NCBI GenBank assembly: GCA_009391845.1
Contig: QWJG01000001.1
Coordinates: 1-64,000, forward strand
Origin: Chloroflexota bacterium
GTDB lineage: Bacteria; Chloroflexota; Dehalococcoidia; UBA2979
Direction of reading: 5' to 3'
DNA: 64,000 nucleotides
The translations under genes were made by a program, and so were the position numbers. The stretch's first letter is position 1, and each line of letters opens with the position of its first letter. Below are positions 1 to 64,000 of the stretch, piece by piece. The notes beneath the pieces were generated by a model. The model was not told the DNA's origin. It did not search any database and worked only from the letters and a program-made list of their open reading frames with translations.

Positions 1-880
1 CCAGCGGCGCCGCCGGGATCTCGGGCGCGGCCGCGGGGACCTCGGGTGCCGCTACCTCGTCCTCGAGGGCTGGCGCGGCCGGGTCGGACTCCTCGCCGGA
101 CGCGAGCGCCGCCACCGGAGCCTCCTCGTCGGCGGGCATGTCGATCCCGGTCGTGGGTGGCGGGGGCGGCTCCGGCCGTTCCGCCGGCCCCAGGGCGATC
201 GGCTCGGCACGGCTGCCCAGCATTAACCGGGCCCAGGAGGCGTGCACCGCGGTACCGATGTAGATGCTGTGCACCAGCACGAAGTACACCAGCACGCCGA
301 CCGGGACCAGCGCCAGCGCGATCTCTCCCTGCTTGGTTAGATTCGTCGACCAGAATCCGAAATCGATCATGATCTGAATGCCGCTGCTGGGCTCGGAGAA
401 CTGCACCAACAACGGGGCCGCCATCAGCGCGCCTGCCACCGCGCCCAGGACCACCAACCAGACGAACGCCACGATCCCGATCGGGAACTGAATCAGCAGG
501 TAGATCAGCCCCGTCCACGTCGAGGGATCGATCAGTCGCGTCTTCACCTGCTGCCGGAACGACTGGCCTCGTTCAATCCCGGTCGGCGGGCGCCGCAGTT
601 CGATGCCCGCCACGTGCCGTACGCGCCACGCTTCTAGGTCGCCGAACCAGCGCGAGATGTAGAGGCCCAGCAACAGGACGATCGGGCCGATCAGCGTCCA
701 GATCAGCGACCCACCAACAGCCAGGGTCACCACCAGGAAAACGAACGACGCGATCCCCAGTGGGAACATCAATCCCAGGTGGATCGCTCGTACCAGCGTC
801 ATCGGGTGGACGGCGGGAAGCAGTAGTTTCGCCCGCCACGACCATCTCGCTGGGTAGGCGGCCGCGAACGCATCGGTCAT
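1..880 (-). CDS. Sensor-domain-type membrane protein, C-terminus cut by window edge
   Basis: The frame is open from an ATG at 880 to the left edge with no stop, giving 293 visible residues. There are two pairs of hydrophobic segments, roughly residues 36-75 and 118-205. Between them lies a charged stretch, SRWFGDLEAWRVRHVAGIEL, that resembles the bacterial 'putative sensor' domain often found at the N-terminus of actinobacterial histidine kinases. After the last membrane segment comes a Pro/Ala/Glu-rich linker (about residues 230-293), so a further cytoplasmic domain may lie outside the window. Whether it is a kinase, another sensor or a stand-alone protein cannot be decided here. The domain call is moderate; the reading frame is clear. 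Confidence 0.7.
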   Translation of the reverse strand, partial: MTDAFAAAYPARWSWRAKLLLPAVHPMTLVRAIHLGLMFPLGIASFVFLVVTLAVGGSLIWTLIGPIVLLLGLYISRWFGDLEAWRVRHVAGIELRRPPTGIERGQSFRQQVKTRLIDPSTWTGLIYLLIQFPIGIVAFVWLVVLGAVAGALMAAPLLVQFSEPSSGIQIMIDFGFWSTNLTKQGEIALALVPVGVLVYFVLVHSIYIGTAVHASWARLMLGSRAEPIALGPAERPEPPPPPTTGIDMPADEEAPVAALASGEESDPAAPALEDEVAAPEVPAAAPEIPAAPL

Positions 881-1050
881 CGTCGGGCCCCTTGTGCACC
901 ACCGCGCCTCGCCACATCCGTGGCCGGCCTTTCAGCATCGTCGGATCGCGCTCGATCTTACGCGTCCCTCTTTCGGAGGATTGCGGAACAGGCCCGTGAA
1001 TGCGGGCGTTCTACGCGCTCTCGTAGGCGCCAGGGCCTTGCACAGGGCGG

Positions 1051-1242
1051 CTAGAGGTACGCGACCATGCTCCAGGCGACGAAGAACACCGACAGTGCGA
1101 CCGTTACATAACGCTTAAATGGACTAACTGGCGCTTGTCGGCCCCGGGCCTCATACACTCGGCGTCGGAGTCGCTCCGCAAAATCAGCCATCAGGAACGC
1201 CAGCAATACGCCACAACCACCAACGATGAGTGCCAACGTCAT
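1051..1242 (-). CDS. Small two-helix membrane protein, unknown function
   Basis: This 63-residue frame starts at ATG 1242, with GGAG about 10 nt upstream. It has two hydrophobic segments (residues 1-18 and 46-63) separated by a basic loop rich in Arg, which suggests both termini on the outer side by the positive-inside rule. It stands alone between divergent and convergent neighbours. I do not recognise a family. Its hydrophobic pattern and ribosome site favour a real gene, but size keeps confidence moderate. Confidence 0.5.
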   Translation of the reverse strand: MTLALIVGGCGVLLAFLMADFAERLRRRVYEARGRQAPVSPFKRYVTVALSVFFVAWSMVAYL

Positions 1243-1376
1243 GTCTACGGGTCTCCTCGCCGGTCGATTGGGGTCCTCGCGGTGTCCGTCACGATAGCGA
1301 TTTCTTACGCTTCGAGGGTTCTCGCGCCTACGGACCTGCAGTAATCGCGGAGGATCCGCTCGTCGATGATTCGTTC

Positions 1377-2168
1377 ATGAGCAGTCGACCTCGTCTCCCG
1401 GGAGCGCTTGCGCTGGCGGTGATCGTCTTCGTGACGGTTGGCCTCTCGCTGGTCGGTACCCCCACGCGCGCTGACGCCGCGATGACCTCAGCCGAGCAGG
1501 AAGTGCTCGACCTCATCAACGAGGAACGCGCGCGCAACGGACTCGATGCCCTCGTCGCCACGAAGACCCTCGATGCCGCGGCCGCCTGGCTCGCCGCCGA
1601 TCTCTCGACGATCGACGGGCTCGATCACACCGACACCCTTGGCCGCAGCCTCCGTGACCGCCTCAACGCCTTCGACTACCCGGCCAACTCAACCATCCGC
1701 GAGAACATCGCTGCCGGGTACGCCACGCCTGCCTCGGTGGTGAAGGGCTGGATCGAGTCGCCGGGGCACTACGCCAACATCCTCGCGAAGGACGCGATCG
1801 CCGCCGGCATCGCATTGCACGAGGTGCCCGGCACCACCTACCGCTACTTCTGGGTGATCGACTTCGGTTCGGTGGTGGACAGCTCCCCGCCGGGCGGAGC
1901 CGCGCCGCCTACGGTGACCACTGTCGCCCCGGTGCAGGTGACCGGCTCCGTGCCCACCAGTGGTGTTGGCTTGATCGTCGTGCAAGAGACCGCCGCTCCC
2001 GAGCAACTAATCGCCTCGGTGGCGGCGAAGGGCTGCACGCGCGCCACGGTCTGGATCACGTTGAACGGCGCCTTCATCGGCTATCTGCCCGGTGCGCCCG
2101 GCTTCGTGAATTCGGACTTCCCGCTGTCGCTGCCCGCCGGCACCCCGTTCATCGTGAGCTGCGCCTGA
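1377..2168 (+). CDS. CAP/SCP-domain secreted protein
   Basis: The protein has 263 residues from the ATG at 1377. An N-terminal signal segment (about residues 9-33, ending near ADA) is followed by a CAP (cysteine-rich secretory/antigen 5/PR-1) domain over about residues 36-165. Family landmarks are the opening helix EVLDLINEERARNGL, the region around GLDHTDTLG, NIAAG, GWIESPGHYANIL and the closing strand YFWVIDFG. The C-terminal ~95 residues are a Thr/Val-rich linker and an unrecognised module containing two Cys. Bacterial CAP proteins are exported and many have no known enzymatic role. The frame extends upstream of 1377, but this ATG directly precedes the signal peptide, so it is preferred. 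Confidence 0.85.
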   Translation: MSSRPRLPGALALAVIVFVTVGLSLVGTPTRADAAMTSAEQEVLDLINEERARNGLDALVATKTLDAAAAWLAADLSTIDGLDHTDTLGRSLRDRLNAFDYPANSTIRENIAAGYATPASVVKGWIESPGHYANILAKDAIAAGIALHEVPGTTYRYFWVIDFGSVVDSSPPGGAAPPTVTTVAPVQVTGSVPTSGVGLIVVQETAAPEQLIASVAAKGCTRATVWITLNGAFIGYLPGAPGFVNSDFPLSLPAGTPFIVSCA

Positions 2169-2326
2169 CCGAGGTCGCCCCACCTCGCTAATCGCCTCGT
2201 GGCATGCTGCCCCCTTGCGCGGTGCTTGAGCGTGCCACCCACTTCCCCGCCACGAATCTCCCGCACCGCCTCTGACACAGCGTCGGTCCGCGCTACGATC
2301 GATCGAACAGTTGAACGGGAGATGCG

Positions 2327-2782
2327 ATGAAACTGCTGGTCGCCGCGGACGGATCCGGAAAGCTACGGGACGTTGCCTTCCCGGCGATCGTGACCCTGGC
2401 GGACGAAACCGTCCCCGAGGTCGTCGTCCTCCACGTCGTGCGTGCTGCCAGCGAGGCCTGGAGCGACGAGGAGCTACGCCAGGTCATGGCCGAACGTAGC
2501 CACCAGCTCGAAGCCCTCGTCGTGAACGCGGACTTCGCCGTTCAGTTGCTCGTCGAGGCACTCCCCTACGGCGACCAGACGTCGGAGTACATCGCGAGGC
2601 GCGCAAGCGATCTTGAGGTCGACGCGATCGTCGTCACCAGCAAGCGCGCAACCGGGTTACTGGGCGGGCTGCTCGGCAGCCTCGCGCAGGCACTGCTCCG
2701 CGACAGCCCGGTGCCGGTGCTGGTGGTCAGACCACCTGACGAGCCCGCGACCGGTCACGCCGAGCGGACCGCTGCGAACTAG
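2327..2782 (+). CDS. Universal stress protein (UspA family)
   Basis: The 151-residue protein is a single Usp domain. It starts with a beta strand MKLLVAADGS and ends with the nucleotide-binding signature around residues 108-137 (TSKRATGLLGGLLGS, then SPVPVLVVRP), which fits the G-x2-G-x9-G-S/T pattern of ATP-binding Usp members. GGGAGATGCG supplies a ribosome site just before the ATG, and a possible -10 (TACGAT, 2293-2298) lies upstream. The 3' end overlaps the convergent epimerase gene by 4 bp. Its role in stress survival is inferred from the family only. Confidence 0.88.
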   Translation: MKLLVAADGSGKLRDVAFPAIVTLADETVPEVVVLHVVRAASEAWSDEELRQVMAERSHQLEALVVNADFAVQLLVEALPYGDQTSEYIARRASDLEVDAIVVTSKRATGLLGGLLGSLAQALLRDSPVPVLVVRPPDEPATGHAERTAAN

Positions 2783-3720
2783 CCGCGACCCGCGGCGAAT
2801 TCAGCGCGGAACCAGTCCACCGTTCGCGCCACGCCGTCGGTGAACGTCGTCTGCGGCTGCCAGTCCCACACGCGTCCTGCCTTCGCCGGATCCAGCGCGA
2901 TTCGCTGAATGTCGCCCGCCCGCTCGTCGGCGTAGACGATTGGACGCTCGTACCCGGTCAGGCGCGCCAGCTCCTCGAAGATCGCGCCGGTCGATACCTC
3001 CACGCCGGTACTGATGTCGCAGATCTCCGGCGCGCGCTCCGAAGCGCGGATCACGGCGTCCACCGTGTCATCGATGTACACATAGTCGCGCGTCTGGCTG
3101 CCGTCCCCGAACAGCGTCACCGGCTCATCGCGCAGCATCGCCCGTGTCACGATCGCGATCACGCCCGCCTCGCCGTGTGGGTTCTGCCCGGGACCGTAGA
3201 TGTTCGAGGGACGTAGGATCGAGACCTCGAGTCCCGTCTGCCGTGACACCACGCCGAGGTAGATCTCAGCCGCCGCCTTCGACGCGCCGTAGACGGACAT
3301 CGGTGCGACGGCGCTGTCCTCGTTGGCCGGCAGCTCCTCCGGGGGCGGTGCTCCGTGCATCGCACCGCCGCTGGAGATGAAGACCATTCGGCGCGAACCA
3401 ATCGCCGCCGCCGCGAACGCCAGCTCCAGCGTCGCCAGCGCGTTCGTCTCCACGTCCGTCCGCGGATCGCGCATCGAAGCGGGCACCGAAGCCTGCGCCG
3501 CGATGTGGAATACCAGCTCGGGTCGTGTCTCGTTCACCAGCGCCACGACCGCGCCGTGATCGCGGACGTCCATCGTCACCTCGCGCGCCTCGGGACCAAA
3601 GCTCCCGCGTGGCGGCGCGATATCGAGGCCGGTCACCGCGTACCCGTCGGCGATCAGCCGGCGCATCACGTGCCCGCCGACGAAACCTGATGAGCCGGTA
3701 ACCAGTGCCTGTGGAGCCAC
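2779..3720 (-). CDS. NAD-dependent sugar epimerase/dehydratase (extended SDR)
   Basis: From the GTG at 3720 the protein has 313 residues. The Rossmann motif TGSSGFVGGH lies at the N-terminus, the catalytic Tyr-Lys pair appears as YGASK, and the substrate-side motifs RPSNIYGPGQ and FGDGSQTRDYVYIDD are typical of nucleotide-sugar epimerases and 4,6-dehydratases. The frame extends upstream to 3804, but that extension lacks homology features and would place residues before the nucleotide-binding strand, so GTG 3720 is preferred. The exact substrate (UDP-glucose, UDP-galacturonate or GDP-sugar) cannot be read from the sequence. No glycan cluster surrounds it. Confidence 0.85.
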   Translation of the reverse strand: MAPQALVTGSSGFVGGHVMRRLIADGYAVTGLDIAPPRGSFGPEAREVTMDVRDHGAVVALVNETRPELVFHIAAQASVPASMRDPRTDVETNALATLELAFAAAAIGSRRMVFISSGGAMHGAPPPEELPANEDSAVAPMSVYGASKAAAEIYLGVVSRQTGLEVSILRPSNIYGPGQNPHGEAGVIAIVTRAMLRDEPVTLFGDGSQTRDYVYIDDTVDAVIRASERAPEICDISTGVEVSTGAIFEELARLTGYERPIVYADERAGDIQRIALDPAKAGRVWDWQPQTTFTDGVARTVDWFRAEFAAGRG

Positions 3721-3861
3721 GGCGTGTCCTCTCAACCGTTGGGCGCTTGTCGAGTATCGAGACCCGGACGCGCGCGCGGCAAGGCGGACAGCCGGCGGAA
3801 CCATCGAGGTGAGCGGGTTCCCGTTGCTGCGGGCCGCTGACGGCTGCCGCCGATCGGGGCG

Positions 3862-4248
3862 CTAGCCCTCGGGCCAGCCGGGCACCTCGTGCGGGGACAC
3901 GCTGCGGAACTTCACCACCGAGCACGCGTACCACTCCGCGTCGGAGACCCAGCAATAGTTGGAAGCCCATGCGGGCCGGACGGCCGGACGCTGTGTCAGG
4001 CTGGCGTCCATCGCACCGTTGTCCAGGCAGTCACGCGCGTGCGCCAGCTCATGGACCAGCGTTTCCAGCGTCACCGTCGGTGATAGCCACAGCTCCGGTC
4101 CGCTTGCTGGGCAGCCCATCGCGGCCTCCGCCTCCCGTGCGTTGCCGTACAGATCGGTGAATTGAACCGGTCCGTCCAGTCGGTGCACGGTCATGCTGGG
4201 CGCGACCGCGGTCCACAGCGCAATGAGTAGGGGGATTAGTAGCTGCAT
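3862..4248 (-). CDS. Small exported protein with HELAH zinc-site motif
   Basis: The protein has 128 residues from ATG 4248. Residues 1-16 form a signal-like hydrophobic segment. Around residues 66-74 is LVHELAHARD, an HExxH metalloprotease-type helix. Four Cys (near GCPAS, RDCLDNG, NYCWV, ACSVV) could form disulfides outside the cell. No third zinc ligand could be assigned with confidence. It is probably a small secreted or membrane-tethered metallopeptidase-like protein. The longer frame to 4302 puts charged residues before the signal and is less likely. Confidence 0.6.
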   Translation of the reverse strand: MQLLIPLLIALWTAVAPSMTVHRLDGPVQFTDLYGNAREAEAAMGCPASGPELWLSPTVTLETLVHELAHARDCLDNGAMDASLTQRPAVRPAWASNYCWVSDAEWYACSVVKFRSVSPHEVPGWPEG

Positions 4249-4512
4249 CGGCCGTTCCTCATCCAGCGACGGACGGCGTCCGCCTCTGTAATCGGTCGGC
4301 ACGACTAGGGGGTTCCCGTAGGGGTTCCCCCGACTGGGTGGACCCGCAGGTGCTCGTCGCCGTCAGCGGACCATCAGGCGCGAAGGGCGCACCCTGGTGC
4401 CGTGGGCCCCGTGGCACGCGCCAGCCGGTGCGCGGGATCGATGGTGATCGGGATTGCGGACGGTCGTCGTCGCTGCGTGGACCCTGTTCCCGTGGCGCGC
4501 TCAGGGGGATCC

Positions 4513-4914
4513 ATGGCTCAAGTCGAGGTCAACCAGCCAGAAGCTGGAACGAGCAGGATCGTCGGTGGTGCGCTGGTGGCGTTCGCCGCCGCAGCGATCT
4601 TCGTCGTGCTCACCGCTCGCACGGGGACCACCTATCACCTCTTCCCGTTGCTGATCGCCTTCCTCCCCGCTGGACTGCCGCGCGTGCTCGCTGAGCGGCA
4701 GCTCGGCTCTCGCGAGGCGACGATTGCCGCCGTCATCGGACTGCTCGCCATGGGCGGCGCCTGGCTCGCGCTTGCCCTCCTCGATGAGATGCCCAGCGCC
4801 ACCCTCATTGCCGACCAGCCCGGTGGGGTCGGCGGCGAATTCGCGCTCTTCGGCATCGCCGGCGCACTCCTCGGCGGCTGGTGGTGCTCGCGGCCGGTCA
4901 TGCCGCCAGCCTGA
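4513..4914 (+). CDS. Four-helix integral membrane protein, unknown function
   Basis: The protein has 133 residues from ATG 4513, with a strong GGGGGA ribosome site. Hydrophobic segments lie near residues 18-35, 42-55, 70-90 and 105-125. The short N-terminal tail is hydrophilic. No family is recognised. It lies immediately upstream of the SRAP gene but is separated from it by a probable promoter, so co-transcription is not required. The frame can be extended upstream to 4402, but that part is Arg-rich and has the look of noncoding GC-rich DNA. Confidence 0.6.
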   Translation: MAQVEVNQPEAGTSRIVGGALVAFAAAAIFVVLTARTGTTYHLFPLLIAFLPAGLPRVLAERQLGSREATIAAVIGLLAMGGAWLALALLDEMPSATLIADQPGGVGGEFALFGIAGALLGGWWCSRPVMPPA

Positions 4915-4940
4915 TCAGTGCAACCCTGACCACCGCGACC

Positions 4941-4969
4941 CTGACCGGCGTCATCCCCTGACGTAGAAT
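4941..4969 (+). promoter_or_regulatory. Promoter of the SRAP gene, probably leaderless
   Basis: A CTGACC box (4941-4946) and a TAGAAT box (4964-4969) are separated by 17 bp. The -10 box ends 6 bp before the ATG at 4976 and no Shine-Dalgarno sequence is present, so transcription probably starts at or next to the start codon. Confidence 0.5.
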
Positions 4970-4975
4970 CCGCGC

Positions 4976-5686
4976 ATGTGCGGCCGCTTCACCCTGACCA
5001 TCGAGGACCGCGATCTCCTCGCCGCCCTCCTCGGCGTGTCCCCCGAGGACATCGACGATTCCTGGCAGCCTCGCTGGAACGTCGCGCCGATGCAGGAGCA
5101 CTGGATCGTGCGCCCGGCCGCGACCCGCGAGGACCGTGCGCTGGTCCGCGCGACCTGGGGTCTCGTCAACGCCTGGGACCCCAACCGCACTGGCGCCGCG
5201 CGTCAGATCAACGCCCGCGCCGAATCGCTCGAGGAGCGCTCCGCCTACCGCGCGGCCTTCCGCGCCACGCGCTGCATCGTCCCCGCCGATGGCTTCTACG
5301 AGTGGACGGGGGAGCGCGAGGCACGGCGCCCGTTCTGGTTCCACCGTCCTGACGATGGACTGGTGCTTTTCGCCGGGCTCTACACGGAAGCACAACTCCC
5401 CGGCGAACTGCGTCCGACCACGACCTTCACCATCATCACCACGCCCGCCAGCGGCGCGGTCAGTCACATCCACGACCGCATGCCAGCGATCCTGGACGGT
5501 GACGAAGCGGCCGACGAGTGGTTGGCGGCGGGACAGCCCGCCGAACGGCTCCGGGCGCTGCTGCGCCCTGCACCCCCGGACACCCTCGTCGCTCGCGCCG
5601 TCAGCCGGCGCGTGAACGCCGTCGCCGCGGACGACCCGGCCTGCCTGGTCGAAGCGGAAGCGGACACCCAGGGCGCGCTGTTCTAG
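4976..5686 (+). CDS. SRAP-domain abasic-site DNA-protein crosslink protein (YedK/HMCES family)
   Basis: The 236-residue protein begins MCGRFTL. Cys2 becomes N-terminal after Met removal and in this family forms a thiazolidine crosslink to abasic sites in single-stranded DNA, shielding them during replication. Other conserved active-site residues are visible: Asn in INARAES, Glu in GFYEW and His in SHIHDRMP. Length matches the family (about 220-240). The gene appears to have its own promoter and a leaderless transcript. It is a single gene without an operon partner here. Confidence 0.93.
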   Translation: MCGRFTLTIEDRDLLAALLGVSPEDIDDSWQPRWNVAPMQEHWIVRPAATREDRALVRATWGLVNAWDPNRTGAARQINARAESLEERSAYRAAFRATRCIVPADGFYEWTGEREARRPFWFHRPDDGLVLFAGLYTEAQLPGELRPTTTFTIITTPASGAVSHIHDRMPAILDGDEAADEWLAAGQPAERLRALLRPAPPDTLVARAVSRRVNAVAADDPACLVEAEADTQGALF

Positions 5687-5726
5687 GGCGCGCTTCCGCG
5701 GCGCGGGCCCTGGCCCGATCTGCGGA

Positions 5727-6215
5727 CTACACGCTGGAGCGGGTGAAGACCTTCTTCACGCCCGGGAGCAGTTGCTTCGTTTCCACGATCGACAACTGAT
5801 CGACGTCGCCTCGTGTCGTCACGAACTGCTGCAGCCAACGTCCCGCCGGCTGAGCCGCCACCACGGCCAGCATCGCCGCCGTCGTTGCGCTCATGAAGCC
5901 GTCGCTGCGGCCCTGGCGTTTGGCACGACGCATCGCGCCCAGTGCTGCAGCCGCCGTGAACAGGCCGGTGACCGCGATGTTCGTCCCGCAGAGCGGCGAC
6001 ACCGCGAGGCCCGGTTGTCCGTTCTGCATCCGGCGCAGCGCCTCGTGGGCGCACTCATCCAGCACCGTCTGATCGACCTTGCCGACGATGAAGAAGCCGT
6101 TCCCGCTCGCTCGCCCCGCGATTCGCTGGGGCCCGCTCCGTTCGAACAGGATTGCGACTGTCGCGTGTTCGAGGCCGTGGTTGCGGCGGACCGCGTTGAG
6201 CCAGCGTCCGATCAT
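5727..6215 (-). CDS. DUF6391 membrane-associated protein
   Basis: The 162-residue protein starts at ATG 6215, with GGAG 6 nt upstream. Near the N-terminus is NHGLEHATVAIL, the hallmark of DUF6391 proteins known mainly from cyanobacteria and Chloroflexota, followed by RIAGRASGNGFFIVG. A hydrophobic segment with SPLCGTNIAVTGLFTAAAAL around residues 75-95 and another near residues 115-130 suggest membrane association. The HxxEHA pattern could bind metal, but no function is established. It lies downstream of the lysozyme-like gene, separated by tandem repeats. Confidence 0.75.
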   Translation of the reverse strand: MIGRWLNAVRRNHGLEHATVAILFERSGPQRIAGRASGNGFFIVGKVDQTVLDECAHEALRRMQNGQPGLAVSPLCGTNIAVTGLFTAAAALGAMRRAKRQGRSDGFMSATTAAMLAVVAAQPAGRWLQQFVTTRGDVDQLSIVETKQLLPGVKKVFTRSSV

Positions 6216-6285
6216 CGGAACTCCGTTCTGCACGATGGTGAGGAATCTTGAGTATAGGCGGCCTGCGTGGACGCTCGACTCGCCC

Positions 6286-6378
6286 GCGACCCGTGAGGGC
6301 GCTCGGCTCGTACCGGGCGACCCGTGAGGGCGCTCGGCTCGTACCGGGCGACCCGTTAGGGCGCTCGGCTCGTACCCG
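6286..6378 (-). repeat. Three tandem 31-bp direct repeats covering a stop codon
   Basis: Three copies begin at 6286, 6317 and 6348 with an exact 31-bp period (the last copy carries one extra C). On the minus strand the copy nearest the upstream gene (6348-6378) encodes the last residues of that gene and holds its TAA stop. The other two copies have C in place of the second base of that stop (TCA), so they are not stops, and lie in the spacer before the DUF6391 gene. The block looks like amplification of a gene's 3' end. Confidence 0.9.
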
Positions 6379-7708
6379 GTGCTGCCACCTCGAACTCCGC
6401 GACCACCTGCACTCGAATCGTGGTGCTGCCGGACGCGTTCGGCGAGGTGATCGTGATCGTCCCGGACGCCCGTGAGGCGGGGAGCAACGTGGGGTTGATC
6501 GACACCGTGATCTCGCCGTTGGGGCAGCCTGATGCGGTACAGCGCACCCCGGAGCCAACCGCGCTGCCGGCGGGTGGGTCGACGATCAGGAAATTGTCGG
6601 ACGGCTTCGCGAACCACGACAACACACCGCTGCCCGGGTTCGCGATCCGGATCGTCGCCCGCGCCTGATCCGGCGTCCCGTTCGTATGAATCGTGATCGC
6701 GCCCGCGTTCACTGAGAGTTGCGGCGAACCGGCAAGCGTCGCGCGGATGTTCGCCGGAAGTTGCGGGGTTGTCGTGCGGTGCGACGGGCTCGGTGTCGGG
6801 ATATCCATCCCGTTGTAGGGGAACTCGAAACTTGCCAGCCGCATCGCGTTGAAGAACTGCGGGTTCGTCAGGTCCGGCAACGACACTGGCACCGCCGCCC
6901 AGAGATCGCGACCAGCGCGCTCCGCCGGGTTCGCCACGCAACCGTACACGAGTTCCTGGTACGGATAGCGTGTCCGCGATTGCGTGCCGTCGCAGCGGTA
7001 CGCGGAGCGTGGCCACGCCTGGTTCGGATCCAGCGGGTGGTTGCTCTGGCGTGACCCGGGGCCCGTGAACCCGTTGTAGGCCCACACCGCGTAGTACCAG
7101 TTCTCGATGATCGTCGGGTCGGCGTTCGTGTTCGTCCCAGCGATCGGTCGCAGACCCGGTGCGTCGTTCCACTTCGAGGCCAGGATGCTCGCGCCACGTG
7201 CGACGTTGTGGAGGTCGCTGGTCGCCACGGCAATCTGGTTGCTTGTCGGCTGGCCTCCGGCTCCCAGCGGCACCGTCATCCCGCTCGTCACCTGCATGAT
7301 CCCGTGCCCGCAGTCGAACGACACCAGCGCCGGTCCGATCGCCTCGAACGGCGTCGACCGCGAGGCCATCGTCATCGAGGACTCCACCCACCCGATCGCG
7401 CGCAGGATCTCCACCGGCAGCGCCGACGCCCCGAAGCTGCGGTTTGCGCGCGTGCCCACCTCGACCGCCGGCAGCTCGAAATACGGATCGCCGGGGAAGA
7501 GCTGGTTCGAGGCCGCCGCGCTCATCACCAGCAGGTAGCGTTCCCGCAACGCGTCCGCCTCGTAGGTCGCCGGCCGCAGCGGATCGAACGCGCACGCCGT
7601 CGCCGGCGTCGGCGTTGCGCCACCCTCGAGGGCGAGCGCCGAAACGATCGCGCCGAACAGCGCGACCATCGCAAGCGTTCGTCGTGCTCGCGTCATCTGG
7701 CTAGGCAC
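6356..7708 (-). CDS. Secreted lysozyme-like (SLT-type) protein with C-terminal Ig-like/BACON-like domain
   Basis: The protein has 450 residues. It has a signal peptide (about 1-38), then a lytic-transglycosylase/lysozyme-like domain. There ALPVEILRAIGWVESS carries the probable catalytic Glu and GHGIMQVTSGM is the conserved helix. The C-terminal part (about 325-445) is Ser/Thr/Gly-rich and resembles BACON or Ig-like beta domains (ARATIRIANPGSGVLSWF, then GTITITSPNASG). It probably acts on peptidoglycan or other polysaccharide outside the membrane. The start overlaps the stop of the upstream propeller gene by 8 bp, suggesting translational coupling. Its stop codon lies inside a tandem repeat. 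Confidence 0.75.
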   Translation of the reverse strand: MPSQMTRARRTLAMVALFGAIVSALALEGGATPTPATACAFDPLRPATYEADALRERYLLVMSAAASNQLFPGDPYFELPAVEVGTRANRSFGASALPVEILRAIGWVESSMTMASRSTPFEAIGPALVSFDCGHGIMQVTSGMTVPLGAGGQPTSNQIAVATSDLHNVARGASILASKWNDAPGLRPIAGTNTNADPTIIENWYYAVWAYNGFTGPGSRQSNHPLDPNQAWPRSAYRCDGTQSRTRYPYQELVYGCVANPAERAGRDLWAAVPVSLPDLTNPQFFNAMRLASFEFPYNGMDIPTPSPSHRTTTPQLPANIRATLAGSPQLSVNAGAITIHTNGTPDQARATIRIANPGSGVLSWFAKPSDNFLIVDPPAGSAVGSGVRCTASGCPNGEITVSINPTLLPASRASGTITITSPNASGSTTIRVQVVAEFEVAAPGTSRAP

Positions 7709-8837
7709 CGGTCCAACCGAGGAAGATCAGCTCTGTCTCGGTCGCGATCTCGGCTCGCGACGCATCGAGGCCGATCAACACCAGCGTCTCGACGCCGGGC
7801 TGTTGCGAGTTGAATCCGCTGAAGTGACGGACCGCTAGGTAGTCGCCGGCCGCGCTCCAGCCCAGCGGCACATCAAAGCCTGCCGGGTCCGCCGCCAGCG
7901 TCGTGCTCACCGCGGCGCCGATGACCAGCGGCGCCGCGCCGTCCGCCGTCGCCTCGCGCCCAATCGCCAACGCGCCGTCGCTGCGCCACGTCGGGCTGTA
8001 CTGCTCGCCCACCACCGAGGTGACCAGCGCCTGGCTGTTTCCGCTGCGACCGCCGAGCGTCAGCACCTGCGCCTGGTGCACGATTCGTTCCGCCTGCAAC
8101 AGCGGCGCGACGAACGCGACCGCGTCGCCGGCCGGCGACATGCTCCAGTCGCGCGCAATCTCGTCCGAGGCGTGCAACACCACCGTCGCCGCGGATCCCT
8201 CGGATACGCGAACCAGATCCGTCCCGGCCGCCGACAGTCGGGTGAAGAGCACCGCGCCGCTCTGGTCGAACCCGACCGGGAACAAGCCGAACGACTGCGC
8301 TTCGCGGTGGAGCACCCGTCGCGCGCGTGTCGTCAGATCGACCCGCACCAGCGATTGCGCGCCGTCCTCTTCGGTTCGTCGGTACACCAGCACGTCGCCG
8401 TCCTGGCGCAGCACCGGTGCGGCCAGCAGATCCGCGTCGCGCGCCAGCCGGCTCGCGGATGCGGTATTGACGTCCAGCAACCACAGTTCCGCCGCGCTCG
8501 TTCGTTCCGGCGCCGCGTTCGGCGGCAGCACCGTGTAGGCCGTTTTCCCGGCAACCATCTCCGGCGCGGGGTTCAGCCCCCAGCCGCTCGCGTGTGGCAC
8601 CGATTGGATCCGTGTGCGTGCGGTCGGATCGCTTGCTGGGGCAACGAAGATCTCGTCCGCCGAGGGACCGAACTCCGCGAAGACCAGCGTTGGTTCGGAG
8701 GTGGTCACCAGCTCCGGCTGAACATCACCAGTGCGCACCAACGCGGCAACCACTGCCGCTACCGCAAGCACGGCGACGAGCCCGGCGGAGCCGAGCACGA
8801 GACGAATGACCCGAGGTGGGCGAGGTTGAAGGGCCAT
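7701..8837 (-). CDS. Membrane-anchored TolB-like beta-propeller protein
   Basis: The 378-residue protein has one N-terminal transmembrane segment (about 10-36) and an extracytoplasmic region of repeated strands such as AELWLLDVNTASASRLA, QSLVRVDLTTRARRV and DWSMSPAGDAVAFVAP. These fit WD40/TolB-like (PD40) propeller blades. No catalytic motif is seen. It forms an operon with the lysozyme-like protein downstream (8-bp overlap), so it may scaffold or regulate that activity. The exact blade number cannot be stated without structure prediction. Confidence 0.65.
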   Translation of the reverse strand: MALQPRPPRVIRLVLGSAGLVAVLAVAAVVAALVRTGDVQPELVTTSEPTLVFAEFGPSADEIFVAPASDPTARTRIQSVPHASGWGLNPAPEMVAGKTAYTVLPPNAAPERTSAAELWLLDVNTASASRLARDADLLAAPVLRQDGDVLVYRRTEEDGAQSLVRVDLTTRARRVLHREAQSFGLFPVGFDQSGAVLFTRLSAAGTDLVRVSEGSAATVVLHASDEIARDWSMSPAGDAVAFVAPLLQAERIVHQAQVLTLGGRSGNSQALVTSVVGEQYSPTWRSDGALAIGREATADGAAPLVIGAAVSTTLAADPAGFDVPLGWSAAGDYLAVRHFSGFNSQQPGVETLVLIGLDASRAEIATETELIFLGWTGA

Positions 8838-8864
8838 AGGATCCGGCGACCGATCGTCAGATCT

Positions 8865-8896
8865 CGTTACCGCTCACCCCGCCCGGGACGGTAACG
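8865..8896. promoter_or_regulatory. Perfect 8-bp inverted repeat upstream of the propeller operon
   Basis: CGTTACCG at 8865-8872 and CGGTAACG at 8889-8896 form an exact inverted repeat with a 16-bp spacer. It lies 28 bp upstream of the minus-strand ATG at 8837, and no T-run follows, so an operator is more likely than a terminator. No regulator is identified. Confidence 0.4.
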
Positions 8897-9063
8897 CTGG
8901 GGAGTCGCCTCTCAGCCTTTCGCTGTCGGACCGCTCAAACGCGAAGTGATCGCGCCCCTGCGCAATTCACGATAGGAACGCACACCGTGGAGTGTCAACG
9001 AAGTGATCCGGGATGTAGGGGCTTCCATGACCCTTCCTTGACCTCTCTGCAGAGGGTGGTTGC

Positions 9064-9069
9064 TACGCT
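9064..9069 (+). promoter_or_regulatory. Putative -10 box of the M50 gene, leaderless arrangement
   Basis: TACGCT at 9064-9069 ends 6 bp before the GTG at 9076, and no ribosome site lies between. A TTGACC at 9038-9043 is a possible -35, but the 20-bp spacing is long. Confidence 0.4.
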
Positions 9070-9075
9070 GAACCA

Positions 9076-9816
9076 GTGATCCTCCAGTACCTCTCCGTCC
9101 TCGGTGACTCCCCCCTGGCGTTCCTCACCCTGATCAGCGCGTTCGCATTCGCGTTGTTTGCCGGCCTCACCGTGCACGAGTATTCGCACGCCCTCGTTGC
9201 GGACCGTCTGGGCGATGGCACCCCGCGCCGCTTTGGTCGCCTCTCGCTTAACCCGAAGGCCCATCTCGATCCGATCGGCTCGACGATGATCTTCTTCGTC
9301 GGGTTCGGTTGGGCGAAGCCGGTTCCGGTCAATCCGTCCGCCACCGCCAACCCGAAACAGACCATGACCTTGACCTCCTTCGCCGGTCCCGCCTCCAACG
9401 TCGTGATCGCAGGGGTCGCCGGGTTCCCGATCAACGCCGGTTGGATCCCGTTCCACCACCCCTTCGTCAGCCCGTCGCTGGCCGGCCGCTACGCGGAACT
9501 CTGGACCAGCTCGCCGGCGGATCTGCTGGGGCTCTTCCTCGGGACCGTCGTCCTGCTGAACGTCATTCTTGCCGTCTTCAACCTCCTCCCGATCGCACCC
9601 CTCGATGGCTTCAACGCCGCCGTCGGCCTGCTGCCCGACGATCTCTCGAGGCCGCTCGCCGCCACCGCTCCTTGGGGCATGCCGATCCTGCTCGCGCTGA
9701 TTTTCCTGCCCCGCTTCCTCGGCTACGACAGTCCGCTCTTCACCGTCATGAGCCCGGCGATCGATCTGCTGCTCAAGGCGTTCGTCGGGAACGCGACGGA
9801 TCTCCGATTTGGCTGA
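9076..9816 (+). CDS. Site-2-protease-family (M50) membrane metalloprotease
   Basis: The 246-residue protein is hydrophobic, with about five to six membrane helices. HEYSHA in the first third supplies the HExxH zinc site, and NLLPIAPLDGFN in the last third supplies the conserved Asp, as in the M50B branch that lacks a PDZ domain. Such proteins cut membrane proteins within the bilayer. The substrate is unknown. The start is GTG 9076, preceded by a -10-like box at a 6-bp distance. The gene overlaps the HD-domain gene by 8 bp, so the two are probably cotranslated. Confidence 0.88.
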   Translation: MILQYLSVLGDSPLAFLTLISAFAFALFAGLTVHEYSHALVADRLGDGTPRRFGRLSLNPKAHLDPIGSTMIFFVGFGWAKPVPVNPSATANPKQTMTLTSFAGPASNVVIAGVAGFPINAGWIPFHHPFVSPSLAGRYAELWTSSPADLLGLFLGTVVLLNVILAVFNLLPIAPLDGFNAAVGLLPDDLSRPLAATAPWGMPILLALIFLPRFLGYDSPLFTVMSPAIDLLLKAFVGNATDLRFG

Positions 9817-10384
9817 GGCGGCTCGGGTCACCGCCGGATCCCTGCGCGCGCTCCGCCGCTGGCCCTACCGCATCGCCCAGCTTGGCCGCGCGCTTCGCAC
9901 CGCCGTCACCCCCGAGGACGCACGCGCCATCGGCGCCCTCCTCTCCGCGGCCGAACTCCAGCTCTTCCTCGCGATGCGCCCGCGTGATCGCCGCCACGCG
10001 GTGGAGACCATGCGCCTCGCCCGCCGCGCCGCCTCCGAGGCTGGCGCGGTCCCGAGCGATGACCTGCTCGTCGCCGCGCTCATGCACGACGTCGGCAAGG
10101 GCACCCTCCGCGTCGAGGACCGCGTCCTTTACGTCATTCTCCGTGCCGTCTCGCTGCGCCTCGTCGATCGACTCGCGCGCGAACCGGGCGCCCTCGCGGT
10201 GTCATCCGCCCACTGGCGCCAGGCGCTCTGGCGCCTCCGCCACCACGCTGCGCTCGGTGCCGCGTTACTCCACGCCGCCGGCAGCCACCCGCGCGTCATC
10301 GAGCTGACCGCGATCCACCACGACCCGCCTGCCTCCGACGATCGCGAACTGCACTGGCTGCTCGTCGCGGACGAGGCTGCCTGA
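9809..10384 (+). CDS. HD-domain phosphohydrolase-like protein
   Basis: The protein has 191 residues from a TTG at 9809 that overlaps the M50 gene. ALMHDVGKG around residue 90 is the HD metal-binding signature, and HHAALGAALLHAAG and AIHHDPP provide further His residues in the expected order. HD proteins hydrolyse nucleotides or phosphodiesters, but the substrate is not evident. The N-terminal ~75 residues are Arg-rich helices that may fold with the HD core. The start is uncertain because no ribosome site is obvious; coupling to the upstream gene is inferred. Confidence 0.78.
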   Translation: MAEAARVTAGSLRALRRWPYRIAQLGRALRTAVTPEDARAIGALLSAAELQLFLAMRPRDRRHAVETMRLARRAASEAGAVPSDDLLVAALMHDVGKGTLRVEDRVLYVILRAVSLRLVDRLAREPGALAVSSAHWRQALWRLRHHAALGAALLHAAGSHPRVIELTAIHHDPPASDDRELHWLLVADEAA

Positions 10385-10503
10385 GCCCAGCCCCGGTCGC
10401 TGCCACCCCGGTCCTCCCATCTGCCTCAGCGCTCGGTGCTACCATCGTCGGTACGCGCTCGAGCCAATCTCGCGTGATCTAACGGGGTGAACGGGGCGTT
10501 CTC

Positions 10504-11535
10504 ATGACACAAGTCGCGATCCTCGGAACCGGGCTGATCGGCACCTCGATCGGCCTCGCGCTCAAGGCGAATTCAGAGGTCAAGAACCTCGAGCTCGTTG
10601 GCTACGACCGAGAGCTGATCAATCTTCGTCAAGCGAAGAAGATCGGCGCGGTTGATCGCATCGAGCCGAATATCGCCAACGCCGTCCGCGACGCGCACCT
10701 GATCGTCCTCGCCGCCCCGGTGCTCGCCAACCACCGCATGCTTGAGTACATCGCGCCGCACCTTCCGGAGGGCGCCGTCGTCACCGACACCGGCTCCACC
10801 AAGGGCGCCACCATGGCCGCCGCCGCCGAGCACCTGCCTCGCGGGGTCAGCTTCGTCGGCGGACACCCGATGGCCGGCAAGACCGAGGTTGGTCCTGGCC
10901 ACGCCGATCCCACGCTCTTCAAGGGCGCCCGCTGGATCGTCACCGCTCCCGCCTCCGCACCTGAAAACGCCGTCAAATCCGTCTTCAGCCTCGCCGAGGC
11001 CGTTGGCGCGATCCCGATGATCATGGATCCCCAGGAGCACGACGCCTACGTCGCCGCCATCTCCCACCTCCCCATGGTCGCCGCGCACGCGATGTTCGGC
11101 CTGGTCCGTCGCTCCGAGGCCTGGCCCGAGCTCTCGCTCCTTGCCGCCGGCGGCTTCAAAAGCTCCACGCGGCTGGCCGCCACCGATCCTTCGATGGCCT
11201 ACGACATCCTCGCGACCAATCGCGAGCAGACGATTCACTGGCTCGATCGCTTCATCGACGAACTCCGCGACATGCGCGACCGCCTCGGTGACGATGACCG
11301 CGAGAGCCTCTTCACCGACATCGCCAAGTCCGAACTCGACTACAGCGCCTTCCTGCTCGGTGCCGTCGGCCGCAAGGAAGATTCGACGGTCGCCTCCGAG
11401 GCCGACCAGTTCGATTTCAGCGCACTGCTGATCGGACAGATGGCGAAGGACAAGATCAGCGACATGACCTCGGACTCCGAAAACCGGATCCGCAAGGCGG
11501 AGTTGGCCCGTCGCATGAAGCGCGACATCGACTGA
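10504..11535 (+). CDS. tyrA: Prephenate dehydrogenase
   Basis: The 343-residue protein converts prephenate to 4-hydroxyphenylpyruvate with NAD(P), the tyrosine branch of aromatic amino-acid synthesis. The Rossmann motif ILGTGLIGTSIGLALK is at the N-terminus, TDTGSTKG and GGHPMAGKTEVG are family signatures, and the alpha-helical dimer domain follows (about 175-290). A short hydrophilic tail replaces the ACT domain of many homologues, so tyrosine feedback through ACT is not expected. The gene lies upstream of aroA. Its last codons and stop are duplicated in tandem downstream. Confidence 0.93.
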   Translation: MTQVAILGTGLIGTSIGLALKANSEVKNLELVGYDRELINLRQAKKIGAVDRIEPNIANAVRDAHLIVLAAPVLANHRMLEYIAPHLPEGAVVTDTGSTKGATMAAAAEHLPRGVSFVGGHPMAGKTEVGPGHADPTLFKGARWIVTAPASAPENAVKSVFSLAEAVGAIPMIMDPQEHDAYVAAISHLPMVAAHAMFGLVRRSEAWPELSLLAAGGFKSSTRLAATDPSMAYDILATNREQTIHWLDRFIDELRDMRDRLGDDDRESLFTDIAKSELDYSAFLLGAVGRKEDSTVASEADQFDFSALLIGQMAKDKISDMTSDSENRIRKAELARRMKRDID

Positions 11536-11661
11536 GTTACGGTCGCATGAAGCGCGACATCGACTGAGTTACGGTCGCATGAAGCGCGACATCGACTGAG
11601 TTACGGTCGCACGAAGCGCGACATCGACTGAGTTACGGTCGCATGAAGCGCGACATCGACT
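11512..11661 (+). repeat. Five tandem 32-bp repeats duplicating the tyrA 3' end
   Basis: Copies begin at 11512, 11544, 11576, 11608 and 11640 with an exact 32-bp period. The first is the end of tyrA itself (codons for MKRDID plus TGA), and the fifth is partial, ending in TAA instead of TGA. The fourth has one T-to-C change. The array fills most of the tyrA-aroA spacer. Confidence 0.95.
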
Positions 11662-11703
11662 AAGCGGCGGACGGCCGTCGCCGAACAGCTGAAGAGACCT
11701 TCG

Positions 11704-13014
11704 ATGACTACCGAACCGACCGCGCGCACGATCCACGGCGCGAACCGCCTCCGCGGCGAACTGCATGTCCCCGGCGACAAATCGATCTCCCACCGTGCGC
11801 TCATGTTCAACGCGCTCGCACGCGGGCGCGCACGCGTCGATGGCTTCCTGAACGCCGCCGATACCCGCTCCACCATGGCCTGCCTCCGCGCTCTCGGCGC
11901 CAGCATCGAGGAGGGCGCGGACGGCGCCATCTACATCGAGGGCCGCGGGCGCGCCGGATTGACCGAGGCCAGCGATGTCCTCGACTGCGGCAACTCGGGG
12001 ACCTCGATGCGTCTGCTCGCCGGCATCGTCGCCGGTCTGCCCGGCCTTGCGGTGCTCACTGGCGACGCCTCGCTGCGCAACCGCACGATGGCGCGCATCG
12101 TCCGCCCGCTCAACGAACTCGGCGCTCGCGTCACCGCCCGCGCCGAAGGCACGCTGCCCCCCGTCGTGATCGAGGGCGGTCGCATCGCCGGCGGCCAGCG
12201 CCTGGAGACGCCGATGGCCTCGGCGCAGGTGAAGTCCGCGATCCTCCTCGCCGGCCTCGCCGCGGATGGGCCGACCACCGTCGTCCAGCCCGCGCAGACC
12301 CGCGATCACACGGAGCGCCTGCTCGCCGCGATGGGCGCGCACATCGTTGTGGATGGTCCGTCCGTCATCCTCACGCCGCCCGACGGTGACCTCATCGCCG
12401 TCGACGTGCGCGTCCCCGGCGACATCTCGACCGCGGCAGCCTGGATCGTCGCCGCCACCGTGCACCCCGACGCCGAACTCGTCCTCCACGGCGTCGGCGT
12501 CAACGAGACCCGCAGCGGCATCATCGACATCCTTCGCGCCATGGGCGCCGATATCGAACTCACCGAGGAGCGCACCGTCGGCGGCGAACCCGTCGCCGAC
12601 CTCGTCGTCCGCTCCGCGGCGCTCCACGGCATCGAGGTCGCGGGCGACCTGATCCCGCGCGCGATCGACGAACTCCCGCTCGTTGCGCTCGCCGGCGCGC
12701 TCGCCACCGGCGAGACGGTGATCCGTGACGCCGAGGAGCTCCGCGTCAAGGAATCGGATCGCGTCGCCACCACCGGCGCCGTCCTCCGCGCCTTCGGCGT
12801 CGATCTCGAGGAGCGCCCCGACGGCCTCCGCGTCAGCGGCGGCGCCACCATCCGAGGCGCCAGCGTCGACTCCGCGCTCGACCATCGCGTCGCCATGCTC
12901 GGCGCGGTCGCCGGCCTGCTCGCGGACGGCGATACCACCGTCACCGGGGCGGACGCCGTGGCCGTGTCGTATCCTGCCTTCTGGTCGGATCTCGGGCGTA
13001 TCAGCGCTCAGTAG
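11704..13014 (+). CDS. aroA: 3-phosphoshikimate 1-carboxyvinyltransferase (EPSP synthase)
   Basis: The 436-residue protein joins phosphoenolpyruvate and shikimate-3-phosphate, the sixth step of the shikimate pathway. Signatures are VPGDKSISHRALM near residue 24, GNSGTSMRLLAG near residue 99, LRNRTMARIVRPL, and late in the protein ELRVKESDR. The Gly in the GNSGTS context is followed by Ser-Met rather than Ala-Met or Thr-Ala patterns, but the site is otherwise standard. It lies between tyrA and the gmk pair. AGAG lies upstream of the ATG. Confidence 0.95.
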   Translation: MTTEPTARTIHGANRLRGELHVPGDKSISHRALMFNALARGRARVDGFLNAADTRSTMACLRALGASIEEGADGAIYIEGRGRAGLTEASDVLDCGNSGTSMRLLAGIVAGLPGLAVLTGDASLRNRTMARIVRPLNELGARVTARAEGTLPPVVIEGGRIAGGQRLETPMASAQVKSAILLAGLAADGPTTVVQPAQTRDHTERLLAAMGAHIVVDGPSVILTPPDGDLIAVDVRVPGDISTAAAWIVAATVHPDAELVLHGVGVNETRSGIIDILRAMGADIELTEERTVGGEPVADLVVRSAALHGIEVAGDLIPRAIDELPLVALAGALATGETVIRDAEELRVKESDRVATTGAVLRAFGVDLEERPDGLRVSGGATIRGASVDSALDHRVAMLGAVAGLLADGDTTVTGADAVAVSYPAFWSDLGRISAQ

Positions 13015-13064
13015 CAGTTCCAACCGCCGTCACCCGCTGACCTCCGCACCACGAGGGATCCGCG

Positions 13065-13337
13065 ATGGCCGATCGCACCGAACTCGTTCACGTGGGCTTC
13101 GACAACAGCCTGGCGCTCAACCGCGTCATCGCTGTCGCCGCCCCAACCTCCGCGCCCGTGAAGCGGATGGTCCAGCGCGGCAAGCAGCAGGAACGCGTCA
13201 TCGATCTCACCAGCGGTCGCCGCACCAAAGCCGTCGTCGTCCTCGAGGATGACTGGGTCGCGCTCATCGCCATCACCCCGGAGACCTTTGCCAGCCGCGT
13301 CGCCTCCATCCGCCAGGCCTCGGACGCCGCGGCCTAG
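13065..13337 (+). CDS. RemA-family (DUF370) regulator-like protein
   Basis: This 90-residue protein matches the DUF370/RemA family: HVGFDNSLALNRVIAV at the start, then APVKRM and TSGRRTKAVVVLEDD. In Bacillus, RemA is a DNA-binding activator of biofilm matrix genes, and the family is often found directly before gmk, as here. The stop codon abuts the gmk GTG, so both are coexpressed. Its role in this organism is not known; ties to matrix production are inference. Confidence 0.85.
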   Translation: MADRTELVHVGFDNSLALNRVIAVAAPTSAPVKRMVQRGKQQERVIDLTSGRRTKAVVVLEDDWVALIAITPETFASRVASIRQASDAAA

Positions 13338-13964
13338 GTGAGCGACGCTCCCGGGCCGCTGCTCGATCGCCCCGATCCCCCGCTCGTCATCGTCCTCTCC
13401 GGCCCGTCGGGCGTCGGCAAGGATGCCGTCATCCAGCGGATGATCGAACTTGGCCACCCAATCCGGATGCCGGTCACCATGACTACCCGCCCGCGCCGCT
13501 CCGAGGAGATCGATGGCGTCCACTACGTCTTCGTTGACCTCGCGGAGTTCGAGCGCCAGGTCGAGGCGGGCGAGCTACTTGAGCACGCCAAGGTCTACGG
13601 CAACCGCTACGGCGTCCCGCGCGCCCAGGTGCGCGCCGCCATGGCCACCGGTAACCACGTACTGATCCGCGTCGACGTCCAGGGCGCCGCTTCCCTCCGC
13701 GACACACTCCCGGGCGCCGTCTCGATCTTCCTCGTCCCCAACGACCTCGCCCACCTCGAGGCCCACCTGCGCGAGCGCGGATCCGAGGACGCCGCCGCCC
13801 TCCGCCGCCGCCTCGAGCAGGTCGAGGCCGAACTGCGCGAAGCCGCGTACTTCACCCACGTGATCGAGAACGTCGAGGGCGACCTCGATGGCACCGTACG
13901 CGCCGTCGCCGCCGCGATCCGTGCCGAAGCCGCCCGCGCGGATCGCGCCCCGATCGAGGTCTAG
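13338..13964 (+). CDS. gmk: Guanylate kinase
   Basis: The 208-residue protein phosphorylates GMP to GDP with ATP. The P-loop is SGPSGVGKDAV, followed by TTRPRRSEEIDGVHYVF (GMP-binding region) and the lid segment LRERGSEDAAALRRRL. It starts at GTG 13338, directly after the stop of the RemA-like gene. The C-terminus ends AIRAEAARADRAPIEV. In many bacteria gmk is followed by rpoZ, which is not seen here. Confidence 0.93.
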   Translation: MSDAPGPLLDRPDPPLVIVLSGPSGVGKDAVIQRMIELGHPIRMPVTMTTRPRRSEEIDGVHYVFVDLAEFERQVEAGELLEHAKVYGNRYGVPRAQVRAAMATGNHVLIRVDVQGAASLRDTLPGAVSIFLVPNDLAHLEAHLRERGSEDAAALRRRLEQVEAELREAAYFTHVIENVEGDLDGTVRAVAAAIRAEAARADRAPIEV

Positions 13965-14011
13965 TAACCTCACCCATTCCTCGCTAGCATTCGGCCGAGC
14001 GGAGGCCGGTC

Positions 14012-14656
14012 GTGGCGGACGAGTACGTGGTTCGGAACGCGCGCGAGTACGAAACCGGCGTCATCGACTACACGTCGTACAACGAGGACCGCGCTCCGAT
14101 CATGGGCTACCTCGACGCGCTCTGTGAGCGAACCGCCACCGGCGCGCGGGTCCTGGACCTCAGATGTGGGCGGGGCTGGGAGACGCGGACGCTCCACGAC
14201 CGCGGGTACCAGCCGGTCGGCTTCGACCTCTCGCGTGCGTTCCTCGAGCATGTTCGCCACCAGCAGCCCGCGATCCCCTGCGTGCGCGGCGACATGCGCC
14301 GCCTCCCCTTCGCTGACGCCTCATTCGAGGGCGCCTGGGCCTCCGCGTCGCTGCTGCACATGTCACGCACGGACCTCGATGTCGCGCTCGCCGAGCTCGC
14401 TCGCGTGCTCCGCCCCGGCGCCGCCTTCGTCGGCTCCGTGCAAGTTGGCGACAGCGAGGGCTTCGTCCCGCGGAAGTCGGCCCCCGGCGCGGAGCTCTTC
14501 TACGGCTACCTCGCGCCCGAGGACTGGCGGGCCCGCGTCGAAGCCGCTGGTTTCGCGATCGACGACCTCGTCATCGAGATCCACGAGGAGGAGCAATCGC
14601 ACCTCAACGCGGGATCGCGCGGCTGGGCTACCGTAATCGCGCGGCGAGGAGCGTAG
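14012..14656 (+). CDS. Class I SAM-dependent methyltransferase
   Basis: The 214-residue protein has the SAM-binding motif I as VLDLRCGRG near residue 48 (Arg instead of the common Gly), an acidic loop GFDLSRAF, a post-motif FADASFEGAWASASLLHM and a helical cap. This is the Methyltransf_11 type used on small molecules or quinone-like substrates. It starts at GTG 14012 with GCGGAGG upstream, and a possible -10 lies at 13985-13990. The substrate cannot be assigned. It ends 2 bp before the pyrophosphatase-like gene. Confidence 0.82.
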   Translation: MADEYVVRNAREYETGVIDYTSYNEDRAPIMGYLDALCERTATGARVLDLRCGRGWETRTLHDRGYQPVGFDLSRAFLEHVRHQQPAIPCVRGDMRRLPFADASFEGAWASASLLHMSRTDLDVALAELARVLRPGAAFVGSVQVGDSEGFVPRKSAPGAELFYGYLAPEDWRARVEAAGFAIDDLVIEIHEEEQSHLNAGSRGWATVIARRGA

Positions 14657-14658
14657 CG

Positions 14659-15054
14659 ATGGACGACTCACTCCACCCCCAGGACTGGACCGGGCGCACC
14701 ACGCGCGTCGTGATCGATCGCCCGCTCGGATCCACTCACCCCGAGCACGGCTACGCCTACGAGGTGAACTACGGCTTCGTCCCCGGCGTGCTCGCCCCCG
14801 ACGGGGAAGAACTCGACGTCTACCTCCTCGGTACCAGCGAACCCCTCGAGGTCTGCGAGCGCGCCGAGGTCGTCGGCATCGTGCGCCGTCGCGATGACGT
14901 CGAAGACAAGCTCGTCGCCGTCGTCGGCGCGGAGACCTGGGACGCCCAGAAGATCGCCGCGGCCGTCCGCTTTCAGGAGCAGTTCTTCGATTCATACGTG
15001 GAGTTGTGTGACTCGGCCCAGCAGCTTGGCTCGCGAGGCCCGGACGAGGCGTAG
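14659..15054 (+). CDS. Inorganic pyrophosphatase-like protein (short)
   Basis: The 131-residue protein contains NYGFVPGVLAPDGEELDVYLL, matching the Asp-rich active-site core of family I pyrophosphatases, and later RRRDDVEDKLVAVV. It is shorter than canonical enzymes (about 170 residues) and lacks part of the usual N-terminus. Short relatives are often annotated as inorganic diphosphatase. Hydrolysis of PPi is therefore likely but unproven. The ATG lies 2 bp after the methyltransferase stop, preceded by GGCGAGGAGC. It is followed by the trp leader. Confidence 0.75.
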   Translation: MDDSLHPQDWTGRTTRVVIDRPLGSTHPEHGYAYEVNYGFVPGVLAPDGEELDVYLLGTSEPLEVCERAEVVGIVRRRDDVEDKLVAVVGAETWDAQKIAAAVRFQEQFFDSYVELCDSAQQLGSRGPDEA

Positions 15055-15071
15055 GCGGGCCGCTAATCTCG

Positions 15072-15100
15072 TTGCATGCTTTCGAGCTGTGGCGTAGCCT
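15072..15100 (+). promoter_or_regulatory. Probable promoter of the trp T-box leader
   Basis: TTGCAT (15072-15077) and TAGCCT (15095-15100) are separated by 17 bp. Transcription from about 15107 would begin just before the T-box Stem I. Only one base departs from the -35 consensus core TTGC/AA. Confidence 0.5.
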
Positions 15101-15112
15101 CGACCGATTACT

Positions 15113-15414
15113 GAGGTTTCAATACCGACGTTGATCGGGAGTAGTACGTCGTCACGCGGGGCTACAGAGAACCGGACAAGCTGAGAACCGGCGCCCGCCA
15201 GCAACGACCGAATGGACCCGTGAGTCTCGGCCCAAACGCGCTCCTCTGGAGCGCAAGTAGGCGTCGACGGTGTGGGCGCCGTTATCCAGGCCCAGGGCAT
15301 CGCCCCGTCTCGAACGGTGGCCGTGCTCCGAAGATGCGTCGACGCGGCTCCGCCGTGCCGGCGAAATGTGGGTGGCACCGCGAGGACCATCGCCCCACGG
15401 GCGGTGGTTTTTTT
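15113..15414 (+). promoter_or_regulatory. Tryptophan T-box riboswitch leader
   Basis: The 580-bp gap before trpE holds a full T-box leader. Stem I landmarks run from about 15135: GGGAGTAGTA, then the paired region AGAGAACCGG and CTGAGAACCGG, then the specifier loop. There GAATGGACC places UGG, the Trp codon, at 15213-15215. The conserved T-box TGGGTGGCACCGCG is at 15369-15382. Its bulge UGGC is complementary to an acceptor end GCCA, which fits tRNA-Trp with a G discriminator base. A terminator follows. Uncharged tRNA-Trp should stabilise the antiterminator and allow trp transcription. Confidence 0.92.
15386..15414 (+). terminator. Regulated intrinsic terminator of the trp T-box
   Basis: ACCATCGCCC (15386-15395) pairs with GGGCGGTGGT (15399-15408) over 10 bp including one G-U, with a 3-nt loop and seven consecutive T ending at 15414. 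It starts just after the T-box sequence, the expected position for a transcription-attenuating terminator. Confidence 0.92.
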
Positions 15415-15499
15415 GTGTGCGAAACGATCTCGGTCAACCGCCCGAGGCGAGACGAGGAGCCCTCGGCCGTATGGCCGCTGGGATGAGGAGAATCGAACG

Positions 15500-15646
15500 A
15501 TGAGCAGCGACACCCGTCACGTGCCCGCCAACGCCGGTCGCCCTCTGGGCGATCACAGCGGCCGGGGGCAGTGGTGGCGCAGCCGTGCACGTTCGCTCAG
15601 CCGCCGTCCCGCAAGCGCCATACACGAGGTTCGCCATGCCCGGTGA
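15500..15646 (+). CDS. Candidate trp leader peptide with tandem Trp codons, overlapping trpE start
   Basis: An ATG at 15500 follows GAGGAG (15485-15490) at 9-nt spacing. The 48-residue frame holds two adjacent TGG codons at 15572-15577 and stops at TGA 15644-15646, 11 bp inside trpE. TGGCGC (15575-15580, including the second Trp codon) can pair with GCGCCA (15615-15620) just upstream of the trpE ribosome site. This recalls trpL peptides of proteobacteria and actinobacteria, but here it lies after a T-box. Open frames are common in GC-rich DNA, so this is a candidate, not a certainty. Confidence 0.45.
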   Translation: MSSDTRHVPANAGRPLGDHSGRGQWWRSRARSLSRRPASAIHEVRHAR

Positions 15647-17105
15647 GTACACCCCACCCCTGAACGAAGTCCGTCGCCTCCAGGGGAAAGGCAACATCGT
15701 CCCCGTCTTCCGCGAGGTCCGCGCTGACCTGGAGACGCCCGTCTCCGCCTACCTGAAGGTCGCCCGCGGTCCCTACTCGTTCCTCCTCGAATCCGTCGAG
15801 GGCGGCGAGCGGCTCGGGCGCTACTCCTTCATCGGCACGGAGCCCTTCCGCGTCGCCGCGCGCGATCACAGCGATGGCGATCCGCTCGACGAAATCGAAC
15901 GCGAACTCGGGCGCCTGCAGGCCGTGGAGGTCCCGGGGCTGCCCCGCTTCCACGGCGGCGCCGTCGGCTACCTCGGGTGGGAGGCGGGCGGTCACTTCGA
16001 GGATCTGCCGATCGCCGGTCCGAACACCATCGGGTTGCCCGAATCATGGTTGATGTTCGCCGAGACCCTGCTCGTATTCGATCACCTCATGCACTCGATC
16101 AAGGTGGTCTCGCACGTCCGGCTCGACGGCGATATCGACTCCAGCTACCGCCAGGCCGTTGGCCGCATCGACGAACTCGTCGCCCGCCTCGAGATCCCGC
16201 TCGGCGCGCTGCCGTACATCCCCTTCGACGGTGTCGCCGGTCAGCCGATCCAGGAGAACTGGTCGCAGGCGGAGTACATGACCGCGGTCGGTCGGATCAA
16301 GGACTACATCGTCGAGGGCGACATCATTCAGGGCGTCATCTCGCTCCGCTTCTCGCGGCAGACGGGGGCGCACCCGTTCGAGGTCTATCGCAGCCTGCGC
16401 GCGATCAATCCCTCGCCGTACATGTACTACCTCAAGTTCGACGACACCTACATCGTCGGCGCTTCCCCGGAGCTACTGGTCAACATCGAGGACGACCTCG
16501 TTGAGGTGCACCCGATCGCCGGTACCCGCCGGCGCGGCGAGACTCCGCTCGACGACGAGCGTCTCGCCGAGGAGTTGGCCCACGACCCCAAGGAGATCGC
16601 CGAGCACGTGATGCTGCTCGACCTCGGCCGCAACGACGTCGGACGCGTCGCCACGCCGGGCACCGTCGAGGTCACCCAGCAGCTCGACATCGAGTACTAC
16701 TCGCACGTCATGCACCTCGTCAGCCACGTGCAGGGCCGGTTGCGGGACGACATGACCGCCTACGACGCGCTGCGCTCCGCCTTCCCGGCCGGGACCGTCT
16801 CCGGCGCCCCGAAGATCCGCGCGATGGAGATCATCGCCGAACTCGAGCCGGATCAGCGCGGGCCGTACGCGGGCGCCGTCGGATTCTTCGACATGTCCGG
16901 CAACGCGGAGACCTGCATCACTATCCGCACGCTGGTGATGAAGGACGGCTGGGCACACGTGCAGGCGGGCGCTGGCATCGTCTTCGACTCCGATCCGCTG
17001 AAGGAGTACGAGGAATGCCAGCACAAGGCGCGCGCGTTGATCGCCGCGTTGGATGATGCGGAACACGGCGAGGGCGGGCCGCCGACCGGCAGCCTCGGCT
17101 ACTAG
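15636..17105 (+). CDS. trpE: Anthranilate synthase component I
   Basis: The 489-residue protein uses chorismate and ammonia (delivered by TrpG) to make anthranilate, the first committed step of tryptophan synthesis. LLES near residue 50 belongs to the tryptophan feedback pocket. The catalytic core includes ASPELLV, IAGTRRRGETP, DLGRNDVGRV, and FPAGTVSGAPKIRAMEI near the C-terminus. It starts at ATG 15636 after GAGG; a GTG at 15585 in frame would add 17 residues without homology. It is controlled by the upstream T-box and possibly by an overlapping leader peptide. Confidence 0.95.
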   Translation: MPGEYTPPLNEVRRLQGKGNIVPVFREVRADLETPVSAYLKVARGPYSFLLESVEGGERLGRYSFIGTEPFRVAARDHSDGDPLDEIERELGRLQAVEVPGLPRFHGGAVGYLGWEAGGHFEDLPIAGPNTIGLPESWLMFAETLLVFDHLMHSIKVVSHVRLDGDIDSSYRQAVGRIDELVARLEIPLGALPYIPFDGVAGQPIQENWSQAEYMTAVGRIKDYIVEGDIIQGVISLRFSRQTGAHPFEVYRSLRAINPSPYMYYLKFDDTYIVGASPELLVNIEDDLVEVHPIAGTRRRGETPLDDERLAEELAHDPKEIAEHVMLLDLGRNDVGRVATPGTVEVTQQLDIEYYSHVMHLVSHVQGRLRDDMTAYDALRSAFPAGTVSGAPKIRAMEIIAELEPDQRGPYAGAVGFFDMSGNAETCITIRTLVMKDGWAHVQAGAGIVFDSDPLKEYEECQHKARALIAALDDAEHGEGGPPTGSLGY

Positions 17106-17122
17106 GGCGAAAGACGACACCA

Positions 17123-18052
17123 ATGACCAACGATGCTTCTCCGCCCCCCGCTTCATCTGCCGGCCCACCGGCCGGCCCGCTGCTTGCCTCCGCGGCCGTG
17201 ATGCGCCGTGACGACGGCCGCGTCCTCCTCCTCCGGCACCTCGATGCCGGTCCGTTCGCCGGCCGCTGGTCGCTCCCGATCACCGGCGTCGCCGACGACG
17301 AGACCGCCGAGGAAGCACTCGGGCGCGTGCTGCGCGAGCACGTCCACGTCGAGCCGGGTCCGTTCGATTTCGAGGACACGCTCTACGTCAGCGGTGAGGG
17401 CGGTTCACGCTTCATCGTGAACGCGTTCCTCTGTCGTGCATGGCGCGGCGAGCCGCGCTTCAACGCGAAGCACTACGCCGATGCCGTCTGGGCACACCCC
17501 GCGACCCCGTCGGTTGGCTCGGAACTGCTGCCGGAGGTCGCCGCCTGGCTCGCCCGCACCCTCGGCGCTGCGGAGCATCCGCAGACCGCGAATGCGATCG
17601 GCACGCTGCTCAACGAGACGCGCGGCGCGCTGCTCGCCGCCTTCGAGTCCGTCCCCGAGGCGGCTCGCGAGGAGCAACTGACGGACGGCTGGTCGCCGCT
17701 CGACATCCTCGCGCACATCGCCGATGTCGAGACCTACTACCTGGCCGAGACCGATCGGCTGCTCCGCATCGCCGGGCACACCTGGCGCGGCTTCAACGAC
17801 GCGCAGTGGCACGATCTCTACCGCGCGCGGCCGGTCGACGACCTCGAAACCGTGCGCCAACGCCTGGACGCGGCGCGCGAGCGCACCCGCTTTTGGCTCG
17901 CCAGTCTCGAGGACGATCAGCTCACCCAGTACGGCAACCACCACGAACGCGGTGCCGTCCGGATCGGCGATCGCATCGCCAAGATCTCCCGCCACGAACA
18001 CGAACACACCGAACAGCTCCTGGCGATGTCGGACACCGCTCGCCAGGACTAA
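17123..18052 (+). CDS. Nudix-like and DinB-like two-domain fusion protein
   Basis: The 309-residue protein has two parts. Residues ~20-150 form a Nudix hydrolase-like fold (ASAAVMRRDDGRVLLLRH, WSLPITGV), but the Nudix box is incomplete: the usual REUxEE is replaced by RVLREHVHVE. Residues ~160-305 form a DinB/YfiT-like four-helix bundle, with metal-type His in LAHIADVE and in HEHEHTEQLL. DinB-like proteins include bacillithiol or mycothiol S-transferases and maleylpyruvate isomerases. Its place between trpE and trpG is unusual, and no link to tryptophan is evident. Function is not assigned. Confidence 0.75.
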   Translation: MTNDASPPPASSAGPPAGPLLASAAVMRRDDGRVLLLRHLDAGPFAGRWSLPITGVADDETAEEALGRVLREHVHVEPGPFDFEDTLYVSGEGGSRFIVNAFLCRAWRGEPRFNAKHYADAVWAHPATPSVGSELLPEVAAWLARTLGAAEHPQTANAIGTLLNETRGALLAAFESVPEAAREEQLTDGWSPLDILAHIADVETYYLAETDRLLRIAGHTWRGFNDAQWHDLYRARPVDDLETVRQRLDAARERTRFWLASLEDDQLTQYGNHHERGAVRIGDRIAKISRHEHEHTEQLLAMSDTARQD

Positions 18053-18082
18053 ATTAGCGACATGACGAAGGACGGCAACCTC

Positions 18083-18688
18083 ATGCTGTTACTCATCGAC
18101 AATTACGACTCGTTCACCTTCAACCTCTACCAGTACCTCTCGGAACTCGGCGCCCAGGTCGAGGTCCATCGCAACGACGAGATCTCCGTGGAGGACTGCC
18201 TGGCGATGGGCGCGGATCAGATCGTGATCTCGCCCGGCCCCTGCACGCCGGCGGAGGCGGGCATCTCCATCGATCTCGTGAAAGCCGCGGCAGGGCAGGT
18301 CCCGCTGCTCGGGGTCTGCCTCGGCCACCAGGCCATCGGCGAGGCGTACGGTGGCACCGTGAACTACGCGGGCGAGATCCTCCATGGGAAGACCTCGATG
18401 ATCGAGCACGACGGTAAGGGCGTCTTCCGCGGCCTACCCAATCCCTTCGAGGGCATCCGCTACCACTCGCTCGCGATCGATCCGGCCACCGTCCCCGAGG
18501 AACTCGAGGTGACCGCCCGCTCCGAGAGCGGCGTCATCATGGGCGTCCGGCACAAGACGCTCCCGATCGAGGGCATCCAGTTCCACCCCGAATCGATCAT
18601 GACGAAGGTCGGCCACCAGCTCCTCGCCAACTTCCTCGGCGTGAGCGCACCTGCGCACCTGCGCGCTGCCGAGGTGGTCGCATCGTGA
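18083..18688 (+). CDS. trpG: Anthranilate synthase component II (glutamine amidotransferase)
   Basis: The 201-residue class I glutamine amidotransferase supplies ammonia to TrpE. LLLIDNYDSFTFNLYQYL opens the protein, SPGPCTPAEAG is conserved, the nucleophile is the Cys in GVCLGHQAIGE, and FHPESI holds the His-Glu pair. The start MLLLIDNYDSF at 18083 is preferred; an in-frame ATG at 18062 adds seven residues. Its stop overlaps the trpD GTG by 4 bp. Confidence 0.94.
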   Translation: MLLLIDNYDSFTFNLYQYLSELGAQVEVHRNDEISVEDCLAMGADQIVISPGPCTPAEAGISIDLVKAAAGQVPLLGVCLGHQAIGEAYGGTVNYAGEILHGKTSMIEHDGKGVFRGLPNPFEGIRYHSLAIDPATVPEELEVTARSESGVIMGVRHKTLPIEGIQFHPESIMTKVGHQLLANFLGVSAPAHLRAAEVVAS

Positions 18689-19743
18689 TCAAGGAAGCAA
18701 TCGCCGCCCTCGTCGACGAGCGGCGCGACCTCACCGAGGCCGAAGCGCGCGGCGCGATGCAGGACATCATGCGCGCTGGCCTCGAGGGTCCGGCCAGCGA
18801 GGGTGAACAGGCGACGCCCGCCCAGTTCGGCGCGTTCGTCACCGCCCTCCGCATGAAGGGCGAGAGCGTCGACGAGATCGTCGGCATGGCGAAGGCGATG
18901 CGCTCCTACGCCCTCCGCGTCGATATCAAGGCGCGCCCGCTGCTCGACACCGCCGGTACCGGCGGCTCCTCCCGGAAGGTGTTCAACGCCTCGACCGCGG
19001 CGGCGTTTGTCGCCGCTGCCGCCGGCGCGACGGTAGCGAAGCACGGCAACCGCGCGATGACCTCGCAGTCCGGTTCCGCCGATCTCCTCGAAGCGCTAGG
19101 CGCCCAGATCGCACTCACCCCGGAGCAGGTCGCGCAGTGCGTGGAGCAGACCGGCGTCGGCTTCATGTTCGCGCAGTCGTTCCACCCCGCGATGAAGTTC
19201 GCCGGCCCGCTGCGCCCCCAGATCGGCGTCCGCACGATCTTCAACCTGCTCGGCCCGCTCACGAACCCGGCCGGCGCCAACTGCCACGTCATGGGTGTCG
19301 CCAACCCCGAGGTCGGCGAGAAGCTCGCCCACGCGCTTGCCCGCCTCGACATGCGCCACGCGCTCGTCGTCTCCGGCGATGACGGCCTCGATGACCTCAC
19401 CGTCACCGGCCCGTCGACGATCTTCGAGGTCAAAGGCACGCAGGTCACCCGCCGCACCGTGACCCCCTTCGACCTCGGTATCTCGATCCACCCGTTCGAC
19501 GCGATCCTGGGCGGGACCCCGCAAGACAACGCCGGTATCCTCCGCGCCGTCTTCCGCGGTGAGGGCCCGCTCGCCGTCCGCGATCTGATCATCGCCAACG
19601 CCGCCGCCGGGCTCTACGTCTCTGGCCTCGCCTCCTCCATCAAGCAGGGCGCGGAGCTGGCCGCGAAGGCGATCGACAGCGGCGAGGCCGCTGCCAAGAC
19701 CGGCGCTTTCGTCGAGGCCACCCGCCGCGCGGCGGGGAAGTAG
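18685..19743 (+). CDS. trpD: Anthranilate phosphoribosyltransferase
   Basis: The 352-residue protein transfers phosphoribosyl from PRPP to anthranilate. The PRPP site reads DTAGTGGSSRKVFNAST near residue 90, followed by KHGNRAMTSQSGSADLLEALG and the substrate region HPAMKFAGPLRPQIGVRT. The start is GTG 18685 within a GTGA overlap with trpG. Length is typical of the stand-alone enzyme. Confidence 0.95.
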   Translation: MIKEAIAALVDERRDLTEAEARGAMQDIMRAGLEGPASEGEQATPAQFGAFVTALRMKGESVDEIVGMAKAMRSYALRVDIKARPLLDTAGTGGSSRKVFNASTAAAFVAAAAGATVAKHGNRAMTSQSGSADLLEALGAQIALTPEQVAQCVEQTGVGFMFAQSFHPAMKFAGPLRPQIGVRTIFNLLGPLTNPAGANCHVMGVANPEVGEKLAHALARLDMRHALVVSGDDGLDDLTVTGPSTIFEVKGTQVTRRTVTPFDLGISIHPFDAILGGTPQDNAGILRAVFRGEGPLAVRDLIIANAAAGLYVSGLASSIKQGAELAAKAIDSGEAAAKTGAFVEATRRAAGK

Positions 19744-19749
19744 CCCCCG

Positions 19750-20613
19750 ATGTCCGACGCGAGCGCGACCCGCGACACCGGCACCGTGCTCGACAAGATC
19801 GTCGCCGCACGCCGCCTGCGACTCGCCGAGGATCGCGTCGCGCGACCAGAGTCAGTGCTGGCCGCGCTCATCGAGGGCGCGCCACCCGCACGCGACTTCG
19901 AGGCACTGCTGCGCGGCGGTCGCCCCGCCACCCCCGAGGGCGCGCGTGTCCGCCTGATCGCGGAGGTGAAGCGCGCCTCCCCCAGCAAGGGCGTCTTCGA
20001 CGCCGATCTCGATGCCGTCCAGCAGGCGACCAGCTACGCCCGTGCTGGCGCTGCCGCGATCTCCATCCTCACGGAGCCCGACTTCTTCGCCGGCAGCATC
20101 CAGGATCTCGCGGACGTCAGCGCGGCCTTCCGCGCTGACCCCGATCGCCCGGCCCTGCTCCGCAAGGAGTTCATCTGGGACGAGTACCAACTCCTGGAGG
20201 CGCGCGCCCACGGTGCCGACGCCGTCCTGCTGATCGTCATGCTCCTGCAGCCTGACGTACTCACCAGGCTGATCGCCCGCACCCGGGCCCTCGGCATGGA
20301 GCCACTGATCGAGGTGCACGACGAGCCGGAGCTGCGCGTCGCACTCGACTGCGGCGCGCGCGTCGTCGGCGTCAACAACCGCAACCTCCGTACTTTCGAG
20401 GAAGACCTCGGGACCACCGAGCGTCTCGCCGGCCTCGTCGGTGCCGCAGCCACGCTCGTCGCCGAGTCGGCGATCCGCACCCGCGCGGACGCCGAACGCA
20501 TGGCCGCTGCCGGTGCCCACGCGCTGCTGATCGGCGAAGCGCTCGTTACCGGCGACAATGTCGAACAACGCGCGCGCGAGTTCATGATCGCACCAGCCGG
20601 GACTCCACGATGA
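19750..20613 (+). CDS. trpC: Indole-3-glycerol-phosphate synthase
   Basis: The 287-residue (beta-alpha)8 enzyme closes the indole ring. Signatures are IAEVKRASPSKGVF, AAAISILTEPDFFAGS, LRKEFIWDEYQ, GVNNRNLRTFEEDL and SAIRTRADAERMAAAGAHALLIG. It starts at an ATG 6 bp after the trpD stop. No fusion to TrpF is present, as TrpF is encoded by the next gene. Confidence 0.95.
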   Translation: MSDASATRDTGTVLDKIVAARRLRLAEDRVARPESVLAALIEGAPPARDFEALLRGGRPATPEGARVRLIAEVKRASPSKGVFDADLDAVQQATSYARAGAAAISILTEPDFFAGSIQDLADVSAAFRADPDRPALLRKEFIWDEYQLLEARAHGADAVLLIVMLLQPDVLTRLIARTRALGMEPLIEVHDEPELRVALDCGARVVGVNNRNLRTFEEDLGTTERLAGLVGAAATLVAESAIRTRADAERMAAAGAHALLIGEALVTGDNVEQRAREFMIAPAGTPR

Positions 20614-20641
20614 CGCGTGCCGTGTGCGATCGGAGTGACCG

Positions 20642-21391
20642 ATGACCCTCGTCAAGATCTGCGGGAACCGAACGCCCGAGGATGTCCTCGCCGCCGCGGA
20701 GGCTGGCGCCGACTTCGTCGGCATCAACTTCGCCAAATCGACCCGACAGGTCGACATCGATGAGGCGCGCGCGATGGTCCGCGCCCTCGGCGCCCCGCTC
20801 GCCGATCACCCGTTCGCCGTGCCGCCACCCGCGCAGTCCGCTGCCCGCGAGGAGATCGAGCCGTGGTTCCGCCACGGCGCCGAGGTGATCGAGGCCTACC
20901 TCGAGGTCAAGCGACCGCTCACCGTCGGCATCTTCGCCGATCAGCCGATCGACGAGGTCAACGAACTCGCGGAGGAGTCGGGTGTCGATCTCGTCCAGCT
21001 CTCCGGCGATGAGAGCTGGGAGGACTGCCTGCTCGTCACCCGCCAGGTGATCCAGATCGTGCACGTCTCACCGCTCGATTCGCCCTCGGATTCCCTCGTC
21101 TCAGTGCAGCCCGGCTTCGCGATCGCGCTCGGACTCGATGCCGCGCACGGTCCCTACCGTGGCGGCACTGGCCGCACCTTCGACTGGGAGGTGGCCCGAC
21201 GAGTCGCCGATCGGATCCCGATCATGCTCGCCGGTGGCCTCAGCCCGGAAAACGTCGCCGAAGCGATCCGCGCCGTCGAGCCGTGGATTGTCGATGTCGC
21301 CACCGGCACGGAGACCAACGGCCGCAAGGACTACGGCCGCGTGCGCGCCTTCATCGAGGCGGTGCGCCGCGCTGACGAAAGCATGTCCTGA
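20642..21391 (+). CDS. trpF: Phosphoribosylanthranilate isomerase, with an insertion
   Basis: The protein has 249 residues, against about 200 usual for Trp[25 protein letters not shown] opens the barrel with the catalytic Cys, and the phosphate-binding end [24 protein letters not shown] and [14 protein letters not shown] is standard. An insert of roughly 40 residues (about 45-85, with [21 protein letters not shown]) follows the second strand. The usual start of the third strand is still found as [14 protein letters not shown]. The insert may be a helical lid. The enzyme isomerises phosphoribosylanthranilate. Confidence 0.93.
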
Positions 21392-21455
21392 GTCCGCCCG
21401 AACCCGCGAACATGCCAACCGACCGAGGCACCGAACGACTGCAGCAGGGACGAAC

Positions 21456-22664
21456 ATGACCACCACTGAACACCCCCGATCCGATCCCTTCCCGGACGCC
21501 ACCGGGCACTTCGGTGAGTTCGGTGGCCAGTACATCCCCGAGACCCTGATGCCCGCGGTCGCCGAGCTGGAGATCGCTTACCACGAGGCGATGGCGGATC
21601 CCGCGTTCCGCGCGCGCCTCGATGATCTCCTCAAGAACTACGTCGGACGGCCTACGCCGCTGACCTTCACCGAGCGGCTGTCGGAGCGCGTCGGCGCGAA
21701 GGTCTACCTGAAGCGCGAGGACCTCACCCACACCGGCGCGCACAAGATCAACGCCGCCCTCGCACAGGGCCTGCTCGCCCAGCGCATGGGCAAGCGCCGC
21801 ATCATCGCGGAGACCGGCGCTGGCCAGCACGGCGTCGCCACCGCCACCGTCTGCGCGCTGCTGGACCTTGAGTGCGTCGTCTACATGGGCGCCGAGGACG
21901 TTCGTCGCCAGTCGCTCAATGTCTTCCGCATGAAGCTGCTTGGCGCGGAGGTCCGCACCGTCAACGCCGGCTCACGCACCCTCAAGGACGCGACTAACGA
22001 GGCGATTCGCGACTGGGTCACCAACGTCGCCGACACCTACTACATCATTGGTAGCGTCGTTGGCCCGCACCCGTACCCGATGATGGTCCGCGACTTCCAG
22101 TCCGTGATCGGTCGCGAAGCTCGCGCCCAGATCCTCGAGCAGGAAGGGCGGCTCCCCACCATCGGCATCGCCTGCGTCGGCGGCGGCTCCAACGCGATGG
22201 GCCTCTTTTACCCGCTCCTCGATGACCCGATCCGCCTGATCGGCGTCGAAGCAGCCGGCGAGGGCCTCAACGGCCGCCACGCCGCCACGCTCTCGAAAGG
22301 CCGCCCCGGCGTGCTCCACGGCGCGAAGTCGATGCTGCTCCAGGATGAATGGGGTCAAATCATCGAGGCCCACTCCATCTCCGCCGGGCTCGACTACCCC
22401 GGGGTCGGCCCGGAGCACTCCTGGCTCAAGCTCAACGAGCGCGCCGAGTACCACGCTATCACCGACCAGGAAGCGCTCGTTGCCCTCCAGCTCCTCTGCG
22501 AACTGGAAGGCATCGTGCCTGCCCTCGAGTCATCGCACGCCGTCGCCTACCTCACGAAGCTCGCCCCGGAACTGACGCCGGATGACGTGGTGCTGCTGAA
22601 CCTCAGCGGGCGCGGCGACAAGGACATGAACACCGTCGCCGAAGCACTGCACTTCACCCTCTAG
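21456..22664 (+). CDS. trpB: Tryptophan synthase beta chain
   Basis: The 402-residue PLP enzyme condenses indole with serine. The PLP-binding Lys is in [12 protein letters not shown], and [18 protein letters not shown] and [11 protein letters not shown] are standard. It starts at ATG 21456 after GCAGGGA. It is the last trp gene of the first block. trpA lies 4.6 kb downstream, past unrelated genes, so the alpha and beta subunits are not made from adjacent cistrons. Confidence 0.96.
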
Positions 22665-22688
22665 CCCGATCGGCGACCGACCCCTCTC

Positions 22689-23404
22689 ATGATCAGCCAT
22701 CACCATCGCTGCGTGTTCGTTCATGTTCCGAAGGCCGCGGGCGAGAGCATCGAGCACGCCTTCACCGACGCGCTCGGCATCGATTGGGAGCGCGCGCCAC
22801 AACTGCTGATTACCCCGAACAGCGATCCGACGCTCGGCCCGCCGTACCTGTCGCACCTCACCGCCGCGGACTATGTGCGCCTCAAGTACCTCCCGCAGGC
22901 GATGTTCGACGACTACCTCACGTTCGCGACGGTCCGGAACCCGTGGGCGCGCGTGGTCTCCATGTATCGCTACCTCGCGATCCACGTCCCCTTCGCCGTC
23001 TTCGTGAACGAGCTACTCGCTGGCGAACTGTGGGAGCGCCTCCACTACTTCGTCCGCCCGCAGACCGACTTCGTCTGCGACGACTCCGGCAACGTCATCG
23101 TCGATCGCCTGATTCGCTTCGAGAACCTCGCGCCCGAGTTATTCGAGGTCTGCGATGCCCTCGGACTGCCGCGTCGCTGCCCCACCTCAACTCCTCGGAT
23201 GAGCTGGCCCAGTACGCCTACCGCCGGGTGCGAGCCATGCAGTTCGCGTACGCGCTCTGGCTGCGGCGATTCCGTCTCGCCGGCCACGCCTTCCGAGCAA
23301 AGGACCGCTTCGATCACTACACGGCCTACTACGACGCCGGCACCAGCCAGCGCGTCGCCGAGATCTATCGCTCCGACATCGAGGTTCTCGGCTACACGTT
23401 CTGA
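22689..23404 (+). pseudogene. Sulfotransferase-family 2 protein, frameshifted
   Basis: The frame from ATG 22689 encodes a sulfotransferase core: VFVHVPKAAGESIEHAF (PAPS 5'-phosphosulfate loop) and ATVRNPWARVVSMYRYL (3'-phosphate loop). Homology is lost near 23170-23185. The matching C-terminal part continues in another frame as LPHLNSSDELAQYAYRR, through VAEIYRSDIEVLGYTF, to the stop at 23402-23404. Loss of one base (or gain of two) near CTGCCGCGTCGCTGCC restores one chain of about 238 residues, a typical family length. It is a pseudogene, a sequencing error or, less likely, programmed frameshifting. Confidence 0.8.
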
Positions 23405-23432
23405 TCGGCAATCCTCGGCGCGCCGCGGCGGA

Positions 23433-24140
23433 TCACCCGCCCCCGAGGCCGAGCGCGTCCAGTGCCTCCAGCGCCTCCGCCGTGTGTCGCGGCAACGCCT
23501 CGCCGTCGATCGCGCGACGCGCCAGCTCGTCCCGCAACCGATCGAGGTCTGCCGCCGTGTCCACGTCGAACCCCTCCGGCAGCAGCCCATAGTCGAGCCC
23601 CACCCGTCGCGCCGCCGCGATCGAAGCATCGAGGACGCTCGGCCCACCCCAGCTAATCGCGCCACCCTCGAAGAGCGCCGCGAGTGGCCGGTGCATCCCA
23701 ATCAGGTAGTAGCCACCGTCCGCGGCCGGCCCGAACACTACGTCCGCTCGCCGCAGCGCCCGCAGTGCGTGATGGAATCGCCCCGGCTCCAACCACGGCA
23801 GATCGGATCCCACGAGGATCACCGGGCCGTATCCGTCGCTGGCGAGCGACGCGGTCGCCGCGAGCATCCGCGCGCCGATGTCGCCGCTCGCCTGCGCGCG
23901 CACATCGAGGATCCCCGTCAGCTCCACTGTGTCGTCGATCGCCTCCGCGGGTTCGACGAATACCGTCGGGTGGCAGAGTGCCGTCGCCCGCACCGCGTCG
24001 CAGACGTCGAGCAGCATCGCCCGCGCCAGCGCGTACGCCGCGTCCGCGCCGATCGCCGCCGCCAGGCGCGTCTTCCCGCGCCCGCGCTCCGGGTACCGCG
24101 TGAGCACGCCGATCGCCGGCCCTCGAGGTTCGCTCGTCAT
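23433..24140 (-). CDS. rSAM-associated transferase 1 (TIGR04282-type, DUF2064)
   Basis: The 235-residue protein begins with a nucleotidyltransferase-like strand AIGVLTRYPERGRGKTRLA. It contains ILVGSDLPWLEP and GPAADGGYYLIGM, the signatures of DUF2064/TIGR04282 glycosyltransferase-like (CofC-like) proteins. This family usually pairs with a TIGR04283 partner and a radical SAM protein, as here. Some members are tied to arsenosugar biosynthesis, but no arsenic gene is visible. The reaction is not established. Confidence 0.82.
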   Translation of the reverse strand: MTSEPRGPAIGVLTRYPERGRGKTRLAAAIGADAAYALARAMLLDVCDAVRATALCHPTVFVEPAEAIDDTVELTGILDVRAQASGDIGARMLAATASLASDGYGPVILVGSDLPWLEPGRFHHALRALRRADVVFGPAADGGYYLIGMHRPLAALFEGGAISWGGPSVLDASIAAARRVGLDYGLLPEGFDVDTAADLDRLRDELARRAIDGEALPRHTAEALEALDALGLGGG

Positions 24141-24208
24141 GCCCGCAGCCTACGTCGCCCCTTACGGTTCGGCGCGAGTCAGCGCCAATCGGTTTGAGTC
24201 GGAGCCAG

Positions 24209-25183
24209 TCAGTGCGCGCCGCCCTCGATCGTCGCGATCGGGACCAGCCGCCGCTCGCCCTGGACGGGCAGTTCCTCCGCACGATCGCCCCGCGCCCGCA
24301 CCCGTTCCGTCATGTACTCGTCGCACCAGAGACAGACCGACCCCAGCGCCGCGATCCGTTCGAGGGCTGCCCCCCGATCGAACCCCGCGTGCGCCCCCAT
24401 CGCGGCCGGGTCGCCGCGGTTCAGCGCCGCCCACATCGGATCCCCGCGGTGCCGCGCCAGGATCGAGGTCAGCGATTCCTCCGCGAGATCCCCCAACGGC
24501 TCCACCGTCCCCGGGCAGCACGGATACACCGAGGTGAGCTGGATCGACACCTCCTGCTGCGCGGAACCGTCATCCAGGAACCCCAGCGCGCCCGACCAGC
24601 GATCGCAGAAGTTGTGTTCCGGCATGAGCTGCGCCAGCCCGTACTTCATCGCTCGCCCGCGCGGCCAGATTCCACCGACCCACAGCTCCGGGTTTGCGCC
24701 CCAAACCGTGAAACTCACCTCGGACTCCGCGTCACCACCCGGCCGGTTCTCCGCCGGGTCCCCCACCTGCCGCTCCACTACCCCTGCGCTTGCGAACAAC
24801 GATCGAAGGCCCTCGAACTTCCCCGCCGGCCGCGGGTGGAACTGGTCGTACGACGAGATCGAGAAACTATCGACGCCCGCCACGGTCAGCGCGTCGAGCG
24901 TCGAACGATCCAGCACATCACCGTTCGTCTGCAGCGCGACCCGCGCGTGCGGGTACCTCGCGCGTCCCGACCTCACGAGGTGGAGCGGCAGCTCCAGCTC
25001 TACCAGCGGCTCGCCGCCCGACAGGATGAAGCGGTTCGCCACCTCCGGCAGATGCCCGAGGACCGCATCGGCTTCCGCCTGCGTGATCGTCGGGGCGCCC
25101 GGCCGCGAGTCGTTGTAGCAGTGCGCGCACCGCAGATTGCAGTTGTGCGTGAAGACCCAGTAGATCGACTCGATGCTCGTCAC
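24209..25183 (-). CDS. Radical SAM/SPASM-like protein
   Basis: The 324-residue protein starts at GTG 25183 with GGAG 6 nt upstream. The 4Fe-4S motif NCNLRCAHCY is at about residue 15, SGGEPL (SAM-binding GGE) near residue 55, and further Cys lie at NFCDRW, PCCPG and CLWCDEY in the C-terminal third, as in SPASM-type proteins that hold auxiliary clusters. It lies between two rSAM-associated glycosyltransferase-like genes. It does not show the ArsS layout I would expect for arsenosugar synthesis. The substrate is unknown; peptide or glycan precursor modification is a possibility. Confidence 0.82.
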   Translation of the reverse strand: MTSIESIYWVFTHNCNLRCAHCYNDSRPGAPTITQAEADAVLGHLPEVANRFILSGGEPLVELELPLHLVRSGRARYPHARVALQTNGDVLDRSTLDALTVAGVDSFSISSYDQFHPRPAGKFEGLRSLFASAGVVERQVGDPAENRPGGDAESEVSFTVWGANPELWVGGIWPRGRAMKYGLAQLMPEHNFCDRWSGALGFLDDGSAQQEVSIQLTSVYPCCPGTVEPLGDLAEESLTSILARHRGDPMWAALNRGDPAAMGAHAGFDRGAALERIAALGSVCLWCDEYMTERVRARGDRAEELPVQGERRLVPIATIEGGAH

Positions 25184-25271
25184 GCGGCTCCGTTCGCCCT
25201 CGATCGGGTGCACGGTCGAGCCTGCCAGCGCCTCGCTCGCTGTGCCGTGAGCGGCGTCACCCCGCCCGCAA

Positions 25272-25739
25272 TCACGCCGCCCGGCAAACCTTGAGGTCAC
25301 TCGGCCACGCCGCGCCCAGCGCAATCGCCTCGTGGCAGGCGCGCGACACCACGATCGCGATCTGCACGATCCGGTCGCCACCCGCCGTCACGCCGCCGCC
25401 GCTCACTGCGCCCGAGACCGGGAGGTCGGCGCACTCCCCATCGGCGCGCAGCCGCTCGTGCCCGCTGCCGTCGTCCACCAGGCAGCTCTCCGGCACGGCC
25501 AGCGCCACATTGAGGGTGTAGTCCGGCTGGTGGAACCGCACGCCCAGCAGCTTCAACCCACCGCTCTGGGAGCTGCTGGCCACCACCGCCGATCCATCCG
25601 TGGGGATGGACTCGAACCCCAGCTCCGGGGGCCCGGGTGTGATCGTGGTACTGCCACCCGCCAGCCCGAACGCAAAGACGCCGGCCGCGATCAACACGAT
25701 CAACCCCACGACGAAGATGGCCCCGGTCCCCTGGTTCAT
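25272..25739 (-). CDS. Membrane-anchored extracytoplasmic protein, unknown
   Basis: The 155-residue protein has one N-terminal membrane segment (about 6-27), followed by a Gly/Ser/Pro-rich linker and a region with Cys at PESCLVD, GECADLP, RACHEA and LKVCRAA. These could form two disulfide bonds outside the cell. No family is recognised. It lies within the minus-strand group of rSAM and transferase genes and may be a substrate or an accessory protein of that group, which is inference from position only. Confidence 0.6.
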   Translation of the reverse strand: MNQGTGAIFVVGLIVLIAAGVFAFGLAGGSTTITPGPPELGFESIPTDGSAVVASSSQSGGLKLLGVRFHQPDYTLNVALAVPESCLVDDGSGHERLRADGECADLPVSGAVSGGGVTAGGDRIVQIAIVVSRACHEAIALGAAWPSDLKVCRAA

Positions 25740-25773
25740 CCGCCGACCCTAGTCCTGCTTCGTCGCTGAGTTG

Positions 25774-26451
25774 TTATCGAATGTGCCGGTACAGCCGCGC
25801 CAGCCGCGGCGGCGAGACGTTGCAGAAGTACAGCGTCTGGATCACTACCCAGCTCGCCCACGTTCGCAGCAGCCCGCCACGCTCCCAGCGCCGCGGCGAC
25901 GCGTGCACGGGACCATCGAGGTACGCCATCCGCCCGCGTTTCCGCAGGAGCTGCACCAGCTTCAAGTCCTCCATCAGCGGGTACGGCGGAAACCCGCCGA
26001 TCGCCGCGAAGTGCTCCCGACGCACCCAGATCGCCGAGTCGCCGTAGTACACAGTGAGCTGGCGGATCACGTGGTAGAACGCTGCCAGGAATCGGGCGTG
26101 TCGGCCGGTCCCGAAGTGAATCCGGAAGTTCCCACCCACCACGCCTCGATCGGCCAGCGCCACTTCGATCTGTTGAACCGCGTTCGCCGGTAGCAGCGCG
26201 TCCGCGTGCAGGAACAGCAGCACGTCGCCCCCGCGCGCGGCGGCGCCGGCATTGAGCTGCGGCCCCCGCCCCCGAGGTGCCGCGATCACCCGTGCCCCCG
26301 CCTCGATCGCCGCTGCGACGGTCCCGTCGGTCGAGCCGCCGTCAGCCACGATGACCTCGCAGGCGCCGGCAACCAGCGCGCTCCGCACCGCCCGTCGGAT
26401 CACCATGGCTTCGTTCAACGCGGGGATCACCACCGACACGAGCTGTGACAT
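25774..26451 (-). CDS. rSAM-associated transferase 2 (TIGR04283-type GT2)
   Basis: The 225-residue family 2 glycosyltransferase has VSVVIPALNEAMVIRRA, VIVADGGSTDGTV and LLFLHADALLPANAVQQIE. The last is the characteristic FLHAD motif of TIGR04283. VVGGNFRIHF, DSAIWVRREHFAAIGGFPPYPLMEDL and a terminal hydrophobic stretch follow. It starts at ATG 26451. With the TIGR04282-type partner and the radical SAM protein it reproduces the rSAM-associated transferase trio. Confidence 0.85.
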   Translation of the reverse strand: MSQLVSVVIPALNEAMVIRRAVRSALVAGACEVIVADGGSTDGTVAAAIEAGARVIAAPRGRGPQLNAGAAARGGDVLLFLHADALLPANAVQQIEVALADRGVVGGNFRIHFGTGRHARFLAAFYHVIRQLTVYYGDSAIWVRREHFAAIGGFPPYPLMEDLKLVQLLRKRGRMAYLDGPVHASPRRWERGGLLRTWASWVVIQTLYFCNVSPPRLARLYRHIR

Positions 26452-26509
26452 CGCGCCAACGTATCGCTCGGTCGTGTTCGCCGCGTGATCCCGCATCCGG
26501 ACTCGCTGA

Positions 26510-26515
26510 TACGCT
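26510..26515 (+). promoter_or_regulatory. Putative -10 box of the CPBP gene, leaderless arrangement
   Basis: TACGCT at 26510-26515 ends 6 bp before the ATG at 26522. No ribosome site is present between. The -35 region is poorly matched. Confidence 0.4.
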
Positions 26516-26521
26516 CAGACG

Positions 26522-27283
26522 ATGTTCGCCGAACCTCCGGTCGCCACTGCGTTTCGTGCGCCCCCTGTCGTCCCCAAGGCCGGTTGGCGTGGGCGCGATC
26601 CGCTGATCGGAATGGGGATCCTGGTCGCCGGGTTCGTGCTGATCTCCACCCTCCTCGTCGCCTTCGTCACCGCGCTCGATCTCAAAGGGGACGGCCAGGA
26701 CTTCGCGGCCGCGATCTTCACCATCGCGTTCGAGGTCTTCTTCGGGCTGTCCGTCCTCATGCTGGCACGGCGGCGCCACATCAACCTTGCCCAGCTCGGG
26801 TTTCGGCGCCCTGATCGCTGGGCGCCTGTCGGCATCGCCGTCGCCGGGTCGTACTCCGTGCTGCTCGGCTACGGGATCGCCATCCAGGCGCTCCACGAGC
26901 TGGGTGTCGATACCGGCATCTTCGAGGGCGGCAATTCGATCCCGATCGATGAGGGCTCCGACACCCTTCCGCTCGTCGGGTTGCTCGTCATTTTCGGCGT
27001 CGCGGTCGTCGCCGTCGCGCCGCTCGCGGAAGAGATCTTCTTCCGCGGATTGCTCTTTCGCGCACTGGACGGCGTCTGGCCGAGTTGGGCGGCGATTGCG
27101 GTCAGTGGCCTCGCGTTCGGTGCGTTCCACGTCAATCTCGCCGTATTGTTGCCGTTCACCATCATCGGCATGCTCTTCGCATGGGCCTTCAAGGCATCCG
27201 GTTCGCTCTGGGTGAGCATCACCGCGCACTTCATCATCAACACCGTGAGCCTTATCGTGACCGTGATTGGGGTCCTCAATTGA
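26522..27283 (+). CDS. CPBP-family intramembrane metalloprotease
   Basis: The 253-residue protein has about six to eight membrane helices. Family motifs are EEIFFRGLLFRAL (EExxxR), FGAFHVN (FxxxH) and ITAHFIINT (HxxxN) in the C-terminal half. CPBP proteins are Rce1-like membrane proteases, some with peptide export or immunity roles. Its stop overlaps the trpA start in a TTGA, so it is translationally linked to trpA, a curious pairing. Substrate unknown. Confidence 0.88.
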   Translation: MFAEPPVATAFRAPPVVPKAGWRGRDPLIGMGILVAGFVLISTLLVAFVTALDLKGDGQDFAAAIFTIAFEVFFGLSVLMLARRRHINLAQLGFRRPDRWAPVGIAVAGSYSVLLGYGIAIQALHELGVDTGIFEGGNSIPIDEGSDTLPLVGLLVIFGVAVVAVAPLAEEIFFRGLLFRALDGVWPSWAAIAVSGLAFGAFHVNLAVLLPFTIIGMLFAWAFKASGSLWVSITAHFIINTVSLIVTVIGVLN

Positions 27284-28104
27284 CCGCTGACCGTCCCGAT
27301 CGCATCGCCGAGATGTTCGCCCGGACGCGCGCCGAAGGCCGCCCCGCGTTGATGCCGTTCGTGCCCGCCGGTTGGCCCGAGGCCGATGCGACCGCCGAGA
27401 TTATCGAGGCCGCCATCGCCGGCGGCGCGGATGCGATCGAACTCGGCCTCCCGTTCTCCGACCCGCTCGCCGATGGCGCTACCAACCAGCAGGCCTACCA
27501 CGAGGCCCTGCTCCAGGGCGTCAACGCCTCCACCGTTTTCGCAACGGTGCGCGATCTACGCGCGCGCGGCATCGAGATCCCGATCATCGTGATGGGCTAC
27601 ATCAACCCGCTGCTCGCCTATGGGAGCGACGCCTTCGTGCGCGATGCCGTCGCCGCGGGCGTCGATGGGCTGATCGTCGTCGATATGCCGCCGAACGAGG
27701 CGGCCGAGGTCGAAGGGCCGGCGCGCGCCGCCGGACTCCCCGTGATCTACCTCGTCGCCCCCACCTCCACCGAGGCGCGGCTCCAGGTGGTTGCCGAACA
27801 CGCCGGCGGCTTCGTCTACTGTGTCAGCCTGGCGGGCGTCACTGGCGCGCGTCAGGAGATGGCTGTAGGTCTCGCGGAGTTCCTCGCTCGGGTGCGCCGC
27901 CACACGGACCTGCCGCTCGCCGTCGGCTTCGGCATCTCGGAGCCGGAGCACGTGCGGGAAGTCGGGAGCATCGCGGATGGCGCGATCGTCGGCAGCGCGT
28001 TCGTCAACCTCGTGCGCGATGCGCCCCGGGACGAACGCGCCGCGTTGGTGCGTGCCTTTTGCGAACGAATGAGTGGACGGTCGCCCGTCGCGGCCAACGG
28101 CTAA
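27280..28104 (+). CDS. trpA: Tryptophan synthase alpha chain
   Basis: The 274-residue TIM-barrel protein cleaves indole-3-glycerol phosphate to indole and glyceraldehyde-3-phosphate. ELGLPFSDPLADG holds the catalytic Asp, GYINPLLAYG and GVDGLIVVDMPPNEA are conserved, and VGFGISEPEHVREV and DGAIVGSAFV form the phosphate site. The start is a TTG at 27280 overlapping the CPBP stop by 4 bp; ATG 27313 would cut off the first helix. It is separated from trpB by the sulfotransferase and rSAM cluster. Confidence 0.94.
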   Translation: MTADRPDRIAEMFARTRAEGRPALMPFVPAGWPEADATAEIIEAAIAGGADAIELGLPFSDPLADGATNQQAYHEALLQGVNASTVFATVRDLRARGIEIPIIVMGYINPLLAYGSDAFVRDAVAAGVDGLIVVDMPPNEAAEVEGPARAAGLPVIYLVAPTSTEARLQVVAEHAGGFVYCVSLAGVTGARQEMAVGLAEFLARVRRHTDLPLAVGFGISEPEHVREVGSIADGAIVGSAFVNLVRDAPRDERAALVRAFCERMSGRSPVAANG

Positions 28105-28120
28105 CGGGGAGACGCGCAAC

Positions 28121-28519
28121 GTGACGATGATGGTCCGCGGCATCCGCGGTGCAACCACCGTGGAATCCAACTCTCGCGAGGAGATCCTCGAAGCGACCCG
28201 CGAGTTGCTATCGGCGATCGTCGAGGCGAATCAGATCGAGCACGATCACGTCGCCTCGATCATTTTCACCACCACCGTCGATCTCAACGCCGAGTTCCCG
28301 GCCGTTGCCGCTCGCGAGGACGGCTGGACCGACGTCGCCCTGCAATGCCTCCACGACATGAACGTCCCCGGCTCGCTGAGCCGCTGCGTCCGGATCCTGA
28401 TGCACGTGAACACCGAACGCTCCAACGCCGAGTTGCAGCACATCTACCTGCGCGGCGCCCGCCGCTTGCGCGCCGATCTGATCGAGCGCCAGGAAGCCGC
28501 GACCGGGACCACCTCATGA
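28121..28519 (+). CDS. aroH: Chorismate mutase, AroH type
   Basis: The 132-residue protein (GTG 28121, after GGGGAGA) opens with VRGIRGATTVESNS, whose Arg7-like residue binds chorismate, and contains FTTTVDLNAEFPA and the loop LSRCVRILMHVNT with the second Arg. This is the trimeric AroH class, as in Bacillus subtilis. It converts chorismate to prephenate, feeding TyrA. An alternative start is ATG 28127 or 28130. The stop overlaps scpA in an ATGA. Confidence 0.93.
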   Translation: MTMMVRGIRGATTVESNSREEILEATRELLSAIVEANQIEHDHVASIIFTTTVDLNAEFPAVAAREDGWTDVALQCLHDMNVPGSLSRCVRILMHVNTERSNAELQHIYLRGARRLRADLIERQEAATGTTS

Positions 28520-29478
28520 CCAACGAGCCCGCCGGGCCCGCCACCGACGATCGCGACGCTCCCGCCGCGGTCGCCGCCACCGAGGACAGCGACGCCCCGG
28601 CGCCCACGATCGAGGACAGCGCCGCCCAGGCGGTCACGATCGACGACGGCGCGGCCTCCGAGGATCCCGCTGCCGTGGCTGCGCCCGACCCGGACGACGA
28701 GACCACGGTCGAGCCTGCCTTCCAGCTCAACGTCCCGCTGCTCGACGGCGCTTTCGAGGGCCCGCTCGATCTGCTGCTCCACCTGATCGAGCGCAACGAA
28801 CTCGACATCACCGAGATCTCGCTGTTGCGCGTGACGGAGCAATACCTCGCCTACCTGCGCGCCGCCGAGGAGATCAACCTCGGTGCGCTCGCGGACTTCG
28901 TGGCGATCGGCGCGCGCCTGCTCCTGCTCAAATCACGCGCGCTGCTGCCGGTCGAAGAAGAGGATCCGGAGGTCGACGATGACGAACCCGAAGACCTCGT
29001 CAAGGCGCTGCGCGAGTACCGGCGCTTCAAGGAAGCCGCCGAGTTCTTCCGCGAGCGTGACACCGGTCACCAGACCTATCGCCGCGAGGTCGCGCCGCCC
29101 GAGGTCACGCTCCCAACCGGCCTCGATCGTGTCACCCTCGACTCACTCGTCGAGGTGCTCCGTGAAGTGATGGACCGGCTGCCCGAGGAGGAGCCGGTCG
29201 GAACGATCGTCATGGAGCGCATCCGCCTCCGCGATCGACTGCGCAGCATCGTTGATCTCCTGGAGCGCGAACAGCGCACCAGCTTCCGCCGCCTCGTCGA
29301 AAACGCGACCTCACGCGTCACCGTGATCGTCGACTTCCTCGCGATCCTCGAACTGATCAAGTCGCGCTACCTCGAAGCGACGCAATCCGAGCGCTTCGGT
29401 GATATCGACCTCGTGAAGATCGAGGGCGCCGTGATCCCCGATCTCGGTGAGCTTGCCGAGGAGTTCACCGGCGTCTGA
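28516..29478 (+). CDS. scpA: Segregation and condensation protein A
   Basis: The 320-residue protein is the kleisin of the SMC-ScpAB complex for chromosome organisation. An acidic, Ala-rich N-terminal tail (about 1-70) precedes the kleisin domain, which starts FEGPLDLLLHLIERNELDI and continues FVAIGARLLLLKSRALLP. The C-terminal winged helix is LVKIEGAVIPDL. Position after aroH suggests one operon. scpB is not in the next position; ribF follows. Confidence 0.9.
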   Translation: MTNEPAGPATDDRDAPAAVAATEDSDAPAPTIEDSAAQAVTIDDGAASEDPAAVAAPDPDDETTVEPAFQLNVPLLDGAFEGPLDLLLHLIERNELDITEISLLRVTEQYLAYLRAAEEINLGALADFVAIGARLLLLKSRALLPVEEEDPEVDDDEPEDLVKALREYRRFKEAAEFFRERDTGHQTYRREVAPPEVTLPTGLDRVTLDSLVEVLREVMDRLPEEEPVGTIVMERIRLRDRLRSIVDLLEREQRTSFRRLVENATSRVTVIVDFLAILELIKSRYLEATQSERFGDIDLVKIEGAVIPDLGELAEEFTGV

Positions 29479-29573
29479 TCCGCTCTGCCCTGCGGGCCGG
29501 CGATGGTACGATTTCGTCACTTCCCACTCTCGAACGCGGGTATATTGTTCGACTGCGAAAGGGTCTGCCACCG

Positions 29574-30497
29574 GTGTTGCTGGTCCGCCAAGAGCTCCAG
29601 GCGAGCGTCACACCGGGAGCGCACGCGCTCTCCATCGGTGTGTTCGACGGCGTCCACCGCGGCCACCAGATGCTGATTGCCCGGATGCTGGAGGAAGCGC
29701 GCTCGCGCGGCCTCGGCGGCGGCGTCGTCACCTTCCACCCGCATCCGCTGACCGTCGTCCGCCCGGACGTGAAGATCAGCTACCTCGAATCACTCGAACG
29801 CCGCGTCGAACTGCTTCGCGGCCTCGGCCTGGACTTCGTCTCGGTGCTCCAGTTCACCTCGGAGCTGCAACAGGTCTCCGCGCTCGACTTCTGCCGCCTG
29901 CTCGTCGAAGAGGCCCGGATGGGCCTCCTCGTCGTTGGCGAGGACTTCCGCCTCGGCCGTGGCGGCGAGGGAACGGTCGCCGTGCTGACCGCGATCGGCG
30001 AGCAGCTCGGGTTCGAGGTGCTGCCGATCCCACTCCTCGGCGATGGTGATGACCGCGTCTCCAGCACCCGCGTCCGTGAGGCGCTGGCGGCCGGGGAGAT
30101 GGAGTCCGTCTCCGACCTGCTCGGCCATCCCTTCCTGCTCCGTGGCCCCGTGCTCCATGGCGACGAACGCGGGCGTCAGATCGGCTTCCCCACGCTCAAC
30201 GTCGGCGTCAGCGCCGACCGTTGGCTCCCGCCCAACGGCGTCTACGTCACCCGCGCCCACGTCGGCGACCGCGAGTTGCACGCCTGCACCAACATCGGCG
30301 TGCGCCCCACCTTCGAGGGCGAGCCGAAGCGTCTCGTCGAGACCCACCTCCTCGACTTCGAAGGCGATCTCTACGGAGATGTCGTCACCGTCGAGCTCCT
30401 CCACCGCCTCCGCTCCGAGCAGAAGTTCGATGGCATCGACGCGCTCCGCGCCCAGATCGATCGCGACCTCGTCGCCACCCGTGAGTGGTTCGCATGA
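29574..30497 (+). CDS. ribF: Bifunctional riboflavin kinase/FAD synthetase
   Basis: The 307-residue protein has an N-terminal adenylyltransferase domain (GVFDGVHRGHQMLI, ISSTR-like region VSSTRVREALAAGEM) and a C-terminal kinase domain beginning about residue 195 (GRQIGFPTLNVGVS, PPNGVYVTRA). It makes FMN and FAD. It starts at GTG 29574, about 95 bp after scpA, preceded by a possible -10 TATATT (29541-29546). The stop overlaps tyrS by 4 bp. Confidence 0.93.
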   Translation: MLLVRQELQASVTPGAHALSIGVFDGVHRGHQMLIARMLEEARSRGLGGGVVTFHPHPLTVVRPDVKISYLESLERRVELLRGLGLDFVSVLQFTSELQQVSALDFCRLLVEEARMGLLVVGEDFRLGRGGEGTVAVLTAIGEQLGFEVLPIPLLGDGDDRVSSTRVREALAAGEMESVSDLLGHPFLLRGPVLHGDERGRQIGFPTLNVGVSADRWLPPNGVYVTRAHVGDRELHACTNIGVRPTFEGEPKRLVETHLLDFEGDLYGDVVTVELLHRLRSEQKFDGIDALRAQIDRDLVATREWFA

Positions 30498-31741
30498 CCC
30501 CCAGCAAACCAAAGCCGCGCCAGATGGCTCCGGTCGAAGAGCAGCTCTCGGTGCTCCTCGGCGGCGTCGAGTACGGCGATGACCGCACCCACACCACCAT
30601 GGAAGCCGAGCTGCGCGAACGCCTCGAAGAGGATCGCCCGCTTAAGGTCTACGCCGGCTTCGACCCCACCTCGGTTGACCTGCACCTCGGCCACACCCTG
30701 CCGATGCGCAAGCTGCGCCAGTTCCAGGACTTCGGCCACGACGTCACGTTCTTGATCGGCAACTTCACCGGCCTCGTCGGCGATCCGTCCGACAAGGACA
30801 AGGGCCGCCCGATGATCACCGCCGACCGCCTGGCTGAGAACGGTCGCAGCTACGCCGATCAGGCCTTCCGGATCCTCGACGCGGAACGCACCACCGTCCG
30901 CTACAACGCGGACTGGCTGGGCAAGCTCACCTTCGCCGACGTGGTCGGCCTCACCTCGAAGTTCACCGTCGCCCAGTTCCTCGAACGGGACAACTTCGCC
31001 AAGCGTTGGCAGAACCACGACGCCATCTACCTCAGCGAATTCATGTACGCGATCATGCAAGCCCAGGACGCCGTCGTCCTCGAAACCGACGTCCAGGTTG
31101 GGGGCAGCGATCAGCTCTTCAACCTCATGGCCGGACGGACGCTCCAGCGCGACAACGAGCAGCGGCCGCAGGTTGTGATCACGCTGCCGATCCTCGTTGG
31201 CACGGACGGCACGCAGCGCATGTCCAAGTCGACCGGGAACTCGATCGGGATCAACGAGCCGCCGAACGACATGTACGGCAAGGTGATGTCGCTCCCCGAC
31301 GAGGTGATCCTCGACTTCTTCACGCTGGTGACTCCGCTCACCCCGGCCGCGGTGCACCAGATCGCCGAGGCCGTCGACGACGGGACGCTCCCGCCGATGG
31401 AGGCGAAGAAGCGGCTCGCCGGCGAGATCGTCGCCGTCTTCTCCGATGACGGCACCGCCGCCGACGCGCAGGCCTACTTCGAGGCCACGATCCAGCGCCA
31501 GGAAACTCCCGAGGAGATGCCGGAGTACGAGGTCGATGGCGAACAGCCGTTGCACCACGTGCTCACCGGCGCGGACCTCGCCAGCAGCAACGGCGAGGTC
31601 CGCCGGCTCGTTGGCCAGGGTGCCGTGTCCGTGAACGGCGAACGCGTCGATGAGTTCACGCTGCCGGTGAAACCGGGCGATGAAATTCGCGTCGGACGGC
31701 ACCGCTTTTTACGACTTACCAAGGCCGGACAGTTACACTAG
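30494..31741 (+). CDS. tyrS: Tyrosyl-tRNA synthetase
   Basis: The 415-residue class I synthetase has the HIGH-like motif HLGHT in FDPTSVDLHLGHTLP, the KMSKS-like motif RMSKSTGNSIG, and a C-terminal S4 RNA-binding domain (about 340-405, EVRRLVGQGAVSVNGERV). It starts at ATG 30494, overlapping ribF by ATGA; an in-frame start three codons upstream is possible. No T-box is seen before it. Placement after an aromatic block is suggestive but may be chance. Confidence 0.94.
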   Translation: MTPSKPKPRQMAPVEEQLSVLLGGVEYGDDRTHTTMEAELRERLEEDRPLKVYAGFDPTSVDLHLGHTLPMRKLRQFQDFGHDVTFLIGNFTGLVGDPSDKDKGRPMITADRLAENGRSYADQAFRILDAERTTVRYNADWLGKLTFADVVGLTSKFTVAQFLERDNFAKRWQNHDAIYLSEFMYAIMQAQDAVVLETDVQVGGSDQLFNLMAGRTLQRDNEQRPQVVITLPILVGTDGTQRMSKSTGNSIGINEPPNDMYGKVMSLPDEVILDFFTLVTPLTPAAVHQIAEAVDDGTLPPMEAKKRLAGEIVAVFSDDGTAADAQAYFEATIQRQETPEEMPEYEVDGEQPLHHVLTGADLASSNGEVRRLVGQGAVSVNGERVDEFTLPVKPGDEIRVGRHRFLRLTKAGQLH

Positions 31742-31765
31742 CTAGAGATAGGCGGGGGCTTCCAT

Positions 31766-32224
31766 ATGCTGGACAGCGGAATCGAGCTCGACCTGGATCG
31801 GGTCGTGCAAAATATCGACGAAGCTGACGTCATCACCCTCTATTTTCCGCTTCTCGGTAAGACGCTGATTCTCGACACGCGGCAGAACGACCATGCCGGC
31901 CCACTGGTCACCCTCGTCCCAATCGCGCAAGACGGCCTCGAACGCTATCGCTCCTTCCGCCGCCTCCGTCCCACCTTCCCCCGCCCCCAATCCATTTCGA
32001 TGATTCCCTGGACGCACCGCGTCGACTCGCTCTCGCGGCTCGGCGTCTGGACGCACGTGATCTCCCGCGTGCAGGGGCTCGCCTCGGATCCCTGCCAGTT
32101 CCTGGAGATGGCCGACGCCTGCCTGCGGGAGTTGCGAAGCCTCGAGGTGCGTGAACTGCTGCGTGCTGTGAGTGGCGAGCAGTACGAGACGCTCTGGGCG
32201 TCCAACTCCCGCGAAACGAACTAG
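31766..32224 (+). CDS. Conserved-type hypothetical protein, no recognised domain
   Basis: The 152-residue soluble protein starts at ATG 31766 after a GGCGGGGG-like site, 25 bp from the tyrS stop. Visible features are a strand VITLYFPLLGKTLILDTRQN, LVTLVPIAQDGLERYRSF, RPQSISMIPW and a helical C-terminus DACLRELRSLEVRELLRAV. It could be a PilZ-like or regulatory small domain, but I cannot assign it. Location suggests it is cotranscribed with tyrS. Confidence 0.65.
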   Translation: MLDSGIELDLDRVVQNIDEADVITLYFPLLGKTLILDTRQNDHAGPLVTLVPIAQDGLERYRSFRRLRPTFPRPQSISMIPWTHRVDSLSRLGVWTHVISRVQGLASDPCQFLEMADACLRELRSLEVRELLRAVSGEQYETLWASNSRETN

Positions 32225-32323
32225 CCTCGGATCCTGCCGCTCAGGCGGCGGATCGACCCTGTTCCGAATCCCGAGCCCTGCCAACCTCGCCTCGCCGTCG
32301 TCACGCGTGCCCGCGCTGCGCCG

Positions 32324-34348
32324 CTAGTTGGCGCTCCCGCCGCGCAGCGTCGTGATGATCGAGTCCTGGACGTGCGCCGGCACCTCCACGTAACGATCGA
32401 ACTCGAGCTCAAAGCGACCGCGCCCGTGCGTGATCGCGCGCAGCTCCGTGGCGTACCGCTGCACCTCGGAGAGCGGAACGTCGGCCTCGATCATCGAAAA
32501 CGCACCTTCGCCCTCGACGCCGTGGACATGGCCGCGGCGGGTGCTGATATCGCTCATCACATCGCCAACGTACTGGCCGGGGACGTGGACACGTAGCCGC
32601 ATCACCGGCTCCAGCAGCGTCGGCTGTGCCTCGAGCAGACCGTCGCGGAGCGCGTGCGAGGCGGCGGTCTTGAATGCCATCTCCGACGAATCGACCGCGT
32701 GCGACGAGCCATCGAGGAGCGTCACCTTCACGTCGACGATCGGTGACTGCGCGAGCGGACCGCGCGGCAGCGTTTCGTGGATGCCCTTCTCGACCGCGGG
32801 GATGAACTGCCGAGGTACGCTGCCGCCGACGACTTGTTCCGCGAACTCGAAGCCCATGCCGCGCGTCAACGGCGCGATCTCGATCACCACGTGGCCGTAC
32901 TGCCCGTGCCCACCGCTCTGCTTCTTGTGCTTGTACTCCGCCTTCGCGACGCCGCTGACGGTCTCGCGGTAGGGAATGCGTGGCAACTCCGGGGTCACTT
33001 TGACGCCGTAGACCCGCTCGAGGCGCGCGCAGGCGATCGCCACCTGGGCGTCGCCGATGGTCAGCATGATCGTTTCACCGGTGTCCGCGTCACGGTCGAC
33101 CTTGATCGTTGGATCCTGCTCCTGGAGCCGGTGCAGCGCCGAAGCCAGTTTGTTCACGTCGTCCTGGCTCGCGGGGTGCAAAGCGGTCCGGTACGTGGGG
33201 TGCGGGAACGGCAGCGGAGCCACCGTCACCGCGTGATCGGCGGAGGCGACCAGCGTGTCGCCGGTGTGCGTGTCGGTCAGCTTTGCCACCACGCCGATGT
33301 CGCCGGTGACGAGCTCGTCGACGGCGATCTGCTCCTTGCCCCGCTGCAGGAAGAGGTGCCCAAGCCGCTCCGTTGAGCGCGAACGGACGTTGTACGGGCT
33401 GAGACTCGCCGGAAGCGAACCAGAGATCACCTTCATCAGCGAGAGGTGCCCGACGAACGGATCCGCCAGCGTCTTGAAGACCTGCACCACCAGCGGGCCG
33501 TCCACGCTCGTCGTCACGGTGCCCTCGCTGAGCGCGTGCTCGCGTCCAAGTGGCGAGGGCATGAGGTTCACGATGTTGTTGAGCAAACCCTCGACCCCGA
33601 CGCTGAGCGGCGCACAGACCGGGACAACGGTCACCACCGCGCCACTCTCGATCGCGTCATGTAGCGCGACGGTGATCTCCTCGCGCGTGAGTTCTTCGCC
33701 GTCCAGGTACTTCACCAGCAGTTCGTCGTCCGTCTCGGCGACCGCTTCGACCAGCATTTCGCGCGCGGCCTCAAGGTCACCGACGATGCCGTCCGGCGGC
33801 GTGTCGTGCGTGCGCAGGTCAAAGAAGCTGGTGAGCTTGCCGTCGGCGCCGCGGACCGGGAGTCCGAGTGGGATCACACGCTTGCCGTAGGTCTCGCGGA
33901 GGCTCTCCACCGCCCGCTCGAAACTGGCGTTCTCGCGGTCGAGTCGGGTGACGACGCAGATCCGCGGTAGGCCCGCCTCGTCGGCGCGTTGCCATGCTAG
34001 TTCGGTGCCGCCCTGGACGCCGGCGGAGGCATCGACCGCGATCAGCGCGGCATCGGCGGCGCGGACGGCGGAGACGACCTCGCCCTCGAAATCGGCGTAG
34101 CCGGGCGCGTCCAGCAGGTTGATCCGGCATTCATCCCACTCGATCGCCAGCAGCGCCGTGGAGATCGAGTAGTGATGCTGGTGCTCGTCCTCGTCGTAGT
34201 CGGCGACCGTCGTGCCGTCGTCCACGCTACCGAGGCGGCTAATCGCGCCAGCCGCGAAGAGCATCGATTCAGCCAACGTCGTCTTTCCCGCTCCGCCGTG
34301 GCCCATCAGGACAACGTTACGCAGACGGTCAGACGTGTAAGACTTCAT
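32324..34348 (-). CDS. Elongation factor G-like GTPase (EF-G2/paralogue type)
   Basis: The 674-residue translational GTPase starts with GHGGAGKTTLAES (P-loop). DAPGYADFEGE replaces DTPGH (Gly-Tyr instead of Gly-His, so the catalytic His of the canonical G domain is missing), and TRLDRE replaces NKxD. Domains II to V follow, with KKQSGGHGQYGHV in domain IV and RRGHVHGVEGEG in domain V. These changes mark the EF-G2-like paralogue group rather than the main EF-G. A promoter (34371-34400) precedes it. Its role is not known in detail. Confidence 0.85.
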   Translation of the reverse strand: MKSYTSDRLRNVVLMGHGGAGKTTLAESMLFAAGAISRLGSVDDGTTVADYDEDEHQHHYSISTALLAIEWDECRINLLDAPGYADFEGEVVSAVRAADAALIAVDASAGVQGGTELAWQRADEAGLPRICVVTRLDRENASFERAVESLRETYGKRVIPLGLPVRGADGKLTSFFDLRTHDTPPDGIVGDLEAAREMLVEAVAETDDELLVKYLDGEELTREEITVALHDAIESGAVVTVVPVCAPLSVGVEGLLNNIVNLMPSPLGREHALSEGTVTTSVDGPLVVQVFKTLADPFVGHLSLMKVISGSLPASLSPYNVRSRSTERLGHLFLQRGKEQIAVDELVTGDIGVVAKLTDTHTGDTLVASADHAVTVAPLPFPHPTYRTALHPASQDDVNKLASALHRLQEQDPTIKVDRDADTGETIMLTIGDAQVAIACARLERVYGVKVTPELPRIPYRETVSGVAKAEYKHKKQSGGHGQYGHVVIEIAPLTRGMGFEFAEQVVGGSVPRQFIPAVEKGIHETLPRGPLAQSPIVDVKVTLLDGSSHAVDSSEMAFKTAASHALRDGLLEAQPTLLEPVMRLRVHVPGQYVGDVMSDISTRRGHVHGVEGEGAFSMIEADVPLSEVQRYATELRAITHGRGRFELEFDRYVEVPAHVQDSIITTLRGGSAN

Positions 34349-34370
34349 CGCTACCCCCTCATCTGCGGGG

Positions 34371-34400
34371 ATAGTACGGCGCGGAGTGAAGGCCCGACAA
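34371..34400 (-). promoter_or_regulatory. Promoter of the EF-G-like gene
   Basis: On the minus strand TTGTCG (34400-34395) and TACTAT (34376-34371) are separated by 18 bp, with a GGGGG-rich ribosome site before the ATG. The -35 box and 18-bp spacing match the nirK promoter. Confidence 0.55.
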
Positions 34401-34482
34401 CGCTAGTGATACTGAGAAGGGATCGCCGGCCGTTCGAGCCAGCGGTGCAGCCGCCGTTCGCGCGGCCTCGGACGGCGCTGCG

Positions 34483-36300
34483 CTAGGCGCCGATCGCCGG
34501 GCGGAGGTCCAGAACCTCCAGTTGCAGTGCGCCGTCGCCGCGGAAATCGTCGCGGCGGAAGGTGTAGATCAGGTCTGCCGATTCGCCCTCGGGAACCGCG
34601 GCCGCGGCATTACGGAAGGAGATCGCGCGCCACGTGACGGCGCCCTCCTTCAGCACGAGCTGGAGGTGCTCGCCACCCTGCCCGACGCCACGGCTCTTCA
34701 CGACGGAGACGTTGTGCGCCAGGAAGACGGGCGTCGGATTGCCGATCCCATGGGGACCGAGCAGGCCCAGCCACTGGATCAGCCGCCGGTCGACCACCTG
34801 CAGCGACAACTCCTCTTCGACCTCGAATGCCGGCAGCAGATCCTGCGGATCGATCGCGCTGGTCGCGTCCTCGATCAGGCGCTGCTTCAGCTCCGGGACG
34901 CGCGCTACGTCGAGGGTGAATCCGGCCGCCGCGCGGTGGCCGCCGAATCGCAGGAACAGGTCGGCGTGGCGCCGCAGCAGCGCCGTGATGTCGAAGGCGG
35001 GCAGCGAGCGACACGATCCTCGTGCCTCCCGATCGTCCGTCTGCATCACGATCGCCGGTCGGTGGTGCTGCTCGACCAGTCGCGAAGCCGCGAGGCCAAT
35101 GATCCCCGAGGAGATCTCCGGCGAGGCGGCCACGATCAGCGCCGCTTCGAGGTCGGCCGCGCTCAGCCGGTCGTGCACGTCGGTGATCGCCGCCTGCGTG
35201 TCATCCCGCCGCGCGCGGTTCAGCTCGTCGAGCTGCTTCGCCAGCCGCTCGGCGTCCGAATCGTTGTCGGCCAGCATCAGATCGAGGGCGACCTGAGCGT
35301 GCAGCATCCGTCCCGCCGCGTTCAGCCGCGGCCCCAGCACCCACCCGAACGTGTCGACGTTCGCTGTACTGAGATCGACGTTCGACACCTTCGCGAGCGC
35401 GCGCAGACCGGGCCGCGTCGTCGTCCGGATCGCCTCCAGACCAAGCCGCACTAGATCGCGGTTCTCCGCGACCATCGGCGCGAGGTCGCAGACCGTCCCC
35501 AGGGCGACCAGCGCCCGGTGGGAGTCCGCGTCGTACGCCCGCCCGAAGTGGTCGTACAGATCGTGAATGACCTTGTAGGCCACCCCGACCGCCGCCGGCT
35601 CCGACCCGTACCGCGAATCGGTGAGCTTCGGGTTCACGAGCGCCAGCGCCGCCGGCAGCTCATCCGGCACGGTGTGGTGATCGATCACGATCACCTCCAT
35701 GCCCAGACCGTTCGCCTCGGCCACCTCGACCGTCGACGAGGTACCGCAGTCGGCCGTCACGAGGAGCGTCGCGCCTCGGTCGGCAAGCTGTCGCACCGCG
35801 TTCACGTTCGGCCCGTAGCCCTCGAGGAACCGGTCGGGGATGTACGGCATCGGCTTCGCGCCAAGCTCGCGCAGCCCCTCCGTCAGGATCGTCGTCGAGG
35901 TCACGCCATCCACGTCGAAGTCGCCGAACACGGCCACCGTCTCGCCCGCACGACACGCCGCGGCCAGACGCAGCACCGCCACATCGAGGTTGGGCATCAG
36001 CCGCGGATCGGTCAGCTCCCCCGGACTACCGAGGTAGCGGCGCGCTTCCTCGGCGTTGTGTACCCCACGACGTGCGAGCAGACGCCGCATGAGCGGCGGC
36101 AGCCCCGCTCCTGCGTCCGCGAAGCCACTGAGGTCAGGATCGGGCATCAGGCGCCACAGGCGACCTGCTGAGCCGTGCGTGACGGTGCCGGTAAAGGGCG
36201 CGGGCCCGTCATCGCCGTTGGTTGGCGGCCGGCGCTTGATCGCGCCTTCCCACGGAGCCTGCTCGACGAGCGGTGTCTCCTGTGGCGGAGGAACGGTCAC
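34483..36300 (-). CDS. recJ: Single-stranded-DNA-specific exonuclease RecJ
   Basis: The 605-residue protein has the DHH-family motifs GDFDVDGVTST, ADCGTSST and VIDHHTVPDELP, then the DHHA1 domain with GHRAAAGFT-like FGGHRAAAGFTL, and a C-terminal OB-fold. It digests 5' single-stranded DNA in recombination and repair. It ends 134 bp from the EF-G promoter and starts 3 bp from the FabF gene stop, so it is in the fab operon, likely its last gene. Confidence 0.94.
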   Translation of the reverse strand: MTVPPPQETPLVEQAPWEGAIKRRPPTNGDDGPAPFTGTVTHGSAGRLWRLMPDPDLSGFADAGAGLPPLMRRLLARRGVHNAEEARRYLGSPGELTDPRLMPNLDVAVLRLAAACRAGETVAVFGDFDVDGVTSTTILTEGLRELGAKPMPYIPDRFLEGYGPNVNAVRQLADRGATLLVTADCGTSSTVEVAEANGLGMEVIVIDHHTVPDELPAALALVNPKLTDSRYGSEPAAVGVAYKVIHDLYDHFGRAYDADSHRALVALGTVCDLAPMVAENRDLVRLGLEAIRTTTRPGLRALAKVSNVDLSTANVDTFGWVLGPRLNAAGRMLHAQVALDLMLADNDSDAERLAKQLDELNRARRDDTQAAITDVHDRLSAADLEAALIVAASPEISSGIIGLAASRLVEQHHRPAIVMQTDDREARGSCRSLPAFDITALLRRHADLFLRFGGHRAAAGFTLDVARVPELKQRLIEDATSAIDPQDLLPAFEVEEELSLQVVDRRLIQWLGLLGPHGIGNPTPVFLAHNVSVVKSRGVGQGGEHLQLVLKEGAVTWRAISFRNAAAAVPEGESADLIYTFRRDDFRGDGALQLEVLDLRPAIGA

Positions 36301-36303
36301 CGG

Positions 36304-37548
36304 CTATTCCGCGAAGCGCTTGAAGACCAGGGAGCTGTTGTGCCCGCCGAAGCCCATCGAGTTGGAGATGGCGTACTCGATCGGCACGTCGCGCGCGCCC
36401 TCGCTCACGTAGTCCAGATCGCACTCCGGGTCCGGCGTCACGAGGTTCCGCGTGCCGTGGATGCGCTGATCGCGGATCGACAGGATCGTCACGCCCGCCT
36501 CGATCGCCCCACCAGCACCGAGGGTGTGGCCGATCATCGACTTCGTCGCGGAGATCGGAATCGCCCCCGCCGCTTCGCCGAAGACCGTGCGCAGCGACAT
36601 CGTCTCGAACTTGTCGTTCAGCGGTGTGCTGGTCGCGTGCGCGTTGATGTAGCCAACATCGCTCGCGTTGATCCCCGCCTTCTTCAGCGCGGCGTTCATC
36701 GCACGCGCCGCGCCCTCGCCGTTTTCCGAGGGCTGCGTGACGTGGAACGCGTCCGCCGATGCGCCGTAGCCCACCAGCTCCGCGATGATCGTCGCCCCGC
36801 GCTCCTGCGCGTGCTCGAGCGTCTCGAGGATCAGCGTGCCGGCGCCCTCCGCGAGGATGAACCCGTCGCGATCGAGGTCAAACGGGCGCGAGGCGTGTTC
36901 CGGGTTGTCGTTCTGCCCGGTCGACAGCGCGCGGGACGCCGCGAATGCCGCCACGGACATCCGGGTCACGCCCGCGTCCGTGCCACCGGTGATCATCGCC
37001 TTTGCGTCGCCGCGCCGCAGCACCTCGTACGCCGTGCCGATCGCGTCCGCGCCGGAGGCGCAGGCGCTCACCGTATTGACGTTCGGACCGCGCGCGCCGG
37101 TGCGGATCGAGACCTGTCCGGCGGCCATGTCGGAGATGAACATCGGGACCAGGAACGGCGAGACACTGCGGGCGCCCTTGTCGAAGAAGACGTGGAACTG
37201 ATCCTCCAGCGTGCCGATGCCGCCGATGCCGGATCCGATCATGCAGCCGATCTCATCCGCCTCCGCGCGAACGTCGAGGCCGGACTGCTCCAGCGCCTCG
37301 TCGGTCGCGGCGATCGCGAGCTGGACGAAGCGGTCCATGCGGCGGGCATCCTTGCGGTTGAGCCAGTCGGTCGGCTCGAAGCCAGTCACCTCGCCGGCGA
37401 TGGTGGACGGGAGGTCCGCCGCCTCGACCAGGGTGATCTGATCGATCCCGTTCCGGCCCTCGAGCATCGCGACCCAGCTCGCGTCGCGACCGATCCCAAC
37501 CGGGGTCATCATTCCGATGCCCGTGACGACGACACGTGCCGTGTCCAT
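36304..37548 (-). CDS. fabF: Beta-ketoacyl-ACP synthase II, paralogue A
   Basis: The 414-residue condensing enzyme has the Cys-His-His triad in VSACASGADAIG, INAHATSTPLNDK and STKSMIGHTLGAGGA. It elongates acyl chains on ACP. ATG 37548 overlaps the stop of the next fabF in TGATG. The tandem duplicate suggests a division by chain length or substrate, or an acyl-chain branch for the lipids described nearby. The FabF name is used for both; which is the housekeeping enzyme is unknown. Confidence 0.92.
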   Translation of the reverse strand: MDTARVVVTGIGMMTPVGIGRDASWVAMLEGRNGIDQITLVEAADLPSTIAGEVTGFEPTDWLNRKDARRMDRFVQLAIAATDEALEQSGLDVRAEADEIGCMIGSGIGGIGTLEDQFHVFFDKGARSVSPFLVPMFISDMAAGQVSIRTGARGPNVNTVSACASGADAIGTAYEVLRRGDAKAMITGGTDAGVTRMSVAAFAASRALSTGQNDNPEHASRPFDLDRDGFILAEGAGTLILETLEHAQERGATIIAELVGYGASADAFHVTQPSENGEGAARAMNAALKKAGINASDVGYINAHATSTPLNDKFETMSLRTVFGEAAGAIPISATKSMIGHTLGAGGAIEAGVTILSIRDQRIHGTRNLVTPDPECDLDYVSEGARDVPIEYAISNSMGFGGHNSSLVFKRFAE

Positions 37549-38789
37549 CAATCGCCTCCCCAATGTCCGAAAATCAGCGCGGAGTTGTGTCCACCGAGGC
37601 CCACCGACGTACTCATCGCGTACTCGATCGGGGCTTCACGGGCGATGTTCGGGACGTAGTCCAGGTCGCAGTCCGGATCCGGCGTCGTGTAGTTGATCGT
37701 CGGCGGCGCGATCCCATGCTTGCAGGCCAGCACACAGATCACCGCCTCGACAGCGCCCGAGGCACCCATCATGTGGCCGTGCATCGCCTTCGTGCTGGAG
37801 ACCATCACGCGATCGGCATCTTCGCCGAACACGTCGCGGATCGCCCGCGTCTCGACGCGGTCGTTGAGCGGCGTGCCGGTGCCGTGGGCGTTGATGTAGG
37901 AGATGCGATCCGGCGTCAGGTTCGCCCGACTGAGGGCGCGTCGCATCGCCTCGTTGATCCCGCGGCCATCCTCGGCGGCGGCCACCATGTCGAACGCGTC
38001 GTTGCTCGTCGCGGCGCCCATCCAGCGCGCGTAGATCTTCGCGCCCCGCGCCTGCGCGTGCTCCAGCGATTCGAGGATCAGCGTGCCGGCGCCCTCACCG
38101 AGGATGAAGCCGTTGCGATCCTTGTCGAAGGGCCGCACCGCCTGCGTCGGATCCTCGTGCGTCGCCAGCGCCTTCATCGCGTTGAAGCCGGCGTAGTAGA
38201 TCGGCTGTAACGGCGCCTCGAAGCCGCCCGCGATCATCACCTCGGCCTCGCCGCGGGCGATCGTCTCCGCCGCTTCGCCCACCGCCGCGCCACCGGTGGC
38301 GCAGGCAGCGGTCACGGCGAAGTTCGGGCCGCGCGCACCGAGGGCGATCGCGACCAAGCCGGTCGCGGTGTCCGGCAGCATGCTCGTGATCAGGAACGGC
38401 GAGACCCGACGCGGCCCCTTCTCTTCGAGGATCCGCTGCTGCTCCACCATCAGGTGCGCGCCGCCGATGCCCGTGCCGAGCAGGATTCCGACCGAGTCCG
38501 GTCGCTCCGCGTTGATCTCAAGCTGCGCGTCGGCCACCGCTTCCTGCGCGGAGGCGATCGCGAAGGCGGTCGAGAGGTCGATCCGGCGCAGGATCTTCGC
38601 TTCCACGTGATCCGAGGGCTCGAAGCCGTCCACCTCGCCGGCGATCGGGTACTCGTACTGGGATGCGTCGAATCGGCTGATCAGGCCGATCCCGGAGCGG
38701 CCGGCGACGATGCTGTCCCAGCCGTCAGCGACGTTCTTTCCGACCGGGCTGATCATGCCCAGCCCCGTAACCACGACTTCGCGCGGCAT
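37548..38789 (-). CDS. fabF: Beta-ketoacyl-ACP synthase II, paralogue B
   Basis: The 413-residue protein has triad motifs TAACATGGAAVGE (Cys), INAHGTGTPLNDR and STKAMHGHMMGASGA (His residues). It opens with REVVVTGLGMISPVGKNV. Start and stop overlap the fabD stop and the neighbouring fabF start (TGATG at both ends), so expression is strongly coupled. It is moderately divergent from its neighbour in the middle region, arguing for an old duplication. Confidence 0.92.
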   Translation of the reverse strand: MPREVVVTGLGMISPVGKNVADGWDSIVAGRSGIGLISRFDASQYEYPIAGEVDGFEPSDHVEAKILRRIDLSTAFAIASAQEAVADAQLEINAERPDSVGILLGTGIGGAHLMVEQQRILEEKGPRRVSPFLITSMLPDTATGLVAIALGARGPNFAVTAACATGGAAVGEAAETIARGEAEVMIAGGFEAPLQPIYYAGFNAMKALATHEDPTQAVRPFDKDRNGFILGEGAGTLILESLEHAQARGAKIYARWMGAATSNDAFDMVAAAEDGRGINEAMRRALSRANLTPDRISYINAHGTGTPLNDRVETRAIRDVFGEDADRVMVSSTKAMHGHMMGASGAVEAVICVLACKHGIAPPTINYTTPDPDCDLDYVPNIAREAPIEYAMSTSVGLGGHNSALIFGHWGGD

Positions 38790-39799
38790 CAGCGAGCGCT
38801 GGGGTGGGGAATGACCGAAATCGGGATCGGCTCTTCGCGCGCGTCGTCCAGCGACACCGCGGTGAGTTGGTCAGAGATGCGCTTCACCATGCGTGAGAGG
38901 ACGTGACCGGGGCCCACCTCGATGTAGGTGTCGACGCCTTCGCTCTCCATCCGCTGAACGTTCTTCGTCCAGAAGACGGGAGAGCGGAGCTGCTCCTCGA
39001 ATTCACGGCGGACCTCGGCGGCGGTCGACAGCAGGCGGGACGTGGCGTTGGAGACGATCGGTTGAAGCGGATCCGCGATCGGGATCTCGCGGATCACCCA
39101 GGCGAACTCTTCCGCCTGCTCGTTGTGCAGCGGGGTGTGACTGGAGACCTTCACCTTCAGGCGAATCGCGCGGCCTTGCAGGTCGCGGGCGCGGTCCATC
39201 GCGCGCTCCAGCGCCGCGACGTCGCCGCTGACCACGATCTGCGTGTCCAGGTTGTGGTTCGCGACATCGACGCGGTCCTCGGGCGACTGCGTTGCGTCCT
39301 CGCAGATCTGACGCACCACGTCGTACTCGAGGCCCAGAATCGAGGCCATGCCCACCGGGCGCGCCGCGTTGAACTCACTCATCAGGCGCGCGCGTTCGAG
39401 GATGATCAGCAGCGCATCCCGGAACGAGAGCGCCTCCGCGGCGACGGCAGCGCTGAACATGCCGAGCGAGTGACCGCCAAAGAGCCGTGGGCGCACGCGC
39501 TCACCCGCCTCGGAGAGCTTCTCGCGCATCGCGCGGAGGAAAGCGACCGAGGTCGTGACCATCGCCGGCTGTGTCGCGCGGGTCTCAGCGAGCTCGTCGA
39601 TGTCCGATTCGAAGCAAACCTTCACCAGGTCGATACCGGTGAGGTCGCTGGCCTCTTCGTACGCGAGACGGGCGGCGGCGGAGTGTTCGTGGACGAGCTT
39701 GCCCATGCCCGGCGCCTGCGATCCCTGTCCCGGGAACAGCAGAGCAGTGGGATCGGTGTCGGAGGCGGCGCCTGCGGGCGCGTTCGTTGCGTCGCTCAC
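38789..39799 (-). CDS. fabD: Malonyl-CoA-ACP transacylase
   Basis: The 336-residue protein loads malonyl groups onto ACP. FPGQGSQAPGM is near the N-terminus, the nucleophile Ser is in GGHSLGMFSA, and the His partner is in SSHTPLHNEQ. It starts at GTG 39799; a -10-like TACACT is at 39862-39857 on the minus strand. The upstream frame to 40189 is low-complexity. No ACP gene or fabG separates fabD from fabF here, unlike the common fabD-fabG-acpP-fabF order. Confidence 0.92.
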   Translation of the reverse strand: MSDATNAPAGAASDTDPTALLFPGQGSQAPGMGKLVHEHSAAARLAYEEASDLTGIDLVKVCFESDIDELAETRATQPAMVTTSVAFLRAMREKLSEAGERVRPRLFGGHSLGMFSAAVAAEALSFRDALLIILERARLMSEFNAARPVGMASILGLEYDVVRQICEDATQSPEDRVDVANHNLDTQIVVSGDVAALERAMDRARDLQGRAIRLKVKVSSHTPLHNEQAEEFAWVIREIPIADPLQPIVSNATSRLLSTAAEVRREFEEQLRSPVFWTKNVQRMESEGVDTYIEVGPGHVLSRMVKRISDQLTAVSLDDAREEPIPISVIPHPSAR

Positions 39800-39935
39800 G
39801 AGCGGCCTCCCGGCCGGGCAGAACCGCAAATGCGGCCCCTCGCCATACGGTTTCGCAGTGTAGCAAGGGGCTTCTGGCGACGTGAGAATTCGCCAGCGCG
39901 CCGCCGCTCTCGCGGCTGACCTTCGAGGACGCCCG

Positions 39936-41651
39936 TTAGAACGGCGATCCGCCACTGTCCGGCAGCCCGCCGGCATCGCCGAGGCCCGCCATCCCTGGCA
40001 TGCCGCCGCCGCCCATCCCCCCAGCACCGCCCATACCGCCGAGGGCGCTAAAGTCCGGCAACCCAGCGCCGGCCCCCGTCGGCTCGAGCAGCCGGCGCGA
40101 CTCGTGCAGCACGGCGAGCAAGTCTTGCGCCAGCCCCGCGGCGGTACCGTGGCTCTCCGCGACGCGGCGTCCGGCGTCCGCATGGACATAAACCGCTACC
40201 GCGGCCGCGTCGTACGGCGCGAGCCCCTGCGCGATCAGCCCCGCGATCAGACCGGCGAGCACGTCGCCGGTCCCGGCGGTCGCCAGCATCGCGTTCGCTG
40301 CCTCGGAGAGACGGGCCGTACCGTCCGGCGCCGCGATCACGGTGCAGGCGCCCTTCAACACCACGACGGAATTCGTGAGCTTCGCGTAGGCCGCGGCGGT
40401 GTCCAGGCGTGTCGCCTGGACCTGCTCGACGCTGGTGCCGGTCAGCCGCGCCATCTCGCCGGGGTGGGGCGTCAGCACGCGCGGTAGTGCGAGCCGCGTC
40501 CACCACTCCGGATCGTCCGCCAGCACGTTGAGCGCGTCGGCATCCAGCACCAGCGCCGACGGGCCATCGATGTCGTCGATGCCCGCGAGGAGGTGGCGGA
40601 CGAAAGCGCGGCTCTCGTTGCTGAGCGACAGCCCGGGGCCCACGAGCAGCACGTTCGACCGGCCGCCGTTGAGCGCGCGCAACAGCGCGCGTGCCGCCGA
40701 AGCGTCCAGCGTGCCATCGGTCGATGGCAGCGGCTCGTGGATCACGTCCGGCAGCCCGTGCACGAGCAGCGGCTGGATCACCTCGGGGGCGGCGAGTTGC
40801 ACGAGGCCGGCGCCGGACCGTGCGGCCGCTTCCGCGGCGAGCCGCGCGGCGCCCGGGTAGCGTCGCGATCCGGCGGCGATCGTGACCGTGCCGAACGTGC
40901 CCTTGTTCGCGTCGTCGCGCCGCTCCGGCATCACCGCCTTCAGGTCGCGCAGTCGTAGTTCCTCGAAGGGGAGATCGGCGGAAGCGGCCTTCGGGATGCC
41001 GATATCCACGGGGATCACCCGCCCGGCGTTCGCCCGCCCGGGAACCGAGTAGAGACCAACCTTGGCGAAGCCAAACGTCACCGTGGCGCTGGCGTTCACC
41101 GCGAGCGGATCCGCGTAGCCGCTATCCGCGTCGACGCCGGTCGGTACATCGAGGGCGAGAATCTGTGGCGCCGGGACGCGGCGTTCGGTCGCACGCAGGC
41201 GGCGCAGGATCTCCGCGAGCGCGCCCGCGATTGGCCGCTCGCGCGGTGATGCGCCGATCCCGAGCAGTGCGTCGATCACGGCCGAGGCATCGCGGAACAG
41301 CGCGTCGAGCCGCTCGAAGTTCGGGTCTTCCGCGACGGTGGTCCAGGGCACCTCGGACTCCAGCAGCGCCTGCCACTGCGGGTCGTCCTCCGCGCGCGGC
41401 TCCAGCAGGTAGACGTATGGGATCGCGCCGAACTGGACCAGGTGACGCGCCGCGACCAGGCCGTCGCCACCGTTGTTGCCGGGCCCAACCAGGATCAGGA
41501 TGCCGCGCTGTTCGATCGCGCCGACCGCCATCCACGCTTCCTGCGCGGCGGCGATCCCCGCCTCCTCCATCAGTTGCTGTTCGCTAACGCCGGCCGCGAC
41601 GGCCGCCGCTTCCAGTTGGCGCATCTGCGCGACGGTGACGAGTTTGCTCAC
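39936..41651 (-). CDS. nnr: Bifunctional NAD(P)H-hydrate epimerase/dehydratase
   Basis: The 571-residue protein repairs hydrated NAD(P)H. The N-terminal YjeF_N epimerase domain (about 1-215) has GPGNNGGDGLVAARHL, and the C-terminal ADP/ATP-dependent dehydratase domain (about 230-535) has LTPHPGEMARL and TAGTGDVLAG. The last ~35 residues are a Gly/Met-rich tail (GGMGGAGGMGGGGMPGM) without known role, similar in style to disordered metal- or protein-binding tails. It starts at ATG 41651, next to acpS. Confidence 0.93.
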   Translation of the reverse strand: MSKLVTVAQMRQLEAAAVAAGVSEQQLMEEAGIAAAQEAWMAVGAIEQRGILILVGPGNNGGDGLVAARHLVQFGAIPYVYLLEPRAEDDPQWQALLESEVPWTTVAEDPNFERLDALFRDASAVIDALLGIGASPRERPIAGALAEILRRLRATERRVPAPQILALDVPTGVDADSGYADPLAVNASATVTFGFAKVGLYSVPGRANAGRVIPVDIGIPKAASADLPFEELRLRDLKAVMPERRDDANKGTFGTVTIAAGSRRYPGAARLAAEAAARSGAGLVQLAAPEVIQPLLVHGLPDVIHEPLPSTDGTLDASAARALLRALNGGRSNVLLVGPGLSLSNESRAFVRHLLAGIDDIDGPSALVLDADALNVLADDPEWWTRLALPRVLTPHPGEMARLTGTSVEQVQATRLDTAAAYAKLTNSVVVLKGACTVIAAPDGTARLSEAANAMLATAGTGDVLAGLIAGLIAQGLAPYDAAAVAVYVHADAGRRVAESHGTAAGLAQDLLAVLHESRRLLEPTGAGAGLPDFSALGGMGGAGGMGGGGMPGMAGLGDAGGLPDSGGSPF

Positions 41652-41716
41652 GGTGCTGGACCTTCTCGGTGCTGCTGGGATTGGCGGTGCTGGTCGGGCT
41701 GCCCCGCGGGGCGAGA

Positions 41717-42211
41717 CTACTTGCGGATCGGCGGGAGCACGTCCGGCAGGCGCTCCTCGCCGTCGTCGTCCACCAGCAACCCGCGCTGCTTGAGACGCGC
41801 GATCAGCCGAGGCCGCGCCTCCTCGGGCTCCTGCTCACGGATCCGCTGCGTGCAGACGACCGAGGCGACGGCGAACGAATCGAGGTGCGTCAGCGAAATG
41901 TCGATCGCCTCGAGGCCGATGAAGTCGGCGCGGGTACGCGCGCCGCCGTAGAGGTAGACAAGCGGTTTTCCTCGGCGGTCGGGGAGCACCTCGATTTCGC
42001 GCCAGGCGACGGAGCGGGCGCCGGTGCCCAGTGCCTTCATCACCGCCTCCTTGGCGGCGAAGCGGGCAGCCAGCTCGGGAACCCGACCGCGGCAAAACGC
42101 GGCCTCGGCGGGTGTGAAGACGCGGTGGATGAAGCGCTCCGGGTACTTCTTGAGCACCGCGCGCACGCGATCCAGTTCGATCATGTCGATGCCAACGGAA
42201 TGTGTAGTCAC
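41717..42211 (-). CDS. acpS: Holo-ACP synthase
   Basis: The 164-residue protein transfers phosphopantetheine to ACP. GIDMIELDRV near the N-terminus and RFAAKEAVMKALG hold the conserved Asp and Glu. A ~40-residue C-terminal extension (IRKQRG-type region RPRLIARLKQRGLLVDDD) is longer than usual for AcpS. It starts at GTG 42211. The adjacent nnr gene is a common genomic neighbour of acpS. Confidence 0.92.
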   Translation of the reverse strand: MTTHSVGIDMIELDRVRAVLKKYPERFIHRVFTPAEAAFCRGRVPELAARFAAKEAVMKALGTGARSVAWREIEVLPDRRGKPLVYLYGGARTRADFIGLEAIDISLTHLDSFAVASVVCTQRIREQEPEEARPRLIARLKQRGLLVDDDGEERLPDVLPPIRK

Positions 42212-42361
42212 GCCGCTGAATCTATCAGGGACGCTCACCCTCCGACGACGCCGCGCCGCCGCGCTCACCACCGCCACGAGGCCGCCGCGCACCATCCGAG
42301 GCGGCTGGGGACTGGCTGTGACGCGTGCGATACTCGCGCTTCGAGCAGGGCAGGGGGAACC

Positions 42362-43243
42362 GTGGCGGCACGCATTATCGATGGCAACGCGATTGCGGCG
42401 GAGGTACGCGCCGAGGTCGCCGCAGGCGTCGCGGAGCTGGTCGCCGCCGGGCGCCGCCCGCCGCACCTGACCGCCGTCCTCGTCGGTGACGACGCCGCGT
42501 CCGCGACCTACGTCCGCCTCAAGCACCGCGATTGCGCCGAGGTCGGGATGACCAGCGACACCGTCGCGCTCCCCGCGACCGCGACCCAGGCCGAGATCCT
42601 CGCGGTCGTCCGTGGCCTCAACGCGAACGACGCCGTCGACGGCGTGATCGTCCAGAAGCCATTACCGCCGGGTGTGGATGACGCTCTCGTCGACGCGACG
42701 CTGGATGCTGGCAAGGACGCGGATGGACTGGGGCCGACCAGCCTCGGCCGGCTCGTGCAGGGCGCGCCAGTGTTCATCCCCGCGACACCGTCCGGCATCC
42801 AGCAGTTGCTGCTGCGCAGCAGCATCGATCCCGCCGGGAAGCGGGTGGTGATTGTTGGGCGCTCGATCCTCGTCGGGCGGCCACTCGCCATGCTGCTCTC
42901 TGCGAAGGCGGCCGGTGCGAACGCGACGGTGACGATCGCGCACACCGGGACCAGCGACCTCGGCAGCGTCACCCGGGAGGCCGACATCCTCGTCGCTGCC
43001 GCTGGGCGGCGGAACCTGATCACGGCGGACATGGTCCAGCCGGGAGCGGTGGTGATCGATGTCGGGACGAACCGCGTCGACGACCCCTCGAAGAAGGCCG
43101 GCTTCCGCCTGGCGGGAGACGTGGACTTCGACGCGGTGAAGGAGATCGCCAGCGCGATCACGCCCGTGCCCGGTGGCGTCGGCCCGATGACCCGCGCGAT
43201 GCTGATCGTGAACGCCCTGAAGGCGGCGCGAGCCGCGAGCTGA
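42362..43243 (+). CDS. folD: Methylenetetrahydrofolate dehydrogenase/cyclohydrolase
   Basis: The 293-residue bifunctional folate enzyme interconverts methylene- and formyl-tetrahydrofolate. TYVRLKHRDCAEVGM carries the catalytic Lys, VIVQKPLPPGVD substitutes for the common VQLPLPxH loop, and GRSILVGRPLAMLL is the NADP site. ITPVPGGVGPMT is near the end. It starts at GTG 42362 after AGGGGGA, with a possible -10 TACTCG upstream. Confidence 0.93.
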   Translation: MAARIIDGNAIAAEVRAEVAAGVAELVAAGRRPPHLTAVLVGDDAASATYVRLKHRDCAEVGMTSDTVALPATATQAEILAVVRGLNANDAVDGVIVQKPLPPGVDDALVDATLDAGKDADGLGPTSLGRLVQGAPVFIPATPSGIQQLLLRSSIDPAGKRVVIVGRSILVGRPLAMLLSAKAAGANATVTIAHTGTSDLGSVTREADILVAAAGRRNLITADMVQPGAVVIDVGTNRVDDPSKKAGFRLAGDVDFDAVKEIASAITPVPGGVGPMTRAMLIVNALKAARAAS

Positions 43244-43339
43244 ACTGCCGCGGCGCAAGCAGGACGTTCCTGCTGGTTCATCCAGCCGGGGCGTTCTCCA
43301 TTCCCTTGAATCCGCTGTCCATGCGACGATGGAACGACG

Positions 43340-44474
43340 ATGGACGAACTTCGACAGCGAGTCGCCGAGCTACTCGAGCGCGTGCGGGATGTGCAGGTGC
43401 GACTTTGACCTGCCCGCACAGGAACGCCGTCTAGCCGAACGCCGCGAGCAATCGCAGGCCCCCGATCTGTGGAACGACCAGAAGCGCGCGCAGCGCGTCA
43501 TGAAGGAAATTGCACGCCTCGAACACCTCGTGAACACCTGGAACGTGCTGGAGACCGGCTCGAGTGACATCCAGGAGTTCCTCGCAATGGCCGAGGCGAT
43601 CGACGACGAGGACGAGCTCGCGGCGTTGGCGCGGGACCTCGACGCCGAGCTGGTCAAGCTCGAGCGTGAGTTCGACGCCCTCGAGGTTGAGTTGACCCTC
43701 AGCGGCGACTACGACGACCGCAACGCGATGCTCGCGATTCACGCGGGCGCGGGCGGCACCGAGGCGCAGGACTGGGCGGAGATGATGCTCCGCATGTACC
43801 TGCGCTGGGCCGATCGGCACGGCTTCAAGACGGAAATTCTCTCGATCAGCAACGGCGATGAGGCCGGGCTGAAGTCCGTCGAGATCCGCATCGCAGGCGA
43901 CAACACCTACGGCCTCCTCCGGTCCGAGCGCGGCGTCCACCGCCTGGTGCGCATCTCACCCTTCGACTCGTCCCATTCGCGCCACACCAGCTTCGCGCTG
44001 GTCGAGGTGATGCCCGAGGCCTCCGAGGGCGATATCAGCGTCGAGATCAACTCGGACGATCTGCGGATCGATACCTACCGCGCCAGCGGCAACGGTGGCC
44101 AGAACGTCCAGAAGAACGACACTGCGGTGCGGATCACACACATCCCCAGCGGGATTGTGGTCACCTGTCAGAATGAGCGATCGCAGAATCGAAACCGCGA
44201 GAGCGCGATGCTCGTACTGGAGTCACGGCTCCTCGAACTCGAGATCGAGCGTGTCGAAGCGGAACGGGCGGAGATCAAGGGCGTGCACGTGGACGCGGGC
44301 TGGGGCAACCAGATTCGTTCCTACGTGCTGCAGCCGTACCGGATGGTGAAAGACTTGCGCACCAGCACCGAGACCAGCGACACCGGCGCCGTCCTCGATG
44401 GCGCCATCGACGAGTTCATCTACGACTACCTGCGGAGCCAGGTCGGCATTGACGACACGGCCGTCGCCTCGTGA
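43340..44474 (+). CDS. prfB: Peptide chain release factor 2, with programmed +1 frameshift
   Basis: The ATG at 43340 is followed by 22 codons and then an in-frame TGA at 43406-43408. Reading continues after a +1 shift at CTT TGA C, so the protein is encoded by 43340-43405 joined to 43407-44474 (377 residues). SPFDSS (RF2 stop-codon recognition) and GGQ in ASGNGGQNVQ are present. The shift lets RF2 sense its own level by terminating early when abundant. A conceptual frame without the shift would be truncated. folD is upstream and the metallopeptidase gene overlaps its stop by GTGA. Confidence 0.94.
43395..43409 (+). other. RF2 programmed frameshift site
   Basis: AGGTG (43395-43399) lies just upstream of CTT TGA C (43403-43409), the classic slippery site with an internal Shine-Dalgarno-like element at close spacing. 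The reading frame changes exactly here, with conserved RF2 sequence on both sides. Confidence 0.9.
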
Positions 44475-45859
44475 TCCGCACCCCTGGCACCGCGAGGGTC
44501 GCGACTGCCCTCGGCCTATTCGCGCTGGCGCTGGCAGCGGTGCTGGCGATCGCCCCACAATCGGCGCGCGCGGGCAGCATCACGGCCGGCGAGACGCGGA
44601 TCGAGAGCGCGGATCCGCGCGAAGTCAGCTTCCGCGTGAGCGTCGAAGCGCCGTCGAGCCTGGAGTCGGCCCGCTTCATCTACAAAGTGCTCAACCCGGA
44701 CGGCAATGTCGGTGGCGGCGGGGTCGCGGAGTTCGTTCCGGCAACTCGGACCGACGTCACCTTCACGCTCGGGACCGTCACCGCCAGCCGCTACATCCCG
44801 GTCGGCTCCGAATTCGTGATCCAGTGGGAACTGACCGATCGCGACGGCACGAAGGTGACCACCGACGAGGAGTCGTTCGTCTTCCTCGACGGCCGCTACG
44901 ACTGGCAGAACCGCACCGAAGGCGCCGTCACCGTCTACTGGTATGGCAGCAACCAGGATCGCGCCGACCTCGCCTTCGAGGCCACACGCTCATCGCTGGC
45001 GGACACCGAGGCCCTGCTCGAGGCGACCGTCGAATACCCCGTCAAGGTCATGGTCTGGGCGTCCGAGTCCGATGGCGATCTGGCGCGACAGCCGCGCGGT
45101 GAGACCTTCGACTCGCAGGTCGTGACTGGCGGTCAGCGCGTCGCGCCTGATCTGATCTTCGTCTTCACCCCGGATGTTGACGTGATCCGCCACGAAACCG
45201 CGCACATCGTCACCAAGGTGGCTGGCGACGGAGCGTTCACCCGCGTGCCGTCCTGGCTCGACGAGGGCACCGCGGTCTACATGCAGAACACCCCGGGCTC
45301 CGGCTATAGCTCGGCGATCCGCTTCGCCATCGAGACCGGCGCGCCGCTCAACCTGCGATCGCTCCAGTCGCCCGCCAACGAGGCGAGCCTCATCAACCTC
45401 TTCTACGGACAGTCCTGGTCGACCGTCGACTTCATGGTCTCGAACTTCGGCGAGGAAGCATTTGCCGAGGTCTACCGCACCATCAAGGCCGGTTCGCCGA
45501 CCGACGACGCGTTGATGGCCGTCTACGGCGTCGATCAGAACGGCCTCTACAACCTCTGGCGCGAGGCCAACGGCATGACGGCGATCGACTTCGGTTCGAG
45601 CGCTGCCGGCACGGCCGTGCCGGGCGCCGAGGCGACGCGTGCGCCACTGGCGATCCCGACCTCGGTCGCGGCGGCGCCGCGCAGCGGAGCGGGGGCGGCT
45701 GGGACCGCCACGTCTGGCGCATCCGGGGCCGACAGCAGCGACGGCGGAAGCGATGGCGGGAGCGGAGCAAGCGGGATCATCGTCGCGCTCGTGACCCTGC
45801 TGATCGTCGCGGCCCTGGGTGGCAGCGCCTTCGCGCTGTCCCGCCGAGGGCGCGCCTAA
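44471..45859 (+). CDS. Exported peptidase-MA-like metalloprotease with C-terminal anchor
   Basis: The 462-residue protein has a signal peptide (about 8-36), an Ig-like N-terminal region, then a gluzincin-type zinc site VIRHETAHIV around residue 241 with a following LDEGTAVYM Glu. A Ser/Gly/Ala-rich linker (about 385-430) precedes a C-terminal transmembrane helix (about 432-455) and a short basic tail. This looks like a cell-surface peptidase anchored by its C-terminus. It starts at GTG 44471 inside the prfB stop. Substrate unknown. Confidence 0.78.
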   Translation: MIRTPGTARVATALGLFALALAAVLAIAPQSARAGSITAGETRIESADPREVSFRVSVEAPSSLESARFIYKVLNPDGNVGGGGVAEFVPATRTDVTFTLGTVTASRYIPVGSEFVIQWELTDRDGTKVTTDEESFVFLDGRYDWQNRTEGAVTVYWYGSNQDRADLAFEATRSSLADTEALLEATVEYPVKVMVWASESDGDLARQPRGETFDSQVVTGGQRVAPDLIFVFTPDVDVIRHETAHIVTKVAGDGAFTRVPSWLDEGTAVYMQNTPGSGYSSAIRFAIETGAPLNLRSLQSPANEASLINLFYGQSWSTVDFMVSNFGEEAFAEVYRTIKAGSPTDDALMAVYGVDQNGLYNLWREANGMTAIDFGSSAAGTAVPGAEATRAPLAIPTSVAAAPRSGAGAAGTATSGASGADSSDGGSDGGSGASGIIVALVTLLIVAALGGSAFALSRRGRA

Positions 45860-45908
45860 CCGCCGAGGGCCTGACCAACTCGCGCCAGAGCGGCGAGCGG
45901 CGGATCGG

Positions 45909-46766
45909 CTAGCGCCCCGGGATGATCAGACCACCCGGTGATGCCTGGCCACCCGCGTTCCCCGGTGTCGGGGCAGTCATGCCGCCCGTCCCCTGCTCCC
46001 GCTGCGCGGCTTCGCGTGCTCGCTGGATCGCCTGCTCCTCGGTGAGGAACTCGGAGGCAAGGACGCGGTCGCGAATCACGGCGTCGGTGTTGCCCGCGAT
46101 CACCCGCTGAATCTGCTCGAGCAGCGGCGCATCGTCCCAGGCCCCGGAGAAGCGTCGGCCGTTGATGCTCACAATCGGCACCTCCGTGACCGCCCGCTGG
46201 CTGGCAAGCACCGGGAGTTCGGCGATCTCCGTCAGTTGCAGCTTGATCGCCTTCGACTCGACCGCGAATGCGCCGAGCAGACGCGCCATGTGCGCTGAAT
46301 AGGGGTCGTAGGGCGCCAGCATCGCCTCGATCTCGACCGCTCCGAGTTCGGCGGCGCCGATACGCGTCTCCTCCGGCAGCGGCGCTTCGCCGCGCGAGAG
46401 GAACCAGATGATGTCGAGGAGCGCCGGGAAGAGCAGCCCGGAGAACAGCCCCACGAGGCGGATCGACCGCCCGTTCCCGCGCAGGATCGTCGTTGGCGCG
46501 AGCGTGATCCCCGCCTCCTCGGCGCGCGACGCGTGCTTATCGAGGTCGTAGGCGGTGATCCGCAGCGCGGGGTGCAGGCTGCCCAGTTGGCGCGCCAGTT
46601 CCAGCGCGTCGCCACAGTGGTTGCAGGTGTCGCGGTCCGTGCGCACCAGCCCAGACTCCTGGCGCGTCCAGACGTCGAAGCTGACCGGCGCCGCCATGCG
46701 CTGAGACAGGTACTGCGCGACCTGGGTCGCATCCTCGCGGTCCATCGGGCTCGCCGGCTTGACCAT
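45909..46766 (-). CDS. Thioredoxin-like protein with two folds, second redox site degenerate
   Basis: The 285-residue protein looks like a PDO/glutaredoxin-like protein with two thioredoxin folds. The first has a CxxC as DTCNHCGDAL. The second has PYDPYSAHMARLL where CxxC would be expected, so the Cys are absent, but VTEVPIVSINGRRF, the cis-Pro strand, is kept. The C-terminal ~45 residues are Gln/Ala/Gly-rich. It may be a disulfide reductase with one active site. It lies upstream of the lipid locus on the same strand. Confidence 0.68.
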   Translation of the reverse strand: MVKPASPMDREDATQVAQYLSQRMAAPVSFDVWTRQESGLVRTDRDTCNHCGDALELARQLGSLHPALRITAYDLDKHASRAEEAGITLAPTTILRGNGRSIRLVGLFSGLLFPALLDIIWFLSRGEAPLPEETRIGAAELGAVEIEAMLAPYDPYSAHMARLLGAFAVESKAIKLQLTEIAELPVLASQRAVTEVPIVSINGRRFSGAWDDAPLLEQIQRVIAGNTDAVIRDRVLASEFLTEEQAIQRAREAAQREQGTGGMTAPTPGNAGGQASPGGLIIPGR

Positions 46767-46814
46767 GGTCCTCGACCCTCCTCGACGCCTCGCGCTGCGC
46801 GCAATGGACGCGGG

Positions 46815-47405
46815 CTACTGGGCGCTCGTTTCCTCCGCCAGCAGCCGACGTGCAGTGTCGACCCGTTGTGCCACAGTGACCAGCGTCACTACCGCAAGGA
46901 TCCAGAGCGCGGGGCGCAGCAGCCCCAGGATCAGCGCCGCCCCCGTGAGGATCACCCGTTCCGGGCGCGTGAACAGCCCGCTGGTCATCGAAACGTCGAG
47001 GCCCTCGGCGCGCGCGCGCACGTACGACACTAGGATCGACCCAACCACCGCCGCGAACGCGAGGATCGTCTCCTCCTGGTTCCCGCGATCCAGCTCGTAG
47101 ACCAGGATCCCGCCGAGCACGACCGCCTCGGAGAGCCGGTCGAGCACCGAGTCGAACAGCGCCCCGAACGGCGTCGCCTTCCCCGTCGCCCGCGCGACCG
47201 CCCCGTCGAACATGTCGAGCCCGCCAAACACCAGCACCAGCACCCCACCGAGGAGCAGCCGCCCATCGGCGACCGCGACGGCCGCCGCGATGCTCCCAAG
47301 CAGCCCGGCCACCGTAATCATGTTTGGGGTCACTCCCAGCGCGACGAACACACCGACGATCGGCGCGAGGCGTTCCGCGGAGATGCGGGTCGGGAGGAGC
47401 TTCAT
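46815..47405 (-). CDS. CDP-alcohol phosphatidyltransferase (PgsA/PI-phosphate synthase type)
   Basis: The 196-residue membrane enzyme has the family signature DGAVARATGKATPFGALFDS followed by VLDR, fitting D-G-x2-A-R-x8-G-x3-D-x3-D. Hydrophobic helices fill the rest. In actinobacteria the neighbouring PimA and acyltransferase genes make this the phosphatidylinositol-phosphate synthase. The same is likely here, but phosphatidylglycerol-phosphate synthesis cannot be excluded. Confidence 0.85.
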   Translation of the reverse strand: MKLLPTRISAERLAPIVGVFVALGVTPNMITVAGLLGSIAAAVAVADGRLLLGGVLVLVFGGLDMFDGAVARATGKATPFGALFDSVLDRLSEAVVLGGILVYELDRGNQEETILAFAAVVGSILVSYVRARAEGLDVSMTSGLFTRPERVILTGAALILGLLRPALWILAVVTLVTVAQRVDTARRLLAEETSAQ

Positions 47406-47466
47406 CCGGCGTGTATTTCGTTGGTGCGCGAGTGGTCAGCGAGGGCGAGTCGGCGGCGGCGATCGG

Positions 47467-48651
47467 TCATGCGCGCATCAGGCGGCGCAGTCGCGCGCGT
47501 GCGCGTGCCTGCTCCCAGGTGTGGTGCTGATCCAGCAGTCGGTCGTAGTAGGAGAGGAGCTGCTGCGTCACGCGCGGCCAGGAGTAGTCCTCCACGCGCA
47601 CCCGGCCACCCTCGGCCAGCGCGTCGCGCTTGGATTTGTCGCGGACCAGCAGCGTGAGCGCATCGGCAAGGCCGAGCGTGTCCTTCGGGCGGACCAACAA
47701 CCCATCGACGCCGTGCGTCACCACCGAGGCGTAACCCTCGATGTTCGACGCGACGATCGGGAGGCCCGCAGCCATGGCTTCGAGAATGACATATCCCTGT
47801 GACTCATTCCCGAGCGCTGGCGCGCAGAAAATGTGCGAGCTGCGATGGTAGCGGGGGAGTTGCTCGTTTGAGGGCCCCGGCGCGAAGACGATGTTGCGCT
47901 GACCGCTGTGGCGCACGGAAGCCTCGTAGCGACGCCGGGTGCGGGAGTCTGGACCGACGATGATCAGTCGGGTGTTGGGATCGCGGGCGTTGACTACGCC
48001 GAAAGCACGGATCAGGTAGGCGAGACCCTTCCGTTTCTCCGCGCGCCCGACGTAGAGGATGTTGATCAGGTTGTCGTCGAACTCGGCGAGCGGTTCGAGC
48101 AGTGGGTTCGCGAACCGCTCGATATCAAGGCCATTCGGGATCACGTTGTAAAAGCCGGGGAAGTACTCGCCGACGTACTGCGCGGCCGGCGGCGAAACGG
48201 CGATCTTGCCGTCCAGTTCGCGGAACCAGCGCTTGAGCAGGCGGCGGCCGTAGCCGTACAGGCGGTTGCCACCGTCCTTGCGGGCGTGGAACGTGCCGAC
48301 GTTGATCACCCGATCGTTCGCGGCCTTCGAGTGGCGAAGGACGTGGATCGGAAGGACCGGCATCAGCGGCTCATGGACGTGCACTACATCGAAGTGTTCC
48401 TCTTCCAGGAATCGCTTCACCTGGTGCCCGAGCGTGGGATTGAGGGCGATGCGAGCTGTGGAGCCGGACGCGGGGACAGAGATCGGGCGCCCCATGACGC
48501 GCACCCGAGGGTCGGCGACCCGCCCACTCGCGGGCGCGAGGATCAGCACCTCGTGGCCGCGTGCCGCGAACTCCTCGGCCAGTTGGCCGATGTGGCCATT
48601 GACCCCGCCGGGCGTGAGCCAGTCGTAGGGCGATACAAGTGCGATCTTCAT
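47467..48651 (-). CDS. PimA-like GT4 glycosyltransferase
   Basis: The 394-residue GT4 enzyme has KIALVSPYDWLTPGGVNGHI at the N-terminus (Gly-rich acceptor region) and ILYVGRAEKRKGLAYLI with ALGNESQGYVILEAMAAGLP (donor site, EX7E-type). It resembles phosphatidylinositol mannosyltransferase PimA, which adds mannose to phosphatidylinositol at the cytoplasmic face. Neighbouring genes support that role. It overlaps the PHP gene by ATGA. Confidence 0.85.
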   Translation of the reverse strand: MKIALVSPYDWLTPGGVNGHIGQLAEEFAARGHEVLILAPASGRVADPRVRVMGRPISVPASGSTARIALNPTLGHQVKRFLEEEHFDVVHVHEPLMPVLPIHVLRHSKAANDRVINVGTFHARKDGGNRLYGYGRRLLKRWFRELDGKIAVSPPAAQYVGEYFPGFYNVIPNGLDIERFANPLLEPLAEFDDNLINILYVGRAEKRKGLAYLIRAFGVVNARDPNTRLIIVGPDSRTRRRYEASVRHSGQRNIVFAPGPSNEQLPRYHRSSHIFCAPALGNESQGYVILEAMAAGLPIVASNIEGYASVVTHGVDGLLVRPKDTLGLADALTLLVRDKSKRDALAEGGRVRVEDYSWPRVTQQLLSYYDRLLDQHHTWEQARARARLRRLMRA

Positions 48652-49472
48652 CGCGATCCCCCTAACGCAAGCCGTTCGGCCCAGGCGGGCACCGATCGGC
48701 GCGAGGCAAACCCGACCTCGCGGCCGCGTTGTTCGGCGATACGTCGCCAGCCGATCTGACGGAGTGGTGCGCGCTGCCCCCGGCCCGCCCGCGCGGTCCC
48801 GTTTTCGATGGCAACACGGAGTTCGGCTGCCCGCACGGCGGGACGCAGCGTACCCGGGAAGAGTGTATAGGCGCTTGCGATCCGTTCGGCGAACACTGCG
48901 TTGCTCGCCCCGATCTCGGCCAGGTGATAGCGCTTCGCGTTCAACTCCAGCGCGCGCGCCGCTCCGGAGCTGGCCCGCGCGGAGCCGCTGGCGACCTGGA
49001 TCGCATCCGGGTGGATCGCCGGATCGTCCGAGCTGAGCAGCGCCTCGAGGTCCGCGCGACCGATTGAGCGCCGCCAGCGTGCGAACGGGTGCGGCACGAT
49101 CGCGAGTCCACCGAGGCGGTGAATAGCCTCGATCGTGTGTGCGGCGGACGCGCCCGCAGGCACGGCCTCCTCGACCCAGAGCGCCAGGAGCGGGCCGTCG
49201 GTGCTCGTAACCAGCATCCCCGGCACCACCTCGAAACTGAGCCCGTCGCGGACCGCCCGCTCGCGGGCATCGAGGGAACTGTCGATCCGATCGCGGTCGG
49301 CGATTGCGATCAAATCGAGTTCGGCGCGTTGCTCGGTGCGCTGAAGAATCGCTTCGAGGTCGGCCGCGCCCTCGCCCCGGTTGGTTTCAACATGGAGATC
49401 AGCGCGGCCGAAGCGGATGTCGGTGGTGAGGAGGGAGGCGATCGAGGGACGTTCGTCCCGATACGTGCTCAT
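48648..49472 (-). CDS. PHP-superfamily protein, degenerate metal site
   Basis: The 274-residue protein has the PHP fold order: FGRADLHVETNRGEG (normally DLHxHSxxSDG; the second His is Glu and Ser-Asp is Gly-Glu), LDLIAIADRDRID, EVVPGMLVTSTDGPLLALW, and GLAIVPHPF. Because several ligands differ, hydrolytic activity is uncertain. PHP proteins next to PimA homologues are frequent in Chloroflexota-type genomes, from general recollection. The start is ATG 49472, and the stop overlaps the GT4 start. Confidence 0.75.
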   Translation of the reverse strand: MSTYRDERPSIASLLTTDIRFGRADLHVETNRGEGAADLEAILQRTEQRAELDLIAIADRDRIDSSLDARERAVRDGLSFEVVPGMLVTSTDGPLLALWVEEAVPAGASAAHTIEAIHRLGGLAIVPHPFARWRRSIGRADLEALLSSDDPAIHPDAIQVASGSARASSGAARALELNAKRYHLAEIGASNAVFAERIASAYTLFPGTLRPAVRAAELRVAIENGTARAGRGQRAPLRQIGWRRIAEQRGREVGFASRRSVPAWAERLALGGSR

Positions 49473-49638
49473 GACGCGGCCATTGTACGGAGTGGGTCCA
49501 GTGCTGATGGTCGTTGTGGCAGGTGACCCGATGCTGGTCCGAATCCGGCGTGCGATGGAGGGGCAAGCTCGATACCCTGCGCTGCTCGCGGGAGCGGCAA
49601 GCCGGCGAGCAACGGCGATTACTGGACGGGGACATGCG

Positions 49639-50319
49639 ATGGCGGACGAGGCACCAACGAAGCGAACGCGGCTGCGGCGATCACCGACGCGTGGGTGCTA
49701 CGACCGGGCAGCGATCGACGCGATCCTCGATGGGGGCGTCCTCTGCCACGTGGGCTACGTGATCGACGGGCAGCCGATGGTGACGCCCACGCTGTACTGG
49801 CGCGAGGGTGACCGCGTGTACTGGCACGGATCGAGCGCCAGCAACATGCTTCGCGCCGCCGAGGGCGCCCCCGTCTGCCTCACCGTGAGCCACCTGGACG
49901 GCCTGGTACTGGCGCGCTCCGGCTTCCATCACTCCGTGAACTACCGTTCGGTGATGCTGTTGGGCGAGGCCCGCATCGAGGACACGGCGAAGCGCCCGGA
50001 ACTCCTCGATCGGTTCATCGAAGAGCTGGTCCCCGGTCGCGCGGCGACGCTGCGCCAGCCGACCGAGCAGGAGTTGAAAGCGACGACGATCCTCAGCATC
50101 GCGATCGACGAGGTATCCGCGAAGGTTCGCACCGGCGGCCCGATCGACGAGCCTGAGGACTACGAGTTGCCAATCTGGGCGGGCGTGGTGCCGCTGCACC
50201 AGACGATCGACGCGGCGATCCCGGACGACCGCCTGCTCCCGGGCGTCGAGCTGCCGGAACACGTCACCTCGCTGAGCGAGGTGCGCTGGGCGCAGCCGGC
50301 ATCGGTGCCGCCAGCCTAG
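49639..50319 (+). CDS. Pyridoxamine 5'-phosphate oxidase-family flavoprotein
   Basis: The 226-residue protein (ATG 49639, after GGGGAC) has a split-barrel flavin-binding pattern: RSPTRGCYDRAAIDAILDGG, CHVGYVIDGQPMVTPTLYWR, VYWHGSSASNMLRAA, VCLTVSHLDGLVLARSGFHH and NYRSVMLLGEA. This is the Pyridox_ox_2 (NimA-like) branch, which binds FMN or heme. The frame extends upstream to 49381, but without homology. It lies convergent with the acyltransferase gene, sharing 4 bp. Confidence 0.85.
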   Translation: MADEAPTKRTRLRRSPTRGCYDRAAIDAILDGGVLCHVGYVIDGQPMVTPTLYWREGDRVYWHGSSASNMLRAAEGAPVCLTVSHLDGLVLARSGFHHSVNYRSVMLLGEARIEDTAKRPELLDRFIEELVPGRAATLRQPTEQELKATTILSIAIDEVSAKVRTGGPIDEPEDYELPIWAGVVPLHQTIDAAIPDDRLLPGVELPEHVTSLSEVRWAQPASVPPA

Positions 50320-51221
50320 CGGGAGCGGTCACCCGAATCGGGCGTCAGCCCGTAGGTCCAGATCGGGCTGAGCGGGAACCATTGATCCGGAGCGGAGCGG
50401 ATGCCGTCCTCGATCGCCGCGAGCACGCTCCGCATGCCGGCCTCGATGTCCGCGCCGCGCTCGCCGGAGCCGGCGCCGCGGGTGAGGACCGCGACCTCGT
50501 GGAGCGCGATCCAGTAGCGCCCCGTGCCGGACCGCGTCACGAACCCGACCACGATCGCGGCGCCCGTCAGCCACGCCAGTTCGACGGCGCCTCGAGGCAT
50601 CGCGGCGCGCTCCCCAAAGAACGGGAACGGCTCGCCCGTCCCGAGCACATCGCGGTCGACGAGCATGCCGAGGACCCCGCCGCAGCGAAGCTGCTCCAAG
50701 GCCTCGCGCACGCCATGGCGATCGGCGGGGACGAAGCGGACGCCGCTGTGTCCGCGGACGCCGTGCACGAAGTCGTTGAGCGCTGGAGGCGCCAGCCGTT
50801 CGGTGAGCACCATGATCGGAAAGAGCGGCGCCAGCGCCGGGGCGATGAATTCGGGATTACCGAGGTGCGCCGACGCGAGGATCACGCCGCGCCCCCGATC
50901 GTAGGCGCGGAAGAGCGCGTCGATGCCTTCGAGGGCATCGACCTGATCGAAGACGGCGTCCGGTCGCAGCCGCGCGGTGCGCGCGAAGTCGACGTAGTAA
51001 AGCGCGGCGCTGCAGACGGCGCCGCGCGCGGCGCGATCGATGGCGCTCCTCGGTGTCGCGGCCGGGTAGACGTGGCGCATGTGATCGCGGGTCGTGCGAC
51101 GCAGCCTACCGGAGGCGAACCACGCCACGGTGCCGGCGGCACGCGCGAGGGCGTAGAGGATCGCTGTCGGCACCCGATCGCCGACGCGCACGAGCAGTTG
51201 AAGCAACCGCAGTCGGATCAC
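50316..51221 (-). CDS. LpxL/PatA-type lipid acyltransferase A
   Basis: The 301-residue protein has LASAHLGNPE (HxxxD-like active-site region), LVDRDVLGTGEPFPFFG and a C-terminal QWFPLSPIW. This fits the LpxL/HtrB family, which includes the PIM acyltransferase PatA. It likely acylates a mannosylated phosphatidylinositol, given the neighbouring PimA-like and PI-phosphate synthase-like genes. Its 3' end overlaps the convergent flavoprotein gene by 4 bp, and its neighbour is a related acyltransferase. Confidence 0.82.
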   Translation of the reverse strand: MIRLRLLQLLVRVGDRVPTAILYALARAAGTVAWFASGRLRRTTRDHMRHVYPAATPRSAIDRAARGAVCSAALYYVDFARTARLRPDAVFDQVDALEGIDALFRAYDRGRGVILASAHLGNPEFIAPALAPLFPIMVLTERLAPPALNDFVHGVRGHSGVRFVPADRHGVREALEQLRCGGVLGMLVDRDVLGTGEPFPFFGERAAMPRGAVELAWLTGAAIVVGFVTRSGTGRYWIALHEVAVLTRGAGSGERGADIEAGMRSVLAAIEDGIRSAPDQWFPLSPIWTYGLTPDSGDRSR

Positions 51222-51239
51222 CGGTAACGACTCCCGAGG

Positions 51240-52115
51240 CTAGGCGGACGCGGCGGCATCGGCGGTCCAGAGGTGACGGAAGATGTACCACTGGTCGGGA
51301 CGCCGTCGGACCATCGTCTCCAGGTAGCCGAAGATCGCCTGGGTGAGCGCGGGCACATCAACGTCATTGTCGCCGGTCGGCTCGAATGCCACTGGCTCGA
51401 TCCAGGCCTCGATGCGGTCGCTCCACGGCGCGTGGCGCGGGAGCGCGGCCACAACGACCGAGGCGCCCGTCCGCAGCGCGAGTCTGGCGACGCCGTCCGG
51501 GACGCTGATCGCATCACCGAAGAACTGGACCGTGACGCCGCCACTGGGTGGCGCGGGTATATCGGCAAGGGCGGCGATCACGTCGTTGCGCCGCAGCGCG
51601 CGAATGATGCCCGGCCCCATTCGCTCGGCGGCAAGCACGGTCATCCCGAGGTGGGTGCGGGAGTCGCGCACGAGCTGATCGACGCGCGGATTGTTGAAGC
51701 TGTCCGCGACGACCGTGATCGGGAATCCGGCGAGTGCAAGCGCGGCGGCGCCAAGGTCCCAGTTCCCGAGGTGCATCGTCACGAAGACGATCCCGTTGCC
51801 GTTGCGCAGGGCCTCGAGGTCCGCCCAGCGATCGAAGATGACGCGCCGGCGGGTGTCCTCGGGGGTCGCGCTCATCGAGCGGAGGAAGTCGATCAGGAAG
51901 ACGGCGTAGTTGCCGAATGACTGACGCGCGATGCGGCGCGCCGCGGCGTCGTCACCGCTGGTGACGTGCCGCATGTTGGCAATGCAGCGCCGTCTACCGC
52001 CGAACCACAGCCAGTAGGTCAGGGTGCCCGCACCGCGGGCGAGCGCGTAGCTCACCCGCAACGGGACGATATTCGCGAGCGCGGTCCCGGCGCGTATGGC
52101 CAACCAGAGCAACAT
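51240..52115 (-). CDS. LpxL/PatA-type lipid acyltransferase B
   Basis: The 291-residue protein has VTMHLGNWDLGAAALAL (HxxNxD active-site region), ALADIPAPPSGGV and PDQWYIFRHLW, typical of LpxL-type acyltransferases. It starts at ATG 52115 and ends 19 bp before the other acyltransferase. The pair suggests two acylation steps or two lipid acceptors. The motif is better conserved than in the neighbour. Confidence 0.83.
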   Translation of the reverse strand: MLLWLAIRAGTALANIVPLRVSYALARGAGTLTYWLWFGGRRRCIANMRHVTSGDDAAARRIARQSFGNYAVFLIDFLRSMSATPEDTRRRVIFDRWADLEALRNGNGIVFVTMHLGNWDLGAAALALAGFPITVVADSFNNPRVDQLVRDSRTHLGMTVLAAERMGPGIIRALRRNDVIAALADIPAPPSGGVTVQFFGDAISVPDGVARLALRTGASVVVAALPRHAPWSDRIEAWIEPVAFEPTGDNDVDVPALTQAIFGYLETMVRRRPDQWYIFRHLWTADAAASA

Positions 52116-52199
52116 GCTCCGTAGTCTGCGTGACGAGACCGTCCGTCGCTACGACTTCGTCGGTTCGCGGCTGCCAATCCCCTGACCGCGGCGCGGCGT

Positions 52200-53135
52200 C
52201 TACGCCGGCGGTACTACCCGGTACGGGTGCCAGGCGCCGACGACCAAACCCTGATCGAGGAGCGCGAGCAGCTCGCCGTCCGGGCCGTAGCAGCGGGCGC
52301 GGCGGGGCTTGCCTTCGGCCAGCGGGGGCGCGACGTAGCCGGGCCTCGGCATCGCGATGATGTCGCGGCCCTGGCGAATGTCCGAGGCGTCACGCCGTCC
52401 GACGATTACGGCCGGCCACTTCGTGAGCACCGCATCGAGCGCGTGCACGAGATCGTTCGTCTCGCCCGCCTCGAGCAGTTCGCAGGCACGGTCGAGCGGC
52501 GTCGCCTGGCTGACGACGAACGTACCGACGGCCGTGCGTTCGAGGCCGTCGAGGTGTGCCCCCACGCCAAGCGCGGCGCCGAGGTCGTGCGCGAGCGAGC
52601 GGACGTAGAAGCCACGGCTGCACTTGATGTCCACGACGATCGATGGGCGCTTCGGATCACTGCGGTCCAACTCGCCAACCGCGAGGTCGTAGACCGTCAC
52701 CGGGCGGGCGTCGAGCTCCATTGGCTCGCCGCGGCGGGCGGCACGGTACGCCGGCTCGCCACCGCGTTTGACGGCGCTGAAGGCAGGCGGAACCTGCTGG
52801 ATGAGGCCTCGGAACTGGTCGAGTTGCGCCTCGATCGCCTCGCGGGTCACCTCCGAGGCGTCGCATTCGGAAACCACCTCGCCGTCGGAGTCATAGGTAT
52901 CGGTGGCGGCGCCAAAGCGGATCACGCCGCGGTAGGCCTTGTGCGCGTCAACCAGCTCCTCGATCAGCTTCGTGGCATCGCCGATCGCGATCGGGAGGAC
53001 GCCGGTCGCCGCCGGGTCGAGCGTGCCGGCGTGACCGACCTTGCGGATGCCGGCGGCGCGCCGAATGTGCCGCACCACATCGAACGAAGTGATGCCAGCC
53101 GGCTTGTCGATGTTCAGGAACCCGCGCAGTGCCAT
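52200..53135 (-). CDS. truB: tRNA pseudouridine 55 synthase
   Basis: The 311-residue protein has the catalytic Asp in HAGTLDPAATGVLPIAIG, KAYRGVIRFG, and a C-terminal extension with a PUA-like segment (SDIRQGRDIIAMPRPG). It makes pseudouridine 55 in the tRNA T-loop. It belongs to the nusA-infB-rbfA-truB operon, but is separated from rbfA by a 93-bp spacer with a short repetitive frame. Confidence 0.94.
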   Translation of the reverse strand: MALRGFLNIDKPAGITSFDVVRHIRRAAGIRKVGHAGTLDPAATGVLPIAIGDATKLIEELVDAHKAYRGVIRFGAATDTYDSDGEVVSECDASEVTREAIEAQLDQFRGLIQQVPPAFSAVKRGGEPAYRAARRGEPMELDARPVTVYDLAVGELDRSDPKRPSIVVDIKCSRGFYVRSLAHDLGAALGVGAHLDGLERTAVGTFVVSQATPLDRACELLEAGETNDLVHALDAVLTKWPAVIVGRRDASDIRQGRDIIAMPRPGYVAPPLAEGKPRRARCYGPDGELLALLDQGLVVGAWHPYRVVPPA

Positions 53136-53138
53136 TGG

Positions 53139-53225
53139 TTACCGCGCTGTCGCTTGTGCTGCCATTCGGATGCGCGCGGTCGCCTGCGCTGCGATTCCGT
53201 CGCGCTCGCTTGTCTGTTGGGCCAT
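53139..53225 (-). CDS. Possible 28-residue ORF between rbfA and truB with repeated peptide
   Basis: ATG 53225 opens 28 codons ending at TAA 53139-53141, just before truB ATG 53135. The peptide AAQATAR occurs twice. The two DNA copies differ at four positions, all third codon positions, so the peptide is preserved while the DNA has diverged. There is no good ribosome site and no homologue is known to me. It may be a real mini-gene or a decayed duplication. Confidence 0.3.
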   Translation of the reverse strand: MAQQTSERDGIAAQATARIRMAAQATAR

Positions 53226-53228
53226 CGG

Positions 53229-53591
53229 TTAGAGCTCGCGGCCTTCGCTGCGCGCAACGTCGCGCATGATTGCGGTCAGGCGTTCGGCCTCTTCCATCGA
53301 CCGGTCATGTGCGAAGCGCAGGCGCGGAACGCGGCGGAGGTGGACCTCCTTGGAGATCTCGCGGTGGAGGAATCCCTCGCTGTGGCGAAGTCCCTCCATC
53401 ACCTCTTCGCGCAGTGTGTCGTCGCCCAGGACGCTGATGTGCACGGTCGCGTGGGCGAAGTCCGGTGTGACCTCGACGCGGGTGATCGAGACCATGACGT
53501 TGGTCAGCGCGGGGTGCTTGAGGCGTCGTCGGATCAGATCCGCGAGCACGCTCTGGATCAGGTCGCCGACCTGTTCGGTGCGCCTGCTCAT
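53229..53591 (-). CDS. rbfA: Ribosome-binding factor A
   Basis: The 120-residue KH-like protein matures 16S rRNA in the 30S subunit. RRTEQVGDLIQSVLADLIRR and ISVLGDD and PRLRFAHDRSMEEAERL are typical. ATG 53591 is chosen because GGAG precedes it at 7 nt; the frame extends ten residues upstream. It is the gene after infB in the nusA operon. Confidence 0.92.
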   Translation of the reverse strand: MSRRTEQVGDLIQSVLADLIRRRLKHPALTNVMVSITRVEVTPDFAHATVHISVLGDDTLREEVMEGLRHSEGFLHREISKEVHLRRVPRLRFAHDRSMEEAERLTAIMRDVARSEGREL

Positions 53592-53646
53592 AGGGCTACT
53601 CCGTAGCGCCACCGCGGGCACGCGCCCGCGGTCACCCGGTCGGTGA

Positions 53647-55440
53647 TTAGCGCGTGCGCTCCATGCGGAAGGCTACGATTTCGTCGCCTTCCTGGAAGTC
53701 GGTGAAGCCGTCGATCTGGATGCCGCACTCGAGGCCGGTCGCGACCTCTCGGACGTCATCGTCGAAGCGCTTGAGGCTGGAGAACGGGCCTTCGAAGATC
53801 ATCTCGCCGCCGCGCATGACGCGCGCGCGGGAGGAGCGGAGCACCGTGCCGTCGCGCACGTACGAGCCCGCGATCGCGTTGCGGCGACCGAGGCGGAAGA
53901 TCTGGCGGACCTCGATGAGCGCGTCCTGTCGCTCCTCGTAGATCGGCTCAAGCATCCCCTGCACGGCTTTTTCGACGTCTTGGATGATGTCGTAAATGAT
54001 GCTGTAGAGGCGGATCTCCACGCCCTCTTGGTCGGCGAGGCGCTTGGCGCCGGTCTCCGGCTCCACGTTGAAGCCGATGATCACGCCCTTCGAGGCAACG
54101 GCGAGCTGCACGTCCGACTCGTTGATCGAGCCGACCGAGGCGTGAATGACCTTCGTCTTCACCTCGTCGACGCTCAGATCGTCGAGCGTGTCGACGAGCG
54201 GCTCGAGCGAACCCTGAACATCGGCCTTGAGCACGATGTTCATGTCCTTAACGTTGCCCTTGTGGATCTCGCCGAAGAGCGAATCCAGCGTGACCATTTC
54301 ACGCTCGGCGCCGCTGGCAACCAGTTCGCGCTGACGATCCTCGGCCTCGCGCTTGGCGACCTTGTCGCTCGCGCGGACCTCGAAGCGCTCGCCAGCCGGC
54401 GGCACGTCGTTGAGGCCCATGACCTCGACGGGGGTGGCCGGTCCGGCTTCCTTGATGCGGTTGCCCTCGTGATCGGTCATCGCGCGGATGCGACCGGAGG
54501 TCAGGCCGCAGATAATCGCGTCGCCCTGGCGCAGCGTGCCGCTCTGGACCAGCAGCGTCGCCACGACGCCGCGCTGACGGTCGCTGGCTGATTCGAGGAC
54601 GATGCCAATTGCGTCCCGCTGCGGGTTCGCTTTCGGCTGGTCGAGGTCTGAGACGAGCAACACGCTCTCGAGGAGTTCGTCGATCCCGGTCGCCTTGAGG
54701 GCGGAGATCGGGACGACGACCTGGTCACCACCGAAGTCCTCGGGGACGAGACCAATCTCCGTGAGCTGGGTGCGCGCGCGATCGATGTCCGCGTTCGGCG
54801 CGTCGATCTTGTTGATCGCGACGACCATCGGCACGCCGGCGGCGCGCACGTGATCAATCGCTTCGCGCGACTGAGGCATCAGGCCGTCGTCCGCGGCGAT
54901 CACGATGATCGCGACGTCCGTCACCTGCGCGCCACGGGCGCGCATCTGGCTGAAGGCCTCGTGGCCGGGGGTGTCAATGAAGGTGATCAAGCGGCCGTCA
55001 GGCGCCGTGGCCTGGTAGGCGCCGATGTGCTGGGTGATGCCGCCGGCCTCGGAATCCACGACCTTCGCGCGGCGGATCGTGTCCAGCAGCGTGGTCTTGC
55101 CGTGGTCAACGTGGCCGAGCACGGTGACGATCGGGGGGCGTGGTACGAGGTTCGGGTCGTCGTCCTCGACCAGGCGCATGGAGGTGGAGGGGCGCTCGAC
55201 GCCTGCTTCGGCGGCGATCTCCGAAGCGGTCGGCTCGCGATCCTCTTCTTCGGGCTCGAAGCCGAGGTCGGCGGCGACGACGGCAGCCGTGTCGAAGTCC
55301 ACGACCTGGTTGATCGTGGCCATCACGCCGTTCTTCATCAGCTCTTTGATGACGTCAACGGCTGTGACGTTGAGGGCCGTCGCAAGGTCGCCGACGACGA
55401 TCGCCTGCGGCAGGCGGACCGTGGTTGTCGGTTGGGTCAT
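53647..55440 (-). CDS. infB: Translation initiation factor IF-2, short form
   Basis: The 597-residue protein has a short N-terminal region (about 110 residues) instead of the long one seen in many bacteria. The G domain has [28 protein letters not shown], and domains II-IV follow with [10 protein letters not shown] and the RFxL-type C-terminal block. It delivers initiator tRNA to the ribosome. nusA is upstream and rbfA downstream. Confidence 0.95.
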
Positions 55441-55506
55441 CGTGCTCGCTCTCTGGGCCGCTGCCGGCTCGTAGTGGTGCGGTGGCCGGGATCGGACCCC
55501 GGTTCG

Positions 55507-57120
55507 TTAGCCTTCGTCTTCGTCGTCCGGCTCATCGAGGTCGCCCGCGAGGAATTCCTCACCGTGCAACGCGGCCTCGATCTCGTCCTCTTCGTATTCG
55601 TCGAAGGCGGGACGGCGTCCACGACGCTCTGGACGGGCGGCACGCGGGGCCGGGGTGCCACCACGACGGCGGCGGCCACGGCTCTCGCGCTCGCGCTCTT
55701 CCTCTTCTTCCTGGACCTGGCGCTCGCGAATGTCATCGCCGAAGCGGAGACCGAGCGGCTCGTCGCGGCGTCGCGGCGTCGCGGGGGCCTCTTCGACCGG
55801 AGCTTCGGTGACCTGCGCCGCTGGCTGCTCTTCCACGAACTCCGCGAGGATCTCCTGCTCGGGGGTGAGCCGAGCCTCCTCCTCCGCCGCGGGGACCGCG
55901 ATCGGCTCGGCGGTGGCGTGTGCACCCTCGCCCGGCAGGCCGGGGCGCGCGTAGTCCGGACCGGTGGGCAGCGGAGCGAGTTCTGCCGTGGACGGGATCG
56001 CGGCGTGCTCGCGCACGAGGATCGGGTCCATGTTCGGCTCCGGCGGCGGGTATAGGTCCTCGCCCCCAGTGATCATCGCGCCCTCGCCGCGGATGTCGAT
56101 CCGGTAACCGGTCAGCTTCGCGGCGAGTCGGGCGTTCTGGCCCTCCTTGCCGATGGCGAGGCTGAGCTGTCGGTCAGGGACCGCGATGAACGCGGTGTGC
56201 GTGTCTTCGTCGACGTTGATCGACACCACCTCGGCAGGGCTGAGGGCGTTTGCGACGTACGCCATATCGTTCGGGTCCCAGCGGATCACGTCGATGCGTT
56301 CGCCGCTGAGTTCGTTGACGATGTTCTGGATGCGGGCGCCGCGGACGCCGACGACGGCGCCGATTGGATCGACGCCTTCCTGGCGGGAGATCACCGCGAC
56401 CTTGGTGCGGTACCCGGGCTCACGGGCGACGCCCATGATCTCGATGGTCCCGCGCGCGATCTCCGGGACTTCCAGCTCAAAGAGCCGGCGGAGCAGTTCC
56501 GGGGCGGCGCGGGAGACGACAACCTGCGGGCCGCGTGTCGCGCGGTAGACCTCTTTGACGTAAACGCGCAGCCGCTGGCTGATGCGGTAGTGCTCGGCGC
56601 GGATCTGCTCGGAATAGGGCAGCACGGCCTCGGTCCGGCCCAGGTCCAGGATTACCTGCTGGCGTCCGCGCTCCACGCGCAGAACCGTGCCAGAGACGAT
56701 CTCGCCTTCCTTGCCGGTGAAGTCCTCGAAAACCGAGTCGCGCTCAGCCTCGCGGAGCCGTTGGAGCACGACCTGCTTCGCGGTCTGGGCGGCGATGCGC
56801 CCGGTCTGCGGTCCGGATTCGATCGGACGGCGAACGACGTCGCCGATCTTCGCGTCGGCGAAGCCCAGTTCCTTCGCGCGCTCCGGGGAGAGCTGGATCT
56901 CGTCATCCTCGATCTCGTCGTCGTCGGTGATCGCCCAGGTACGCCAGGCCTCGATGTCACCATCGACGCGGTCGATCGATACCTCGATCTCGGCGTACTG
57001 AAGTTCGTCCTTCTTGAACGCGGATGCCATCGCTGCTTCAACGGCGCTAAACACCGCGTCAGCGTTGAGGTTTTTTTCAGCGGAGAGCTGTGTGATGGCG
57101 GAGACGAAGTCGTTCTTCAT
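55507..57120 (-). CDS. nusA: Transcription termination/antitermination factor NusA
   Basis: The 537-residue protein has an N-terminal RNA polymerase-binding domain, S1 (about 130-200), and two KH domains (GAVVGVRGARIQNIVNEL and LAIGKEGQNARLAAKL). A low-complexity acidic and Arg-rich C-terminal region (about 380-537, with EEEEERERESRGRRRRGG) is longer than usual. ATG 57120 is preferred because the N-terminal domain begins there; an upstream start would add 25 low-complexity residues. rimP, which often precedes nusA, is not in the window. Confidence 0.93.
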   Translation of the reverse strand: MKNDFVSAITQLSAEKNLNADAVFSAVEAAMASAFKKDELQYAEIEVSIDRVDGDIEAWRTWAITDDDEIEDDEIQLSPERAKELGFADAKIGDVVRRPIESGPQTGRIAAQTAKQVVLQRLREAERDSVFEDFTGKEGEIVSGTVLRVERGRQQVILDLGRTEAVLPYSEQIRAEHYRISQRLRVYVKEVYRATRGPQVVVSRAAPELLRRLFELEVPEIARGTIEIMGVAREPGYRTKVAVISRQEGVDPIGAVVGVRGARIQNIVNELSGERIDVIRWDPNDMAYVANALSPAEVVSINVDEDTHTAFIAVPDRQLSLAIGKEGQNARLAAKLTGYRIDIRGEGAMITGGEDLYPPPEPNMDPILVREHAAIPSTAELAPLPTGPDYARPGLPGEGAHATAEPIAVPAAEEEARLTPEQEILAEFVEEQPAAQVTEAPVEEAPATPRRRDEPLGLRFGDDIRERQVQEEEEERERESRGRRRRGGTPAPRAARPERRGRRPAFDEYEEDEIEAALHGEEFLAGDLDEPDDEDEG

Positions 57121-57192
57121 GCGCTGTCGTGCGCTCCTGAGGCGACCCGAGCCGTGGACGGCCACCCGGCGTCGGGAACTGGCGGTGGTCAA

Positions 57193-57219
57193 CAAAAAAC
57201 GTGGGCACGGCGCCCACGT
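57193..57219 (-). terminator. Intrinsic terminator downstream of proS
   Basis: On the minus strand ACGTGGGC (57219-57212) and GCCCACGT (57206-57199) form an 8-bp perfect stem with a 5-nt loop, followed by TTTTTT. It lies between proS and nusA, so it should end proS transcripts and separate nusA-truB. The rest of the gap to nusA may hold the nusA promoter, but none is clear. Confidence 0.82.
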
Positions 57220-57354
57220 CTCTAGAAGTAGAGGCCGTGCGAGGTGTCATCGTAACACCCGCGCGCTCGCCGCCTCAAGGCATCGACGTGAGGGCGCGCA
57301 CTGACGAGGTCCAACGCGACCCGATCGGGCCCGGCACGCCGCTTGGTCGCCAGA

Positions 57355-59109
57355 TCAGACGACGAGCGCGGCGAGCAGCTCCGCGCGGATCGCCCGCACA
57401 CGCGCGACGACCTCGTCACGCGGTACCTGCTCGGCTTCCTCGGCGTCCCGACGCTTCAGCTCCACCACGCCCGCCTTCAGATTCCGCGGCGAGACGGTGA
57501 GACGAATCGGGATGCCGATCAGATCGGCGTCGTTGAACTTGATACCAGGCGACTCGTCCCGATCGTCGAAGAGCACGTCCACGCCCGCGTCTTGGAACTC
57601 GGTGTACAGCGTCTCCGCGTCCGCGCCGACCGCTTCATCGCGCGTCAGACTCAGACCGACCAGGTGCACGTCGTACGGGGCGACCGAGGCCGGCCAGACG
57701 ATGCCGGCGTCGTCGTGGTGCTCCTCAACCGCGGCGGCGACGATTCGCTCCACGCCGATGCCGTAACAGCCCATCGTCGGCATCACGTGCTCGCCCGTCT
57801 CATCGAGCACGGTGACGTTGAACGGCAGGGTGTAGGTCATGCCGAGCCGGAAGACGTGCCCCATCTCGATTCCGCGTCGCGAGCGGAGCGGGGCGGTGAC
57901 ACCGTCCGGGCAGTGCGCGCAGAGGTGGCCTGCCTCGGCAAGCGCGATGTCGTCCACGAGGTCGGCGGTCCAGTCGCGCCCGTAGTTCGTGTTGCGCAGG
58001 TGGAAGCCGCTCTTGTTGGCACCGGCGACGAGGTTGGGCGACCCAAGGATGGAAACGTCCGCGACGATCTTCAGCGCCTGATTCACGCCGATCGGCGATG
58101 CGTATCCCGCGACCAGGCCGTAGGCGTTGATCTGCGCGTCAGTCATCGCCTCGAGCGCCCGCGCGTCGAGGATGTTCATCAGCTTGACCTCGTTCACGTC
58201 GAGGTCCCCACGGATCACGGCGAAGACAGGGAACGAATCGCCACCGGTACGCGGTTCAGCCATCACGAAGACGGCCTTCGCGGTCTGGCGTGCCTCGACG
58301 CCCAGGAACTCGGCGAGCGCGTCGATCGTCGTGATGCCGGGGGTCGCGACTTCCTCGAGCGGCGACGCGTCGCCCTCGATCGCGGGTGGGCGGACGAAGT
58401 CCGCCTTCTCCTGGTTGGCGGCGTAGCCGCACTCCTCGCAGAGCAGGATCGTGTCCTCGCCGGTGTCGGTGAGGAAGATGAACTCCTGCGATCCCTTGCC
58501 GCCGATCGCGCCGGAATCGGCCTCGACGGCGACGGTCGGAATCCCGCAGCGCGCGAAGATGCGGCGATACGCCTCGAACATCGCGTCGTAGGAGACGTCG
58601 AGGCCCGCGTCGTTCACGTCGAACGAGTAGGCGTCCTTCATTGTGAACTCGCGGACGCGCACCAGGCCGTTGCGCGGGCGCGTCTCGTCGCGGAGCTTCG
58701 TCTGGATCTGGTAGAGCGTGACCGGCAGATCACGGTAGGAGTTGGCGTGATCCTGGAAGAGCTTCGTGATCACCTCTTCGTGCGTCGGCCCCAGCACCAT
58801 CGCGCGCTCGCGCTTGTCCTGGAGCTGGAAGAGCACGTCCGCCATCGTCTGCGCGCGGCCGGACTGCTCCCAGATCTCGGCGGGTTGAATCGTCGGCAGC
58901 AGCACTTCCTGGCCGCCGGCGCGATCCATCTCCTCGCGGATGACTTGCTCGATGCGCCGCTTCACCCGGCGACCCAGCGGCATGTACGAGTACACGCCGG
59001 CCATGAGCTGATCGACGAAGGAGCCCCGCACGAGGAGCTGGTGCGCGATCGTGTCCGCATCCGCGGGCGCTTCGCGCAGGGTGTGTCCGAACTGCCGTGA
59101 CATTCGCAT
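57355..59109 (-). CDS. proS: Prolyl-tRNA synthetase
   Basis: The 584-residue class II enzyme is the bacterial type with an INS editing domain (about 225-390). SRQFGHTLREAP opens it, LGPTHEEVITKL and GLVRVREFTMKDAYSF hold motif 2, and MGCYGIGVERIV holds motif 3. It starts at ATG 59109 or ATG 59103; the annotated upstream frame adds little. A terminator follows. It lies opposite the Erm-like gene. Confidence 0.94.
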   Translation of the reverse strand: MRMSRQFGHTLREAPADADTIAHQLLVRGSFVDQLMAGVYSYMPLGRRVKRRIEQVIREEMDRAGGQEVLLPTIQPAEIWEQSGRAQTMADVLFQLQDKRERAMVLGPTHEEVITKLFQDHANSYRDLPVTLYQIQTKLRDETRPRNGLVRVREFTMKDAYSFDVNDAGLDVSYDAMFEAYRRIFARCGIPTVAVEADSGAIGGKGSQEFIFLTDTGEDTILLCEECGYAANQEKADFVRPPAIEGDASPLEEVATPGITTIDALAEFLGVEARQTAKAVFVMAEPRTGGDSFPVFAVIRGDLDVNEVKLMNILDARALEAMTDAQINAYGLVAGYASPIGVNQALKIVADVSILGSPNLVAGANKSGFHLRNTNYGRDWTADLVDDIALAEAGHLCAHCPDGVTAPLRSRRGIEMGHVFRLGMTYTLPFNVTVLDETGEHVMPTMGCYGIGVERIVAAAVEEHHDDAGIVWPASVAPYDVHLVGLSLTRDEAVGADAETLYTEFQDAGVDVLFDDRDESPGIKFNDADLIGIPIRLTVSPRNLKAGVVELKRRDAEEAEQVPRDEVVARVRAIRAELLAALVV

Positions 59110-59183
59110 GGCGGCGAGGATAGGGGTGCGCCGGACCGTGAACAATGCGGCGATACCCACCACACACCCCGAATCACCGGTCA

Positions 59184-59189
59184 TATACT
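59184..59189 (+). promoter_or_regulatory. Putative -10 box of the erm-like leader
   Basis: TATACT at 59184-59189 lies 10 bp before AGGAG (59199-59203), the ribosome site of a leader frame. No good -35 box is found at 17-18 bp upstream. Confidence 0.35.
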
Positions 59190-59210
59190 GCGCCGAACAG
59201 GAGCTGCCCC

Positions 59211-59288
59211 ATGTGTGTGATGGTCACCCGTGCCCGGGGGACGGCAGCGCGGCCGTCGCGCGGACCTCTCTCAGCACTTCCTTCGTAA
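59211..59288 (+). CDS. Candidate leader peptide upstream of the Erm-like gene
   Basis: ATG 59211 follows AGGAG at 7-nt spacing and opens 25 codons to TAA 59286-59288. It overlaps the start of the Erm-like gene in a different frame. The GTG start of that gene has no ribosome site of its own. Inducible erm genes commonly use such leaders, so this is a plausible translational attenuator. It lacks the known drug-stalling motif (such as IFVI), so it is a candidate only. Confidence 0.4.
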   Translation: MCVMVTRARGTAARPSRGPLSALPS

Positions 59289-60051
59289 CCAGGGACTGGT
59301 GCGGACGCTGATCCGCCAATCCGAGCTGCGCCCCACCGATCTCGTCGTGGAGATCGGTGCTGGCACCGGCGTGCTCACGGCTGCGCTGGCCGCCTTCACC
59401 CGCGAGGTCCATGCGATCGAGGTCGATCCGTACCTCGTCGCCGGACTGCACGCACGGTTCGCCAGCCAGCGGAACGTGCACGTACGCGGCGAAGACTTCT
59501 TCGACGCACGGCTGCCCGACGCTCCTTATGCGGTCTTCGCCAATGTGCCGTTCAACCGCACCGCCGATGTCGTGCGTCGGCTGACCACCGCTCCGTTGCC
59601 ACCGGAGGATGCCTACCTCGTGGTCCAGTTCGAGGCTGCCGCGCGGTTCGCCGGACGCCCGTACGCGCCGGAGTCGGTCGCCTCGTTGTCGCTGCACCCG
59701 TGGTGGCACCTGGAGATCGTGCACTGGTTTCGACGGACGGACTTCTCGCCGCCGCCGGCGGTGGACGCGGTGCTGCTCCACCTCGCGCGGCGACCGCGGC
59801 CGCTGATCGCCGACGCCGAGCGCCCGGCGTACCTGCGATTCCTCGAGGGCGCATTCGGCGCCGGCGACGTCGCGCGCGGACTGCGTGCGCGGTTCAAACC
59901 TCGGGAGGTGCGCCTGTTCGCTGAACGTCTGCGCTTCGATCCGGGTGGGGCGCCCTCGGAATTGAGTTTCAGGCAGTGGCTTACGCTTTACCGGCAGGGT
60001 CGTGGCGAAGCCGCCGCAGTGGCGCCGTCGCGGCCCCGCGACAACACGTGA
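59230..60051 (+). CDS. Erm-like 23S rRNA adenine-N6 methyltransferase
   Basis: The 273-residue protein opens with LSQHFLRNQGLVRTLIR, has the SAM site VEIGAGTGVLTAALA, and the catalytic NVPFNRTADVVRRL (NxPF/Y). This loop and the order of motifs match the Erm group, of the actinobacterial ErmE type, rather than KsgA, which has NLPYN. It would dimethylate A2058 and could give macrolide resistance, though function is not tested. Start GTG 59230 is the first in frame. The C-terminus (about 235-273) is basic. Confidence 0.78.
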   Translation: MPGGRQRGRRADLSQHFLRNQGLVRTLIRQSELRPTDLVVEIGAGTGVLTAALAAFTREVHAIEVDPYLVAGLHARFASQRNVHVRGEDFFDARLPDAPYAVFANVPFNRTADVVRRLTTAPLPPEDAYLVVQFEAAARFAGRPYAPESVASLSLHPWWHLEIVHWFRRTDFSPPPAVDAVLLHLARRPRPLIADAERPAYLRFLEGAFGAGDVARGLRARFKPREVRLFAERLRFDPGGAPSELSFRQWLTLYRQGRGEAAAVAPSRPRDNT

Positions 60052-60097
60052 GGCGGGTGGAGCCCAAAGGTCACATTAACGGGGCGACTTTAGTCAC

Positions 60098-60160
60098 TTG
60101 TCGTTTGTGACGGAGCGTACGAATACTGAGATGTCATCGTTGACTCATTTACTCAACGAT
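60098..60160 (+). promoter_or_regulatory. nirK promoter with operator-like palindrome
   Basis: TTGTCG (60098-60103) and AATACT (60122-60127) are 18 bp apart. Just downstream, ATCGTTGA (60136-60143) and TCAACGAT (60153-60160) form a perfect 8-bp inverted repeat with a 9-bp spacer, at the expected transcription start. A repressor bound there would block nirK. The Rrf2 gene 3.4 kb downstream is a candidate, but the site is not a standard NsrR box. Confidence 0.5.
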
Positions 60161-60188
60161 GAGCAAAGCATCACGAAAAGAGGAACTA

Positions 60189-61340
60189 ATGACCGTGCTG
60201 ACAGAGATGCTCGGACGGCGCCGGCTGATGCAGCGACTCGCGATGGCTGGGGTCGCCTTGCCGCTGGTCGGGGCGGTCGGCTGCACCTCCGACGACACCA
60301 TCGAGGCGCGCGACGCCGCTCAGCGGGCTGTCGTCGACCGCGCGAACGCGACGCCCACCGCGACCAGCGAGGCCGCCAGCGTGGCCCAGGGTGGTGGGTC
60401 AACCAGCGCTCCGATCGTCCAGGACGCAGTGAACCTCGAGTACCTCCCAGTCGCGGAGATGCCCGGACCGATCAACCGTAGCGAGCCGGCTACGGTCCAG
60501 GTGTCGCTTGAGGTCCAGGAGCTCGATGGGAAGCTCGCCGACGGCGTCGGCTACCACTTCTGGACGTTCAACGGCACGATCCCGGGCCCGATGATCCGGG
60601 CACGCCAGGGCGACGACGTTGAACTGACGCTCACCAACCCGACGGAAAGCACGCTCGCGCACAACATCGACCTGCACGCCGTCACCGGCCCCGGTGGTGG
60701 CGCGACCCTGACTGGCGTCGCGAAGGGCGAGACCAAGGCCTTCCGCTTCAAGGCGATGCACCCGGGTGTGTACATCTACCACTGCGCTACACCGCCGATC
60801 GATCTGCACATCTCTGCCGGGATGTACGGGCTGATCGTCATCGAACCGCCCGAGGGCCTACCCCCCGTCGACCGCGAGTTCTACGTCTGCCAGGGCGAGA
60901 TTTACACCTCCGGCAAGGCCGGGGAGCCGGGCATGCAGCCGTTCGACCTGGAGCGGATGTCGGCGGAGAACCCCAGCTACGTCGTCTTCAACGGCGCCGT
61001 TGGTTCGGTCACCGGTGACCGCGCACTCAAGGCGAATGTTGGTGAACGGGTCCGCATCTTCTTCGGAGTGGGCGGCCCCAACAAGACCTCCAGCTTCCAC
61101 GTCATCGGCGAGATCTTCGACCGCGCCGCGACCTGGGGCTCGTTCAGCTCAATGGCCGAAAGTGTGCAGACGGTCTCCGTGGCTCCCGGCGGCGCAACGA
61201 TGGTCGAGTTCGACCTGGAGGTGCCTGGCACCTTCCTCCTCGTCGACCACGCGCTGAGCCGATTGCCGAAGGGCGCCGGCGGCCACCTGGTGGTCGAAGG
61301 TCCCGAGGCCCCCGAGATCTTCACCCAGATCGAGGCATAG
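60189..61340 (+). CDS. nirK: Copper-containing nitrite reductase
   Basis: The 383-residue periplasmic-type lipoprotein (lipobox LPLVGAVGC) reduces nitrite to NO. AHNIDLHAV carries type-1 and type-2 Cu His and the catalytic Asp, YHCATPPIDLHISAGM carries the His, Cys, His and Met ligands, SSFHVIGEIFD holds the second catalytic His and LLVDHALSR a type-2 His. All required ligands appear. The short C-to-H loop resembles class II NirK. ATG 60189 is chosen because AGAGGA precedes it; ATG 60159 lies in the palindrome and has no ribosome site. Confidence 0.93.
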   Translation: MTVLTEMLGRRRLMQRLAMAGVALPLVGAVGCTSDDTIEARDAAQRAVVDRANATPTATSEAASVAQGGGSTSAPIVQDAVNLEYLPVAEMPGPINRSEPATVQVSLEVQELDGKLADGVGYHFWTFNGTIPGPMIRARQGDDVELTLTNPTESTLAHNIDLHAVTGPGGGATLTGVAKGETKAFRFKAMHPGVYIYHCATPPIDLHISAGMYGLIVIEPPEGLPPVDREFYVCQGEIYTSGKAGEPGMQPFDLERMSAENPSYVVFNGAVGSVTGDRALKANVGERVRIFFGVGGPNKTSSFHVIGEIFDRAATWGSFSSMAESVQTVSVAPGGATMVEFDLEVPGTFLLVDHALSRLPKGAGGHLVVEGPEAPEIFTQIEA

Positions 61341-61418
61341 CGCAGCGATGACAGACCGATAGCCAATGCGATAGCGGGCGGGGCGGCCGAGGCCGTCCCA
61401 CCCGCGGGAGGCGCGTCG

Positions 61419-62210
61419 ATGGGCGCACGCAGAGCGGCAACGAGGCTCATCCAGACGGCCGGCGCGGGAATCGTGCTGGCCGTCGTTGCGCTCGGCTGCG
61501 CCGGCGGGACGCCCGAGGTGACCTCCACCGCGTCGACACCCGCCGCGCTGTGGCTGGCGCAGGCGGATGGATCGATCGTCACCGCTCCGACCGGGGAGGT
61601 GCTCGCCTCCGACCTGTTCCTCACGCGTCCCGCGAACGGGGGCCGGCAGGTCGCGTACGACGCGAGCCACGAGCGCCTCTGGTACTCCGACGACCACCAG
61701 AGCATCCACTCGATCGAACTCGCCACCGGCGCGGCCGGACCGGACCTCGGCCCGTTCTCCGATGTCGCCCTGTGGGGCTGCTCGGTCAACGGTCGCGCGC
61801 GCACCTTCGCCATCGACGAGGACCGCGAACGCCTGCTGGTTTCGGCGCTCGGCGGCGGCCTGCTGGCCTACGACCTCGACACCCTCGAGCTGGCTGGCGC
61901 GATTGGCCCGAGCCAACTCGAGGGGGTGGCGTTCGACTTCCGGCGCCTGACCGTCGATGGCGTTTCGGGCACCCTCTGGTAAAGCACCGCCACCGGCGTA
62001 CTGCATGAGTTCGATCTGCGGCGGGAGACGCCCGCCGGCCGGCAGATCGAGTTGCCGGCCACCCCTCGATCGATCGCGATCGATGAGGGCGCCGGCACGC
62101 TGCTGGTGATTGTTGATGAGGGCCTGGTCGCGATCGACCTCAAGACCCTCGCAGCCGGTGCGGGGTCGCCGACCGACGCCGTCGCGCTGACGTGGGTGGC
62201 GGGACGCTAG
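61419..62210 (+). pseudogene. Lipoprotein beta-propeller-like gene with in-frame stop
   Basis: The frame begins with a lipoprotein signal ending LGCAGG. It encodes strands typical of a beta-propeller, such as SIVTAPTGEVLASDL, LWYSDDHQSIHSIEL and LLVSALGGGLLAYDLDTLEL, up to TAA at 61980-61982. The same frame then stays open to TAG 62208-62210 with more such strands (TGVLHEFDL, GLVAIDLKTL). A single base change (TAA from TAC, for example) would explain it. The gene is downstream of nirK on the same strand and could have been co-transcribed. Confidence 0.72.
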
Positions 62211-62271
62211 GCGCGCCGACCCGGTCTCTGGACGCTAGACGCGATGTCCGGGGTCGCGGAGCGCGAGCGGA

Positions 62272-62727
62272 TCAGCTCTTGCCGCGGAGTTCCTCGAGTT
62301 CGGCCTCGAGTTCACGCATGCGGCGCCGCTGTGCGCGGTCCGACTCAAAGCGCTCGGTGATGTCCTGTGCCAGTGCGAGCGCGCCGATCACCTCGTCGCC
62401 CTGGTGGATCATCGCGAAGCTCAGCTCCACGTAGATCTCCTCGCCGTCCTTGCGCATCGCCTTCGTCGGCATCGCTTTCCCGGCGTACTTCGTCTCGCCC
62501 GCGGCGAGCGCACGGTCATAGCCGGTCCAGTGCGCGTCGCGGAACTTCTCCGGGACGATGATGTCCAGACTCTGGCCGATCGCCTCCTCGGCGGTGAAGC
62601 CGAAGATCCGCTCGGCCGCCTCGTTCCAAACCGTCACGGCGCCGTCGGGGCCCGCGAGGATCACGGCATGTGGAGCATGCGCCACGAGGTTCGCGTGGAG
62701 CGCCTCGGTGTCGATTTGGGTGGTCAT
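62272..62727 (-). CDS. PAS-domain protein
   Basis: The 151-residue protein is one PAS fold: NLVAHAPHAVILAGPDGAV, VWNEAAERIFGFTAEEAIGQ, DIIVPEKFRDAHWTGYDRAL, and VELSFAMIHQGDEVIGALAL. It ends in a short coiled-coil rich in Arg and Glu (about 130-150). No output domain is present, so it may sense a ligand and act through a partner. It lies in the same direction as the Rrf2 group, 64 bp downstream. Confidence 0.85.
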   Translation of the reverse strand: MTTQIDTEALHANLVAHAPHAVILAGPDGAVTVWNEAAERIFGFTAEEAIGQSLDIIVPEKFRDAHWTGYDRALAAGETKYAGKAMPTKAMRKDGEEIYVELSFAMIHQGDEVIGALALAQDITERFESDRAQRRRMRELEAELEELRGKS

Positions 62728-62791
62728 GCAGGTAGTTCCTTTCCGTCCGCCATGCCCGTCCGAATCCGATCGAACGCCCGGCGAATGAATC

Positions 62792-63514
62792 CTAAGCCGG
62801 AGTGAGCCGGTAGCTGCGTTCCAGTTCCCGCAGTCGGCCGATCAGCTCTGAATGACGTTGTACGTGGAAAATGTAGCGTGGCACGTTCTGGCCGGACGCC
62901 TGCCCCATGAAGGGCTCTCCCCAGAAGCTCAGCAGCGCTTCGACCCCGCCGGCTCCGGCGTTCGCGAAGATGACCGAGACCGGCTCGTGCAGACTGCTCC
63001 AGTGCGGTTCAAGGACCTTTTCGGCGCCACTACACCGCGCGAGCTTCGGCAGGACCGCCGTCTCCCAGCGCTGCCGTTCGCCTTCGTCGAGGACGAACTG
63101 AATCGAGGTCACGCGCGGATTCTCGACCGCCGGACGGAGTAGCACGTCGAACAGCGCCTGCGGTTCGAACATCGAGAGGCAGACGTTGAACCAGCTCATC
63201 TCGCCGGTCGCCTGCTCAGCGAACTGCGCACTGACCTCGCGCAGTCGGGCGGGGCCGATCAGTACCGTATCGGGCGGGGTAACGGCGGCGTGGATGTCGG
63301 CGAGGTCCACGACGGTCTGCGACAGCATCTCCTCGAGCCGCTCCTCGCGGCTCTCTCGCCGCAGGTCGCGTACGAGGATCAACGCGAGGATGACGAGGAC
63401 GATCGCCAGCAGCACACCCTCGTCGGCCACGTGCAGCAGATGAAGAACCAGCGCGATCACGGCGGCGGTGAGGCCGGCGATCGCCTCGACGTCGATCTGG
63501 CGGATTCGCTTCAT
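62792..63514 (-). CDS. Two-helix membrane protein with cytoplasmic domain, unknown
   Basis: The 240-residue protein has two transmembrane segments (about 10-24 and 33-49), then a charged coiled segment RRESREERLEEMLSQTVVDLAD, then an alpha/beta domain with ARLREVSAQFAEQA and LSMFEPQALFDVLL and HEPVSVIFANAGAGG. I do not recognise the domain. Its start lies 8 bp after the Rrf2 stop, so they are cotranscribed. Confidence 0.7.
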   Translation of the reverse strand: MKRIRQIDVEAIAGLTAAVIALVLHLLHVADEGVLLAIVLVILALILVRDLRRESREERLEEMLSQTVVDLADIHAAVTPPDTVLIGPARLREVSAQFAEQATGEMSWFNVCLSMFEPQALFDVLLRPAVENPRVTSIQFVLDEGERQRWETAVLPKLARCSGAEKVLEPHWSSLHEPVSVIFANAGAGGVEALLSFWGEPFMGQASGQNVPRYIFHVQRHSELIGRLRELERSYRLTPA

Positions 63515-63522
63515 CGCCGGGC

Positions 63523-63954
63523 TCAGGGCCGCGGGCTCGGAGGGAGCTCCGCTTTGACATCAAGGTCGGCGAACGTGGTCTGGCGTAGCTGCTCCAGCAT
63601 CGCGCTCTCGGCGTTGACCCAGGCCTGATGCACGGCGCAGATACCGCCGCTCTGACAGGGCACACCTCGGAGCAGGCAGTCGCGCGACTCGGTCTCGCCC
63701 TCGACGGCCTCGATCACCTGCAGCATCGTGATGTCGCGCGGGGGACGGGTCAATTGGTATCCACCGTCGGGCCCGGCGGTCGCCCGCAGGACGCCCCCCC
63801 GAACGAGGTCAGCCAGGATGCGTGAGAGGTACTTCGGTGGGATCGACATACGCTCGGCGATCTCGCGCGCCTTGCGGCGCTCACCGTGGCGCGCCGCGAC
63901 ATCGATCACGGCGCGAATCGCGTAGTCGCCTCGTTTGCCCAGCACCACCTGCAC
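63523..63954 (-). CDS. Rrf2-family transcriptional regulator (NsrR/IscR-like)
   Basis: The 143-residue protein has an N-terminal winged helix (GKRGDYAIRAV, then MSIPPKYLSRILADLVRGG and VLRATAGPDGGYQL) and the Cys cluster DCLLRGVPCQSGGICAVH, C-x5-C-x7-C, that holds an Fe-S cluster in NsrR and IscR. It may sense nitric oxide or iron-sulfur status. Nearby nirK makes NO, so NO control of nirK is plausible. The GTG at 63954 follows GGAGG at 5 nt; TTG 63966 is the alternative start. Confidence 0.85.
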   Translation of the reverse strand: MQVVLGKRGDYAIRAVIDVAARHGERRKAREIAERMSIPPKYLSRILADLVRGGVLRATAGPDGGYQLTRPPRDITMLQVIEAVEGETESRDCLLRGVPCQSGGICAVHQAWVNAESAMLEQLRQTTFADLDVKAELPPSPRP

Positions 63955-64000
63955 GCAAACCTCCAAGCGTTCACACGGCTCCGGTCCGAGAGTAGGTGGT

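Follow-up and report, generated by a model that had tools for sequence, protein, structure and literature searches.

The window, that is, the whole 64,000-nucleotide stretch of DNA analysed here, carries a Trp T-box upstream of trpE and, behind that T-box, a 48-codon frame with two adjacent Trp codons. As judged from sequence comparison with its relatives, this frame is probably a second, ribosome-read Trp sensor. We consider it reasonably likely that such a translated Trp leader adds a layer of ribosome traffic, acting by occlusion, to the T-box on trpE. A sequence-only reading of the window had located the frame, its ribosome site, the TGG TGG pair and the stop codon inside trpE, and inspection of the sequence and its translation agreed with it to the base. 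The features of the locus are as follows:

15122–15400, forward strand: Trp T-box leader RNA (RF00230, 67.2 bits, E=2.6e-14, under the gathering score of 93)
15213–15215, forward strand: T-box specifier codon UGG (Trp), as GAA-UGG-ACCCG in the specifier region of the Rfam alignment
15389–15414, forward strand: intrinsic terminator of the T-box, with its stem at 15389–15408 and a T-run to 15414 (terminator scan and sequence)
15485–15490, forward strand: leader ribosome site GAGGAG (sequence; duplex score −8.6 kcal/mol)
15500–15646, forward strand: leader peptide frame of 48 codons, from ATG at 15500 to TGA at 15644–15646 inside trpE (translation)
15572–15577, forward strand: tandem Trp codons 25 and 26, TGG TGG (sequence)
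15575–15580, forward strand: 5' arm of a stem, TGGCGC (sequence), unsupported as a conserved switch
15615–15620, forward strand: 3' arm of the stem, GCGCCA (sequence)
15626–15629, forward strand: trpE ribosome site GAGG (sequence)
15636–17105, forward strand: trpE, anthranilate synthase component I, starting with ATG at 15636 (PF00425 and PF04715; TIGR00564 at 543.6 bits, cut-off 517.7)

The leader frame at 15500–15646 translates as MSSDTRHVPANAGRPLGDHSGRGQWWRSRARSLSRRPASAIHEVRHAR. The trpE start was fixed by hand at 15636, the rule having favoured a GTG at −51 by 0.1 kcal/mol; duplex scores for ribosome sites were computed with an assumed 16S 3' tail. The trp operon of the window consists of trpE, a NUDIX/DinB-like gene, trpG, trpD, trpC, trpF and a gene for a PLP enzyme, which occupies the place of trpB (Pfam; trpE by NCBIfam). 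The gene with NUDIX and DinB-like domains lies at 17123–18052, between trpE and trpG; judged by likeness of its start, a similar-looking gene (~300 codons) follows trpE in seven of eight relatives and is absent in L013. The window TrpE shares 82–84% identity with its closest Dehalococcoidia (Chloroflexota) relatives, and the records closest to it bear the names Dehalococcoidia, Dehalococcoides or Chloroflexi.

The Trp T-box of the window is real. It matches the full RF00230 model, its specifier suits the regulated gene and a terminator lies downstream, so that all three T-box features are present; the UGG at 15213–15215 is taken to be the specifier on our assumption of where that codon sits in a T-box. 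When tRNA-Trp is uncharged, an element of this kind lets RNA polymerase pass the terminator. The T-box terminator precedes the leader frame, as had been read from the sequence (terminator scan and RF00230 match), and the scan of positions 14900–15900 of the window found none besides it.

We extended the analysis to one order of Dehalococcoidia, sampled by 44 genomes, 41 of which have TrpE. The locus set comprised 40 loci (L081–L120) plus the window, 41 in total; G032, whose TrpE is split in two pieces at contig ends, was left out. A T-box motif was found directly upstream of trpE in 28 of the 41 loci, and in three further ones (L092, L105 and L108) it lies ~1.2 kb upstream of trpE, before trpS (identified by NCBIfam). 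The specifier-type motif for Trp is present in 30 of these 31 T-box loci and missing in L105. The RF00230 search, run on 14 genomes, gave 12 matches before trpE or trpS at E≤0.001, none of them above the gathering cut-off. Two of the 14 genomes had no trpE or trpS match, G001 (motif absent) and G016 (motif present). The T-box of L106 was called by motifs alone, RF00230 giving no match in that genome, and among the three trpS-side T-boxes it is the one in the L092 genome that has covariance-model support.

A Trp-codon leader lies between the T-box (or trpS) and trpE in 30 of the 31 T-box loci of the order, the window included. The sole exception is L120, where the T-box is accompanied merely by a stray one-Trp frame. 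Conservation in relatives had been suggested as a check on the frame; relatives do keep the frame, its Trp codons and a stop that falls on the trpE start or close by. These leaders are 34–54 codons long except in L105, whose leader is weak (18 codons, one Trp and a poor ribosome site). Their stop overlaps the trpE start or is at most two bases away in 25 of 30 cases, and in the other five it lies 23–43 bases upstream of trpE (L104 at −43, L095 at −35, and L094, L099 and L101 at −23/−24). In L092, L105 and L108 the gene order is T-box, trpS, leader, trpE, with trpS within the unit behind the T-box; the placing of the leader between trpS and trpE indicates that it goes along with trpE. A rule blind to Trp, which took the frame with the best ribosome site and a stop within −50 to +30 of trpE, chose the Trp frame in 24 of the 28 loci with the T-box directly upstream. 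It took another frame in L086, L087 and L101 despite an existing Trp frame, and no Trp was found in L120. Leader frames were set by hand, after viewing, in L086, L087, L101, L108, L105 and L114–L117.

Ten loci of the order have no T-box. Four of them (L114–L117), forming one clade, have a short one-Trp frame of 18–21 codons that ends 67–82 bases before trpE, and this clade may have switched to another control. For L114–L117 a hairpin is predicted that pairs the start of the frame with bases preceding the Trp codon; it looks alike in two sub-groups. In the remaining six the rule identified no Trp leader; stray one-Trp frames with poor ribosome sites occur in L082, L090 and L113. In the TrpE tree, computed without the incomplete L120, the sister of the window is L082, in which T-box and Trp codons are both absent: no T-box motif was found, and its 47-codon frame, which resembles that of the window in start context and overlaps trpE in the same way, holds no Trp codons. 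L090 and L091, in the window's clade of five rows, likewise lack T-box and Trp codons. Mapped on this tree, the T-box-plus-leader state requires 4 changes, compared with 14.1 for shuffled labels.

In-frame TGG makes up 87 of the 1,238 codons in 33 leaders, compared with 23 and 12 of 1,205 when these spans are read in the two other frames. The expectation from 1,000 dinucleotide shuffles is a mean of 18.7 (sd 4.0, max 31), and tandem TGG TGG is found in 20 of the 33 leaders, where the shuffles average 0.25 (max 3); since these leaders were selected as Trp-holding, some with frames set by hand, the comparison with the other frames is a fairer control than the shuffles. L117, which contains an N, was excluded from the TGG counts and, like L105, from the opening-cost and duplex sets described below. 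Across 17 leader pairs with identities from 11/34 to 17/18, 42 of the 43 Trp codons of the smaller set are aligned, and raw dN/dS ranges from 0.63 to 1.85, the peptide outside Trp drifting; these figures come from small counts in pairs with shared branches, and dN/dS is a crude measure here. Spaced Trp sets (WRW, WLRW and the five spaced Trp of L093) stay in frame as well. L102 and L105 have a single Trp codon, and L101 has two, apart from each other. Trp codons that are kept while the remaining peptide drifts point to a probably real second sensor, because this is the pattern expected of a codon-reading leader, unlike that of a functional protein or an arrest peptide. TnaC-like leaders are arrest peptides that sense free Trp; this candidate was rejected, as little besides Trp is conserved.

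The leader belongs with trpE, as indicated by the other T-boxes of these genomes. In the same 14 genomes RF00230 found 25 T-boxes, the 12 before trpE or trpS and 13 before aminoacyl-tRNA synthetase genes (thrS and ileS). Seven of these 13 genes were run against NCBIfam, with three thrS above cut-off and four having ileS as best match, these being cut fragments under cut-off; the other six were assigned to thrS or ileS by eye. In none of the 13 thrS/ileS T-box loci is the gene preceded by a tandem-Trp frame that has a ribosome site. In L160 there is a 13-codon frame with a single Trp; in L157 a WW frame, whose ribosome site is poor, enters the gene out of frame.

Outside the order, a T-box lies near trpE in 10 of 33 loci of the class (identified by eye in L129), and none of them has a WW leader, unlike the loci of this order; one, L171, combines a T-box with a 46-codon frame holding three scattered Trp. 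L164 and L169 have WRW frames with no T-box nearby, apparently lying over upstream coding DNA. A 33-codon frame ending CHTSGGQGVWRGA(R/D) is found upstream of trpE in L180 and L181, with no T-box motif, and the DNA of the two frames is near-identical. We also searched 65 of 67 further trpE loci, mostly from other phyla, having dropped L034 and L043 for their short upstream DNA. By motif only, 15 of them have a T-box, 90–142 bases before trpE, and none has a Trp leader behind it. L050 matched the rule for a Trp leader and was discarded, its frame ending inside the T-box. Tandem-Trp frames without a T-box occur in L026 and L028.

The Trp codons lie in the middle of the leaders. With L105 left out, all 29 leaders have their first Trp at codon 16–25 and their last no closer than 46 bases to trpE. 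Under random placement in 18 leaders, one per clade and chosen by eye from the tree, these positions have P=0.00035 (first Trp) and P=0.00005 (distance of the last Trp), values that are optimistic because the limits were taken from the same data. With L105 counted, the last Trp is at least 46 bases before the trpE ATG in 29 of 30 leaders, and a Trp-stalled ribosome would thus leave the trpE site clear, as its edge does in 29 of 30 with the footprint edges that we assumed. With the same assumed edges, the trpE site comes within reach of a terminating ribosome in 28 of 30 leaders, the window included, although only barely in L094, L099 and L101; in L104 and L095 the stop is too distant.

This geometry suggests how a translated Trp-codon peptide would add a translational layer to the T-box. 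With uncharged tRNA-Trp, the T-box would antiterminate, and a ribosome entering the leader would slow or stall at the Trp codons, ~55 bases ahead of the trpE start; with the trpE ribosome site left unoccupied, trpE could be translated. With charged tRNA-Trp, ribosomes would translate as far as the stop, which overlaps the start of trpE, occupy the site and compete with fresh initiation, which would lower the trpE output from transcripts leaked past the T-box.

The direction of this control, which we infer from the geometry, has to be weighed against termination–reinitiation. If ribosomes had to finish the leader in order to start trpE, a Trp stall would lower trpE, and in severe starvation the leader would limit TrpE synthesis or delay it. 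ATGA overlaps usually favour reinitiation, by which the sign of control would be reversed, and ATGA or GTGA overlaps of stop and start are found in 16 of the 33 leaders, with a longer overlap into trpE in six more. The frame of L082, with its like context and overlap yet no Trp, sides with reinitiation too and is evidence against occlusion, as the overlap may serve something else. However, reinitiation would oppose the T-box of the same transcript, and trpE has a ribosome site of its own, with a mean duplex score of −7.5 kcal/mol compared with −8.3 kcal/mol for the leaders. It also fits poorly with the five leaders that stop 23 to 43 bases upstream (L094, L095, L099, L101 and L104), and we regard it as unlikely. 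A structure-based translational attenuator, in which a stalled ribosome opens or closes a stem between the Trp codon and the trpE ribosome site, had been proposed for the window, where a TGGCGC/GCGCCA stem does exist and ends 5 bases before that site. Pairing of the Trp region with the bases downstream is slightly above chance (mean z −0.32, sem 0.14), and in 5 of 32 leaders (L083, L100, L110, L112 and L114) the prediction is that a first-Trp stall opens the trpE site by at least 3 kcal/mol; in two others (L106 and L116) it closes the site by at least as much. The average predicted accessibility is unchanged by a Trp stall, contrary to the proposal: the median cost of opening the trpE site over the 32 leaders is 7.8 kcal/mol when free, 8.0 with a first-Trp stall and 8.6 with a last-Trp stall, and the corresponding values in the window are 5.8, 5.6 and 5.6 kcal/mol. 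The Trp region pairs with the trpE site no better than shuffles do (mean z +0.13), and the bases between the two avoid pairing with that site (mean z +0.80 against shuffles, for leaders only). No shared structure was seen in consensus folds of nine groups. The stem region of the window also folds no better than shuffles, 197 of 200 of which fold at least as well over 15560–15650 (z +1.78). Opening costs, duplex scores, group-wise consensus folds and window folds all leave the stem unsupported as a conserved switch, and the structural explanation appears improbable, although single leaders or groups could have a stem switch. What stands of the sequence-only reading is the second, ribosome-read Trp sensor, backed by sequence conservation, while the stem does not hold up as its working part.

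Tandem Trp codons are also the hallmark of trpL, and the leader might act by transcription attenuation, whether intrinsic or Rho-dependent. However, T-runs of four or more are absent between leader start and trpE +60 in all 30 T-box leaders. This disfavours an intrinsic terminator behind the leader, and we hold transcription attenuation of either form to be very unlikely. Open frames abound in high-GC DNA (113 of at least 30 aa overlap positions 13500–25000), as a chance frame would require, but neither chance nor a small functional protein accords with TGG enrichment in a single frame, conserved placing of start and stop, and drift elsewhere in the peptide; either origin is scarcely credible.

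The occlusion reading has a close parallel in Bacillus subtilis. The leader peptide rtpLP is about 10 codons long, and its stop sits near the next gene's ribosome site; a stalled ribosome leaves that site clear and a finishing one reaches it, the same geometry as found here. The leaders of this order are longer (34–54 codons, 18 in L105), with the Trp codons in mid-leader. The mark of the rtpLP type, an operon in which a T-box precedes a Trp-codon leader, is found in 30 of the 31 T-box loci. Control by tRNA-Trp is stated to act on anti-TRAP at the level of transcription as well as translation (PMC11255114 and PMC4027176, citing Chen and Yanofsky 2003 and 2004). The at (rtpA, anti-TRAP) operon would thus resemble the present loci in joining a tRNA-Trp T-box to tRNA-dependent ribosome stalling on one operon, stalling being presumed in our case; the target is a regulator, anti-TRAP, in B. 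subtilis and trpE itself in Dehalococcoidia. Calling two-tier control unusual, as the sequence-only reading did, is fair, with the qualification that this combination is known from anti-TRAP in these two papers.

Proteobacteria and Actinobacteria have trpL attenuators, described for Actinobacteria in PMC1262725, which similarly place a short tandem-Trp frame upstream of trp genes. They differ from the loci described here, where the terminator precedes the leader and belongs to the T-box, and where nothing behind the leader looks like an intrinsic terminator. T-boxes on trpE have been reported in two Dehalococcoides (Wels 2008, PMC2494555), the same T-box class, gene and bacterial class as here, and the consulted portion of that paper mentions no leader peptide. 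The T-box trpE loci outside the order (10 in the class and 15 others) include none with a tandem-Trp leader, unlike those of this order. Among the titles and abstracts listed, with thin coverage of subscription journals, there was no report of a T-box combined with a Trp leader on trp operons or in Chloroflexi, and the matches listed included no Trp leader peptide in Chloroflexota.

A T-box with a stalling leader is known on anti-TRAP; the loci described here have a Trp leader on trpE itself, in Dehalococcoidia. Control may be two-tiered across the order, with the T-box gating transcription and the Trp leader gating trpE translation by ribosome traffic alone, without an RNA switch in the second tier, perhaps added once near the base of the order and decaying where the T-box was lost; we see this generalisation as evenly poised between holding and failing. 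T-boxes and leader peptides are spoken of, in one survey (PMC2965389), as sensors that replace each other on a gene, whereas through most of this order they are stacked on one amino-acid operon. Together with the loci that have neither and the lineage with a shortened leader only, they form a natural series on what a translational layer would add to a T-box.
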